Source: Opitutaceae bacterium (GTDB taxonomy: Bacteria; Verrucomicrobiota; Verrucomicrobiia; Opitutales; Opitutaceae). From it: 49,434 nucleotides of DNA. Under the pieces are notes generated by a model. That model made no database searches. It had not been told where the DNA came from and was given only the letters and a program-made list of their open reading frames with translations. The stretch is taken from the NCBI GenBank assembly GCA_018667915.1, contig JABIRI010000333.1, forward strand, positions 1 through 49,434, in the 5' to 3' direction. The first letter of the stretch is position 1. Each line of letters begins with the position of its first letter. Below are positions 1 through 49,434 of this stretch, in pieces. Made by a program: the position numbers and the translations under genes.

Positions 1-1
1 C

Positions 2-145
2 CCGGAATCGTTCAACGTGTTGATTAAAGAAATCCAGTCCCTCGGCTTGGATATCAAACTCAACAAGAAGGACGCCCTCGGCAATCTCACTCCAGTCCTC
101 CCTCCCTCCGCCGCGTCTATCCAGACCCGCGCCAGCAGCTTCTAA
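2..145 (+). CDS. rpoB: RNA polymerase subunit beta, C-terminal end (partial)
   Basis: Only the last 47 codons are inside the window, read in frame from base 2 to the TAA at 143-145. The residues ESFNVLIKEIQSLGLDI match the conserved C-terminus of bacterial RpoB, which packs against the beta' subunit. The extra Ser/Ala/Pro-rich tail ending in ASSF is short. rpoC follows 23 bases downstream, the usual rpoB-rpoC arrangement, so the two are almost certainly co-transcribed. The 5' part lies outside the window. Confidence 0.93.
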   Translation, partial: PESFNVLIKEIQSLGLDIKLNKKDALGNLTPVLPPSAASIQTRASSF

Positions 146-168
146 TTTAACTACAGGATAATCAGATC

Positions 169-3100
169 ATGAGTATTCAACCCAACGAAGTAGCCGCCCC
201 CGGAGCCCGCGATGAAGCCCGCTCCGCCCTCGGCGTGGACGAAAATCCATTCGATTGCGTTTCCATCACCGTCGCCAACCCGGAAACAATCCGCGGTTGG
301 TCAAAAGGGGAGGTCAAGAACCCCGAGACGATCAATTACCGCACGTTTAAGCCCGAGCCAGGCGGACTCTTCTGTCAGAAGATCTTCGGCCCGGTGCGCG
401 ACTACGAGTGCGCCTGTGGCAAATACAAGCGCATCAAGTATAAGGATGTCGTCTGTGATCGCTGCGGCGTCGAAGTGACCATCTCCCGCGTTCGTCGCGA
501 GCGCATGGGCCACATCGAACTCGCGGTGCCCGTCACCCACATTTGGTTCCTCAAGAGCATGCCGAGTCGCCTCGGTCTCTTGCTCGATATGACCGCCCGT
601 TCCCTCGAGCGCGTGATCTACTACGAGAACTACATGGTAGTCGATCCGGGCAAGACCCCGCTTGAGCTCAAGCAGCTCCTCACCGATACCGAATACCGCC
701 AAGCTCTCGATGAGTATGGTGATGATTCGTTCGTCGCGAAAATGGGTGCCGAAGCCGTGCGTGATTGTCTCACGCTCATGGATATGGATGCCACCGTCGT
801 CGAGCTCCAGGAGCAGATGCGCGCTACCCGTTCCAAGCAGATCAAGAAGAAGCTTTCGAAGCGTCTGAAGGTTATCCAAGGATTCATCGGTTCCGAGTCC
901 CGTCCCGAGTGGATGGTCCTCGAAGTCCTGCCGGTAATCCCACCAGACCTTCGCCCGCTCGTGCCTCTCGAAGGTGGTCGTTTCGCTACCTCCGATCTCA
1001 ACGATCTTTACCGCCGCGTGATCAACCGGAATAACCGGTTGAAGAACCTCATGCAGCTCAAGACGCCTGACGTTATTATTCATAACGAAAAGCGAATGCT
1101 ACAGGAGTCCGTCGATGCCTTGTTCGACAACGGCCGTCACGGCCGTCCCGTCACCGGCGCTGGCAACCGTGCGCTCAAGTCCCTGTCCGATATGCTCAAG
1201 GGCAAGCAGGGTCGTTTCCGCCAGAACCTTCTCGGTAAGCGCGTCGACTACTCTGGTCGTTCCGTGATCGTCATCGGACCTGAACTGAAGCTCAACCAAT
1301 GTGGTCTGCCGAAGAAAATGGCGCTCGTCCTATTCGAGCCGTTCATCATTCGTCGCCTCAAGGAACTCGGTTTTGTGCACACCGTCCGTGGTGCGCGCAA
1401 GATGATCGAAAAAAAGTCCCCAGAAGTCTGGGACATCCTCGAAGAGGTGACCAAGGGCCATCCGGTTCTCTTGAATCGTGCGCCGACTCTTCACCGTCTT
1501 TCCATCCAAGCGTTCGAGCCAGTCTTGATTGAAGGTGAAGCGATCCGGGTTCACCCGCTCGTGTGCACGGCTTACAACGCCGACTTCGACGGTGACCAAA
1601 TGGCCGTTCACGTGCCGTTGTCCTTGGAAGCGATCATGGAGTGCAAACTCCTCATGATGGCGACGTCCAACATCTTCTCGCCGTCTTCGGGCAAGCCAAT
1701 CCTCACGCCGTCGCAGGATATCGTGTTGGGTTCTTATTACCTTACGATCGAACCCCGCAAGGGCCCATCCAAGAAAGAGCGCGTTCCACTGCTGTCCGGT
1801 CACCAAGAGGTGGTTTTCGCCATGGATGATGGCGCTCTGACCGTCCATAGCTGGGTGGATATTCCAAACCCTGATTTCGGAAAAGCCTCCACGTTTGGCA
1901 ATTCGGAGAAAAAAATCGTTCGGACGACCGTCGGCCGGGTTATCTTCAATGAGATTTGGCCAGAAGGTCTTGGTTTCGTGAACTTCCCCGTGCCGAAAGG
2001 CAAGTTGGGTGATCTTATTCTTGAGACCACCAAACTCGAAGGTATCGATCCTCAAGAAGTGGTTGATACCCTCGACCGACTCAAGGAACTCGGCTTCAAT
2101 ACCGCTTCTCGCGCCGGTATCTCCATCGGTATCGATGACATGATCATCCCTGATGCCAAAAAGGGCATTGTGGAGGACTCCCGGAAAAAGATCACCGAAG
2201 TTGAGACCCAATTCGGCAAGGGTATCATCACCGATGGCGAACGCTATAATAAGGTCGTCGATATCTGGACCGGTGCGACCGATAAGATCGCCAAGGAAGT
2301 GTTCACCAAATTGCAGACCAACGACGGTCGCGACGAAATCAATCCGGTTTACATCATGATGGATTCCGGTGCGCGTGGTAACAAACAGCAGGTTCGCCAG
2401 CTGTGTGGAACCCGTGGCCTCATGGCTAAGCCTTCCGGAGAAATTATTGAGCGCCCGATTCTGTCTTCGTTCCGCGAAGGTCTGACCGTTCTCGAATACT
2501 TCATCTCCACCCACGGTGCCCGTAAGGGTCTTGCCGATACCGCGCTTAAGACCGCCGATGCGGGCTACCTCACACGTAAGCTTTGCGATGTGGCCATGGA
2601 TGTGGTCATCGCCGAGGACGACGCTGGTTCCCGCGACGGTATCTGGAAAAAGTCCATCCAAGAGGGTGACGACGAGATCGTCGGCCTCTTCGAGCGTATT
2701 GTTGGCCGTTGTTCAAGTGATGATATCTACAACCCGCTGAGCCCGGAAGAGATTCTGGTTAAGTCGGGTCAGCTCATCACCGAAGAACTCGGCCAGGAGA
2801 TCGTGGATTCAGGAATCGAGCGCGTGAAGATTATGTCTCCGCTCACCTCGACGAGCCGCACCGGCATCGACGGCAAGAGCTACGGTATCAATCCCGCCAC
2901 CAATAAGGTCGCTAAGACCGGTGACTCCGTCGGCATCATTGCTGCTCAGTCGATTGGTGAACCTGGCACTCAGCTTACCATGCGCACCTTCCACATTGGT
3001 GGTGTTGCTTCCGGTGGATTTAAGAATCCTGAAATTCGAGTCCGCTCGAACGGTATTGTTAAATACAAGGGTCTGCGTTTGGTGCCAACCGCTGACGGTG

Positions 3101-4323
3101 CATCCATTGTGCTCAACAAGACTGGCACCATCCAGATCATCGATGCCGATGAGAAGGAGCTCGAATCCTACAACATCGTGGTCGGTTCTTACCTGCCAAT
3201 CGGTGACGGCGCCGATATCAAGAAGGATGACCTTCTTGCCCAATGGGATCCTTACAACGTGCCCGTGCTTTCCGAAAAGGGTGGCACGCTCGTATTCAAG
3301 GACATGATTCCAGGTGTGACCGTTAAACGGGAACTCGATGAGGCTTCTGGCCGTATCGCGACCGTGGTCATCGAGCATAAGGAAGATCTCAACCCTCAAA
3401 TTGAGGTTCGGGACGATAAGAACAAGCCGCTCGCAGCGTATGCGATTCCGGTAGGAGCGCAGATCGCTGTCAACGAAGGCGATATGATTGCTCCAGGTTC
3501 GTTGCTCGCCAAGACGCCGCGTCAGGCGTCCAAAACCAAGGACATCACCGGTGGTCTTCCCCGTGTTGCTGAGCTCTTTGAGGCTCGCCGACCCAAGGAA
3601 GCGACTGAGATGGCGCGGGTTGATGGGGTGGTATCCTTCGAAGGCACCCTCCGCGGCAAGCGCAAGCTGATGGTCCGCAATGAAGAGACCGAACAGGAAG
3701 AGGAGCACCTTATCGCTCCCGGTAAGCACGTTGTAGTGCAACCCGGTGATGTGGTTTACAAAGGCCAGCACCTCACGGAAGGCTCTGCCGATCCGCATGA
3801 AATCCTCGAGATTCTCGGACCGTCTGCGCTCTACGACTTCCTGATCTCGCAAGTCCAAGAGGTCTATCGCCTTCAGGGGGTGACCATCAACGACAAGCAC
3901 ATCGAGATCATCATCCGCCAAATGCTCCGCAAGGTTCGGATCACCGATCCCGGTGACAGCGAGTATTTTTGGAGTGAGCAAATCGACCGTTCTTCCTTCC
4001 TTGCGGAGAATCAACGGATCGAAGAAGCGGGTGGTAAGCCGGCTGAGGCGGAACCGATTCTCTTGGGCATCACCAAGGCATCACTCGAGACCGAATCCTT
4101 CATTTCGGCTGCTTCCTTCCAAGAAACGACTCGGGTGCTTACCGATGCTTCCACGCTCGGCAAGGTCGATAACCTGAAGGGCTTCAAGGAAAACGTCATC
4201 ATGGGTCACTTGATTCCGGCCGGCACGGGACTGCCTTCTTACAAGAAGCTGAAGATCAGTTTGCCGTTCGGTGCGGAAGAACCCGAGATGGTCGAAGAGG
4301 TAGTTGCTACTGAAGCGAGCTAA
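169..4323 (+). CDS. rpoC: DNA-directed RNA polymerase subunit beta'
   Basis: Encodes the 1384-residue catalytic beta' subunit of RNA polymerase. The N-terminal zinc finger is intact (C81, C83, C96, C99). The active-site Mg motif NADFDGDQM starts at residue 470. The bridge-helix/trigger-loop region is recognisable by [20 protein letters not shown]. The second zinc site, normally four cysteines, is gone: the equivalents are A819 (in EDDAG), S894, D901 and S904, with the CX6CX2C spacing kept exactly. The ATG at 169 is preceded by a weak AGGA at 155-158. The family is universal and length is normal. A perfect terminator lies 23 bases after the stop, so the rpoBC transcript ends there and is separate from the rpsL array. 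Confidence 0.98.
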
Positions 4324-4346
4324 TCAAGTTCCATAACTTACTCTCA

Positions 4347-4377
4347 AGCCGCCTGTTCCGACAGGCGGCTTTTTTAT
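4347..4377 (+). terminator. Rho-independent terminator of rpoBC
   Basis: A perfect 10-bp stem (AGCCGCCTGT, 4347-4356, pairing with 4361-4370) with a TCCG loop is followed directly by a run of T. It lies 23 bases after the rpoC stop codon, and it is the natural end of the rpoB-rpoC transcript. Confidence 0.93.
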
Positions 4378-4431
4378 TGGGCAAGTGAAAAGACGGTTGA
4401 AATTAAGTCTTGTCAAACAGGATACAGTTGC

Positions 4432-4523
4432 GGATGTTGATCGTCCCTCCCGCCAAAAACACTTTGTCGAGCCTAGCTCCGGAGTGTTTATTCGCCCGGT
4501 CCTCGTGACCGGGCGATTTTTTT
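4432..4523 (+). ncRNA. Candidate short transcript between rpoC and rpsL
   Basis: A second strong terminator at 4492-4523 follows the rpoC terminator by only about 120 bases, with no gene between. A weak promoter-like pair (TTGAAA at 4397-4402, then GGATAC at 4420-4425, 17-base spacer) lies just behind the first terminator. Together they would give an RNA of roughly 90 bases. The promoter match is poor, so this may equally be a back-up terminator for rpoBC read-through or an attenuator. No known RNA family is recognised. Confidence 0.25.
4492..4523 (+). terminator. Second rho-independent terminator before rpsL
   Basis: A perfect 10-bp stem (TCGCCCGGTC, 4492-4501, pairing with 4507-4516) with a five-base loop is followed by seven T residues (4517-4523). 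This is as strong as the rpoC terminator. Either it ends a short independent RNA or it insulates the ribosomal array from rpoBC. Confidence 0.9.
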
Positions 4524-4849
4524 GGACAAGACGCAACCGAGAAGGGAGGGGAGGCGGTAAAAGCCGGGAAAATAGAGATTCTATAAGACCCCATGGTGAA
4601 AACGATTTGGGAAAGAATTCAGATTTCTTGATATCGGGACTTGTCAAGTGCCCTAGAAATCTATGCGATCTTCAACCTTTTCCTCATTGGTCCGCTCTCC
4701 ACTAAGTGGGAGTGTCCCTAACTCTCCGTGAAACTGACTCTTCGGGGCTCGGTTTCGCGTCCCTGTTTTTTTCGCCAATTTAGCTTGATCGCATTTTGGC
4801 GGGCCTCCACTTTTCGCCTCTTTTCTCAACTACATTCACTCATTTAACC
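4524..4849 (+). promoter_or_regulatory. Long untranslated leader region of the rpsL array
   Basis: These 326 bases hold no convincing gene and must contain the promoter of the ribosomal array. A TTGTCA element occurs at about 4642-4647, but no good -10 element stands 16-18 bases after it, so no promoter is called. The end of the region is pyrimidine-rich, has a run of seven T near 4765-4771 and has no Shine-Dalgarno sequence before the rpsL ATG. Confidence 0.4.
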
Positions 4850-5230
4850 ATGCCGACCATCAACCAACTCGTGCGCAAAGGACGCCGCAAGATCGTGGCC
4901 AAGTCCAAGTCGCCGGCCCTCGATTCCAACCCGTTTCGACGTGGCGTCTGCGTGCAGGTCATGACCCGCACGCCTAAGAAGCCTAACTCGGCGATCCGGA
5001 AAGTCGCCAAGGTGCGTCTCACTAACGGTAACGAGGTAATCTCCTACATCCCGGATGAAGGACACAATCTCCAAGAGCATAGTATCGTGCTCGTTCGCGG
5101 CGGTCGGGTGAAGGATCTCCCTGGTGTCCGTTACCACATTGTTCGTGGTGCCCTTGATGCCACTGGCGTTGAGAAGCGTCGCCGCAGCCGTTCCAAGTAT
5201 GGGGTCAAACGCCCCAAGGATAAGAAGTAA
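4850..5230 (+). CDS. rpsL: 30S ribosomal protein S12 (uS12)
   Basis: Encodes a 126-residue S12, a decoding-centre protein of the small subunit. The family start [12 protein letters not shown] fixes the ATG at 4850. An in-frame upstream ATG (4796) would add 18 unrelated residues and is rejected. The loop TPKKPNSA (41-48) keeps both lysines where streptomycin-resistance changes usually fall, so the wild-type form is present. There is no Shine-Dalgarno sequence; the start context is TTTAACC-ATG. First gene of the fused str-S10-spc-alpha array, 18 bases before rpsG. Confidence 0.97.
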
Positions 5231-5248
5231 CCTTTTTCATTTTCGACC

Positions 5249-5722
5249 ATGTCACGTCGCCATAGAGCCACCAAGCGTAAGGTAATCCCTGACGCCCGTT
5301 ATAATAGCCCACTCGTCGCCCACCTCGTTAACGTGGTGATGATCGATGGTAAGAAGAGCATCGCCGAACGTATCGTTTACGGTGCTTTCGAAAAGGTTTC
5401 CGAGAAGCTCGAAAAGGGTGATCCCGTGGATCTGCTTATCGGGGCGTTGGAAAATGCTCGTCCTCGTCTCGAGGTGAAGAGCCGTCGCGTGGGTGGTGCA
5501 ACCTATCAGGTGCCCGTTGAAATCTCTTACGAACGTCAACAGAGCCTCGCTCTGCGTTGGATCGTTGGTGCTGCCGGCAGCCGCAAGGGAATCATCATGC
5601 GTGACGCCCTCGCGAATGAAATTATCGACGCCTATAACAACACCGGTGGCGTCGTGAAGAAGAAGGAAGATACCCACAAGATGGCTCAGGCCAATCGTGC
5701 CTTCGCTCACCTCCGTTGGTAA
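5249..5722 (+). CDS. rpsG: 30S ribosomal protein S7 (uS7)
   Basis: Encodes 157 residues of S7, which binds the 3' major domain of 16S rRNA in the head of the small subunit. The sequence starts [10 protein letters not shown] and contains the family signature [13 protein letters not shown]. Length is normal. The start context is TTTCGACC-ATG without a Shine-Dalgarno sequence. It lies between rpsL (18 bases upstream) and fusA (12 bases downstream), the classical str operon order. Confidence 0.97.
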
Positions 5723-5734
5723 GGATCAATCTAC

Positions 5735-7924
5735 ATGTCTTCCGAATTTCCCGAAATTAAAGTCGTCACCGAGCGCAGCAAAGCAGCTGCGGTCAATGCG
5801 AAGGAGCGTCCTTTCCCCTTGGAGTGGACCCGCAACATTGGCATCGCTGCTCACATCGATGCCGGCAAGACGACTACGACTGAACGTATTCTTTTCTATT
5901 CTGGTGCCGTGCACAAAATTGGTGAGGTTCACGAAGGTGATACCGTAACCGACTGGATGGCGCAGGAGAAGGAACGTGGCATCACGATCACGGCTGCTGC
6001 TATCTCTTGCGCTTGGAATGCTTCCTGTGGCGCTTGGGAAGGCATCAACCAACGCATCAACATCATCGATACTCCCGGTCACGTGGACTTCACGGCCGAG
6101 GTCGAACGCTCCATGCGTGTGCTCGACGGAGCGGTCGCGGTGTTCTGTGCGGTTGCCGGTGTGCAACCCCAGTCCGAAACCGTCTGGCGTCAGGCCAACA
6201 AATATAACGTCCCGCGTCTGGCCTTCATCAATAAGATGGACCGCGTCGGAGCCGATTATTTCACCGCCATCAGCGAGATGCGCGAGAAGTTGGGAGCCAA
6301 TGCACATCCCCTCTGTATTCCTATCGGCGCAGAAGAAAATTTCTCTGGTCTGATCGATCTCGTTCAGAATGTTGCTTACATTTTTGGCACGGAAGAAGAT
6401 ACCCTCGGTTTGAAACCCGTCACTTCCGACATCCCTGAAGAGTATAAAGAACAAGCCGCGGAATACCGTGAGAAGCTGATCGAAGCTCTCTGTGATTTTG
6501 ATGACAACCTCGCCGAGAAGTTTCTCGGTGGTGAAGATATCGCCGTTTCGGAGATCATGTTCGCCGTGCGTAAGGCTACCATCTCTCTCGAATTTACGGG
6601 TGTGATGCCCGGTTCGGCGTTCAAGAATAAGGGGGTGCAACGCTTGCTCGATGCCGTGGTGAACTACCTTCCCAGCCCGATCGATCTTCCCGCTATCACC
6701 GGGCAAGACAGTGAAGGCGAACCCGTTGTCGCCGAGGTTGATGATGCCGGCAAACTTGTGGGTCTCGTCTTCAAGCTCTGGACTGACCCATTCGTGGGTA
6801 AACTCGTATTCTATCGGATTTATACCGGTCAGATGAAGCGTGGTGCTCCGGTCTATAACCCCCGCACTCGTCGTTCAGAACGCGTTTCCCGTCTCGTGCT
6901 CATGCGCGCCATGGATCGTGACGAAATCGAAGTCGCCTACTCAGGTGATATCTGCGCCGTCGTTGGCGTTAAGAATATCATCACTGGTGATACGCTGTGT
7001 GACGCCGACTTTGATATTCGCCTCGAGCCACCATCCTTCCCGGAACCGGTTATCGCGATGTCCATTGAGCCTAATTCCAAGGCCGACCAAGAGAAGATGG
7101 GCACCGCGCTCCAACGCCTGGTAGCCGAGGATCCGACTCTCACTGTCAAGACCGACGAAGAGACCGGACAGACTATTCTTTCCGGCATGGGTGAACTTCA
7201 CTTGGAGATCATCATCGACCGCATGCGTCGTGAGTTCAAAGTCGAAGCCACCACCGGTAAGCCACAGATCGCCTACCGCGAAACCATTCTCGCCGGCGCC
7301 GGTGGCGAAGGTAAGTTCGTCCGTCAATCTGGCGGTAAGGGTCAATACGGTCACGTCGTGATCGAAATGGAGCCCAACGAAAAGGGTAAGGGGATCGAAG
7401 TCATCAACAAGATTGTTGGTGGTGTCATTCCCAAGGAATTCATCAAGCCCACCACCGACGGTCTCATGGAGGCTTGTAACAATGGTGTGGTCGCAGGTTA
7501 CCCGGTGGTCGACGTGAAGATGACGATCACCGATGGATCCTTCCACCCGGTCGACTCCTCCGAAATCGCCTTTAAGATGGCTGGAATCTTCGCGTTCAAA
7601 GACGCCATGAAGAAAGCCAATCCCGCATTGCTCGAACCCATCATGGGCGTCGAAATTACCACTCCGGAAGAATTCCAAGGTGACCTCATCGGCGACATCA
7701 ACCGTCGTCGTGGTCGCGTCAACGGCATGCAAAGTAAAGCCGGTGCCGCTATCGTCGATACCCACGTGCCGCTCGAAATGCTCTTCGGTTACGTTACCGA
7801 CATTCGTTCGCTCTCCAAGGGACGCGCCAGTGCTGCCATTACGCCTTCTCACTTTGAGCAGGTTCCTTCTTCGGTTCTCTCCAAAATTGTTGAGGCCTCC
7901 ACGCAGGCTCCTGCCCGCACTTAA
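5735..7924 (+). CDS. fusA: Elongation factor G
   Basis: Encodes a 729-residue EF-G, the GTPase that drives ribosomal translocation. GTPase motifs are clear: G1 AHIDAGKT (39-46), G3 DTPGH (112-116) and G4 NKMD (166-169); domains II-V follow through the conserved FRQSGGKGQYGHV-like segment. The first ~30 residues (to PLEWTRNIGI) are a short extension before the G domain. An AAGGA nine bases before the ATG is a plausible ribosome binding site. The tuf gene that normally follows fusA is missing; rpsJ comes next after 24 bases. Confidence 0.97.
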   Translation: MSSEFPEIKVVTERSKAAAVNAKERPFPLEWTRNIGIAAHIDAGKTTTTERILFYSGAVHKIGEVHEGDTVTDWMAQEKERGITITAAAISCAWNASCGAWEGINQRINIIDTPGHVDFTAEVERSMRVLDGAVAVFCAVAGVQPQSETVWRQANKYNVPRLAFINKMDRVGADYFTAISEMREKLGANAHPLCIPIGAEENFSGLIDLVQNVAYIFGTEEDTLGLKPVTSDIPEEYKEQAAEYREKLIEALCDFDDNLAEKFLGGEDIAVSEIMFAVRKATISLEFTGVMPGSAFKNKGVQRLLDAVVNYLPSPIDLPAITGQDSEGEPVVAEVDDAGKLVGLVFKLWTDPFVGKLVFYRIYTGQMKRGAPVYNPRTRRSERVSRLVLMRAMDRDEIEVAYSGDICAVVGVKNIITGDTLCDADFDIRLEPPSFPEPVIAMSIEPNSKADQEKMGTALQRLVAEDPTLTVKTDEETGQTILSGMGELHLEIIIDRMRREFKVEATTGKPQIAYRETILAGAGGEGKFVRQSGGKGQYGHVVIEMEPNEKGKGIEVINKIVGGVIPKEFIKPTTDGLMEACNNGVVAGYPVVDVKMTITDGSFHPVDSSEIAFKMAGIFAFKDAMKKANPALLEPIMGVEITTPEEFQGDLIGDINRRRGRVNGMQSKAGAAIVDTHVPLEMLFGYVTDIRSLSKGRASAAITPSHFEQVPSSVLSKIVEASTQAPART

Positions 7925-7948
7925 TCCAACTTCGTTCTTTATACCGCC

Positions 7949-8257
7949 ATGCAAGGCCAACGCATTCGCATCAAACTCCAAGGCTTCGATTACCGTGTAA
8001 TCGACCAATCCGCTTTGGAAATCGTTGAAACCGCCAAGCGCTCCGGTGCTCGGGTTTCGGGTCCTATCCCGCTTCCGACTCGCATCGAAAAGCTCAGTGT
8101 GAATCGCTCTCCTCACGTGGACAAAAAGTCCATGGAGCAGTTCGAGACCCGCACCCACAAGCGTCTCATCGATATCATCGAACCCACCGCCCAAACGGTG
8201 GATGAGCTCAAGAAGCTCAACCTCCCTTCCGGCGTGGATATCTCCATCAATGTCTAA
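7949..8257 (+). CDS. rpsJ: 30S ribosomal protein S10 (uS10)
   Basis: Encodes the 102-residue S10 of the small-subunit head, also the NusE antitermination partner of Nus[21 protein letters not shown] and the C-terminal [11 protein letters not shown] are family hallmarks. The start context is TACCGCC-ATG with no Shine-Dalgarno sequence. It follows fusA directly (24 bases), with no tuf between, and is separated from rplC by 135 non-coding bases that may carry a leader or internal promoter. Confidence 0.97.
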
Positions 8258-8392
8258 TCCGCTTCGGCGATTCGATAAACCAGTTATTTTTTAATCAACA
8301 ACTCATAAGCGGCACCTCCGACGGGCCACAATCCATCGGAATCGCTAATGTAGGTCTCACTAAACGGAAACCCTCCACCTACCACTTAGCCC
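8258..8392 (+). promoter_or_regulatory. Spacer before rplC, possible leader or internal promoter
   Basis: This is one of the larger gaps inside the array. It contains an AT-rich stretch (about 8282-8302) that could hold promoter elements, but no convincing -35/-10 pair or hairpin was found. In other bacteria the S10 leader before rplC/rplD is the target of L4 feedback; no resemblance to that structure is visible here. Confidence 0.2.
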
Positions 8393-9040
8393 ATGATCAA
8401 TACCATTATAGGTAAAAAAATCGGAATGACCCAAATCTACGACGACAAGAACGTCCTGATGCCGGTCACCGTAGTCCAAGCCGAACCCTGCCCAGTGGTT
8501 CAGGTAAAGACCGTTGAATCCGACGGTTACAACGCCATTCAGCTCGGTTACTCGAGCAAGAAGGCCAAGAACACTTCCAAGGCCGAGCGTAACCACGCTG
8601 CTAAAGCTGGTTTGGAGCTCGCCCCCCGTATCCTCGACGAAGTTCGCCTCGCCGAGACTCCTGAAGTTAAACCCGGTGACACCGTTTCCGTGGAAGACTT
8701 CAAAGCCGATCAATTGATCGACGTCATCGGAGTCACCAAGGGTAAGGGCTTCGCCGGAGTTATGAAACGTTTCCGCGTTGCCGGTGGACCGGCCACCCAC
8801 GGTTCGATGTTCCATCGCCGTATCGGTTCGATCGGTATGTGCCAAACTCCCGGTCGCGTATTTAAAAACCAAAAAATGCCCGGTCACATGGGGAGCAAGC
8901 GCCGCACGGTGCAAAACCTCCGCATCGTGAGTGTGGACGCCGAGAAGAATCTCATTCTCGTGCGCGGCGCCATTCCTGGTGCCAACGGCGACACGGTTGT
9001 CGTTCGTTCCGCCATCAAGGGTCAAAAGGCCGCAGCCTGA
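8393..9040 (+). CDS. rplC: 50S ribosomal protein L3 (uL3)
   Basis: Encodes a 215-residue L3, an early 23S rRNA-binding assembly protein whose internal loop reaches the peptidyl transferase centre. GKKIGMTQIYDD at the start and RRIGSIGMCQTPGRVFKNQKMPGHMG in the central loop region are diagnostic. Length is normal. It starts with CTTAGCCC-ATG without a Shine-Dalgarno sequence; rplD follows 17 bases after the stop with a good ribosome binding site. Confidence 0.97.
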   Translation: MINTIIGKKIGMTQIYDDKNVLMPVTVVQAEPCPVVQVKTVESDGYNAIQLGYSSKKAKNTSKAERNHAAKAGLELAPRILDEVRLAETPEVKPGDTVSVEDFKADQLIDVIGVTKGKGFAGVMKRFRVAGGPATHGSMFHRRIGSIGMCQTPGRVFKNQKMPGHMGSKRRTVQNLRIVSVDAEKNLILVRGAIPGANGDTVVVRSAIKGQKAAA

Positions 9041-9057
9041 ATCGAGGAGACGCAAAA

Positions 9058-9690
9058 ATGAAGCTCACCGTATTTACACCCGACGCTACGAGCAGTAGCG
9101 AAAAGGAATTCAATCTACCTGAATTCGAAGGCAACCGAGGCCTGCAAGCGCTCAAGGAAGTCATCGTCGCTATCGCCGCCAACCGCCGCCAAGGCACACG
9201 CTCTACCAAGACGCGTGGTGAAGTCTCTGGTGGAGGCAAAAAGCCTTGGCGCCAAAAAGGCACCGGCCGCGCCCGCCACGGTTCAACCCGTTCGCCCATC
9301 TGGGTCGGGGGTGGAGTCGCTCACGGACCAAAGCCGCAAGACTACACCAAGAAGATCAATTCAAAGGTTAAGGATCTCGCCTTCTCCCGTGCCCTTTTCG
9401 ATCGCGCCATCGCTGGTGAGATCGTGGTTATCGAAGAATTCGTCACCACGCCTGCCAAGACCCAAGTCGCCAGTGAGATCATCAGTCGCATCGTGCCTAA
9501 AGGTCGCGTGCTGCTCGTTGATGCTCCCTTTGCCGAAACCACGGTATTGGCTGCCCGCAATCTCGAGCGTGTCTCCTTCCAGGAAGCCTCGAAACTCAAC
9601 TCCCACGATCTGGCGCAATACGCCAAAATCGTTGTCAGCGCGAAGGCACTCGATGCCATCATCGCTCGCACCAACGGAGGTAATAACTGA
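9058..9690 (+). CDS. rplD: 50S ribosomal protein L4 (uL4)
   Basis: Encodes a 210-residue L4, a 23S rRNA-binding protein lining the exit tunnel and, in some bacteria, the repressor of the S10 operon. The tunnel-loop signature with GGGKKPWRQKGTGRARHGS and SPIWVGGG is intact. This gene has a real Shine-Dalgarno sequence (GAGGAG eight to ten bases before the ATG). Its TGA overlaps the rplW ATG by one base, indicating translational coupling. Confidence 0.97.
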   Translation: MKLTVFTPDATSSSEKEFNLPEFEGNRGLQALKEVIVAIAANRRQGTRSTKTRGEVSGGGKKPWRQKGTGRARHGSTRSPIWVGGGVAHGPKPQDYTKKINSKVKDLAFSRALFDRAIAGEIVVIEEFVTTPAKTQVASEIISRIVPKGRVLLVDAPFAETTVLAARNLERVSFQEASKLNSHDLAQYAKIVVSAKALDAIIARTNGGNN

Positions 9691-9971
9691 TGCAAGCCGA
9701 CAAGATTCTCAAAACCCTTCGCCTCACCGAAAAGTCCAACGCTCAGTCCGCTGAGTTGGGCCAATACACCTTCGAGGTATTCCCGAACGCCGGTAAGGCA
9801 GCCATCGCCGCTGCGGTCGAGACCACCTTTAAGGTCACGGTCAAGCGCGTGAACGTGCAAAACTACCTCGGTAAAACTACCCGGGGCCGCACGGGTCGCC
9901 CCGGTAAGAAAGCCGATTTCAAAAAGGCCATCGTTACGCTCAAGGCCGGCGACAAGATCGAACTCGTCTAA
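9690..9971 (+). CDS. rplW: 50S ribosomal protein L23 (uL23)
   Basis: Encodes a 93-residue L23, the tunnel-exit protein that docks trigger factor and the signal recognition particle. The family signature LTEKS and the C-terminal [15 protein letters not shown] are present. It starts inside the rplD stop codon (TGATG) and uses a strong GGAGG located in the end of rplD, so it is translationally coupled to L4. Confidence 0.96.
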
Positions 9972-10002
9972 GCGACTCGCACTCATTTGGAGATCACATC
10001 CC

Positions 10003-10875
10003 ATGGCTATTAAAACATCCCGCCCGACCACGCCATCCCAGCGTTTCACTTCCCGTTCCTCGACGAAGGGGTTGACCAAGAAACGTCCTGAGAAAGCTTT
10101 GACGGAGCCCAAGCCTCGCACCGGTGGCCGCAATGCCTACGGTCGCATCACGTCCCGCCGTCGTGGCGGAGGACACAAGAAGCTTTACCGCATCATTGAT
10201 TTCAAGCGTCACGATAAGCTCGATGTGACCGCGACGATTATCGCGATAGAATACGATCCTAATCGTTCCGCCCACATCGCACTTCTCGAGTATCCGGATG
10301 GCGAAAAGCGTTACATCATCGCTCCTAACGGACTTGATGTTGGTGCCAAGATCGTTGCCGGCACGACCGCGACTATTATGGACTTCAATGTGGGAAATAA
10401 CTTCCCACTGGCGATCATCCCTCCTTCAACCAAGATTCATTGTGTTGAGTTGCTGCCAGGCAAGGGCGCGCAAATCGCTCGGGGAGCTGGCACCGCCGCC
10501 GAACTCGTCAATATCAACGACGACGGCTACGCTCAAATCAAGATGCCTTCCGGCGAGACTCGCCTCGTGAACGCCAAGTGCCGCGCCACCATCGGTGAAG
10601 TCGGCAACGACGATCACAATCGCATTTCTCTCGGTAAAGCAGGACGTAACCGTTGGCTCGGTCGTCGCCCCCGCGTTCGCGGTATGGTGATGAATCCAGT
10701 CGATCACCCCAATGGTGGTGGTAACGGAAAGTCCAAAGGTGGTGGCGGTGGCCAACATCTCGTTTCGCCTTGGGGCCAACTGGCCAAGAGCTTCCCGACC
10801 CGCAGCCGTTCGAAGGCTTCGAACCGTCTCATCCTCGTCCGCAAGAATGGCATGAAGCCGCGCGGTAAGAAATAA
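10003..10875 (+). CDS. rplB: 50S ribosomal protein L2 (uL2)
   Basis: Encodes a 290-residue L2, which binds 23S rRNA near the peptidyl transferase centre. Motifs [15 protein letters not shown] and MNPVDHP are clear. In the highly conserved C-terminal loop DHPHGGGEG the sequence reads DHPNGGGNG: the histidine that corresponds to the much-studied H229 of E. coli is N237 here. GGAG ten bases upstream of the ATG (TCCC-ATG) can act as ribosome binding site. rpsS follows after 18 bases. Confidence 0.97.
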
Positions 10876-10893
10876 TCAACTGCACCCGTTCCC

Positions 10894-11169
10894 ATGGCTC
10901 GTTCCATCAAAAAAGGCTTCTACGTCGACTTTCACCTTTCCGAGAAAATCGAAAAGGCAAACGCCAATGGCGGCTCCAAAAAGCCGATCCAAACTTGGTC
11001 CCGACGTTCGACGATCACTCCTGACTTCGTCGGCTTCACCTTCAATGTCCACAACGGCAAACAATTCACCGCGGTTTACGTCACGGAGAACATGGTCGGC
11101 CACAAGCTCGGCGAATTCGCTCCGACGCGTAATTTCCGTTCTCACGGCGGTATGACCCGCAAGGAATAA
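10894..11169 (+). CDS. rpsS: 30S ribosomal protein S19 (uS19)
   Basis: Encodes a 91-residue S19 of the small-subunit head, partner of S13. [29 protein letters not shown] and the end [16 protein letters not shown] are typical. The start is GTTCCC-ATG without a Shine-Dalgarno sequence. A 102-base spacer with two hairpins separates it from rplV. Confidence 0.97.
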
Positions 11170-11212
11170 TTTCTCCGTTTCTTAACAATATTCTCAGCTA
11201 AATAATCAAAGG

Positions 11213-11256
11213 GCAGGGAGTCTCATTCGGAGTCTCTGCTGTCGCCCCTCTCGGGG
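11213..11256 (+). promoter_or_regulatory. Two tandem hairpins before rplV
   Basis: Stem 1 pairs GCAGGGA (11213-11219) with TCTCTGC (11233-11239), with one G-U pair. Stem 2 pairs CCCC (11245-11248) with GGGG (11253-11256). They fill most of the spacer between rpsS and rplV, ending 15 bases before the rplV start. No T run follows, so these are not terminators. A translational control element is possible but not shown. Confidence 0.3.
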
Positions 11257-11271
11257 AATCCTCATACAAAA

Positions 11272-11613
11272 ATGGAAGTTCAAGCCCTCACTCGCTATGC
11301 GCGCATGTCGCCGCTGAAGATGCGACAAGTGTCCCGCACCATCCAAGGCCGTAAGGCTCAGGACGCGGTCGCCTTGTTGTCCGTCATTCCGCGTAAGTCT
11401 GCCCGCCTCATTGCTAAGACGCTCAATAGCGCGATTGCTAACGCCGAGAACAACAACAACGTCTCGGCCGACGATCTCATCGTGCACCGTGCTCTCATCG
11501 AGCAAGGTCCCGTGCTCAAGCGTTTTAAGGCGGGTGCCCGTGGCACCGCAAAGCCACGTCGCAAGCCTCTTTCCCATATTCGCATCGTCCTTTCCGACGG
11601 CGCCAACACCTGA
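11272..11613 (+). CDS. rplV: 50S ribosomal protein L22 (uL22)
   Basis: Encodes a 113-residue L22, whose extended hairpin lines the exit tunnel. Family segments RYARMSPLKMRQVSR, NSAIANAENN and the hairpin with GARGTAKPRRKPLSHI are present. Start is at ATACAAAA-ATG, without a good Shine-Dalgarno sequence. Only 6 bases separate it from rpsC. Confidence 0.96.
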   Translation: MEVQALTRYARMSPLKMRQVSRTIQGRKAQDAVALLSVIPRKSARLIAKTLNSAIANAENNNNVSADDLIVHRALIEQGPVLKRFKAGARGTAKPRRKPLSHIRIVLSDGANT

Positions 11614-11619
11614 TCTTCC

Positions 11620-12261
11620 ATGGGCCAAAAAACACATCCCATCGGCTTCCGTCTCGCCGTCCGCCGCAACTGGCAATCTCGCTGGTTCGCTACCAAAAAA
11701 GATTTCCCTACGCTCCTGCGTGAGGATCAGCTCATCCGTGAGAAACTCATGGAAAAGCTCAAGCAGGCTTCGGTGCCGCGCATCTTCATTGAGCGCGCTT
11801 CGAACCGCGTGCGCGTCAAGATCTACACTGCCCGTCCGGGCATCGTGATCGGCCGCAAGGGTCAAGAAATTGAAAAGATCAAAGATGATCTCTCTAAGCT
11901 CACCGGTAAGGAAATTCTCCTCGACATCCAAGAGGTCAAGAAGCCCGAAATCGAAGCACAACTTGTGGCCGAAAACGTCGCATTGCAGCTCGAGCGCCGG
12001 ATCGCTTTCCGCCGCGCGATGAAGCGCACGGTTGAAATCGCCATGTCCATGGGCGCTGAAGGTATTCGTATCCAATGCTCCGGACGTCTTGGTGGTTCCG
12101 ACATCGCTCGTCGTGAGTGGCAGCGCAAGGGGCGCGTGCCTCTTCACACCCTGCGTGAGAACATCGACTACGGCTTCACCGAAGCCAACACCGTCTACGG
12201 CAAGATCGGCGTCAAGTGCTGGATCTGTAAGCCGGAAGCCGACAGCAACGTGCCCGCCTAA
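11620..12261 (+). CDS. rpsC: 30S ribosomal protein S3 (uS3)
   Basis: Encodes a 213-residue S3, which guards the mRNA entry channel and has helicase-assisting activity. [12 protein letters not shown] at the start, a KH domain with the GRKG loop (78-81) and the C-terminal [13 protein letters not shown] segment are all typical. Length is normal. Start context is GATCTTCC-ATG with no Shine-Dalgarno sequence, 6 bases behind rplV. Confidence 0.97.
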
Positions 12262-12297
12262 ACGCCGCACTGAATCTTAATTTAGGAGACAAATACT

Positions 12298-12717
12298 ATG
12301 GCTCTCGCTCCCGCCCGCACCAAATACCGCAAAGTCATGAAGGGCTCCCGCGCCGGCAACGCCAAGGGTGGAAACACCATTGCGTTCGGCGATTTCGGTC
12401 TGCAGTCCCTCACCCGTGGTGGCATGACTGGTCGTCAAATTGAAGCCGCTCGTATCGCGATTAATCGCCACATGAAGCGTAAAGGTAAGATCTGGATTCG
12501 TGTGTTCCCACACAAACCGATTACCAAGAAACCCGCCGAAGTCCGTATGGGCTCCGGTAAAGGTTCCGTAGATCACTACGAAGCCGTCATCAAACCAGGC
12601 GCCATGCTCTTCGAGATCGCAGGTGTTCCTAAATCCATCGCAAAAGAGGCCTGCCGCCTCGCCGATGCCAAGCTGCCGTTTCACTGCCGCTTCGTCGTCC
12701 GCGATAACACTGTTTAA
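12298..12717 (+). CDS. rplP: 50S ribosomal protein L16 (uL16)
   Basis: Encodes a 139-residue L16, needed for late 50S assembly and A-site organisation. Segments [27 protein letters not shown] and [11 protein letters not shown] are diagnostic. AGGAG nine bases before the ATG is a clear ribosome binding site, unlike most neighbours. Spacing: 36 bases after rpsC, 20 before rpmC. Confidence 0.97.
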
Positions 12718-12737
12718 CCCTCTCGATCCCACCTGTA

Positions 12738-12935
12738 ATGAAAGCCAAGGAAATCCGCGAACTCTCAAATACTGAGATCGAGTCCCGACTACGCGAAGTC
12801 CGCGAAGCCCTCGTGCAACTGCGCATGCGCAAGCACACCGGCCAAGTCGAAAAGACGCACGAGCTGCGTGACCTCCGCAAGGACGTTGCCCGCCTCGAGA
12901 CCATCCTCAACGAGAAGAACACTGCCGCCGCCTAA
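12738..12935 (+). CDS. rpmC: 50S ribosomal protein L29 (uL29)
   Basis: Encodes a 65-residue L29 at the tunnel exit beside L23. [20 protein letters not shown] and the second helix with RLETILNEK are typical for this two-helix protein. Length is normal. No Shine-Dalgarno sequence is seen before the ATG (ACCTGTA-ATG). rpsQ follows after 17 bases in the usual order. Confidence 0.94.
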
Positions 12936-12952
12936 GGCCGCTCTTATTAGCC

Positions 12953-13318
12953 ATGTCTACTACGACTCGCAACAACCGCCAGACCCTCATCGGTGTCGTC
13001 ACCAGCCGCACCGGTGACAAGTCCGTCAAGGTCACGATCCCTTTCAAGATCCCGCATCCTCGCTACAAGAAGGTCATTAACCGCAAATCCGTGGTGCATG
13101 TGCACGACGAGAAGAACGAGACCCATGTCGGCGACAAGATCGAGATCATGAGCACCCGTCCTCTCAGTCGCCTGAAACGCTTCCGCGTGCTGCGCATTGT
13201 CACTCTCTCCGCCGACGTTGAAGTCGCCGCCGCTCGTGCCGCTGCCGGTATCAAGGAAGATGACGTCGTGCCCGCCACTTCGGTGGAAGGTGTCGAAGGT
13301 GAACCCAAAGAGGTCTGA
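12953..13318 (+). CDS. rpsQ: 30S ribosomal protein S17 (uS17), C-terminally extended
   Basis: Encodes 121 residues of S17, a primary 16S rRNA-binding OB-fold protein. The core (LIGVVTSRTGDKSVKVTI, HDEKNETHVGDKIEI, RPLSRLKRFRV) occupies residues 11-83. Bacterial S17 is usually about 80-90 residues long; about 35 further residues here, Ala/Val/Glu-rich, form an extra acidic tail. No Shine-Dalgarno sequence precedes the start (TTAGCC-ATG). Confidence 0.95.
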   Translation: MSTTTRNNRQTLIGVVTSRTGDKSVKVTIPFKIPHPRYKKVINRKSVVHVHDEKNETHVGDKIEIMSTRPLSRLKRFRVLRIVTLSADVEVAAARAAAGIKEDDVVPATSVEGVEGEPKEV

Positions 13319-13348
13319 AACAGGCCAACTGATCACAAAGGTTAAACC

Positions 13349-13714
13349 ATGATTCAACTTCGTTCCATTCTCCAGATCGCCGATAACACCGGTGCGCGTA
13401 AAGCGAGCATGATCTCCAAAAAGGGAGCAGGCCGCCAGATCGCTGGTGTTGGTGACATTATCACCGTCAATATCAAGGACAGCTCCACCGATGCTTCGGT
13501 GAAGAAAGGCGAGGTCACCAAGGCCGTCGTCGTTCGCACCAAAGCCCCGATTCGTCGGGCCGATGGCAGCTACCTACGTTTTGACTCCAACGCGATCGTC
13601 ATCATTAACCCAGACGGCAATCCCAAAGGCACCCGTATCTTCGGTCCCGTCGCCCGTGAACTACGCGCGAAGAACTTCATGAAGATCATCTCGCTCGCAC
13701 CGGAGGTCCTCTAA
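13349..13714 (+). CDS. rplN: 50S ribosomal protein L14 (uL14)
   Basis: Encodes a 121-residue L14, at the subunit interface in bridge B5/B8. [19 protein letters not shown] and the C-terminal [26 protein letters not shown] are standard. Start is AAACC-ATG; an AAGG lies ten bases upstream as a weak ribosome binding site. One base separates its stop from the rplX ATG, and the rplX ribosome binding site lies inside rplN. Confidence 0.97.
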
Positions 13715-13715
13715 C

Positions 13716-13988
13716 ATGCAGAAATTCCATATCAAACGCGGCGACGAAGTCGTCGTCATCGCCGGCGCTCATAAAGGCAAAAATGGCAAAGTTCTCGAGC
13801 TTCTCGGAGCCAAGGACCGCGCTCGCGTCGAAGGCGTGGCCATGATTAAGCGCCACGTCAAAAAATCGGAAGAGAATCCGAATGGAGCCATCGTGGAACG
13901 CGAAGGTTCGGTTCATGTTTCTAACCTCATGCTCAAGAGCCGCTACGACGCTTCCACGAAGCGCACGCCCGTGGCTGCTGAAGCCTGA
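13716..13988 (+). CDS. rplX: 50S ribosomal protein L24 (uL24)
   Basis: Encodes a 90-residue L24, an assembly initiator on 23S rRNA. The KOW motif ([20 protein letters not shown], residues 10-29) and [20 protein letters not shown] are present. It is a little shorter than the E. coli protein because the C-terminus stops early. A strong GGAGG in the end of rplN provides the ribosome binding site. Confidence 0.96.
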
Positions 13989-14116
13989 TCTGCCGACGTA
14001 ATTCGCCCACCGAGTAATCTCCTTGCCAAGCATTCCTGCCGACTGCGTTACTCGTCCTCTTTTTCCCGTAACTACTCATTTACCGCCGTTGGGTCAGAAC
14101 TCCAACGACACCTGCC

Positions 14117-14686
14117 ATGAGCTCATCAAACACTCCCGCTCTCCAAACCCACTACAAGGAACAGGTAATCCCTGCTCTGACTAAAAGTCGTGGATATACT
14201 AACCCTCATCAAGTTCCTGGAATTGTGAAGGTTGCGATCAATTCGGGCTTCGGCACGGATCTCGATAAGAACCAAATCGCTGACGTGATTAAGGATCTCG
14301 CTACGATCGCCGGTCAGAAGCCGGTAACGGCCAAGGCCCGCAAATCCGTCGCGAATTTCAAACTTCGCCAGGGCCAAGTCATTGGCGCGCACGTCACCCT
14401 GCGAGGTGAGTCAATGTGGGATTTCCTTTACCGCCTTTTGAGTGTGGCTTTGCCCACGATTCGCGATTTCCGTGGTTTGCCTTCCCGTTTGGACGGGCAG
14501 GGCAACTACACCATCGGTATTTCCGATTACTCGATCTTCCCCGAAATTTCGGTGGAAAATGTTAAACGCACTCTCGGGTTTGATATCACGATTGTAACCA
14601 CCGCGACTTCCGATGACGAAGGCCGCGAACTCCTCTCCCTCCTCGGCATGCCTTTCCGCCGTCCGGAGCCAGCCCAAGCCGCTTAA
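14117..14686 (+). CDS. rplE: 50S ribosomal protein L5 (uL5)
   Basis: Encodes a 189-residue L5, a 5S rRNA-binding protein of the central protuberance. TKSRGYTNPHQVPGIVKVAINSGFG, ITGQKP-like ATIAGQKPVTAKARKSVANFKLR and RDFRGLPSRLDGQGNYTIGISD are recognisable. The start ACCTGCC-ATG has no Shine-Dalgarno sequence. The 128-base spacer upstream is the largest within the spc part and shows no clear element. rpsN follows after 12 bases. Confidence 0.96.
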   Translation: MSSSNTPALQTHYKEQVIPALTKSRGYTNPHQVPGIVKVAINSGFGTDLDKNQIADVIKDLATIAGQKPVTAKARKSVANFKLRQGQVIGAHVTLRGESMWDFLYRLLSVALPTIRDFRGLPSRLDGQGNYTIGISDYSIFPEISVENVKRTLGFDITIVTTATSDDEGRELLSLLGMPFRRPEPAQAA

Positions 14687-14698
14687 TCTTTTTTCGCC

Positions 14699-15004
14699 AT
14701 GCCGAAAACATCCGCCATCTACCGTAACGTAAAACGCGAGAAACTGACCGCCAAGTATGCGGCCAAGCGGGCCGAACTTAAGGCCGCCTTGCTCAATCCC
14801 AACACGACCGACGAGGAATTCTTCGCCGCCCAAAAGGGTTTGCAAAAGCTCCCCCGCAATTCTTCGCCGACCCGCGTGAAGAATCGCTGTGGCATGAGTG
14901 GTCGCCCCCGCGCCTATATCCGTAAGTTCGGCGTTTCCCGCATCACCTTCCGCGAGCTCGCTCTCGCCGGTAAAATCCCCGGAGTCATCAAATCCTCCTG
15001 GTAA
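14699..15004 (+). CDS. rpsN: 30S ribosomal protein S14 (uS14), zinc-free type
   Basis: Encodes a 101-residue S14 of the long, zinc-independent type. The four-cysteine zinc ribbon of the short type is absent: only one cysteine (in [17 protein letters not shown]) is present. C-terminal [25 protein letters not shown] is diagnostic. The start TTTCGCC-ATG has no Shine-Dalgarno sequence. Located between rplE and rpsH, the standard order. Confidence 0.96.
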
Positions 15005-15016
15005 ATTCTTTCAGTA

Positions 15017-15061
15017 AACGGGGGTATGGTCCCAATCCTTGAGACCTGGATATGACCCGTT
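15017..15061 (+). promoter_or_regulatory. Stem-loop in the rpsN-rpsH spacer
   Basis: An interrupted stem is visible: AACGGG (15017-15022) pairs with CCCGTT (15056-15061), TAT with ATA, and GGTC (15028-15031) with GACC (15043-15046), enclosing an 11-base loop. It has no T run, so it is not a terminator. In E. coli, S8 represses the spc operon by binding an mRNA structure; a similar role here is only a guess. Confidence 0.3.
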
Positions 15062-15085
15062 AACCGAGATCCACAACATCCACCC

Positions 15086-15478
15086 ATGAACGATCCGATT
15101 GCAGATTTACTCACGCGCCTGCGCAACGCCAGCCGTGCCAAGCTCGATGAGTGCGTAATGCCTCATTCCAAGCTCAAGGCGAGCTTGGCAGGCATCCTCA
15201 AGACCGAGGGTTACATCAAAGATGTAGCCGACGGCGCCGATGACCGCGGTCACAAGACCTTGGTCATTGCCATGAAATATGTCGGAGGCACTCCGGCATT
15301 GACGGGCCTCAAACGCGTTTCGACTCCAGGTCGTCGCCTCTATTTTAAATGTGATGAAATTCCGCGCGTGCTCAATGGTTTGGGCATCAGCATTCTTTCT
15401 ACCTCCCAAGGGTTGATGAAAGATCAGGACTGTCGTCGCAACAAGGCCGGGGGCGAGCTCCTGTGCAACATTTGGTAA
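15086..15478 (+). CDS. rpsH: 30S ribosomal protein S8 (uS8)
   Basis: Encodes a 130-residue S8, a primary 16S rRNA-binding protein. MNDPIADLLTRLRNASRA and the C-terminal GLGISILSTSQGLMKDQDCRRNKAGGELLCNIW are typical. Start context CCACCC-ATG has no Shine-Dalgarno sequence. It is preceded by a spacer of 81 bases with a stem-loop and followed by rplF after 15 bases. Confidence 0.97.
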   Translation: MNDPIADLLTRLRNASRAKLDECVMPHSKLKASLAGILKTEGYIKDVADGADDRGHKTLVIAMKYVGGTPALTGLKRVSTPGRRLYFKCDEIPRVLNGLGISILSTSQGLMKDQDCRRNKAGGELLCNIW

Positions 15479-15493
15479 ACCGGAAAACGCATC

Positions 15494-16030
15494 ATGAGCC
15501 GCATCGGTAAACAACCCGTCCCCGTCCCCGAGAAAGTCAAAGTAGACATTTCCGGCCAGACGATCTCCGTCGAGGGCCCTAAGGGCAAACTCGCGAAAAC
15601 TTTTAACAGCGCCGCTACGTTCACCTTCAGTGATGGAGAAATCTCCGTCGCTCCAGCTGACAGCACGCGCTTCGCCAATGCCATGTATGGCACTGCTCGC
15701 TCCATCATCGCCGGAATGGTGATCGGTGTTACCGACGGTTTCGCCAAGGATCTCGAAATTTCCGGCGTTGGTTTCAAAGCTGTCCTGAAGGGCAGCACGC
15801 TCGACCTCGCGTTGGGCTTCTCACATCCGATCCTTTACCCGGTTCCGGATGGCATCAAAGTGACCGTCACGGACCAGACCAAGGTCAAGGTCGAAGGCGT
15901 CGACAAACAACTGGTGGGCGAAGTCGCCGCCAACATCCGCTCTTATTACCCGTGCGAACCTTACAAAGGTAAGGGCGTTAAGTATGCCGGTGAGCGCATC
16001 CGCCGTAAGGAAGGTAAGACCGTCGCTTAA
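15494..16030 (+). CDS. rplF: 50S ribosomal protein L6 (uL6)
   Basis: Encodes a 178-residue L6, a two-domain protein near the sarcin-ricin loop. [17 protein letters not shown], the GVGFKA repeat and the C-terminal [21 protein letters not shown] are family signatures. A weak GGAAAA is upstream of the ATG. Standard order rpsH-rplF-rplR. Confidence 0.97.
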
Positions 16031-16053
16031 TCAGCAGGAAGGTAAACGCACCC

Positions 16054-16416
16054 ATGAAAACGAATCCCAAAGCCCAATTGCTGCAAAAGCGCAAGTGGCG
16101 TATCCGCAAGAAGGTCAACGGCACCGCCGCTCGACCTCGCCTCTCCGTAAAATTCTCCGCCAAGCATATCTATGCTCAGGCGGTCGACGACGAGACCGGT
16201 CAGACTCTGGCCTATCTCTCGAGCCTCGATGCCGAACTGCGTAAGCAGAAGCTCGCGGCCAACGTGGCCAGTGCCGAGACTCTCGGCAAAGCCTTCGCCG
16301 AAAAAGCTACCGCCGCTGGCATTTCCGATGTGGTCTTCGACCGCAACGGCGCCCGCTACCATGGCAAAGTTAAGACCTTTGCCGACGCCGCCCGCGAAGG
16401 TGGTCTCAAATTCTAA
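16054..16416 (+). CDS. rplR: 50S ribosomal protein L18 (uL18)
   Basis: Encodes a 120-residue L18, which with L5 and L25 binds 5S r[22 protein letters not shown], the [10 protein letters not shown] segment and the C-terminal [12 protein letters not shown] are diagnostic. GGAAGG about nine bases before the ACCC-ATG can act as ribosome binding site. The next gene, rpsE, starts 7 bases after the stop. Confidence 0.97.
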
Positions 16417-16423
16417 GCATCAC

Positions 16424-17185
16424 ATGGCTATGAGCACTCCTTCTGCTACTCCTTCTTCTACTCCACCGGCAGGTAATGCCCCCGCTGGTAACGCCCCTGC
16501 AGGCCAAAACCGTGGCCCTAGTGGTCCCGGCGGTCGTGGTCCCGGCGGTCGCGGTCCCGGTGGCCGTGGTCCCGGTGGCCGTGGTCCTGGCGGCCGTGGT
16601 CCCGGCGGACGTGGCCCTGGCGGCCGTGGTCCTGGCGGCCGTGGTCCTGGTGGTCGAGGCCCAGGTGGTCGCGGTCGCGGTGGTCGCGACAACGGCGCTG
16701 CTCAGGACGAAGGTCCCGAGCTCTTCGAAAAGGTCGTCTTCATTAACCGCTGTTCCAAGGTGGTTAAAGGTGGTCGTCGCTTCAGTTTCTCCGCTCTCGT
16801 TGTCGTCGGTGACGGCAAGGGTCAGGTTGGCGTGAACTTGGGCAAGGCCAACGAAGTTCCCGAAGCAATTCGCAAGGGCACCGAAGGCGCCCGTAAACAC
16901 ATGTTCAAAGTCGAGATCAAGAACGACACCATACCTCATGAAGCCCTCGGCAATTCTGACGGTGGCAAGGTTTTGATTCGCCCTGCTACACCTGGAACTG
17001 GCCTCATCGCCGGTGGGGGAGTGCGGGCGGTTCTCGAGGCGGCTGGCGTGCACAATGTGCTCACTAAGTCCCTCGGATCCAATAATCACCTCGCTGTCGT
17101 GAACGCGACCGTCGAGGCCCTCAAGCAACTCCGCGTGCATGCCACGATCAAGAAATTGCGCGAGACCGAAGGCGACGCTGCCTGA
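16424..17185 (+). CDS. rpsE: 30S ribosomal protein S5 (uS5) with GPGGR-repeat N-terminal extension
   Basis: Encodes 253 residues against the usual 160-175. The core S5 (from about residue 97: [21 protein letters not shown]) is complete, with S5 dsRBD-like and C-terminal domains. Before it stand a Pro/Ala/Ser segment (1-33), ten perfect GPGGR pentapeptides (34-83) and one GRGGR (84-88), followed by an acidic linker. The start is ATG 16424, 7 bases after rplR; a second in-frame ATG at 16430 is possible. Longer upstream readings overlap rplR and are rejected. rpmD (L30), which normally follows, is absent. Confidence 0.96.
16523..16687 (+). repeat. 15-base tandem repeats inside rpsE
   Basis: Eleven 15-base units encode GPGGR (ten times) and GRGGR (once). 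Units differ at synonymous third positions (Gly GGT/GGC/GGA, Pro CCC/CCT/CCA, Arg CGT/CGC/CGA), so the peptide is conserved better than the DNA. That points to selection on the protein, although slippage probably created the array. Confidence 0.95.
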
Positions 17186-17254
17186 TCTCTTTAATTGTTA
17201 GTCAATCCGAGTCCCGCTTCTCGATGAGGCTGGGGCGACCCACTTAGGAACATC

Positions 17255-17701
17255 ATGAAACTCCACGAACTCAAAAACGTTAAAGGTGCGATCCACCGCA
17301 AGAAGCGTGTCGGCACCGGTGAAGGTAACGGCCACGGTAAGACCTCCGGTCGCGGTGGCAAAGGTCAGACCGCTCGCTCCGGCGGTGGTATCCGTATCGG
17401 CTTCGAAGGTGGCCAGATGCCCATCTACCGTCGTCTGCCTATCCGCGGCTTTAACCAAGCCCGTTTCCGCGTCGAACCCGCCGTGTTGAATGTTGGCGAT
17501 CTTGCCCGTCTCGACGAATCCGTTACGGAAGTAAATTCTGAAGGCCTTGCGGCCGCCGGTATCATTCGTAAGGACGAGAATTATGTCAAAGTGCTCGGCG
17601 ATGGTGAAATCACCCGCGCGATCAAGGTCACCGCGACCAAATTCTCCGCTGCGGCCAAGGCTAAGATCGAAGCTGCTGGTGGAGAAGCCATCGTAGCCTG
17701 A
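17255..17701 (+). CDS. rplO: 50S ribosomal protein L15 (uL15)
   Basis: Encodes a 148-residue L15, a late 50S assembly protein. The Gly/Arg-rich N-terminal part with GEGNGHGKTSGRGGKGQ and GFEGGQMPIYRRLPIRGF is diagnostic. AGGAA lies six bases before the ATG. The 69-base spacer after rpsE contains no rpmD. secY follows after 105 bases. Confidence 0.97.
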   Translation: MKLHELKNVKGAIHRKKRVGTGEGNGHGKTSGRGGKGQTARSGGGIRIGFEGGQMPIYRRLPIRGFNQARFRVEPAVLNVGDLARLDESVTEVNSEGLAAAGIIRKDENYVKVLGDGEITRAIKVTATKFSAAAKAKIEAAGGEAIVA

Positions 17702-17806
17702 ATTCATTGTGGATCTCGGATCGTGGATTGAAGAACGGATTTGCACTTAACTCATCCGCCTCAATCGAAGTCCTAAATCCAAATTCCAAAATTTAATTAA
17801 CGACCT

Positions 17807-19315
17807 GTGCTCTCTGCATTCACGAACTCGCTGAAGATCCCCGAGCTGCGGCAACGGATTTTCTACACGTTGTCGCTGTTGTTCATCGCTCGGGTAGCTG
17901 CCGTTGTGCCGCTGCCTGGTTTGGATCCGACTCCTCTCAAGCAATTCTTTGCTGACCAAACGGCATCCGGTGCCGGTGCGCTCGTAGGCATGATGAACAT
18001 GTTCACGGGTGGAGCGCTCACGCAGGGTGCGATCGGTGCGTTGGGCATCATGCCCTACATCAGTGCGTCCATTATCTTCCAGTTGATGACGGCCGTTGTG
18101 CCAGCCCTCTCGCGTTTGCAGCAAGAGGGAGATGTCGGACGACAAAAACTCACCCAATACACCCGATACGCGACGGTGATGATCTGTTTGGTTCAGGGCA
18201 CGCTCCTGATCCTCGCGTTATCTGATCCCTCCCGCCTGTTTGGCAGTAGCTTCGACACCAATCTCTACGGAGATATCGTGGTCGTCAGCAAGGGATGGTT
18301 TCTCGTCACGTCGGTGATCATCATGACTGCCGGCACGATGTTGCTGATGTGGTTGGGTGAACAAATCACTCAACGCGGAATTGGTAATGGTGTTTCCCTG
18401 CTCATCACGGTGGGTATTCTCGCGGATATCCCGGGAGCGGTGCAGGCAACCTACCAACTTTTCTTCGCTCCGGTTGGCGTCCAGACCCTCGGCTTGCCGC
18501 AAGGTTTGATCATGTTCGGACTCTTTATCCTCGTTACCATGGGTATCATCATGGTGGTGCAGGGGCAGAGGAAAATTCCGGTGCAATACGCCAAGCGCGT
18601 GGTCGGCAATAAGGTGATGGGTGGGCAGAGCTCGTTCATGCCGCTCAAGGTCAACTACTCGGGCGTCATGCCAGTCATCTTCGCCAGTGCGATTTTGATG
18701 TTCCCGCAACAGATTATCTCCCAATTGGGTGCGGCACTGGAGCTCGATTTTCTCGTCGATTTTGCCAATAACCTCCTCCGAGGTAATTGGTTCTACTACG
18801 CCAGTTTTGGAATGTTGATCCTGTTCTTCAGTTATTTTTGGGTTTCAGTGATGTTCAAGCCGATCCAAATCGCCGATGATTTGAAGAAGTATGGTGGCTA
18901 CATTCCGGGCGTTCGTCCGGGTGAGCCGACCGCCAAATTCCTCGACTTCATCATGACGCGCCTGACTTTGGCGGGTGCGATCTTCCTCACGTTCATTGCG
19001 GTCTTCCCTGATGTCCTGCTCTTCGAGTTGAACGTTCCACAGCGCATCGCCATTTTCTTCGGTGGCACGGGAATGCTCATTACGGTGGGCGTGGTGCTCG
19101 ATACCATGCGCCAAATCGAAACCTTCCTTCTGCAGCGTCACTACGACGGCTTCTTGAAAAAGGGCCGGGTCCGCGCTCGTGCCACGGGACAAAACCGTCC
19201 GGGTGCTACGGGTGATGCGGCGAGTGCCGCAGCAGTTAACAAGCTGGTGTCCTTCATGGGCGGCATGCTTCTTCTCGGTCTCGCTATCTGGCTTTGGCGC
19301 CGGTATGCGGGCTAG
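17807..19315 (+). CDS. secY: Protein translocase subunit SecY
   Basis: Encodes a 502-residue SecY, the membrane channel of the Sec translocon, with about ten transmembrane segments. The N-terminus MLSAFTNSLKIPELRQR is the family start and selects the GTG at 17807; no Shine-Dalgarno sequence is present. Segments PLPGLD, GIMPYISASIIFQL and GQSSFMPLKVNYSGVMPVIFA are typical. The length is slightly above the ~440 of E. coli because the C-terminal part is longer. The adk-derived gene follows after 16 bases. Confidence 0.96.
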   Translation: MLSAFTNSLKIPELRQRIFYTLSLLFIARVAAVVPLPGLDPTPLKQFFADQTASGAGALVGMMNMFTGGALTQGAIGALGIMPYISASIIFQLMTAVVPALSRLQQEGDVGRQKLTQYTRYATVMICLVQGTLLILALSDPSRLFGSSFDTNLYGDIVVVSKGWFLVTSVIIMTAGTMLLMWLGEQITQRGIGNGVSLLITVGILADIPGAVQATYQLFFAPVGVQTLGLPQGLIMFGLFILVTMGIIMVVQGQRKIPVQYAKRVVGNKVMGGQSSFMPLKVNYSGVMPVIFASAILMFPQQIISQLGAALELDFLVDFANNLLRGNWFYYASFGMLILFFSYFWVSVMFKPIQIADDLKKYGGYIPGVRPGEPTAKFLDFIMTRLTLAGAIFLTFIAVFPDVLLFELNVPQRIAIFFGGTGMLITVGVVLDTMRQIETFLLQRHYDGFLKKGRVRARATGQNRPGATGDAASAAAVNKLVSFMGGMLLLGLAIWLWRRYAG

Positions 19316-19331
19316 AAAATAACCCTTTACT

Positions 19332-19805
19332 TTGGCTGAGGCCGAATCCACGTTCTGGCCCCTTTCGCTGGGTGCAAGCCCCGCGAAGGCCAAGTTACTG
19401 ATCCTCGGATCAGCGCCGGCAGCTCTTGCTGACCGATCCCGTTCTTTGAATCTCGAGCACGTCTCTTCTGCCCAAATGATGGAGCAGGAGATTTCGCGTC
19501 AAACCCCCGCTGGTGTGCAAACTCAACGGGCGATAGGCCAGGGCCTTCCGGTTCCTGATCAAATCCTTCTCGGCGTCATGCGCCGATGGTTCTGGACGCG
19601 CAAACTCGATGCGGGATTTGTCCTGACCGACTTCCCGGCTACGTTGCTCCAAGCTCAAGTGTTCGATGAGTGGCTCGAAACTCGCGGCTCCGGTCTTACC
19701 GGCGTCTGGGTAATCGATGAAGTTTCTACTTCTCCCGCCCTCATCAACCATTATCGCACTCTCGGCCTCGACGTTGTCTTGGCCGAACAACCGTTCGCCG
19801 CTTGA
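19332..19805 (+). CDS. Degenerate adenylate kinase-like protein, P-loop lost
   Basis: Encodes 157 residues from a TTG start, the first possible start after an in-frame stop at 19320. The protein follows adenylate kinase in outline: KLLILGSAPAALADR (21-35) sits where KIILLGAPGAGKGT stands, SSAQMMEQ (45-52) where STGDMLR stands, GLPVPDQI (71-78) where G-LVPD-I stands, and GFVLTDFPA (95-103) where GFLLDGFPR stands. The P-loop lysine, the catalytic arginine of GFPR and the whole LID region are missing, and the length is short of the usual ~215. It lies exactly in the adk slot between secY and map, overlapping map by one base. It should not phosphorylate AMP; any remaining role is unknown. Confidence 0.75.
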   Translation: MAEAESTFWPLSLGASPAKAKLLILGSAPAALADRSRSLNLEHVSSAQMMEQEISRQTPAGVQTQRAIGQGLPVPDQILLGVMRRWFWTRKLDAGFVLTDFPATLLQAQVFDEWLETRGSGLTGVWVIDEVSTSPALINHYRTLGLDVVLAEQPFAA

Positions 19806-20602
19806 TGGCAATTCCCATCAAAGACGAACAAGCCATCGCGCAAATGCGCAATGCGTGTGCGATTGCCTCCACCGTGCTGTATAAACTGCGCGAAAGTGTG
19901 GGGCCCGGGATCACCACCTACGACTTGGACCAAATTGGCCGTGAACTTATCACAGGACTTGGCGCCCGCAGCGCTTGTTACGGCTACCAAGTTGGTTCAC
20001 GCCGTTTTCCAGCTCATACCTGCCTCTCCGTTAATGAAGAAGTTGTTCACGGAATCGGTTCTCTCAAACGCGTTCTGCATGACGGCGATATTATCGCCCT
20101 CGATGTAGTCGTCGAATACGAGGGTTATATTGGCGACAATGCCATGACCGTCTCTGTTGGCCAAACCTCAGCGGCCCGCGCGAAATTACTGCGCGTTACC
20201 GAGGAATCTCTTCGCCTCGGAATTGCCCAAGCCACCGTCGGCAACCGCATCGGAGACATCTCCCATGCAGTCCAAACCCAGGTTGAAAAAAATGGATTTG
20301 GCGTCGTCCGCGACATGGTTGGCCATGGAGTCGGCACCTCAATGCACGAGGAGCCACAAATCCCAAATTTTGGCCGTCGGGGTAAAGGGGAGTTGATCAA
20401 GCCAGGTATGACCCTCGCCATCGAACCGATGGTGAATGTAGGTTCCTGGCGGACCCGCACCCTTTCCGACGGGTGGACGATCGTTACCGCCGACAGTAAA
20501 GACTCCGCTCATTTCGAGCACACCGTGCTCACCACTGAACGAGGCCCGGAGGTTCTGACCCTTCCTAATCTCGACTCTACCATTTCCGTTCATGCCCTTT
20601 AA
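19805..20602 (+). CDS. map: Methionine aminopeptidase, type I
   Basis: Encodes a 265-residue enzyme that removes the initiator methionine from nascent proteins. The five metal ligands are present: D100, D111, H174 (in GHGVG), E207 (in AIEPM) and E238 (in HFEHT). The ATG at 19805 overlaps the preceding TGA (TGATG), so translation is coupled to the adk-like gene; a TTG one codon earlier is less likely. The genes infA and rpmJ, which normally follow, are absent; rpsM starts after 62 bases. Confidence 0.96.
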   Translation: MAIPIKDEQAIAQMRNACAIASTVLYKLRESVGPGITTYDLDQIGRELITGLGARSACYGYQVGSRRFPAHTCLSVNEEVVHGIGSLKRVLHDGDIIALDVVVEYEGYIGDNAMTVSVGQTSAARAKLLRVTEESLRLGIAQATVGNRIGDISHAVQTQVEKNGFGVVRDMVGHGVGTSMHEEPQIPNFGRRGKGELIKPGMTLAIEPMVNVGSWRTRTLSDGWTIVTADSKDSAHFEHTVLTTERGPEVLTLPNLDSTISVHAL

Positions 20603-20664
20603 CCGGCCCGAATTCTCACTCTCGAAACTCAAACTCTCTAACCTACTTCTAAAACCCTCCTATT

Positions 20665-21036
20665 ATGCCACGTCTACTTGGTGTTGATATTCCAGCGAAG
20701 AAAAAGCTCTCCTATGCGCTTCGCTACATTTATGGCATCGGTCCCCAACGGGCCGATCTGATCGTTGCCGAAACCGGCCTCGACGCGGATATGCGTTCGA
20801 GCGATCTAACCGAAGAACAGTTGAATCAAATTCTCAACTGCATCACCGAGCACAAGTGGGTGGTCGAGGGTGATCTGCGTCGGGAAGTAACCGGCAATCT
20901 CAAACGACTCCAAGCCATTGGATGCTACCGGGGTCTCCGTCACCGCCGCAGCCTTCCGGTTCGTGGTCAACGCACCAAGACCAACAGCCGCACCCGCAAG
21001 GGACCGCGTCACACCGTTGGCGTAACCAAGAAATAA
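20665..21036 (+). CDS. rpsM: 30S ribosomal protein S13 (uS13)
   Basis: Encodes a 123-residue S13, which contacts tRNA and the large subunit from the head. [26 protein letters not shown] and the C-terminal [20 protein letters not shown] are diagnostic. No Shine-Dalgarno sequence is visible before the ATG (CCTATT-ATG). First gene of the alpha-operon part, 12 bases before rpsK. Confidence 0.97.
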
Positions 21037-21048
21037 TTTCAAACCGTC

Positions 21049-21693
21049 ATGGCTGAAGAAAATTCCAAACCCGAAAACGAAGAGACCAAACCCGCCGCTG
21101 CTGCTGAAGCTGCGGTGGAAAAAAATCCTGCTCCGAAGAAGGCTCCTGTTGCTGAAACTCCTGCTGCTGAAAAGCCTGCCGCCGATACGCCAGCGACTGA
21201 GGCTCCGGCCGCTGAAGAGGGCGCTGAGGCTCCTGCCGAGAAACCAACCGAATTGATTGGTGGCGTCCCTAAGCAACCTACCGCGGAAGATCTGCTGAAA
21301 GAAGAGCTGGGTGCCGTTAAGATTCGTAAGGCTAAAGGCTCCAAGAACGTCACGACCGGCGTCGTTAATGTTCTCGCTTCGTTCAATAATACGATCGTTT
21401 CGATCACCGACACCAGAGGGAATGTGATTTCCTGGGCCAGTGCCGGTAAGTGCAACTTTCGGGGCTCCCGCAAGTCCACGGCTTACGCCGCTCAAATCGT
21501 TGCTCAAAACGCCTGCCGCGCTGCGATGGCTCACGGTCTCAAGGACGTGGTCATCAAGGTTAATGGCCCCGGGCTCGGTCGCGATAGCGCCGTTCGTGCG
21601 GTCCAAGCGATTGGTCTCGAGGTTTCCTCGATCATCGATGTCACCCCGGTGCCACACAATGGCTGCCGTCCACCCAAGCGTCGTCGCGTCTGA
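21049..21693 (+). CDS. rpsK: 30S ribosomal protein S11 (uS11) with long N-terminal extension
   Basis: Encodes 214 residues; bacterial S11 is normally about 130. The core begins near residue 91 ([25 protein letters not shown]) and ends in the expected [17 protein letters not shown]. Residues 1-90 are rich in Ala, Pro, Glu and Lys (for example [19 protein letters not shown]) and look disordered. The ATG at 21049 is 12 bases after rpsM. No internal start better fits the core without a break, and the extension continues in the same frame without a stop. Confidence 0.95.
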
Positions 21694-21740
21694 TCGCTCC
21701 GCCTCTCTCTCCTATTTTTAAACCTTAAAGATTTTTATCC

Positions 21741-22352
21741 ATGGCTCGTTACATTGGACCTACCACCCGCCTCAGCCGCCGCTTCGGCCAGCCGCTGTTT
21801 GGCGCCACCAAAGCTTACGAACGACGTTCGTATCCGCCCGGCCAACATGGCCCACGTCTCCGCCGCAAATTGTCGGAATACGCCATTGGTCTCAACGAAA
21901 AGCAGAAGCTTCGTTACGTTTACGGTCTGCTCGAACGCCAATTCCGCCGCACCTTCGAAAAGGCCAAGCGTGAAAAGGGTGTTACCGGTGAGCGCTTCCT
22001 CCAGCTCCTCGAGACCCGTCTCGATAGCACCGTCTACTCTTTTGGTTTCGCCAAGACCCGCGCCGCTGCCCGTCAGCTGGTCAACCACGGTCACGTTCGC
22101 GTGAACGGTGGTAAGGTCGACATCGCCAGCTACACCGTTCTCCCCGGTGACGAGGTGATGATTAAAGACACACCGACCTCCCGCCAGATTGCCACGCGCA
22201 ATCTCGAAGAGACCCGTGCTCGCAACGTTCCCGGTTGGATGACCCTCAACGCCGAAACTTACACCGGCACGGTCAACCGCCTTCCTGCCCGCGAAGAAAT
22301 GACTCAGGATATCAACGAACAACTGATCGTTGAATTCTACTCACGCTTCTAA
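21741..22352 (+). CDS. rpsD: 30S ribosomal protein S4 (uS4)
   Basis: Encodes a 203-residue S4, a primary assembly protein and mRNA-entry helicase component. The S4 RNA-binding domain (RLDSTVYSFGFAKTRAAARQLVNHGHVRVNG) is clear. The N-terminal zinc-binding cysteines found in many S4 proteins are absent, i.e. the cysteine-free type. Start TTATCC-ATG lacks a Shine-Dalgarno sequence. Confidence 0.97.
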   Translation: MARYIGPTTRLSRRFGQPLFGATKAYERRSYPPGQHGPRLRRKLSEYAIGLNEKQKLRYVYGLLERQFRRTFEKAKREKGVTGERFLQLLETRLDSTVYSFGFAKTRAAARQLVNHGHVRVNGGKVDIASYTVLPGDEVMIKDTPTSRQIATRNLEETRARNVPGWMTLNAETYTGTVNRLPAREEMTQDINEQLIVEFYSRF

Positions 22353-22397
22353 TCTAGGTTCGTCCTACTCTCAGAAATTCAACACCGCTAAATAGCC

Positions 22398-23402
22398 ATG
22401 CCAAAACGTCTCGGTAAGTTCGAACTACCTAACAAACTCACCAAGGTGGAAGAAGGTTCCACCGCCACCTACGGCAAATTTCTCGCCGAGCCTTTCGAGG
22501 CCGGATACGGGCACACGATCGGCAATTCACTGCGCCGCGTGCTGCTCAGCTCCATTGAAGGTGCTGCCATCTCCTCCATCAAAATTGACGGAGTAAACCA
22601 CGAGTTCCAAAGCGTCGACGGTGTGGTCGAAGATGTCACGGACATCGTGCTCAACCTTAAGAAGGTCCTCATCATCACCGCTGGAGATCATGAAGAGACT
22701 GCTCTTCTGCTCAAGGTGAAGCGCCAAGGTGCGGTCACTGCTGCGGATATCCAAGCCGACGCTAACATCACCATCGTCAATCCTGATCAGGTCATTTGCA
22801 CCTTGGACACCGAGCGCGACTTCGAGGCTGAGATCACCATCAAAACGGGCCGTGGTTACTGCCCCGGTGAGCTCAACAAGAAGGAAGAACAAGCTATCGG
22901 TGTCATCCCGCTTGATTCCCTCTTCTCGCCAGTTAAGCTCGTTAAGTATTCCGTTGAAGCCACTCGAGTGGGTCAGATTACCGACTACGACAAGCTCGTG
23001 CTCGAAATCTGGACCGACGGACGTATTTCTCCCGACGATGCCCTCAAGCAAGCGGGTTCGATCCTCAAGCACCACCTCGACGTGTTCGACAACGTTTCCG
23101 AGGAGAACTTCGAGTTCGATAACCAGCAGTCCGAGGTCAGCGAAGAGCAGAACAAGCTCCGTAAGCTCCTCAATATGTCCGTCAACGAGATCGAACTTTC
23201 GGTCCGTGCGGCAAACTGCTTGAATAACGCAAACATTACCACCGTCGGCGAACTCGCCATGAAGACGGAGCAAGAGATGCTCAAGTATCGTAACTTTGGT
23301 AAGAAGTCCCTGAACGAAATTAAGGACAAACTCGACGATCTCGGCCTCTCATTGGGCATGAAATTCGACGAACGCCTCCTCGATACCAAGAAGGAACTCT
23401 GA
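22398..23402 (+). CDS. rpoA: DNA-directed RNA polymerase subunit alpha
   Basis: Encodes a 334-residue alpha subunit. The N-terminal dimerisation domain has FAEPFEAGYGHTIGNSLRRVLLSS-like residues 29-52; the C-terminal domain, which contacts UP elements and activators, carries LSVRAANCLNNANITTVGEL and FGKKSLNEIKDKL. Length is normal. Start AATAGCC-ATG has no Shine-Dalgarno sequence. Followed by a 175-base spacer and rplQ. Confidence 0.98.
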   Translation: MPKRLGKFELPNKLTKVEEGSTATYGKFLAEPFEAGYGHTIGNSLRRVLLSSIEGAAISSIKIDGVNHEFQSVDGVVEDVTDIVLNLKKVLIITAGDHEETALLLKVKRQGAVTAADIQADANITIVNPDQVICTLDTERDFEAEITIKTGRGYCPGELNKKEEQAIGVIPLDSLFSPVKLVKYSVEATRVGQITDYDKLVLEIWTDGRISPDDALKQAGSILKHHLDVFDNVSEENFEFDNQQSEVSEEQNKLRKLLNMSVNEIELSVRAANCLNNANITTVGELAMKTEQEMLKYRNFGKKSLNEIKDKLDDLGLSLGMKFDERLLDTKKEL

Positions 23403-23403
23403 G

Positions 23404-23449
23404 CCGACCTTCGGTCGGAAGTAACAAGTTTCAAGTTTCAAGTAACAAG
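23404..23449 (+). repeat. Hairpin and short direct repeats in the rpoA-rplQ spacer
   Basis: A 6-bp hairpin (CCGACC, 23404-23409, with GGTCGG, 23413-23418) follows the rpoA stop. Next to it, GTAACAAG occurs twice (23421-23428 and 23442-23449) around two copies of TTTCAAG. No T run follows. The composition differs from the flanking genes and resembles a mobile intergenic spacer element, but no family can be named. Confidence 0.35.
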
Positions 23450-23577
23450 ATGACTCTGCGGCTCACGCCGCATCCGGTTTAATTGTTATTTCACAATTCC
23501 GTCTTCGCGCCGCCTCGCCGCTCCACGCTGCAGTGAGGTAGCCGATCGGAGACGATCACCACAAAACATACACTACA

Positions 23578-24189
23578 ATGCGTCATAGAGTTCATCGTCA
23601 GTCCCTCGGTGTGACCCGCGAACATCGCGCGGCCATGCTCGCCAACATGTCGGCTTCCTTGATCACCCACGGGCGAATCAAGACCACGATCACCAAGGCC
23701 AAAGCCTTGCGTCCCTTCATTGAGAAGATCGTGACTAAAGCCAAAAAATCTGCGGCCAAAACCGAGAAGAAAGACAAACTTCACCTCCGTCGTCTGGCTA
23801 TGGCCGACGTTCGCGACGAAGCCGCTATCTCGCTGCTCTTCGATGAGAAGGTCAGCGAATTTGAGAATCGTCCGGGCGGTTACACCCGTATCTATAAGCT
23901 CGGCCCCCGTAAGGGTGACGCTGCTGAAATGGCTCTCATCGAGTTCGTCAAAGCGGATGATCCCGGCTACAAGAAGCCGAAGAAGAAGGGTGTCTCCAAA
24001 GCGAAGAAGGCGGCTCCAGCCGCTGAAGCCGCAGTTGAAGAGGCTCCGGCTGAAGTAGAAGCCACCGCTGCAGTGGAAGAAGCTCCGGCTGAAGAGGTGG
24101 AAACTGAGCCTGAAGCGCCCGCCGCTGCGGCTGAGGCTCCTGCCGCTGAAGAGGCTCCGGCTGCTGAAGACGAAGAAAAGAAGGCCTAA
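23578..24189 (+). CDS. rplQ: 50S ribosomal protein L17 (bL17) with acidic C-terminal tail
   Basis: Encodes 203 residues; the bL17 core is complete in residues 1-125 (MRHRVHRQSLGVTREHRAAM, GGYTRIYKLGPRKGDAAEMALIEFV). Residues 126-203 start with a basic KKPKKKGVSKAKKAA segment and continue as a Glu/Ala/Pro-rich acidic tail similar in composition to the uS11 extension. L17 lies near the exit of the peptide tunnel, so the tail would reach into the solvent there. Last gene of the array; a terminator follows 24 bases after the stop. Confidence 0.95.
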   Translation: MRHRVHRQSLGVTREHRAAMLANMSASLITHGRIKTTITKAKALRPFIEKIVTKAKKSAAKTEKKDKLHLRRLAMADVRDEAAISLLFDEKVSEFENRPGGYTRIYKLGPRKGDAAEMALIEFVKADDPGYKKPKKKGVSKAKKAAPAAEAAVEEAPAEVEATAAVEEAPAEEVETEPEAPAAAAEAPAAEEAPAAEDEEKKA

Positions 24190-24213
24190 GCCCCAGTCTC
24201 GTTCCAAAATTTC

Positions 24214-24247
24214 AACGCCGTCCCAATTATCTGGGGCGGCGTTTTTT
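24214..24247 (+). terminator. Rho-independent terminator of the ribosomal array
   Basis: A 12-bp stem (24214-24225 with 24232-24243, one G-U pair, core AACGCCG/CGGCGTT) closes a six-base loop and runs into six T (24242-24247). It lies 24 bases after rplQ and is the only clear terminator in the array between rpsL and here. Confidence 0.92.
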
Positions 24248-24319
24248 GTTTGTGGCGGACTGTTCTGTTCAAGGTGACTTGAGCCCCACGGAAAATCCGC
24301 CATACCTTCCGAGTCCCTT

Positions 24320-24547
24320 ATGTTCGATCTCACCACTGCCACCGTTGTCTACTGTCTGATCGTGGCGGCATTTTTCCTAGGGTTATGGATCTATTATGAT
24401 CGGCGAGACCATGCTCGGTTTGAAGCGGAGCGTCGTCGCACGATCTTCCATTGTGTGAAGTGCGATCGGGTTTACGAGGCGAGGGGAGAGCATCTGGAGG
24501 CGGATTGCCCCAACTGCGGATTCAAGAACGGTCATTTACGGTTTTAA
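24320..24547 (+). CDS. Small membrane-anchored zinc-ribbon protein
   Basis: Encodes 75 residues of unknown function. Residues 7-26 form one hydrophobic helix (VVYCLIVAAFFLGLWI), followed by a basic stretch and a four-cysteine zinc ribbon: C45-X2-C48 and C63-X2-C66 (HCVKCDRVYE, DCPNCGFKNG). It would be held in the inner membrane with the ribbon in the cytoplasm if the positive-inside rule applies. It stands alone between the rplQ terminator and guaA, 66 bases before the latter. The cysteine pattern supports a true gene; no role is known to me. Confidence 0.8.
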   Translation: MFDLTTATVVYCLIVAAFFLGLWIYYDRRDHARFEAERRRTIFHCVKCDRVYEARGEHLEADCPNCGFKNGHLRF

Positions 24548-24613
24548 TTCACGAATTTCGCTTCCAGCCGCATCATCACTTGATTCCGGCAGGGCTCATG
24601 CTTTTGCTGACGG

Positions 24614-26152
24614 ATGGCTCATACGATTGCCGTTCTCGATTTCGGTTCCCAATACACTCAGGTCATAGCGCGACGTATTCGCGAATGTGAAGTTTACTCA
24701 AAGATCTACCACTTTGCTACGCCTGTAGAGGAGTTGGTGGCAGATGGTGTGACCGGAGTCATTTTGTCTGGTGGCCCCAGCAGTGTGTTTGCCAAGAATG
24801 CCCCCCAGCCGGATCCCAAGGTCTTCGAAATGGGCGTCCCCGTGTTGGGTATCTGCTACGGTCTCCAACTCATGGGCAAGATGCTCAAGGGTAAGGTCGC
24901 TCGCAGCAAAGAGCGCGAATTCGGTATGGGCACGCTTTCAATTTCGAAACCCGGCCGATTGTTTCACCGCCTTCCCCGCAAATTGAAGGTGTGGAATTCT
25001 CATGGTGATAAGGTCATCCAGATGCCACCGGGGTTTGATGCGATCGGTGTGACGGACAATTCGCCTTTTGCCGTTATCGAGGATCGGAAGCGGGATTTCT
25101 ACGGCATCCAATTTCACCCGGAGGTGTTTCATACCGAACGGGGAGTGGACGTGATTCGCAACTTTTTGGTGCGGGTGTGTAAGGTGGAGCAAGACTGGAC
25201 GACCGAAGATTATATCAAGCAGTCGATTAAAGATATTCGAAAGAAAGTCGGAAAATCGCGGGTCATTCTTGGCCTTTCCGGCGGGGTGGATTCATCGGTG
25301 GCAGCAGCTCTCATTCATCGCGCGATTAAGAAACAGCTTACCTGCGTCTTCGTGGACAATGGCCTGTTGCGCAAAGGTGAGCGCGAATCCGTGGAAAAGC
25401 TCTACGGCAAACATTTCAAAATCGATCTCCGAGTCGTGGACGCCTCGAAGCTGTTCCTGCGTCGCCTGAAGGGCGTCGAGGATCCCGAGCAGAAGCGTAA
25501 GATCATCGGCAATACGTTTATCGACGTGTTCGAGAAATCACTCAAAACGATCGGAGATGCCGATTTCTTGGCCCAGGGCCCCCTCTATCCGGATGTGATC
25601 GAATCGGTGGCCATCGGAGGTAATCCTGCGGCCCTGATTAAGAGCCACCATAACGTCGGTGGATTGCCGGACCGCATGAAACTTAAATTGCTCGAGCCAT
25701 TGCGGGAGCTCTTCAAGGACGAGGTGCGGGCCGTCGGATCGGCTCTCGGATTGCCGAAAGAAGTGGTCTGGCGTCAGCCATTCCCAGGCCCGGGGCTGGG
25801 TGTTCGGGTGCTGGGTGACATCACCAAAGCGAAACTCGATGTGCTGAAAGAAGCTGATGCTATCCTCATGGAGGAAATGAAAGACTCCGACTGGTATTGG
25901 AAGGTCTGGCAGTCGTTTTGCGTGTTTCTACCGGTCAAATCCGTCGGGGTGATCGGCGATGAGCGCAATTATGCCTGGATCATCGCGATCCGAGTCGTGG
26001 AGAGTATTGATGCCATGACGGCAGATTGGACGAAACTTCCTTATGATTTGCTGGGTCGTATCTCTAATCGAATCACCAATGAAGTCCGAGATGTATCCCG
26101 TGTTGTGCTTGATATCAGCTCCAAACCTCCCTCCACGATTGAGTGGGAGTAG
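24614..26152 (+). CDS. guaA: GMP synthase (glutamine-hydrolysing)
   Basis: Encodes a 512-residue enzyme converting XMP to GMP with glutamine and ATP, last step of GMP synthesis. The N-terminal class I glutamine amidotransferase domain has the triad C81 (in GICYG), H168 and E170 (in FHPEV). The ATP pyrophosphatase domain has the PP-loop SGGVDSS (222-228), and the C-terminal dimerisation domain ends in PPSTIEWE as in other GuaA proteins. Start is ATG 24614 without a Shine-Dalgarno sequence. Confidence 0.98.
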
Positions 26153-26235
26153 GCGCCCTGCGCTGCATGATTGCGTGTTGAGTCCAACTGTATTCGTTTA
26201 ACCCAAATTTTCGCCGTAATCTCCCGAATTCTCTT

Positions 26236-26991
26236 ATGAAAACCCTCCTCCGAATTCTTGTTCCTTCGATCCTGATGGTGTTGCCGATCAAGGCGGACAC
26301 CGAGGATGTTATCCAACTCGCCCGGTCATACTTAGGCTCAGAGGCCGCCCTCGAAGCGGTTAATTCAGTGACCTATAAAGGCACGCTCACCTCCGGTGGA
26401 GTGGACGCTGCGGGCGAAGAACAAACCACCACCGCGAAGATCGAGATTATCTTTTCCAAGCCGTTCTATCAACGCATCCGCATCTCCTCTCCTGAGCGCA
26501 CCGAAACGACCGGCCTCGATGACTACGAAGCCTGGCAACGGATCGAGAACCCTGAGAATGCTGACCAGTGGCGCATGACATTGCTCGATACCGTGCAGAT
26601 CCGTCGCCTCCGCGCGAACACTTGGGAAAACCTGAATTTCTTTAAAGGTATCTCCAAAATTGGCGGTAAGGTAGAAGACGAAGGCCTCGTGACCATGGAT
26701 GGCAAGCAGCTCCGTAAGCTCGGTTTTACCCACGGTTATGGAATTATATTTTACCGGTTCTATGACCCCACCACGGGCAGGCTCGTTCTGAGTGAAACCG
26801 ATACGGGAGCGAAGATCATTGAATCCGGAGAAAACCGGATCGCGGGTGTTCGTTTCCCCAAACAAGTGGTCACTTCCTCAGAACGGCCGGACGGTAGCAT
26901 CCAACGGGTGGAAGTGAATTTTGACAGCATTGAGGTCAATCAGCCCCTGACCAAGGACCTCTTCCGCGTGCCTTCGATTACGAGGCAGTAG
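26236..26991 (+). CDS. Secreted protein of unknown function, outer-membrane lipoprotein-sorting-like
   Basis: Encodes 251 residues with an N-terminal signal peptide (MKTLLRILVPSILMVLPIKA), cleaved probably after KA-D; there is no lipobox cysteine. The mature part is beta-rich (VTYKGTLTSGG, AKIEIIFSKPFYQRIRIS, DDYEAWQRI, YRFYDPTTGRLVLSETDTG), in the style of LolA/LolB-like proteins often annotated as outer membrane lipoprotein-sorting proteins. It would act in the periplasm. Flanks are guaA (83 bases upstream) and hisD (61 bases downstream), which give no functional hint. The family assignment is tentative. Confidence 0.7.
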   Translation: MKTLLRILVPSILMVLPIKADTEDVIQLARSYLGSEAALEAVNSVTYKGTLTSGGVDAAGEEQTTTAKIEIIFSKPFYQRIRISSPERTETTGLDDYEAWQRIENPENADQWRMTLLDTVQIRRLRANTWENLNFFKGISKIGGKVEDEGLVTMDGKQLRKLGFTHGYGIIFYRFYDPTTGRLVLSETDTGAKIIESGENRIAGVRFPKQVVTSSERPDGSIQRVEVNFDSIEVNQPLTKDLFRVPSITRQ

Positions 26992-27052
26992 CTCATTTCT
27001 GCGCTCACCGACTTGCAGTGATGCGGTCGAGTAGGGCAGGTTAGGTCCGATT

Positions 27053-28351
27053 GTGCGTTACTTAAACTACTCAACTCCCTCCGCTCGCAGTAAGCTGGCG
27101 AAGTTTTGCGCCGGTGCGATCGTGCCGCCTGCGATAACCGCCAGTGTGGCGGCGATCCTCCGTGAGGTGCAGGATAAAGGCGATGCGGCCGTCGCTGCGT
27201 TCGCCCAGCAATTTGATCAGGCGACCCTTCGTCCACGCGATTTTCGGGTTCGCCCCGCGCAACTCAAAGCTGCGGCCAAGCGCCTGCGGGCCGCGGAGAT
27301 GCGGGCCATGAAAAGTGCGCTGGCGAACATTCGCTCCTACAACCGGCAGGGTCTGCCCGCGAATTGGACGTCTCGTAATCCGCAAGGTGCCGAGGTCGGC
27401 GAGCGCCACCATCCTATTCGCCGCGTCGGACTCTATGTGCCCGGTGGCGAAGTTCCGCTCGTTTCGACAGTCTTGATGACGGCGACCCTGGCTAAAATTG
27501 CCGGTTGCCCGGAGATTGCCGTATTTACGCCGTCTGATTCCGCCGGCAATGTGGCCGACGGTTTGTTGGCCGCACTTCACCTGATTGGGGTCGATGAAGT
27601 TTATCGTGTCGGTGGTGTGCACGCCATTGGCGCTATGGCTTACGGGACCAAAACAATTCCCGCCGTCGATAAGGTCTACGGTCCCGGAAACGCCTACACG
27701 TGCGAAGCGAAACGCCAGGTCTTTGGCACCGTGGGTGTAGATAGCCTGCCGGGTCCCAGCGAAGTCATGGTGATCGCGGACAATTCTGCGCGCGCCGATT
27801 TTGCCGCATCTGATCTATTGGCGCAGGCGGAACATGGTTCCGGCCGCGAAAAAATCTATCTGGTCGGAACCTCCCGCAAGGTCATCGACGCCATTGCGGC
27901 TGAAGTCGCGAAGCAATTGCCTAGCCTGGGTCGCAACGAGAAAGCCGAACGGGTGTTGGCTGATGGATTTTTGGCCATCGAAGTGAAGAACACCGCGCAA
28001 GCGATTGAGGTCGCCAACTATGTCGCTCCGGAACATCTCGAGTTGCTGGTCAAACCCGCGATGGCGAAGCGGCTCGAACGCGATATCACCACGGCAGGTG
28101 CGATGATGATCGGTAACCTCACCCCTACCGCATTGGGGGATTTTACGGCCGGTCCGAGTCACGTGTTGCCCACCGGTCGAGCGGGCCGATTTTTTAGTGG
28201 GTTGCGGGTCGCCGACTTTTTGCGCCGCACCAGTATCGTGCGTTACGACGAGAAATCGATTCGAGCGGGCGAAAAAGTGGTTCGTGCCTTTGCCAGCATG
28301 GAACGGCTGGATGCTCACGGCCGATCTGCTTCCATCCGATTGGAGAAATAA
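27053..28351 (+). CDS. hisD: Histidinol dehydrogenase
   Basis: Encodes 432 residues of the zinc enzyme that oxidises L-histidinol to L-histidine, the last step of the pathway. Typical segments are RVGLYVPGG, VYGPGNAYTCEAKRQVFG, AQAEHGSG (zinc ligand region), APEHLEL and GPSHVLPT. The GTG at 27053 is the best start: the protein then begins just before the first helix, in line with family length. hisC starts 3 bases after the stop, with the ribosome binding site GGAG in the end of hisD. Confidence 0.96.
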   Translation: MRYLNYSTPSARSKLAKFCAGAIVPPAITASVAAILREVQDKGDAAVAAFAQQFDQATLRPRDFRVRPAQLKAAAKRLRAAEMRAMKSALANIRSYNRQGLPANWTSRNPQGAEVGERHHPIRRVGLYVPGGEVPLVSTVLMTATLAKIAGCPEIAVFTPSDSAGNVADGLLAALHLIGVDEVYRVGGVHAIGAMAYGTKTIPAVDKVYGPGNAYTCEAKRQVFGTVGVDSLPGPSEVMVIADNSARADFAASDLLAQAEHGSGREKIYLVGTSRKVIDAIAAEVAKQLPSLGRNEKAERVLADGFLAIEVKNTAQAIEVANYVAPEHLELLVKPAMAKRLERDITTAGAMMIGNLTPTALGDFTAGPSHVLPTGRAGRFFSGLRVADFLRRTSIVRYDEKSIRAGEKVVRAFASMERLDAHGRSASIRLEK

Positions 28352-28354
28352 CCG

Positions 28355-29455
28355 GTGAGCACCCCCCATGAGCTAGCTCGGTCCCATGTGCCCCCGTTGC
28401 ACGCTTATACGCCCGGGTTCCAGCCGACCGGCGACGGTTGGATTAAACTCAATACCAACGAGAGTCCGTATCCCCCGAGCCCCATGGTCGCGGAGGCGGT
28501 TCGTGCCGCAGTGGGGGACGACGGTACGAATCTTCGACTATATCCCAATCCCACCAGTGCGCCGCTACGCACGCAAATCGCCGCAATTCATGGCATTGCT
28601 GCGGACCAGGTCATCATCGGCAATGGTTCGGATGACATCCTGAATTTGCTCGTGCGCGTGTTCGGCGGACCTGAATCATCTACGGGTTATACGCTGCCGA
28701 GCTATTCGCTTTATCCGGTTCTGGTCGCGATTCAGGACGGGAGTGTGTCGACCATCGAATTTGATCGTTCGATGACGTTGCCGGTGGAGCAGATCGCCCA
28801 GTCCGATGCGCGTGCCTTTTTTCTAACATCTCCCAACGCGCCGACGGGTATCGGTTTCTCCAATGACGCGATCGAGGCAGTTTTGCGGAAATTTTCGGGA
28901 ATGCTGGTGGTGGATGAAGCCTACGCTCCCTTTGCCGAAGAGAACGTGACAGGCCTGCTCGGTCGCTATCCCAACCTCGTGGTCGTGCGCACGCTTTCGA
29001 AGGCACATGCCCTGGCCGGCATGCGCGTGGGCTACGCGCTCGCGAGTGCGGAGACGATCGGTTTACTCGATCGCGTGCGTGATAGTTACAACGTCAACCA
29101 GCTCTCGCAGGCCGCGGCTGAAGCGGCTTTGGGCGACCCGATTTATTACGACGAAGTGATCGGGCGGATTAAGCAGACCCGGGATCATTGGCTCTCTGCC
29201 TGGCGGGAGCGCGGGTGGTTTATCTACGATTCGGCGGCAAATTTTCTCTTCGTCGAGCCGCGCGATGCCGCGGGGCTGAGTGGTCCCACCGTGGCCGCGG
29301 GTCTTTTTGAACGCTTCAAATCGGATAAAATTCTCGTGCGCAGCTTCCCCAGCCACGCCTTGACCGCATCGTTTCTGCGAATCAGCGTCGGAACCGACGA
29401 CGAGATGCTCGCCGTCGAAAAAGCAATCCAAGCATGGCTGATTCACGATCCGTAA
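28355..29455 (+). CDS. hisC: Histidinol-phosphate aminotransferase
   Basis: Encodes 366 residues of a fold-type I PLP aminotransferase making L-histidinol phosphate. [13 protein letters not shown] at the N-terminus, [19 protein letters not shown] and the PLP lysine K216 in [11 protein letters not shown] are standard. GTG start with GGAG nine bases upstream. The end overlaps hisB by 22 bases, so hisD-hisC-hisB form a coupled operon. Confidence 0.96.
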
Positions 29456-30030
29456 CCCTTTCCCGTAAAACTGCCGAAACTGCTATTGAGCTATCACTCG
29501 ATGTAGATGGTTCCGGTGTGTCCGAAATCGCCACGGGCGTGCCGTTTTTCGACCACATGCTCACCTTGTTCTCCAAGCACGGGCTGTTCGACCTCAACGT
29601 GAAATGTGATGGCGACATTGAGGTCGATTATCACCACACGGTTGAAGATGTGGGACTGGTTCTAGGCGATGCGTTCAAGCAAGCCCTCGGTGACAAGAAG
29701 GGGATCCGACGTTACGGGTTCTTTCTCCTGCCCATGGATGAATCGCTCGCTCGAATCGCCCTGGATATTGGAGGTCGGCCTCACTTAGTCTACTCGGCCG
29801 ATGCTCCGACGATGTTTGTCCGTGATTTTAATATCATTTTGGTGAAGGAATTCTGCCGCGCGTTCAGCAACGCACTCGGAGCAAATCTGCACGTCCAGTT
29901 GGTTTACGGCGAAGAGCCTCACCACGTGGCGGAGGCGATTTTCAAGTGCCTCGCTCGCGCGATGGATGTGGCTACTCAGATCGACCCACGGGCGGCGGAT
30001 AGCCTGCCTTCGACCAAGGGCGTGATCTAA
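29434..30030 (+). CDS. hisB: Imidazoleglycerol-phosphate dehydratase
   Basis: Encodes a 198-residue monofunctional HisB (no phosphatase domain) that dehydrates imidazole glycerol phosphate. The metal and substrate motifs [40 protein letters not shown] and the end STKGVI are in the expected order. The ATG lies within hisC, 22 bases before its end, which indicates translational coupling. Confidence 0.97.
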
Positions 30031-30057
30031 ACCGGCTTCGAACCGTATATTATTCCG

Positions 30058-30684
30058 ATGATCGCTGTCATTGATAATGGCATCTGCAATTTACGCAGTG
30101 TGACCAAAGCGCTCGAGAACGTGGGTGGTTTGCCGACGGTCGTGCGCTCTCCGGCGGAATTGGCCGAGGCCCGTGCCACCGGGCTGGTGCTTCCTGGGGT
30201 GGGGGCGTTACGCGACTGTGTGGCTTCGCTACGTGAGACGGGTTTGGCCGAAAGCGTTCGTGAGTGGATCTCGGCGGACCGTCCGTTTCTGGGTGTATGC
30301 CTTGGCATGCAGGCCCTCTTCGAAAAGTCGGAGGAGGGTGGTGGGATCGCCGGGTTGGGAATCTTCCCGGGCGAGGTAAAAAAATTCGATCTACCGTCCG
30401 AATTCAAAGTGCCTCACATGGGTTGGAATACCGTCAGGTTTTCTCAACAATCCACCCCCCTTCAGGGTGATCTGGCCGATGACGGAGAATCCTTTTATTT
30501 TGTGCACAGCTATCACTGCGTGCCCGCGGATCCCGCGTTGGTATTGGCCGAAAGTGATTACGGAGGCCGGTTCACGGCTGCGATCGGCCGCAGAAATTGT
30601 TTCGCAACGCAATTTCATCCCGAAAAAAGTCAGGGTAAAGGCCTCGAGCTTTATGGCAATTTTGTCCGTTTAGCGGGTGTTTGA
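30058..30684 (+). CDS. hisH: Imidazole glycerol phosphate synthase, glutaminase subunit
   Basis: Encodes 208 residues of the class I amidotransferase that supplies ammonia to HisF. Triad C81 (GVCLGMQ), H187 and E189 (FHPEKS) are present, as are DNGICNLRSVTKAL and PHMGWNTV. It starts 27 bases after hisB without a Shine-Dalgarno sequence. The partner gene hisF and hisA, often adjacent, are not here; the next gene is citrate synthase with its own promoter. Confidence 0.96.
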   Translation: MIAVIDNGICNLRSVTKALENVGGLPTVVRSPAELAEARATGLVLPGVGALRDCVASLRETGLAESVREWISADRPFLGVCLGMQALFEKSEEGGGIAGLGIFPGEVKKFDLPSEFKVPHMGWNTVRFSQQSTPLQGDLADDGESFYFVHSYHCVPADPALVLAESDYGGRFTAAIGRRNCFATQFHPEKSQGKGLELYGNFVRLAGV

Positions 30685-30710
30685 GCCTGATTTTGGCGGT
30701 TTCTTATAAG
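30681..30710 (+). promoter_or_regulatory. Candidate sigma-70-like promoter of the citrate synthase gene
   Basis: TTGAGC (30681-30686, overlapping the hisH stop) and TATAAG (30705-30710) are spaced by 18 bases. A transcript would start near 30717, giving a leader of about 100 bases before the gltA ATG. The -10 element matches five of six consensus bases, the -35 four of six. Confidence 0.45.
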
Positions 30711-30817
30711 CTCCGCTTAACTCCCGCAGGGGCTTGCCCAATGATCGGGCGATTCCCGGTCGGATCTCAGGTCTTTGTTTTGCATCCAAGAGCGAACTGC
30801 GCTTGGCTAGCGGGCTT

Positions 30818-32104
30818 ATGTCGAAGACCGCCACCCTAAAGATTGATGATCAAGACCTCGAACTGCCCGTAATCGTCGGGTCGGAGGGAGAAAAGGCGGT
30901 AGATGTGCGTAAGCTCCGTGCGACCACGGGCTACATCACTTTCGACGAAGGTTACGGCAACACGGGTTCCTGCCAAAGCGAGATCACGTTCATCAACGGC
31001 GAGGAGGGGATCTTGCGCTATCGTGGTTATCCGATCGAGCAACTCGCGGATAAGTCCAATTTCGTAGATGTCGCCTACCTCGTTATCTACGGCGAGTTGC
31101 CTAACGTCGATCAACGTGCCGCCTTCTCTGCCCGCTTATCCGCTGAATCTTCGCTCACTGATGACATGGTGCGCTTCATCAGCAGTTTCCCGAAGCAGAC
31201 GCATCCGATGTCGGTGCTGGCGGCGAGCATGAATGGACTGGGCGCCTACTACCCGCACCTTGCGACCAATAATCACCAGCGTGATCTCGAGCATTTCGAT
31301 GAAGCTGCGGCGATTGCGATGGCCAAGGTTCGCACGATTGCAGCTCACAGTTATCGGGTCGCCCGTGGCCTGCCGCTGAACGAGCCGAAGGCCGCATACG
31401 GTTACGCCGAAAACTTCCTTCACCTGATGTTCTCCGAGCCCGGTCAGGACTACGTGGCGACTCCCGAAGTCGCATCGGCCATCAACCTCTTCCTGCTGCT
31501 CCACGCGGAGCACGAACAGAATTGCTCGACTTCGACGGTGCGGATGGTTGCATCGGCCGGCGCCAACCTATTCGCTTCAGCCTCGGCTGGAATCAGCGCG
31601 TTGTGGGGACCCCTGCACGGTGGGGCGAACCAAGCCGTGCTGGAGATGCTTACGGCAATTCATAAAGACGGCGATGATGGCTCCAAATTCATTGAAGCCG
31701 CGAAGAATGGCAAAGCTCGCCTGATGGGTTTCGGTCACCGCGTTTACAAGAATCACGATCCTCGTGCGAAGATCATCAAGGGCAGCTTCGATAAGGCTTT
31801 GGAGAGCCTCGGAATCACCGATGATCCTCTTCTCGATATCGCCCGCAATCTTGAGGCGGCCGCGCTCAGCGATGACTACTTCATTTCGCGTAAACTTTAC
31901 CCGAACGTCGATTTCTACTCCGGCCTCATCATGAATGCGCTCAAAATTCCGGTGGATATGTTCACCGTGATGTTCGCGATTGGTCGCATGCCGGGATGGG
32001 TAGCGCAGTGGCATGAAGTCGCGGCGAATCCAAAATCGAAGATCAATCGTCCGCGCCAAATCTACGTGGGGCCCACTCCGCGTGACGTGCCGGACCAAAC
32101 CTGA
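30818..32104 (+). CDS. gltA: Citrate synthase
   Basis: Encodes 428 residues that condense oxaloacetate with acetyl-CoA. The type II (Gram-negative-like) protein has catalytic H267 (WGPLHGG), H307 (GFGHRVYK) and D365 (YPNVDFYSG), and the N-terminal beta domain of the NADH-sensitive hexameric form. The ATG at 30818 gives [11 protein letters not shown], the usual beginning; an in-frame upstream ATG at 30734 would add 28 unrelated residues and is rejected. No Shine-Dalgarno sequence. Confidence 0.96.
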
Positions 32105-32108
32105 TCCC

Positions 32109-33668
32109 ATGGCGGCTCCCGCCGCCTATCGTGGTTGGAAGCACGTCCTCCTTTGGGGAGGCGTGCTTTTGCTTTTAATGCTCCGGGTGCCGCTGTTGTG
32201 GCAGACGGGGGAATTTGTCAGCGAGGATGGTTGGGTGTTTTTCGCCGGAGCGTTTAACGCGCCGTGGTATGAGTCGTTAGTCACTCCTTTTGCCGGCTAT
32301 TTCCGACTTGAGGCGAGGTTGTTTGCGGAACTGATTTCGCCGCTCCCTTGGGGGACGCAACCATATGCTTATGCGATGGGGGGGCTCAGTCTAAACGCTC
32401 TGGTGCTGAGTTTGTTCTATCTTCCGGGATTCCGGCACCTAGTCGCCTCGGATGGCCACCGTCTGGCCATCGTGGGCCTACTGGCGCTTGCACCCAATGC
32501 CGAAAACCTCGGACTGCTCACGGGGATGCATTGGTATCTGGGTTTTGCTCTGACCTTGATTCTTGTGATCGACCCGCCGTCACATTGGCAGGGTCGGGTC
32601 GCTTTGGTTCTGGGGTCGAGTCTCTGCGTGTGGTCCTCTCCTTCGGCGTTGGTGTTGTTCCCGGTTTTTGTTCTTCGCGCGCTGAAAGTCACCGATCCAT
32701 TTCTGAGGCGCTGGACTACCGCCGTCGTGCTGCAGTTGGTGCTGTGTGCAGTGGCGGTCCTGGTTTTTCGAGGCACGGAAGGCACGCGATCAGATGAATT
32801 CGATCGTGGAGTGATTTATGGAGCGGTGGAGCATCTGATGGTGCGAGGCTGGTTTACGGTGGGCCTTTGGGGGCGTGGAATTAGTGAATACCTCGTGAAC
32901 TTGTCGCCGCGGTTGGTGGATTTGCTTGGCTGGGTTACTATGTCGGTGTTGGCCGGAATGATGTGGCGCACTCGCCACGGCAGAGAAGTGGGTCCGATCC
33001 TGCTCGTCGTAGCGGCTGGAATGATGACAACGCTTTCCCTCACGCGAACTCTCTACATCGGCGAGCTTGCGGAGTTGGATTTGCCGCGGCACGTGCGCTA
33101 CCTGACCACCTCAACTTTGATTTTAATTCTGGTTGCGTGGATAACTATCGGCCGAGTGTTAGGTGATCGGTCTCCCAAACTCTGGTGGATGCTCGTAGGA
33201 ATTCATGCTGTCGTGCTGTCACTGGGCCTCTCGGCGGAAAGACATTGGGCTCGGCCACCCGGTGAATTTCGATTTCGAGATCACATCATGGCGATTGAAA
33301 ATTTTCGTGAGGACTACGTTGAAACTCGTCGCCAGGGCAGCCTCTATCTGCCGAATGATGTGCCGTATTGGGGGCCAGTTCTCGAGTCAGAGGATGGCCA
33401 GTTGCATCACCCCGAAGACGGGTTGCTGGTGGCGTTGATCTTGCCGGAAAACTCCGACGGTTGGGTCGACTCATGGTTGGGTCGATTCCGCATCCTCGAG
33501 GACAACAAACGCTTGGATCACGAAAATTGGGGAAGACTCACTTACACCGGCACCGAGATGGGTCGGGTGTGGTTCGTGGACGATAGTGGTCGCCAAATTT
33601 TTACCAGTCGATTGCTCTACCCACGTGCTTGGATGGTGGATGGGCTCGATATGCAGCTCATTCCTTAG
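32109..33668 (+). CDS. Polytopic membrane protein of unknown function
   Basis: Encodes 519 residues with about ten hydrophobic segments (for example 12-30, then spread to about residue 375) and a C-terminal soluble part of about 130 residues. Between segments 1 and 2 the loop SEDGWVFFAGAFNAPWYES resembles the acidic first loop of GT-C glycosyltransferases, but this is too weak for an assignment. The ATG at 32109 lies 4 bases after the gltA stop; earlier in-frame starts would overlap gltA. Composition and length resemble lineage-specific membrane proteins. The TIR gene follows after 74 bases. Confidence 0.75.
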   Translation: MAAPAAYRGWKHVLLWGGVLLLLMLRVPLLWQTGEFVSEDGWVFFAGAFNAPWYESLVTPFAGYFRLEARLFAELISPLPWGTQPYAYAMGGLSLNALVLSLFYLPGFRHLVASDGHRLAIVGLLALAPNAENLGLLTGMHWYLGFALTLILVIDPPSHWQGRVALVLGSSLCVWSSPSALVLFPVFVLRALKVTDPFLRRWTTAVVLQLVLCAVAVLVFRGTEGTRSDEFDRGVIYGAVEHLMVRGWFTVGLWGRGISEYLVNLSPRLVDLLGWVTMSVLAGMMWRTRHGREVGPILLVVAAGMMTTLSLTRTLYIGELAELDLPRHVRYLTTSTLILILVAWITIGRVLGDRSPKLWWMLVGIHAVVLSLGLSAERHWARPPGEFRFRDHIMAIENFREDYVETRRQGSLYLPNDVPYWGPVLESEDGQLHHPEDGLLVALILPENSDGWVDSWLGRFRILEDNKRLDHENWGRLTYTGTEMGRVWFVDDSGRQIFTSRLLYPRAWMVDGLDMQLIP

Positions 33669-33742
33669 CAAGCTGGAATTGGAGCCGGAAAGCACAGTCT
33701 CAACGCACTTGCGGTCGCTGTAAAGGGACCTAGATTCGAGGA

Positions 33743-36082
33743 GTGTCCGCCTCTCGAGCCGTTTTTATTAGTTATGCGAGTGAAGATTCCGTGGCTGCAG
33801 CCAAGTTGGCTGAAAATTTGCGGCAGGTCGGCTTGGAGGTTTGGCTGGACCAAGTAGAACTCAAAGGTGGTGACGCTTGGGATGAAGATATCAAACGCCA
33901 GATTCGAGAGTGTTCTTTGTTTGTCCCGCTGGTTTCTGCCCAGTCAAATCAGCGGCTGGAAGGTTACTTCCGACTCGAATGGAAATTGGCGGCGGAACGC
34001 ACGCACAGTATGGCGGCGGGCGTCCGTTTTATTTTCCCAGTTTTACTCGATGATCTCCAAGAATCGGATGCGGTCGTTCCTGGGGACTTCAGGTCGTTTC
34101 AATGGTCGGGGTGGTCTCCCGCTGAATCACCCACCCAATTGGCAGCGCGTATCGCCGAAGTCTTGGCCGTGCCGACTCAATTATCCGATTCCTCGCGTTC
34201 GTCGGTGGCGAGCCCGCCCAAGCGAGGCAAAGGGCGGCTGATGTTTGGTTGGGGACTGGCCGTTGTTGCGTCGGTCTCCCTTTGGTTCCTGTTGAGCGGA
34301 GGAAATCGAAGCCAACCCGTCGACCGACAGGTTGAATCCAGCGAAGTCGCACCTGCGCGTTCGATCGCGGTCTTGCCTTTCAACAACCTTAGCCCTGAAG
34401 AGGGCAACGCCTACATCGCATCCGGAGTGCATGAGGATGTGATGGTCCACTTGTCTCGAATCGATGATTTGCAGGTCACAGCCATGACGGTGGTCGCTCG
34501 ATATGGGGCGGAACCAGAAAACTTCACGTCGATTGGATCAGAACTTGGAGTGCAGTTCATCCTTGCGGGGTCGGTGCGCAAGGCGGCCGACACCGTCCGG
34601 GTGACCGTGCAATTGGTGGATGTTTCGGCCAACCGCACCGTATGGGCCGAGGATTTTGAACGTAATCTTGGACAGTTGTTTGCTCTGCAATCGGAGATTG
34701 CGCGCGAGGTGGCGACTTCATTGCGGGCCAGAATCGAGCCCGAGGTGGCGGCGGTTTTGGACTCTCCACCCACCGAAAGTCCTCTGGCTTATGATGCCTA
34801 TCTTAATGCGCGCTCTCAACTTGGTGATGGTTTTTGGATTCCGTTCCAAGTGCTAGACTCAACGGAAGAATGTTTAAAAATGGCTTTGGAATTGGATGCG
34901 GATTTTGCCGAGGCCTGGGCGCTCTTGGCCGTCGTAAACAGCCGCCGTGTTTTTCAGTCGTGGTCGATCAATGAAGACAATTCGGCCCGAGATATTGCCG
35001 CCGCTGCAGCGTCTGAGGCGGTCGAGCGAGCCCGGACCCTTGCACCTGACGGCTTGGCCACCTTGGAGGCGGAGGGATTCTACTATAATTTTGTGAAGCA
35101 GGATTTCATTGCGGCTATCCGTTCGGTCGATCGAGCACTCCGGTTGGTCCCGAACGATAGCGCCAGTCTGATGATCCTCGGTTATGGTTATCGCTTAACC
35201 GGACAGGTCGACCTCGCGTTGGAAACGTTTGAACGTGCTTTGCAGCTCGATCCATCTGATGCAGCCTCTTTCCATATGCTGATGGCAACCCATCGCGATA
35301 CGGGCAACTATGCCAAGTTGGTCGACCTTTGCCTCCAAGCATCGCAGGATTACCCTGACCGGGGAGACTATCTGGTGGAATCAAAATACTACCAGTTTTT
35401 GGTGGACGGGTCATTGGCCTCTTTCGAGACCTACGAAATGGCCCTGAATACGGTGCAACAATCGGATAACTGTAACCCCGCCGTTTGGCGCCAAGGCAGA
35501 ATGACCGTCGCCATGTTGCGACAGGATTTTGAAACGTATGCCGAGCATTGGCACCAAGAATGGGAGGCCCACCACTGGGGTCACGGTGATTGGGTGTGTC
35601 CGCTGCAGACCAACGAGGAGGCCAATCATGCAGCCATGCTGCTCGGAATGGGTGAAAACGATGCCGCCCGGGATATACTTAACAAAGCAGCGGTGCAGGT
35701 GGAAATGCCGATCAACCCGATGGCCCAGTGCGCGTTTAACCCTGCGGTCATCAAACCCAAACTGCATTTTCTTACTGGCGAACGCGATGCAGCCCGGCAG
35801 GACCTCCAAAATGCTCTCCATCAGCTCGAGCAAAAAGATCCCTATTTCCGTAAATTCGTAGAAAAAGGCGTCTTGTTGGAAGCAGCTGAAATGGTGGCTC
35901 CGGATCTATCTTTTAAGATTTACCGCGACATCCAGAATGACCCGATGCGCCAGGTGACCTTTGAATCCGTTTGTGCAAACCCATGGACTTATCCGAATTT
36001 GATCAAAGACTCCCAATTCCAGAAAGAGATTCTGACCGATGGTCGGTTTATTGAGTTTCTCGAGTCCTTTGATTTTATCTAA
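33743..36082 (+). CDS. TIR - transmembrane - TolB-like - TPR protein
   Basis: Encodes 779 residues. Residues 1-142 form a TIR domain: AVFISYASEDS, VWLDQVELKGGDAW (BB loop) and FRLEWKLA with E79 at the position of the catalytic glutamate of TIR NADases. A linker and one transmembrane helix (about 166-186) follow. Residues 205-330 (SIAVLPFNNLSPEEGNAYIA, FILAGSVRK, VQLVDVSANRTVWAEDFER) match the TolB-like domain often joined to adenylate cyclases. TPR-like helices make up the remainder. The GTG at 33743 gives the family start; GAGGA overlaps it, so spacing is poor. Topology suggests the TIR in the cytoplasm and the repeats outside. The function is unknown; signalling or defence are both conceivable. 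Confidence 0.85.
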   Translation: MSASRAVFISYASEDSVAAAKLAENLRQVGLEVWLDQVELKGGDAWDEDIKRQIRECSLFVPLVSAQSNQRLEGYFRLEWKLAAERTHSMAAGVRFIFPVLLDDLQESDAVVPGDFRSFQWSGWSPAESPTQLAARIAEVLAVPTQLSDSSRSSVASPPKRGKGRLMFGWGLAVVASVSLWFLLSGGNRSQPVDRQVESSEVAPARSIAVLPFNNLSPEEGNAYIASGVHEDVMVHLSRIDDLQVTAMTVVARYGAEPENFTSIGSELGVQFILAGSVRKAADTVRVTVQLVDVSANRTVWAEDFERNLGQLFALQSEIAREVATSLRARIEPEVAAVLDSPPTESPLAYDAYLNARSQLGDGFWIPFQVLDSTEECLKMALELDADFAEAWALLAVVNSRRVFQSWSINEDNSARDIAAAAASEAVERARTLAPDGLATLEAEGFYYNFVKQDFIAAIRSVDRALRLVPNDSASLMILGYGYRLTGQVDLALETFERALQLDPSDAASFHMLMATHRDTGNYAKLVDLCLQASQDYPDRGDYLVESKYYQFLVDGSLASFETYEMALNTVQQSDNCNPAVWRQGRMTVAMLRQDFETYAEHWHQEWEAHHWGHGDWVCPLQTNEEANHAAMLLGMGENDAARDILNKAAVQVEMPINPMAQCAFNPAVIKPKLHFLTGERDAARQDLQNALHQLEQKDPYFRKFVEKGVLLEAAEMVAPDLSFKIYRDIQNDPMRQVTFESVCANPWTYPNLIKDSQFQKEILTDGRFIEFLESFDFI

Positions 36083-36088
36083 ACAGTT

Positions 36089-36946
36089 ATGAGATTATTC
36101 CGTTTTGGACCTCCCGGTGCTGAAAAACCGGGCATAGAATTAGACGACGGTCGTCGTATTGATGTCTCCGCCACCGTTTCGGATTTTGACGAAACGTTTT
36201 TGGGCGGGGATGGGATCGCCAATTTACGCGAATGGGTGGCGGCAAACGCCGACACTGCCCCAGCAGTGGATAGTGAGCAACGTTTCGGACCGTGCATTGC
36301 CCGTCCGAGTAAGATTTTGTGCGCGGGTTTGAACTACCGTGATCATGCCGAGGAATCCGGGATGCCGATTCCGGATGAACCGATCCTTTTTACCAAGGCG
36401 ACCAGTTCCATGGTGGGCCCTCATGATGCCATCGTTATTCCGCGCGGTTCGACCAAAACCGATTGGGAAGTGGAGCTCGCGATCGTCATCGGCCAACGCG
36501 CGAATAACGTGAGTGAAGCCGATGCCCTCAGTCACGTCGCCGGTTATGCCGTGATGAATGACGTGAGCGAGCGGGCGTGGCAGCTGGAGCGAGGCGGTCA
36601 GTGGCTCAAAGGTAAGAGTGCCGATACGTTTGCGCCTTTGGGACCGTATTTGGTCACTTCCGACGAGGTGCCCAATCCGGATAACCTGAAGCTTTGGTTG
36701 CGCCGCAATGGTGAAACGATTCAGGACAGCTCAACCGAACAAATGATCTTTGGGGTGGCTCACTTAGTCAGCTACATCAGCCAATTCATGTCCTTGTTGC
36801 CCGGGGACATCATCAGCACTGGAACGCCTCCCGGGGTGGGTATGGGATTCAAGCCTGAGCCGGTTTACATGAAACCTGGTGATGTAATCGAACTCGGGGT
36901 CGAAGGTCTCGGTGAACAGCGCCAGGTAGCCGAAGCCGCAGTATAA
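36089..36946 (+). CDS. FAH-family hydrolase, probable 2,4-diketo-3-deoxy-L-fuconate hydrolase
   Basis: Encodes 285 residues of the fumarylacetoacetate hydrolase superfamily. The core ICAGLNYRDHAEESG-type region (77-91), metal ligands E127 and E129 in DWEVELA and D158 in NDVSER, and the GDIISTGTPPGVG signature are intact. The SDR gene 12 bases downstream fits the pair known from the non-phosphorylative L-fucose pathway, where the SDR makes 2,4-diketo-3-deoxy-L-fuconate and this enzyme splits it to pyruvate and lactate. The superfamily is certain; the substrate is inferred. Ureidoglycolate lyase-like annotations are the main alternative. Confidence 0.85.
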   Translation: MRLFRFGPPGAEKPGIELDDGRRIDVSATVSDFDETFLGGDGIANLREWVAANADTAPAVDSEQRFGPCIARPSKILCAGLNYRDHAEESGMPIPDEPILFTKATSSMVGPHDAIVIPRGSTKTDWEVELAIVIGQRANNVSEADALSHVAGYAVMNDVSERAWQLERGGQWLKGKSADTFAPLGPYLVTSDEVPNPDNLKLWLRRNGETIQDSSTEQMIFGVAHLVSYISQFMSLLPGDIISTGTPPGVGMGFKPEPVYMKPGDVIELGVEGLGEQRQVAEAAV

Positions 36947-36958
36947 TTTTTACTGACC

Positions 36959-37705
36959 ATGGAAAACAATTGGTCTCAGCGCGTGGCTATTATCACCGGC
37001 GGAGCAGCCGGTCTTGGCCTCGCTACGGCGCAACGCTTAGCTACGGCGGGAGTCAAGGTTGCGCTCTTTGATGCCCGGTCGGAGGCTCTGGATAAGGCAA
37101 AGCCCCAACTCCCGGGAGAAGTGAGCACGCACGAGGTGGATGTTACGGATGCAGCGAGCGTTGGCGCCGCCGTCGCGGCAGTGGTGCAGGCGTGGGGGCA
37201 TGTGGATATTCTGATTAATTCTGCAGGCATCACGGGTCAGACCAATATAAAGACGCATGAGATTCCGATGGACGATTTTTCCCGAGTGATGGCGGTCAAT
37301 GTGCATGGGCTCGTGCACACGTTCCAGGCCGTCGCTCCTGCGATGCTGGAGCGCGGTTATGGGCGGGTGCTCAACGTGGCCTCGATCGCGGGTAAGGACG
37401 GCAATGCGGGCATGGCCTCTTACTCGGCTTCGAAGGCAGCAGTGATCGGACTTACTAAATCCCAAGGCAAGGAATACGCGCAATCCGGCCTCACGATCAA
37501 CGCGATCGCTCCGGCGGTGGTGCGCACCGAAATCGTCGCGGCCATGCCACCTGAGCAGGTCAAATATATGACGACTAAAATCCCGATGGGCCGCTGTGGC
37601 ACCGTGGAAGAGTTTGCGACCTTGGCGATGTTCATCGTCTCCGCAGAGAACAGTTTCACTACGGGGTTTTGTTATGATCTGACCGGTGGACGCTCCGTCT
37701 ACTGA
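36959..37705 (+). CDS. SDR dehydrogenase, probable 2-keto-3-deoxy-L-fuconate dehydrogenase
   Basis: Encodes a 248-residue classical short-chain dehydrogenase. The cofactor motif TGGAAGLG (13-20), NSAG (87-90), N114, S142 and the catalytic Y155-X3-K159 are present; D38 after beta-2 favours NAD over NADP. It lies 12 bases after the FAH-family gene, start TGACC-ATG. Together the two fit steps 4 and 5 of L-fucuronate-type catabolism of L-fucose. 3-oxoacyl-ACP reductase-like annotation is the general alternative. Confidence 0.85.
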   Translation: MENNWSQRVAIITGGAAGLGLATAQRLATAGVKVALFDARSEALDKAKPQLPGEVSTHEVDVTDAASVGAAVAAVVQAWGHVDILINSAGITGQTNIKTHEIPMDDFSRVMAVNVHGLVHTFQAVAPAMLERGYGRVLNVASIAGKDGNAGMASYSASKAAVIGLTKSQGKEYAQSGLTINAIAPAVVRTEIVAAMPPEQVKYMTTKIPMGRCGTVEEFATLAMFIVSAENSFTTGFCYDLTGGRSVY

Positions 37706-37727
37706 ACCGATTTATTTCCTGCGCCGG

Positions 37728-38459
37728 ATGAAGATTTCGATCGTGGTTCCGGCCTATAATGAAGAGCGATTACTCGCCCAATCGTTGGCTCAAATCCGGA
37801 CGGCGGGCGAGGTGCTGCTGGGGCGTGGATGGGAGCTCGAGCTCATTGTTTGTGACAATAATTCCACGGATCAAACGGCCGCTATTGCCCGCGAGGCGGG
37901 CGCCCAAGTTGTGCTGGAGCCGGTGAATCAAATCAGCCGGGCCCGCAATCGGGGAGCAGATGCGGCGACCGGCGATTGGCTCTGGTTTATCGATGCCGAT
38001 TCGTTTCCTTCCGCGGAACTATTCGAGCGGACCGCGGCCGAGATTGAGCGGGGGCAGGCGGTCGCGATTGGCACGACTTTTCAGTTTGATGACGTGCCCT
38101 GGTTTGTGCGGGCCGTAGCCGGGGTGTGGAAAATGTGGAGTCTGGTGATGTCGCACATGGCGGGTTCGTTTGTGGTGGTGGAATCGCGGGCCTTCCGAGC
38201 AGTGGACGGATTTTCCGCGGAGTTTTTTGCGGGGGAGGAGGTGGACCTTTCCATTCGCCTCAATCGTTGGGGGAAACAGCAGACTCCCCGCCGCCGTGTC
38301 GTCGTATTATCAGGGGTGCCGTTGCTTACCTCGGGGCGAAAAGCCCACCTTTACTCGGCCAAGGAGAACGCCCGTTTCCTATTGCGCGCCTTGTTTGCAC
38401 CGCTGCGAACGATGCGGAGAAAAGAAGACTGTTCGATTTGGTATGATGGTCGGCGATAG
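37728..38459 (+). CDS. Family 2 glycosyltransferase
   Basis: Encodes 243 residues of a GT-A glycosyltransferase. ISIVVPAYNEERLL at the N-terminus, CDNNSTDQT and the DXD-type motif in WFIDADSFP are diagnostic for family 2. There is no transmembrane helix at the C-terminus, so it is probably soluble or peripheral. The ATG at 37728 places the first strand at the N-terminus; an upstream GTG at 37686 would overlap the SDR gene and is less likely. It lies 22 bases after the SDR stop. The acceptor is unknown. Confidence 0.85.
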   Translation: MKISIVVPAYNEERLLAQSLAQIRTAGEVLLGRGWELELIVCDNNSTDQTAAIAREAGAQVVLEPVNQISRARNRGADAATGDWLWFIDADSFPSAELFERTAAEIERGQAVAIGTTFQFDDVPWFVRAVAGVWKMWSLVMSHMAGSFVVVESRAFRAVDGFSAEFFAGEEVDLSIRLNRWGKQQTPRRRVVVLSGVPLLTSGRKAHLYSAKENARFLLRALFAPLRTMRRKEDCSIWYDGRR

Positions 38460-38510
38460 CCCTGCGGATTTATGATTCCGCTGGAAGAGGTGTTGGTGCA
38501 CCATTTTAAC

Positions 38511-39344
38511 ATGCTCGTAAGCACTGCTGAACTCGCTACCCATCTCGACGATCCTAACTGGGTTATTTTTGACTGCCGCCACGATTTAGGCAACGCGACC
38601 AAAGGAGCGGAGGTGTATGCTTCGGGCCATATCGCAGGGGCGTATTTTTCGGGAGTTGATCACGAGTTATCCGGTATCAAAACAGGCACGAGCGGTCGGC
38701 ACCCTTTGCCCGACCCGTCGGTGTTTGCGTATTTTTTGGCGAACTGTGGCGTGACCGCGGAAAGCCAAATCGTGGCCTACGACGATGTGGGGGGACAATA
38801 CGCGGCGCGCCTCTGGTGGATGACGCGGTGGATCGGCCATCCCTACGCCGCGGTGCTTGATGGCGGTTGGTCAAAATGGACCCACGAAGGGCGACCAGTC
38901 TCTACTGAGGTCCCGGCAGCCCGCCAGGGCGAGATTCCGGTTGAGGTCCATCCGGAATTTTTGGCGACTCTGTTTGAGGTGGAGCAATTGGTAGAGTCGG
39001 GTGCAGGACAAGTTTTGGACGCCCGGGCTCCCGAGCGTTTTCGGGGAGAGGTGGAACCATTAGACCCCGTGGCGGGCCACATTCCGGGTGCCGTGAATCA
39101 TTTCTTTAAACGGAGTTTGCAGGATGACCTGACTTTCAAGCCGAGTGCCGAGATTCGTCGCGAATTCGAATCCACATTGGGCGGACGAGATCCCGAGACC
39201 GTGGTGCATCAATGTGGATCAGGTATTACCGCTTGCGTTAATCTGCTTGCGATGGAACTAGCTGATTTAAGTGGTTCAAAACTCTACAGTGGCTCGTGGA
39301 GCGAATGGGTGGCGGACAGCAATCGCCCGGTGGCTCGTGGTTGA
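38511..39344 (+). CDS. Sulfurtransferase with two rhodanese domains
   Basis: Encodes 277 residues with two rhodanese folds, of which only the second is active: catalytic C235 in HQCGSGITAC, loop CGSGIT of the thiosulfate or 3-mercaptopyruvate sulfurtransferase type (SseA-like). VIFDCRHDL and GGQYAARLWW identify domain 1. The ATG at 38511 gives MLVSTAELATHL as in the family; an in-frame ATG at 38472 would add 13 residues. It transfers sulfane sulfur from thiosulfate or mercaptopyruvate to a thiol acceptor. The convergent repeat-protein gene ends 27 bases downstream. Confidence 0.9.
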   Translation: MLVSTAELATHLDDPNWVIFDCRHDLGNATKGAEVYASGHIAGAYFSGVDHELSGIKTGTSGRHPLPDPSVFAYFLANCGVTAESQIVAYDDVGGQYAARLWWMTRWIGHPYAAVLDGGWSKWTHEGRPVSTEVPAARQGEIPVEVHPEFLATLFEVEQLVESGAGQVLDARAPERFRGEVEPLDPVAGHIPGAVNHFFKRSLQDDLTFKPSAEIRREFESTLGGRDPETVVHQCGSGITACVNLLAMELADLSGSKLYSGSWSEWVADSNRPVARG

Positions 39345-39371
39345 TTTGAGCATGTGCGCTGAGGCAAAGGG

Positions 39372-40463
39372 CTAAGGCTGGGTGCGGGCGGCTACCCACG
39401 CGATGGCTGCGTCGATTTTGTCCTCTGAGACAAAGGGCGCCAACGTTGTTTTGAATTCTGGGTGGCTGTGTAGCTTTTCCAGCGGAGGGGAATACAAAAC
39501 AGTCGCTACATCAAACCGGCCCGGTCGACTCAGCACCGAGCCGATAAGGCGAAGGGCACGGTCGTAGTCGCCTTGGTAAACCAACGCCCTAATCAACATG
39601 GTTTCTTCGGCTTCGGTGCGATCGGACATCTGCTCAAGTCGACTGATCGCCTCAGGGTCTTGATGTGCCATCAGCACGAATATTTCGAGGTTCTGTAGCA
39701 GACGTTCGCTTCCCTCGGCGGCGTCGAATTGGGGAGTTAATTTACGCTGAGCTATTCTCGCAAAATGCTGTGCCAAAGTGCCATTTCCTTGATCCAAATA
39801 TGAGTCGGTGAGCGCGACTTCCGGCGGCAGGGGGCCACTCTTTAATAAAGAGTGTAAATCTCCCTCCCCAGCACGAATAGCCTGCCGTTGGTGAGCAAAT
39901 TGTCGCGCCAAGCCGAACACGGAGGGCGGCAACGACTGTATTTCCGTGGAGGTTTCGACGATCGAACGCGTCTTGGCGAGATAGGTATCTGGGTCCAGTT
40001 TGTAGGCGAAACGCGTGCGGGCGAGTTCGAGCGAAAGGGCAGGGGAAAGTCCCGAGTCACGCGAGTTGAGATGCGCGAGACTTTCCGCGGCCTGTTCGTA
40101 GCGGCGCGCTTGTCGATGGGTTTCGTAATCAATCCAGAGCTGTTCGTCCGATAACGCCGTGGCATCAGACTCATCCGCGGACACTTCGGGTTTTATTTCT
40201 GGAGCTACCGTTGCGGGAACCTCCGCGACGATCGGGGAGGTCTCAGGCACGGATGATTCTTCGACCGAGGGCTCGGTAGCTGGAGATTGTGCTATTGCGG
40301 GAGTGGCCGGTTTATCGAGCTGGGACCACCAAAAGACTCCTCCCGCCACCAGGACTAAGCCGGCCGCGGCCACTGCCCATCGTCTTGGAAACTTGGATTT
40401 TTTAGCAATCGGCTTAGCGGTCGGTTTAGCAATGGGTTCACTGGAGGCTACGGGTGCGGGCAC
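39372..40463 (-). CDS. TM/helical-repeat protein, probable 3' half of a split TIR gene
   Basis: Encodes 363 residues from GTG at 40463, the first start codon in this frame. A basic Pro-rich segment (1-28), one transmembrane helix (about 29-49, WAVAAAGLVLVAGGVFWW), a Ser/Pro/Val-rich linker and helical-repeat-like segments (YEQAAESLAHL, LARTRFAYKL, YQGDYDRALRLIG) follow. The reading frame stays open upstream of the GTG as an Ala-Pro-rich linker (AQSAPAPAPAQAP), and the TIR gene overlaps it by 16 bases in another frame. The order TIR-linker-TM-repeats is that of the intact protein at 33743-36082, so this is probably one gene broken near 40518-40522. Confidence 0.75.
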   Translation of the reverse strand: MPAPVASSEPIAKPTAKPIAKKSKFPRRWAVAAAGLVLVAGGVFWWSQLDKPATPAIAQSPATEPSVEESSVPETSPIVAEVPATVAPEIKPEVSADESDATALSDEQLWIDYETHRQARRYEQAAESLAHLNSRDSGLSPALSLELARTRFAYKLDPDTYLAKTRSIVETSTEIQSLPPSVFGLARQFAHQRQAIRAGEGDLHSLLKSGPLPPEVALTDSYLDQGNGTLAQHFARIAQRKLTPQFDAAEGSERLLQNLEIFVLMAHQDPEAISRLEQMSDRTEAEETMLIRALVYQGDYDRALRLIGSVLSRPGRFDVATVLYSPPLEKLHSHPEFKTTLAPFVSEDKIDAAIAWVAARTQP

Positions 40464-40978
40464 TGGAGTAGGCGCCTGCGCGGGTGCGGGTGCGGGCGCA
40501 CTTTGAGCGAATGCGAAGGGGGTAAGGATTGGCCTCCTGCAATGGGTGGAAATTCGATGTCCTTGGCTTGAGCCCCCAGCATCTGAATGGCCATTTCTAC
40601 AAACTCGGTGGAAACCTCCTCGGTATTTACCCGCAACCAGGGCAAGGTGCGAAAAGGTTTTGGCACGATCTCTTTGTAGTGCGAAGTATCATCAACGATT
40701 ACAGGTAGAATAAAGGTCGCTGCGGCCTCGAGGTTATCGATTTTCTTGGCTGCAACTTTCCACGCTATCCGAAACGACCCGAGTTTATTTGATTCCGCAT
40801 TTTTCGAAACCACCGGAATAAAAAGCAGACACTCACTGATGAAGTCTTTCGTCTCCGTAGTATACTCGGTTTTGCATTGGGTTTTGTAACCCTTGAGTTC
40901 CAGCGTCTCGGCCAACAGCTTTGCCGGATCGGCATCGGCGGAGCAATGGGAAATTAGGACGAGATTATCTGACGACAT
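40448..40978 (-). CDS. TIR-domain protein lacking the catalytic glutamate
   Basis: Encodes 176 residues. Residues 1-135 are a TIR domain clearly related to that at 33743: LVLISHCSADA against AVFISYASEDS, LLFIPVVSKNAESNKLGSFRIAWKVA against SLFVPLVSAQSNQRLEGYFRLEWKLA. The glutamate is replaced by A72, and the BB-loop region is about 15 residues shorter, so NADase activity is unlikely. The last ~20 residues (VRPHPHPRRRLL...) look like an out-of-frame reading of an Ala-Pro linker. It follows the membrane-protein gene by 34 bases on the minus strand. Confidence 0.8.
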   Translation of the reverse strand: MSSDNLVLISHCSADADPAKLLAETLELKGYKTQCKTEYTTETKDFISECLLFIPVVSKNAESNKLGSFRIAWKVAAKKIDNLEAAATFILPVIVDDTSHYKEIVPKPFRTLPWLRVNTEEVSTEFVEMAIQMLGAQAKDIEFPPIAGGQSLPPSHSLKVRPHPHPRRRLLQCPHP

Positions 40979-40994
40979 ACAGAAATGAGAACTC

Positions 40995-41019
40995 GGGATA
41001 GACTAGTAGGGTCTATCCC
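40995..41019 (-). promoter_or_regulatory. Hairpin between the membrane-protein gene and the TIR gene
   Basis: GGGATAGAC (40995-41003) pairs perfectly with GTCTATCCC (41011-41019) around a seven-base loop. It covers the stop codon of the membrane-protein gene and ends 16 bases before the TIR start. No T run follows on the minus strand, so it may reduce rather than end transcription. Confidence 0.45.
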
Positions 41020-41723
41020 TTAGGGGGAGGAGAATGCATCATCTCCTCAAATTCCAGCCCAGAAAGTCTTTTTATGCCACCGATAAGGCGCCAGAGCGCG
41101 TATATCGTGATGATCATGGTGGGCACGACGATGACGGGCCAACTCAGGGCATTCATCTTACCGAGTTCAGCGTTGAATTCGGGTGAGCCGGAGGGGCTTT
41201 GCAGAAGCCATCGTGCCAATACGTAGTTGAGCACCGCACTGATGGTGAACGACGCGACCAGCCAGTAGGTCGAAGAACGTAATAACCGGTCAAATATGTC
41301 AGCGTTACCGCGCTCGGCCAATGCGGTCTGAATTTTTCCAGTATCGAAGGCCTGATCGTTGAACAAGAACTGCCGCACCAACGGACGTGATGTATACATC
41401 GAGGCCCACACGGCTAATCCGATGATGGAGGGCACGGCGGCCTCCTTGACCGCGAACCAAAAATTGTCGACCTGCATCAATCCCAGGCCTCCGGTGAGTA
41501 GCACGCTGGCGAAACCGATGATTGAGATAAAGTTGGCTTCTCGCCGTTTCACAAAATCCCAAATGCCGTAACTGACGGGGAAAAGCAGCGCGATAATGAG
41601 TCCTGCCACTGGCCCAAGTCGTTCGGGAGTGCTGGCTTTGGCCAGAATCAACGATGGGATCGCGATATTGAACAGGATGTTGACCAGCAGGTTTTCGCGT
41701 TTGGCAGGAGGAGGCATCGGCAT
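41013..41723 (-). CDS. Six-helix membrane protein, VC0807-like
   Basis: Encodes about 236 residues with six hydrophobic segments, including LLVNILFNIAIPSLIL, LGPVAGLIIALLFPVSYGIW and FISIIGFASVLLTGGLGLM. The order and the short FVKRREA loop resemble VC0807-type integral membrane proteins; this assignment is from memory and tentative. The frame is open up to an ATG at 41846 that overlaps the pdxJ start codon. I prefer MPMPPPAKRENLL at 41723, because a -10-like TACAAT (41788-41783, minus strand) lies in between. First gene of the minus-strand TIR cluster. Role unknown. Confidence 0.7.
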   Translation of the reverse strand: MPMPPPAKRENLLVNILFNIAIPSLILAKASTPERLGPVAGLIIALLFPVSYGIWDFVKRREANFISIIGFASVLLTGGLGLMQVDNFWFAVKEAAVPSIIGLAVWASMYTSRPLVRQFLFNDQAFDTGKIQTALAERGNADIFDRLLRSSTYWLVASFTISAVLNYVLARWLLQSPSGSPEFNAELGKMNALSWPVIVVPTMIITIYALWRLIGGIKRLSGLEFEEMMHSPPPKG

Positions 41724-41844
41724 CCATCTAGGGGTTTTTATGGATGTCAGGGAAGCAGGAACCGTATCAATCCTCTGACGTAATTGTATCCGGTTCGCTT
41801 TTACTGGTTTCCTGAACTCCAAAAATGTTTTTTGCTCCGCTACC

Positions 41845-42591
41845 ATGATTCTCCTCGGTCTGAATATCGATCACTGTGCGACGGTTCGCCAAGCGCGCTA
41901 CCGTTCGGTCGCTCCGGGCGCAGAACCCGCCGTGGAACCGGATCCCGTCGCCCTCGCATTGCAGGCGGAAAGGGCCGGCGCGGATGGTATCACCATTCAT
42001 TTGCGCGAGGATCGTCGGCACATCATTGATGCTGATGTTGATCGGGTGCGGCGTGAGATTGGCACGCGCATGAATCTCGAGATGGCCTGCACCGATGAGA
42101 TGGCCGCTATCGCCAAACGCCTAAATCCGGACTCGGTCTGCCTCGTCCCGGAAAACCGCGCTGAAATCACAACCGAGGGTGGACTGGATGTGGTCGGTCA
42201 ACGGGATCGCGTTGCGTCGATTATCGATTCGATGGGGGAGGTTGGGGTCACCGTGAGCTTATTTATCGATCCGGACGAACCCCAGATCGCCCTCGCGGCG
42301 GAATTGGGCGCGCCCTGGGTCGAACTACATACGGGATCTTGGGCCAATGCATATTACGTGGCGGAGCAGCGTGCAGTTGAGTTTAACCGCTTAGTGCGCG
42401 GAGCGAATCAAGCTCATGCTGCGGGCCTCATCGTCAATGCCGGCCATGGCATCAACTATACCAATGTCACCGAAATTCGCACCTTACCTCACCTGCACGA
42501 GTGCAACATCGGTCACAGCATTATCAGTCGGGCGTTGTTCGTCGGAATCGATGACGCGGTGGGAGAAATGAAGACCTTACTCAACGCCTAG
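41845..42591 (+). CDS. pdxJ: Pyridoxine 5'-phosphate synthase
   Basis: Encodes 248 residues that condense 1-deoxyxylulose 5-phosphate with 3-amino-1-hydroxyacetone phosphate into pyridoxine 5'-phosphate (DXP-dependent vitamin B6 route). GLNIDHCATVRQAR, ITIHLREDRRHI with H52, NLEMA with E79 and VNAGHGINY with H201 contain the catalytic residues of the family. The ATG is the only good start. The divergent membrane-protein gene shares this boundary. Confidence 0.96.
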   Translation: MILLGLNIDHCATVRQARYRSVAPGAEPAVEPDPVALALQAERAGADGITIHLREDRRHIIDADVDRVRREIGTRMNLEMACTDEMAAIAKRLNPDSVCLVPENRAEITTEGGLDVVGQRDRVASIIDSMGEVGVTVSLFIDPDEPQIALAAELGAPWVELHTGSWANAYYVAEQRAVEFNRLVRGANQAHAAGLIVNAGHGINYTNVTEIRTLPHLHECNIGHSIISRALFVGIDDAVGEMKTLLNA

Positions 42592-42679
42592 CTCTCAAAC
42601 GGCGAGGCGTATCCAATTTAGGGTTTCCGTGCTTTTCCGCTCTACTCGTTGCCTGCTACGCGTTACTCACTACTGAGTT

Positions 42680-43096
42680 ATGATTGAGATCCCCCCTGGT
42701 GGAATTTTGTTAGGTCTTGGTTGCGATTTGATTGAAGTCGATCGTGTCCGGGGCGTCTTGGAGCGGCAAGGGGAGCGCTTCGTAAATCGCGTATTCAGCG
42801 CTGAAGAGCGTGCCTACTGCGATAGCCTTAAACACCCACATAAGCATTATGCCGCGCGATTCGCCGCCAAGGAGGCGATCTCGAAATGCTTCACGACGGG
42901 CATCGGCGCCGAGTTTGGTTGGAAATCCGCCTCGGTGTATCACGGCGCGCGACACCAACCTCTGGTGCGCTTGGACGAACAAGGTGCCGCCCTGTTGCAA
43001 TCAATCGGCGGCGACTCTGTAATTGTGTCCCTGTCTCACACCGAAACTTCCGCGATGGCAGTGGCCGCAATTTTGAAAAACCCGAACCATGTTTGA
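42680..43096 (+). CDS. acpS: Holo-[acyl-carrier-protein] synthase
   Basis: Encodes 138 residues of the enzyme that attaches 4'-phosphopantetheine to acyl carrier protein. GLGCDLIEVDRV with D16 and ARFAAKEAISKCF with E65 are the Mg-binding motifs; LSHTETSAMAVAAI closes the fold. pdxJ-acpS adjacency is common in bacteria, which supports both calls. The end overlaps the next gene by 8 bases. Confidence 0.95.
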   Translation: MIEIPPGGILLGLGCDLIEVDRVRGVLERQGERFVNRVFSAEERAYCDSLKHPHKHYAARFAAKEAISKCFTTGIGAEFGWKSASVYHGARHQPLVRLDEQGAALLQSIGGDSVIVSLSHTETSAMAVAAILKNPNHV

Positions 43097-43646
43097 AGAC
43101 GACGAAGCAGAGGAGGAGAAGGTTGACCGCAAGAGCCTCTCCCAAGTGCCATCCTGGTTGATGGTAGGATTTTTAGCGGGGGTGATAACGATGTGGTTAT
43201 TTCGTAGTCCCGCACCGGAATCACCGGTGGCGCCGTTACCGGTCGATCCTCCGGTCCCCGTGGCAGTGGAAAGTGTCCCGGTGGAGGAAACCGCCGCACA
43301 GGAAGCGAGCTTAGCTTTCGCTGAGGCCATATTTGATACCTTTCGCGACTGGGTCTTTTGGACCGACGACAAGACTCAGATTGCGCTGTGGAACACGGGC
43401 TCGATGTCGTTCTCGGATCGCTTTGAAGTTATTCGCACCCTCGAAGGTGACTACTTCCGGTCCATTTCTGAGTTCACCCGATTACCTCTACCGGGATACG
43501 GCCCGCCCAACAGTCCAATCCTATTTACCGAGACCACCGAACAGCGTTACAAACGGGAGATTTCACTGAATCCCGATGCCCTGCCGAAGCGGGAAAAACC
43601 CGCACCCGTGGAGTTGAATTCGTTACCACCACCGCCCGGTGGCTAA
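43089..43646 (+). CDS. Membrane-anchored protein of unknown function
   Basis: Encodes 185 residues: an acidic cytoplasmic start, one transmembrane helix (about 22-38, SWLMVGFLAGVITMWLF), a Pro/Val-rich linker (43-67) and a compact domain (about 70-155) with FRDWVFWTDDKTQIALWNTGSMSFSDRF, then a Pro-rich end. It is probably bitopic with the domain outside. It overlaps acpS by 8 bases and precedes the NAD(P)HX gene by 14, so it is part of the operon. The family is not recognised. Confidence 0.75.
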   Translation: MFEDDEAEEEKVDRKSLSQVPSWLMVGFLAGVITMWLFRSPAPESPVAPLPVDPPVPVAVESVPVEETAAQEASLAFAEAIFDTFRDWVFWTDDKTQIALWNTGSMSFSDRFEVIRTLEGDYFRSISEFTRLPLPGYGPPNSPILFTETTEQRYKREISLNPDALPKREKPAPVELNSLPPPPGG

Positions 43647-43660
43647 AATCAATTGGCTCG

Positions 43661-45154
43661 ATGAACACCCTCTCCGGATCTGATCCGATTCTCGACTGCG
43701 CTGCAGCGGCTGCGTTCGAGCAGGACCGGTTCGGCGGAGACGAAACCAAAGAGTGGCCGGCGATGCGCGCGGCCGGCGAGGCGTTGGCTCATGCCATATT
43801 GGCCGACCTAAACGTGGCCGGTGTCACTCCCGCTCAATCGGGACGCGTGCTCGTGCTGGTAGGAAAGGGGCACAATGGCGGAGATGCCATGCTCGCCGCG
43901 GCGCAGTTGGCTCAGGGCACGAATTGGTCTTTCGAAATCGGATTTATTTTTAGTCAGAATCGGTTACGTCCGTTGGCCGAAAGGGCATGGCGGGAATTAC
44001 AGGCCGAGGTGGGGAGCGAGCGCGTCCGAGCGGTGCGCCGGACGAACGCGGCTGGTTCCTACATCGCGATCATTGATGGCGTGTTCGGTTTTCAGTTTCG
44101 ATCGCCCTTGGCTAAACTCGCCCTGTCGTGGCTTGCAGGCGCGAATGAGATGAAGGCCGAGTTAAAATGTGCGGTCGATCTACCCAGCGGTTTGAGCGAC
44201 CCCGGCGCATTCCAAGCCGACGCGATTTACGCCACGGGTATCTTCAAGAGCCCCCTGTTGGAACATGTGGGTAAGAGTCGACTGCGGTATCTCGATCTGG
44301 GGTTTTTTGTCGATGAGGCGGAAGACGAGATTCGTGTGCTTACGTCACGAGTATTGGACCCGTTGCGGAGCCTGCGGGCGGTTGACTCCGATAAGCGAAC
44401 TTATGGTCAGTTGGCAGTGATCGGTGGTTCGAGAAGTTATCCGGGAGCGATAGGTATGGCCGTGGCGGCCGCACTTCAAAGTGGCGTGGGCAATGTCACC
44501 GCGTTTGTGCCAGAGTCCATTGCGCCGGCTTTTGCGGCGCGTTGGCCGGAAGCGATGTGGATGGGCTGCCCGGAGACAGAAGAGGGCGGTATTGCGATGG
44601 AGGCGGGCCTCATGATCCGACGACACTTGGAGCGCGCCACGGCGATGTTAATCGGTCCGGGAATCGGACGTGAGGCGGAAACGTTGGCGTTGGTCGCCGA
44701 TTTGATTCGGGAGATTAAGTGCCCGTTGGTTCTCGATGCCGATGCGTTGCAGCCCGAATTAGTGGACCTCGGATCCGCTCCCCGCGTGCTCACACCTCAT
44801 CAGGGCGAGTTTGATCGTATCACGAACCTGGGGGGAAGAGACCTGAGTGAATTGAATTGGTCAGTGCCTGCCGTGACGGTGTTGAAAGGCCCGGTGACAC
44901 GAATCTTTGACGGTTCCGTGGTCTACCATGGAATTCACGGGGGACCGGTGTTGGCCCGCGGAGGGAGTGGCGATATGTTGGCCGGACTGGTGGGCGGTCG
45001 ACTCGCTGTTCAGCCAAACGATTTGGCGTTAGCTGCGGCGCAAGGCGTAGTCTGGCATGGAATGGCTGCTCAATGGGTGGCGGAACATCGCGGTGAAATT
45101 GCCGTGCGCACGTCCGAAATTTTGTCTGCCCTGAACTCGGTGATCCGACCATGA
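43661..45154 (+). CDS. nnr: Bifunctional NAD(P)H-hydrate epimerase / ADP-dependent dehydratase
   Basis: Encodes 497 residues that repair hydrated NADH and NADPH. The N-terminal YjeF-type epimerase domain (about 1-220) has GKGHNGGDAM in place of the more usual GxGNNGGDG, and IIDGVFGFQF. The C-terminal ribokinase-like dehydratase domain has GGSRSYPGAIGMA, LIGPGIGR, LDADAL, LTPHQGEF and LARGGSGDMLAG. Fusion of both activities is common in bacteria. The stop overlaps the dprA ATG by four bases (ATGA). Confidence 0.94.
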   Translation: MNTLSGSDPILDCAAAAAFEQDRFGGDETKEWPAMRAAGEALAHAILADLNVAGVTPAQSGRVLVLVGKGHNGGDAMLAAAQLAQGTNWSFEIGFIFSQNRLRPLAERAWRELQAEVGSERVRAVRRTNAAGSYIAIIDGVFGFQFRSPLAKLALSWLAGANEMKAELKCAVDLPSGLSDPGAFQADAIYATGIFKSPLLEHVGKSRLRYLDLGFFVDEAEDEIRVLTSRVLDPLRSLRAVDSDKRTYGQLAVIGGSRSYPGAIGMAVAAALQSGVGNVTAFVPESIAPAFAARWPEAMWMGCPETEEGGIAMEAGLMIRRHLERATAMLIGPGIGREAETLALVADLIREIKCPLVLDADALQPELVDLGSAPRVLTPHQGEFDRITNLGGRDLSELNWSVPAVTVLKGPVTRIFDGSVVYHGIHGGPVLARGGSGDMLAGLVGGRLAVQPNDLALAAAQGVVWHGMAAQWVAEHRGEIAVRTSEILSALNSVIRP

Positions 45155-46266
45155 GCCTTACCGAAAAACAAGCGTTTCTCGTATTGAATGCGTTACCGAA
45201 TATCGGACCGGTGAATGTGCGCCGACTGTTGGATCAATTCGGAGATGATCCCTGCGCCGTGCTTGATGCTTCGGCGTCAGAGTTGGAGCGAGTAAAAGGC
45301 GTGGGACCGACTATCAGCCGCTCGGTTACGGCTTGGGCGGATCGGGTGGACCTCGAACGCGAAGAGGAGCGCTTGGTGCACGCGAAGGCTCGTTTTGTTA
45401 CGTGTCGGGATGAAAACTACCCGGCGCTTCTGCGTGAACTCTACGATCCTCCGATTGGGCTGTATCAGAAAGGTGACTACGAATTTATACGCCCGGGAGT
45501 AGCGGTGGTGGGCAGCCGAAAAACGACACTCTATGGTCAGAAAGTGGCTCGAACTTTGGCCCGTGAATTAACGCAGGCCGGTTTTTGTATTGTGAGTGGT
45601 TTAGCCCGTGGGATCGATACGGCGGCACATGAAGGATCGTTGGAAGCGGGGGGACCCACGGTGGGCGTATTGGGCACGGGGATGGATATAATTTACCCCC
45701 CTGAAAACTTGGATCTTTATCGGCAAGTTAAGGCGCACGGTGCGGTGGTCAGCGAATTTCCCTTTGGGCGCCGTGCGGATCGTCAGTCATTCGCCATGCG
45801 CAACCGGATTGTCGCTGGAATGTCGGTTGCCGTGGTGGTGGTCGAATCAGACAAAGCCGGTGGATCGATGATCACCGCGCGCTTCGCAGGAGAGCAGGGG
45901 CGTCAACTTTTCGCGGTTCCCGGTCGCATCGATCAGCCAACGAGCGCGGGGTGTCACCAATTGATTAGAGATGGCGCGTCCTTGGTGACGTGCGTCGATG
46001 ATATCTTGGCCGAGTTTAGTTATTTGGACGGCTTGGCCCCGACGCCGGTGGCGGCTTCAACAAATGGTCCGATTGACGCGGGTCCCCCCATGAGTTCGAT
46101 TGAAGCCAAGGTCATGACCGGATTTTCCGGAGGCGCGCGATTGGTTGCAGATGAACTCGCCGAGATCACGGGTGAATCGATTGCCGAGATCAACACCGCC
46201 TTGATGATGCTGGAACTCCAACGCCGCATCGCCAAACAACCGGATGGTCGTTTTGAGGCGGTGTGA
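45151..46266 (+). CDS. dprA: DNA processing protein DprA
   Basis: Encodes 371 residues of the single-stranded DNA-binding loader of RecA in natural transformation. Helix-hairpin-helix region (15-60, LPNIGPVNVRRLL, VKGVGPTISR), the Rossmann-like core with VAVVGSRKTTLYG (117-129), SGLARGIDTAAH and FAMRNRIVAGMS, and a C-terminal winged-helix part (about 305-371) are present. Start overlaps the upstream stop. Its presence alone does not show competence, since DprA is widespread. Confidence 0.96.
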   Translation: MSLTEKQAFLVLNALPNIGPVNVRRLLDQFGDDPCAVLDASASELERVKGVGPTISRSVTAWADRVDLEREEERLVHAKARFVTCRDENYPALLRELYDPPIGLYQKGDYEFIRPGVAVVGSRKTTLYGQKVARTLARELTQAGFCIVSGLARGIDTAAHEGSLEAGGPTVGVLGTGMDIIYPPENLDLYRQVKAHGAVVSEFPFGRRADRQSFAMRNRIVAGMSVAVVVVESDKAGGSMITARFAGEQGRQLFAVPGRIDQPTSAGCHQLIRDGASLVTCVDDILAEFSYLDGLAPTPVAASTNGPIDAGPPMSSIEAKVMTGFSGGARLVADELAEITGESIAEINTALMMLELQRRIAKQPDGRFEAV

Positions 46267-46302
46267 ACGTGGACTGGCGGGTTGTATTTAGGGGCGCAGT
46301 AA

Positions 46303-46398
46303 CCGGGGTCGTTGACCCCGGGATTGCGGTGTGTTCGACGAGATCGGACTACGTGAGTTTCCCGGACCATATGGCTGCTCCGGGGGCAGCGACCCCGG
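46303..46398. repeat. Two copies of a GC-rich palindrome between dprA and the HIT gene
   Basis: CCGGGGTCGTTGACCCCGG (46303-46321, 8-bp perfect stem) and CCGGGGGCAGCGACCCCGG (46380-46398, imperfect) are 19-base palindromes 58 bases apart in the gap between convergent genes. They could be a bidirectional terminator pair (no T runs) or copies of a REP-like repeat. Confidence 0.6.
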
Positions 46399-46417
46399 CT
46401 ACCATGACTGGTGCGAA

Positions 46418-46759
46418 CTAGCCCGGAGGCCACTGCATTTGGCGTTCGCCGAGGAGGTGGATGTGGAGATGGGGGACGCTTTCGCAGCCGTGGGGGCCAT
46501 TGTTGATGACGACCCGGAATCCTTCGGTGAGATTGAGTTTCTTCGCCATATCACGCGCGGTGAGCATGAGATGGCCTAAGATTGAGCCCTGATCATCGGT
46601 GGCTTCACCTAGGCGGGGAATGGGGGCTTTGGGGATTACGAGAAGGTGCACCGGCGCCTGGGGTTGGATATCCCGAATCACGATACACGTCTCGTCTTCG
46701 TGTTCGATTTCGGCTGGGATTTCACGCGCGACAATTTTTTGAAAAAGAGTCTTTTCCAT
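46418..46759 (-). CDS. HIT-family nucleotide-binding protein (HinT-like)
   Basis: Encodes 113 residues of a histidine-triad protein, probably a purine nucleoside phosphoramidase. FQKIVAREIPAEIEHEDE is the typical N-terminus, and the triad HLHIHLL has H97, H99 and H101. Length matches HinT. It converges with dprA across the palindrome pair. The exact physiological substrate is unknown for this family. Confidence 0.94.
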   Translation of the reverse strand: MEKTLFQKIVAREIPAEIEHEDETCIVIRDIQPQAPVHLLVIPKAPIPRLGEATDDQGSILGHLMLTARDMAKKLNLTEGFRVVINNGPHGCESVPHLHIHLLGERQMQWPPG

Positions 46760-46771
46760 GCGCTACTATGG

Positions 46772-46839
46772 CCCACGGAACACGCGGAATACACGGAAAT
46801 AATGCGTCTCGATTCCGTGTATTCTGGGTGTTCCGCGGG
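46772..46839. repeat. Long imperfect inverted repeat (27-base arms)
   Basis: The arm 46772-46798 pairs with 46813-46839 around a 14-base loop, with only four mismatched positions. Inside each arm a 9-base period is visible (CACGGAACA, CGCGGAATA, CACGGAA). It lies exactly in the space between the HIT gene and the unknown minus-strand gene, whose stop codon touches its right end. It may act as terminator or be a MITE/REP-like element; the motif resembles sequences I recall as scattered in related genomes, which needs a search. Confidence 0.8.
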
Positions 46840-47346
46840 CTATAAAAATAGTAGGTTCAAATTCGCGCTAGGGGCGGTGCGGGCGGCGGCGAGTTCCTGG
46901 GTGTAAGTCAGGGCGTCGGTGTATTCTTTTTTGCGACGTGGGGTTTGTCGTTTGTCGGACGGCAACAGGGCGGGGCGCAAGTTGGTCACCAGCAACGTGG
47001 ATTCGCGAAACGGGGTCAGTTTTTTGAGCCCGGTCATGAGTTCCGCGCGGGCGAAGAGTGGTGTCGCAGCCGTTAAGGTATGCGAGGCGTCCCAGTGGAA
47101 AAATCCATGTTGGGGTAGGTGGGAAAATGAGGTCTCCAGCAGTCTTGCCGCCGCGGTGTTAAAGGCCGCATCGAATTTTTGAGCGAACTCGGGATGTTCG
47201 CGTGTTTGCTCCGAAAACTCCGCGAGGCTAAACGTGATGGCGGATTTGATCTGCTCGGCGAGGTAGAGGTCCTGCCCCGTGACGTGCGCGAAAAGCGCGT
47301 TGATCAGGTGCAGGCGTCGCAGTTCGGCGCGGGCCGGAGTACTCAT
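46840..47346 (-). CDS. Unknown protein translationally coupled to nrdR
   Basis: Encodes 168 residues without signal peptide or membrane helix, mainly helical (AELRRLHLINALFAHV, AEQIKSAITFSLAEF). The ATG overlaps the nrdR stop by four bases (ATGA), which supports a true, coupled gene. Basic segment DKRQTPRRKKEYTDAL lies near the C-terminus. No family recognised; a helper of NrdR or a chance operon partner cannot be distinguished. Confidence 0.75.
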   Translation of the reverse strand: MSTPARAELRRLHLINALFAHVTGQDLYLAEQIKSAITFSLAEFSEQTREHPEFAQKFDAAFNTAAARLLETSFSHLPQHGFFHWDASHTLTAATPLFARAELMTGLKKLTPFRESTLLVTNLRPALLPSDKRQTPRRKKEYTDALTYTQELAAARTAPSANLNLLFL

Positions 47347-47801
47347 GGGCTGGTCCGGTCGAGTGATTCGATCTCTTCAATAAACTCCGAGGCGTCGCGA
47401 AACTGTTTGTAGATGCTGGCGAAGCGCACGTAGGCGACTTGGTCGATGCGGGAAAGGTTTTGCATCACGGCATCGCCGATTGCGCGGGAAGGGATTTGCG
47501 CATCAAACTGTGCTTCCAGAATGTCGATCACGTCTTCGACCAACATAGAGATGCGCTCCTCATCGATCGGACGTTTGTGGCAGGCCGCGCGGATGGACTG
47601 CGTAAGTTTGGCGCGATCGAAATCTTCGCGGCGCTCATCGCGTTTGAGCACAATGAGTCCTTCGCGAACCAATGTTTCGGTAGTGCTGAAGCGGTGACCG
47701 CATTCGAGACACTCGCGGCGGCGGCGGATGGTATTACCTTCCTTGCTTATGCGGGAGTCGGTGACCTTGTCCTCGATGGAGGTGCATTTTGGGCAGCGCA
47801 T
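47343..47801 (-). CDS. nrdR: Transcriptional repressor NrdR
   Basis: Encodes 152 residues of the repressor of ribonucleotide reductase genes. The N-terminal zinc ribbon has C3, C6, C31 and C34 (MRCPKC, RRRECLECGHRF). An ATP-cone domain spans about residues 46-136 (VLKRDERREDFDRAKL, VAYVRFASIYKQF). It senses dATP/ATP and binds NrdR boxes. trpG lies 9 bases upstream on the same strand. Confidence 0.96.
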   Translation of the reverse strand: MRCPKCTSIEDKVTDSRISKEGNTIRRRRECLECGHRFSTTETLVREGLIVLKRDERREDFDRAKLTQSIRAACHKRPIDEERISMLVEDVIDILEAQFDAQIPSRAIGDAVMQNLSRIDQVAYVRFASIYKQFRDASEFIEEIESLDRTSP

Positions 47802-47810
47802 GGTGGCGGA

Positions 47811-48377
47811 TCAGTTGAGGGTCAGGAAATTTTCGAGAATCTTCATGCCGCCCTCGGTGGCGATGGATTCGGGATGAAATTGCACGCCCCAGATGGGCAG
47901 ATCCTTATGCCGGATTCCCATGATCTCGCCTTCGGCGGTTTCGGCCGTGATCTCGAGGCAATCGGGACAGGAGTCGCGCTCAACCAGCAGGGAGTGGTAG
48001 CGCGTCCCGGCGAAGCCTTGGGGGAGTCCCGCGAATACGTCGGTATCTTGATGCGTGATCGGCGAGGTTTTACCGTGCATGAGCTGGTCAGCTCGCACGA
48101 TCTTACCGCCAAAATGTTGGGCAATGGATTGATGTCCCAGGCACACGCCGAAAAGCGGAACTTTACCGGCGAACTCAGCGATCATGCTCAGCGATACGCC
48201 CGCCTCGGTGGGGGAGCAGGGACCGGGGGAGATGAGCACGCGGTCGGGTTTTAGAGCGAGAGCCTCGGCTGGCGTGATCTCGTCATTGCGCAAGACACGT
48301 TGATCCACGCCCAATTGACCGAAGTATTGGACGAGGTTGAAAGTAAAGGAGTCGTAGTTGTCGATTACGAGTAGCAC
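47811..48377 (-). CDS. trpG: Anthranilate / aminodeoxychorismate synthase, glutaminase component
   Basis: Encodes 188 residues of a class I glutamine amidotransferase. [18 protein letters not shown] at the N-terminus fixes the GTG at 48377; the open frame continues upstream but overlaps tgt and is rejected. Triad C79 (GVCLGHQ), H168 and E170 (FHPES) are present. It feeds ammonia to TrpE or PabB; from sequence the two roles (trpG, pabA) cannot be separated, and no trpE/pabB is in the window. Confidence 0.92.
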
Positions 48378-48392
48378 AGGATATAGCGGGGG

Positions 48393-48421
48393 ATTAGCTG
48401 GTGGATTGACAGCAGGGTCAA
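48393..48421 (-). promoter_or_regulatory. Candidate promoter of trpG-nrdR
   Basis: On the minus strand TTGACC (48421-48416) and GCTAAT (48398-48393) are spaced by 17 bases. Expected transcription start is near 48386, only about nine bases before the GTG. This agrees with the absence of a Shine-Dalgarno sequence. Confidence 0.5.
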
Positions 48422-48436
48422 GCGTCCGGGTAGGGT
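48406..48436 (+). promoter_or_regulatory. Candidate promoter of tgt
   Basis: A perfect -35 TTGACA (48406-48411) is followed 19 bases later by TAGGGT (48431-48436), a weak -10 of the TAnnnT form. Transcription would start near 48443, a few bases before the ATG. It interleaves with the divergent trpG promoter. Confidence 0.4.
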
Positions 48437-48447
48437 GTAGTTCTCCT

Positions 48448-49434
48448 ATGGTTGAACACTTTGATTTGCTCCTAACTGATACGGACACGGCGGCCCGTCG
48501 TGGTAGGCTGCGCACGCGGCATGGGGTCATCGAGACGCCGATCTTTATGCCGGTCGGCACGCAGGGAACCGTGAAAGCGCTGACGCCACAGCATTTACAC
48601 GACATCGATGCTCAAATCATCCTGGGCAATACGTATCACCTCAACTTGCGCCCTGGCAGCGACTTGGTGCGTGAAATGGGGGGGCTCCATAAGTTCATGA
48701 ACTGGGATAAACCGATCCTGACCGATAGCGGCGGCTTTCAGGTCTTCTCCCTAGCGAAATTGCGCAAATTGCACGACAATGGGATCGAGTTTCAGAGTCA
48801 CTTGGACGGTCGGAAGTGTTTTCTCGGCCCCAAGGAGGTCATGGAGATTCAGACTAACCTGGGCAGCGATATTGCGATGGTGATTGATGAGTGTCCGCCG
48901 TGGCCCTGTGAGCGCGATGCCTGCGCCGCGGCCGTTGAGCGGAGCTTGCGGTGGGCGACGCAGTGTCGCGATATCGCTCAGGAGAGCGGATTTTTCGCCG
49001 ACGGGCATCATCTTTTTGGCATCGTGCAAGGGTCGACCTTCGATGACATGCGGCGCGAGGCAGCGGAATCATTGGCGGAGCTGGATCTGCCGGGCTACGC
49101 GGTCGGCGGCGTGAGTGTCGGTGAACCCGAACCTGAGATGCTCAAACAGGTCGGCGCGACCACTCAATTTATGCCGACGAACAAACCGCGATATACGATG
49201 GGATTGGGAACGCCGCCTCAGTTGCTCAAAATGGTCGCGTTGGGCGTCGATATGTTCGACTGCGTATTGCCTTCGCGCGTGGCCCGCAACGGGCTGGTGT
49301 TCACGCCGGACGGGCCGATGAATCTACGCAATAAGCGATTCCAGGCAGATCAAAATCCGATCGTGGAAGGCATGCAGAATTACACCTGCCGGAATTTCAC
49401 CCGCGCCTATTTACGGCACTTGGTGCTGGCCGAA
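48448..49434 (+). CDS. tgt: Queuine tRNA-ribosyltransferase, 3' end outside window (partial)
   Basis: Encodes at least 329 residues; the window ends in the frame. The enzyme exchanges guanine 34 of tRNA for a queuine precursor. Catalytic D93 ([12 protein letters not shown]) and nucleophile D271 ([14 protein letters not shown]) are in place, as are GGVSVGEP and GLGTPPQLL. At the zinc site, normally C-X-C-X2-C before RNF-RAYLRHL, the residues are M309, N311 and C314: two of the three cysteines are lost. The ATG at 48448 has no Shine-Dalgarno sequence. Confidence 0.95.

What the first reader, a model, noticed from the sequence alone, without database searches (positions are those of the whole stretch)
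40448..40560. TIR and TM-repeat genes look like one gene split by a frameshift
Seen: the TIR frame ends in an odd Pro/His/Arg-rich tail, while the -1 frame reads an Ala-Pro linker (AQSAPAPAPAQAP) running into the TM-repeat protein; both frames overlap. A run of five C on the coding strand (plus-strand G 40518-40522) is a likely slip site: a sixth base would fuse both parts into one TIR-linker-TM-repeat protein of the same plan as 33743-36082. It may be a sequencing error, a true mutation, phase variation or programmed frameshifting.
Basis: partly seen in the sequence, partly recalled or inferred. Interest (0 to 1): 0.62.

Follow-up and report, generated by a model that had tools for sequence, protein, structure and literature searches.

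The report
Frameshifted TIR receptor gene in decay
A bacterial membrane gene that is one piece in its relatives is cut in two here by a reading-frame shift; its enzyme half lacks a key residue and the sister genome has lost the gene, so it looks like a gene being lost rather than a new mechanism, although a weak slippage signal at the break cannot be ruled out.

Summary
The TIR frame (40978-40448, minus strand) overlaps by 241 nt the -1 frame that encodes the TM/TPR-like protein; a five-C run lies at 40518-40522. Both other genomes with this C-terminal half (G002, G007; same genus, same neighbours) carry ONE open frame (503, 509 aa; TIR-linker-TM-TPR-like) that fits the TIR frame before the C run and the other frame after it. 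So this is one ancestral gene, frame-broken in this assembly. After filtering for coding score, no other window gene was split against three relatives. The TIR half is unusually divergent (about 30% identity to orthologues that are 76% identical to each other) and is the only one of 41 aligned TIRs without the catalytic-type Glu (Ala72). In the closest genome (G005) the gene is deleted and both remaining TIR genes carry an in-frame TAG. Most likely: a genuine, recent frameshift in a TIR gene on its way to loss. Assembly error, coupled translation and dnaX-like -1 frameshifting remain possible; the last has a C_CCU tetramer with AGGAGG 10 nt upstream, but no supported hairpin, and no SD in either relative.

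The parts
40448..40978 (-). TIR-domain ORF (176 aa), N-terminal half of the split gene; catalytic-type Glu replaced by Ala72 (codon GCG, 40765-40763)
39372..40463 (-). C-terminal half as an ORF from GTG: Ala-Pro linker, one hydrophobic helix, weakly TPR-like helical domain; its frame is open upstream to 40688
40518..40522 (-). CCCCC run at or near which the relatives' single reading frame changes frame relative to the window
40533..40538 (-). AGGAGG (Shine-Dalgarno-like), 10 nt upstream of the C run; absent from G002 and G007
40448..40688 (-). stretch where both frames are open (241 nt); the zero-frame tail after LPP (22 residues) has no counterpart frame in the relatives
41013..41846 (-). upstream membrane-protein gene (weak PF04279 hit below cut-off), same neighbour in G002, G007 and G005
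38508..39344 (+). downstream convergent sulfurtransferase-like gene (name recalled), same neighbour in G002 and G007; truncated with a stop in G005

Best explanation
The ancestor had one gene for a TIR - Pro-rich linker - single TM helix - TPR-like protein, probably a membrane-anchored TIR (NADase-type) sensor or effector (function inferred). In this lineage the TIR domain changed quickly and lost its catalytic-type Glu, and a one-base net change at or near the C run put the second half out of frame; the order of these two events is inferred. Normal translation now gives a soluble, probably catalytically dead TIR with a 22-residue out-of-frame tail. The TM/TPR half is made only if ribosomes re-start at the GTG 13 nt before the stop, or slip. 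It is a gene in the course of loss; in the sister genome it is already deleted. Shown: fused orthologues, frame change in this assembly, Glu loss, divergence, absence in G005. Inferred: that the DNA change is real, its recency, and loss of function.
For: Single fused ORFs of 509 and 503 aa in G007 and G002 between the same two neighbours. The C-terminal half was found in 4 of 252 family genomes: own, G002, G007 and a weak 49-position hit in G237. At the junction the relatives read R-P-P-F in one frame; the window reads L-P-P, then F in the other frame. Split genes among relatives' genes with a window match: 1 of 53 G002, 0 of 44 G005, 1 of 9 G007, both being this gene. TIR half 30.9/29.5% identical to G002/G007, which are 75.8% to each other; C-terminal half 39.8/39.6 vs 56.9%; neighbouring genes about equidistant in all three. 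Glu in 40 of 41 aligned TIRs, Ala in the window (the rows come from the genus and from the strongest family matches). The column aligns with Glu77 of SPARTA TIR-APAZ, whose E77A is called the catalytic mutant (PMC10474274, passages). G005 lacks the gene, its sulfurtransferase-like gene is broken, and 2 of 2 TIR genes found there have an in-frame TAG. Longest end branch of 35 TIRs (6.75, median 0.4). No stop in the 363 codons of the second half, so the frame break is young or the half is still used.
Against: Codon positions of the TIR half still differ in the coding order (window-G002: pos1 .54, pos2 .41, pos3 .65), and neutral drift to the same identity leaves no stop in only 9 of 300 runs. 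The protein was therefore kept under constraint for most of its divergence, so long neutral decay is wrong; only the last step can be decay. A TIR-like fold is still predicted (pLDDT 83.7). No reads or second strain were available. An SD-like hexamer sits 10 nt before the C run. The tree did not join the window TIR to its syntenic orthologues.
Confidence: 0.58

Rival explanations
1. Assembly or sequencing error: the organism has one intact fused gene and the contig miscounts the C run.
For: Relatives are fused, one of them with a six-C run at the same place; both halves are stop-free and coding-like; the genome is a 361-contig draft. Antonov et al. expect singletons whose frameshift is validated by homology to be sequencing errors rather than genuine indels (PMC3711429, passages).
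Against: No other gene passing the coding-score filter is split in this window against G002, G005 or G007; five C is a short run; the affected gene is the one with the lost catalytic Glu and extreme divergence, which an error would not predict.
Confidence: 0.17
2. Functional -1 ribosomal frameshifting, dnaX-like: a C_CCU tetramer with an internal Shine-Dalgarno 10 nt upstream makes mostly soluble TIR and a little full-length membrane protein.
For: In the zero frame the site is CCC CCT, i.e. the tetramer C_CC.U, one of six shift-prone Z_ZZN motifs in E. coli with the IS3 pseudoknot (PMC4066793, abstract and passages). AGGAG/GGAGG 8-12 nt upstream of an exact C5 run occurs at 1 of 434 such runs in 432 kb of this genome read on both strands: only here. 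Slippage there would yield L-P-P-F like the relatives' R-P-P-F. G002 has a six-C run (C_CCC_CCA in its zero frame) at the same place. The protein-level constraint on the TIR fits continued use.
Against: Neither relative has the frame change or an SD-like sequence in the 40 nt upstream, and G007 has no C run there; no X_XXZ_ZZN heptamer in the window; downstream RNA folds no better than shuffles (z -0.49, -0.83; a longer stretch with upstream sequence -1.66). The SD pattern was tested after being seen and no chance expectation was computed. [quoted passage not shown] The genome's anti-SD could not be checked.
Confidence: 0.12
3. Two proteins from one message by coupled re-initiation: GTG 40463 lies 13 nt upstream of the TIR stop, so the membrane/TPR half is made as a separate protein.
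For: GTG in the right frame with stop and start overlapping; both halves stop-free. Nearness of the ORF2 start to the ORF1 stop is a criterion for coupling in PMC3711429 (passages).
Against: No relative found has two genes; by eye only a weak SD (AGG) before the GTG.
Confidence: 0.1
4. Phase variation by slippage of the C run.
For: Homopolymer at the junction, six C long in G002.
Against: Short run; none in G007; no other phase-variable genes were looked for.
Confidence: 0.03

Closest known systems
Bacterial TIR_2 (PF13676) receptor-like proteins with TM and TPR-type C-terminus
   Same: Orthologues G002/G007 are TIR-TM-TPR-like single ORFs (TPR hits below cut-off)
   Different: Split into two frames here and the catalytic-type Glu is missing
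TIR NADase effectors such as SPARTA TIR-APAZ
   Same: TIR-like fold; the FRxEW Glu column aligns with Glu77 of TIR-APAZ
   Different: Window TIR has Ala at that column; no PADLOC match for either split ORF; no APAZ in the Pfam hits
dnaX-type -1 programmed frameshifting
   Same: Internal SD-like sequence 10 nt upstream of a slip-prone motif (the dnaX spacing is recalled)
   Different: Weak tetramer instead of A_AAA_AAG, no supported hairpin, frame change not shared by relatives
Frameshifted bacterial pseudogenes (GeneTack singletons, PMC3711429, passages)
   Same: Singleton frame transition with fused homologues
   Different: Both halves still stop-free, so early at most

Membership tests
TIR domain (PF13676) | Profile score over gathering cut-off | tested here: met
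   29.6 bits, cut-off 28; TIR-like model; best PDB matches are TIRs, mixed with other Rossmann-like folds
Catalytic TIR NADase | Conserved Glu of the FRxEW column | tested here: not met
   Ala72 in the window; Glu in the other 40 of 41
Catalytic TIR NADase | NAD+ cleavage | not testable with these tools
   needs an assay
TPR protein (C-terminal half) | TPR profile over cut-off | tested here: inconclusive
   Best PF14559 18.1 bits, cut-off 25; all-helical but low-confidence model, pLDDT 55.2
Pseudogene | Intact orthologue exists, frame broken here | tested here: met
Pseudogene | Loss of function / expression | not testable with these tools
   no expression data
Programmed -1 frameshift gene | Frame change conserved in relatives | tested here: not met
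   G002 and G007 are in one frame; G002 keeps a C run, G007 does not
Programmed -1 frameshift gene | Recognised slip motif in the zero frame | tested here: met
   C_CC.U tetramer (motif list)
Programmed -1 frameshift gene | Downstream stimulatory structure | tested here: inconclusive
   z -0.49 and -0.83, no better than shuffles
Anti-phage defence system (PADLOC) | Match to a defence model | tested here: not met
   0 families for either split ORF at E up to 1; fused orthologues only weak SAVED_TIR hits, E 0.006 and 0.015

The most novel reading that the evidence does not exclude
A one-base change turned a one-piece TIR membrane receptor into a dnaX-like two-product gene: an internal Shine-Dalgarno 10 nt upstream of a C_CCU slip site gives much soluble, catalytically dead TIR and a little full-length membrane TIR-TPR protein, a frameshift-set ratio of decoy to receptor.
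Probability: 0.08. Interest if true: 0.68.

Novelty: new member of a known kind. Interest (0 to 1): 0.33.

Why it matters
It documents the loss of a TIR gene in steps (fast divergence, loss of the catalytic residue, frame break, absence in the sister genome) and warns annotators that the two ORFs are one ancestral gene. In its genus TIR genes are often broken: of 19 distinct TIR loci in 8 genomes (26 rows, eight identical G006 copies counted once), at least 5 look broken (this one; two in G005; one in G006 and one in G004). One further weak G006 match with a stop was not examined, and the rest were not checked for frame breaks beyond the stop count. If the slippage reading were true, it would be a case of frameshifting in a bacterial TIR gene; two searches of the held papers showed no such bacterial case (15 of 29 papers listed; 1 paper; listings only).

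Tried and rejected
Rejected: 'same protein plan as 33743-36082' beyond domain level. Rejected: a third fused orthologue in G003 (L021, 535 aa); its TIR resembles (FRNEW) but its C-terminal half does not. Long neutral decay of the TIR half was considered and rejected as the whole story. The unfiltered frame-split survey (all ORFs of 100 aa or more) flagged 10 ORFs: the two TIR orthologues and eight others. The eight dropped out under the coding-score filter; seven match the window's minus strand opposite plus-strand genes and one (L100 9115-9579) overlaps two plus-strand genes, so I take them as spurious. In the reverse survey window ORF 47367-48251 appeared split in G002 with stops in G002 and G007, and window 43472-45151 had one stop in its G002 match; neither was followed up. 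A coding-potential survey for other frame switches over the own-genome stretches gave 83 overlapping pairs and did not discriminate. The tree (35 of the 41 TIRs, those over 100 residues) did not place the window TIR with its syntenic orthologues or anywhere else. The structure of the C-terminal half was too uncertain to search. The promoter/terminator scan was at chance level. The pattern for the 16S end found nothing in this draft. The 'tpr' rows were read in the wrong frame and are not used; replace them. An earlier count gave the wrong upstream stop (40599) for the second frame; it is 40691-40689.

Full report
Observation. The overlap is real. On the minus strand the TIR ORF runs 40978-40448 and ends at a TAG (40450). 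The -1 frame is open from after a TGA at 40691-40689 to the stop at 39374 and encodes an Ala-Pro linker, a hydrophobic helix and a helical C-terminal domain, so both frames are open over 241 nt. CCCCC is at 40522-40518. Codon usage trained on 143 long ORFs of the same genome (86,469 codons) is coding-like in the TIR frame upstream and in the other frame downstream; among switch points tested at 40600-40441 the twelve best lie at 40531-40481.

Relatives. The window is contig C14 of a 361-contig draft, 99% complete. The C-terminal half was searched in 57 relatives (3 with a match, own genome included) and, as a profile, in 252 family genomes (4 with a match: own, G002, G007, and a weak 49-position hit in G237). 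In both G007 and G002 it is part of a single ORF, 509 and 503 aa, that starts with a TIR domain. The place is the same: a membrane-protein gene upstream and a sulfurtransferase-like gene (name recalled) downstream. At the junction G007 reads CGT CCG CCG TTT and G002 CGC CCC CCA TTC, the latter holding a run of six C in frame; the window reads TTA CCC CC with TTC following in the other frame. The relatives agree with the TIR frame before the run and with the other frame after it. The linker beyond is not conserved, so the exact base cannot be fixed by alignment alone.

Is the contig full of frame errors? No sign of it. Of 53 G002, 44 G005 and 9 G007 genes with a window match, only the TIR gene is split, in the G002 and G007 comparisons. 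A looser survey without the coding-score filter flagged eight more ORFs, which I take as spurious (see Tried and rejected).

State of the gene. The TIR half is 30.9% and 29.5% identical to G002 and G007, which share 75.8%; the C-terminal half 39.8% and 39.6% against 56.9%; the neighbours are about equally distant in the three pairs (window-G002, window-G007, G002-G007), e.g. the membrane gene 80.0/84.7/83.3% and window 41845-42591 80.2/85.8/83.7%. The window TIR has the longest end branch of 35 TIRs, and the tree could not place it. Of 41 aligned TIRs, 40 have Glu in the FRxEW column and the window alone has Ala (residue 72); the set holds genus members and the strongest family matches, so it is not a random sample. 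The profile alignment puts this column on Glu77 of SPARTA TIR-APAZ (counted by script on chain 8z92; the alignment to the 8fex/8i87/8i88 sequence is in register). E77A is named as the catalytic mutant in the paper that deposited 8i87 and 8i88 (PMC10474274, passages). A TIR-like fold is still predicted (pLDDT 83.7); of 18 PDB matches at E up to 0.001 most are TIRs or TIR-bearing proteins (best E 3e-5), with some other Rossmann-like folds among them. Yet the differences per codon position keep the coding order, and random drift to the same identity leaves no stop in only 9 of 300 simulations (mean 3.25 stops). The domain was therefore selected as a protein through most of its divergence, perhaps in a non-enzymatic role, and the frame break must be late, or tolerated.

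The sister genome. G005 is the closest at the neighbouring genes compared (87.6% for the membrane gene). It has no TIR gene here: the sulfurtransferase-like gene, with an internal TGA and a cut end, runs straight to the membrane gene. Of 42 window ORFs matched in the G005 stretch, nine had stops in the match: the sulfurtransferase (stops after its start), four with stops only before the first Met, and four on the minus strand that look antisense (that last reading is mine). Both TIR genes found in G005 have an in-frame TAG in the TIR domain. In G004 a TIR gene changes frame and lacks its middle (a 770-contig draft), and in G006 a TIR gene with a TAG occurs in eight identical copies. TIR genes in this genus are thus often broken. 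In the family-wide list the rows shown had no stops inside, but that list was cut at the strongest matches, so it is no fair control.

Mechanism. I favour a real, recent frame break in a gene already without its catalytic Glu (the order is inferred). Error remains possible because no reads were at hand. A recoding reading deserves a test: the zero frame has C_CC.U, which was shift-prone in E. coli with a stimulator (PMC4066793, abstract and passages), and AGGAGG sits 10 nt upstream; among 434 exact C5 runs in 432 kb of this genome, read on both strands, only this one has AGGAG or GGAGG at 8-12 nt. Against it: the relatives lack the frame change and the SD-like sequence, and G007 lacks the C run; the downstream RNA is not specially structured; and the pattern was chosen after it was seen. 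Coupled re-initiation at GTG 40463 is also open.

Known or new. The parts are known kinds: a TIR-TM-TPR-like protein and a frameshifted singleton. Paper searches for TIR with frameshift and pseudogene and for TIR with programmed frameshift (listings only, 15 of 29 and 1 of 1 shown) showed no bacterial case like it. Interest is modest unless the recoding test is positive.

Noticed in passing
L013 (G005:C4:12596-13195) and L016 (G005:C79:4016-4555): Both TIR genes found in G005 carry a single in-frame TAG inside the TIR domain (at a Trp and at a Glu position of their homologues).
   Followed up: partly
L137, L142, L145, L148, L150, L151, L152, L153 (G006): Eight copies, identical over 3.0-3.4 kb of the fetched stretches, of a TIR gene with an NTPase-like C-terminal part (named from the look of the sequence) and a TAG in the TIR region. 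G006 (4.4 Mb, 10 contigs) fits 'Ca. Synoicihabitans palmerolidicus', described with 10 contigs and repeated clusters (PMC8636102, passages); identity inferred.
   Followed up: partly
L069 4026-4679 (G005:C21): Sulfurtransferase-like gene with an internal TGA and a deleted 3' end abutting the end of the membrane-protein gene: likely scar of the deletion that removed the TIR gene.
   Followed up: yes
L075 (G004:C119): A TIR gene whose start and C-terminal TPR-like end are in different frames with the middle missing, next to another TIR gene; may be an assembly join.
   Followed up: no
L006 1338-1343 (G002): Run of six C, zero-frame C_CCC_CCA, at the place where the window has five C; the gene is in one frame there and the -1 frame stops 49 codons on.
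   Followed up: partly
window 33743-36082: Second, intact TIR-TM-TPR gene (weak FlgO/LpoB hits in the middle) 4 kb away, with the FRxEW Glu present.
   Followed up: partly
window 47367-48251: ORF whose match in G002 is split with stops, and in G007 has one stop; antisense ORF or another decaying gene.
   Followed up: no
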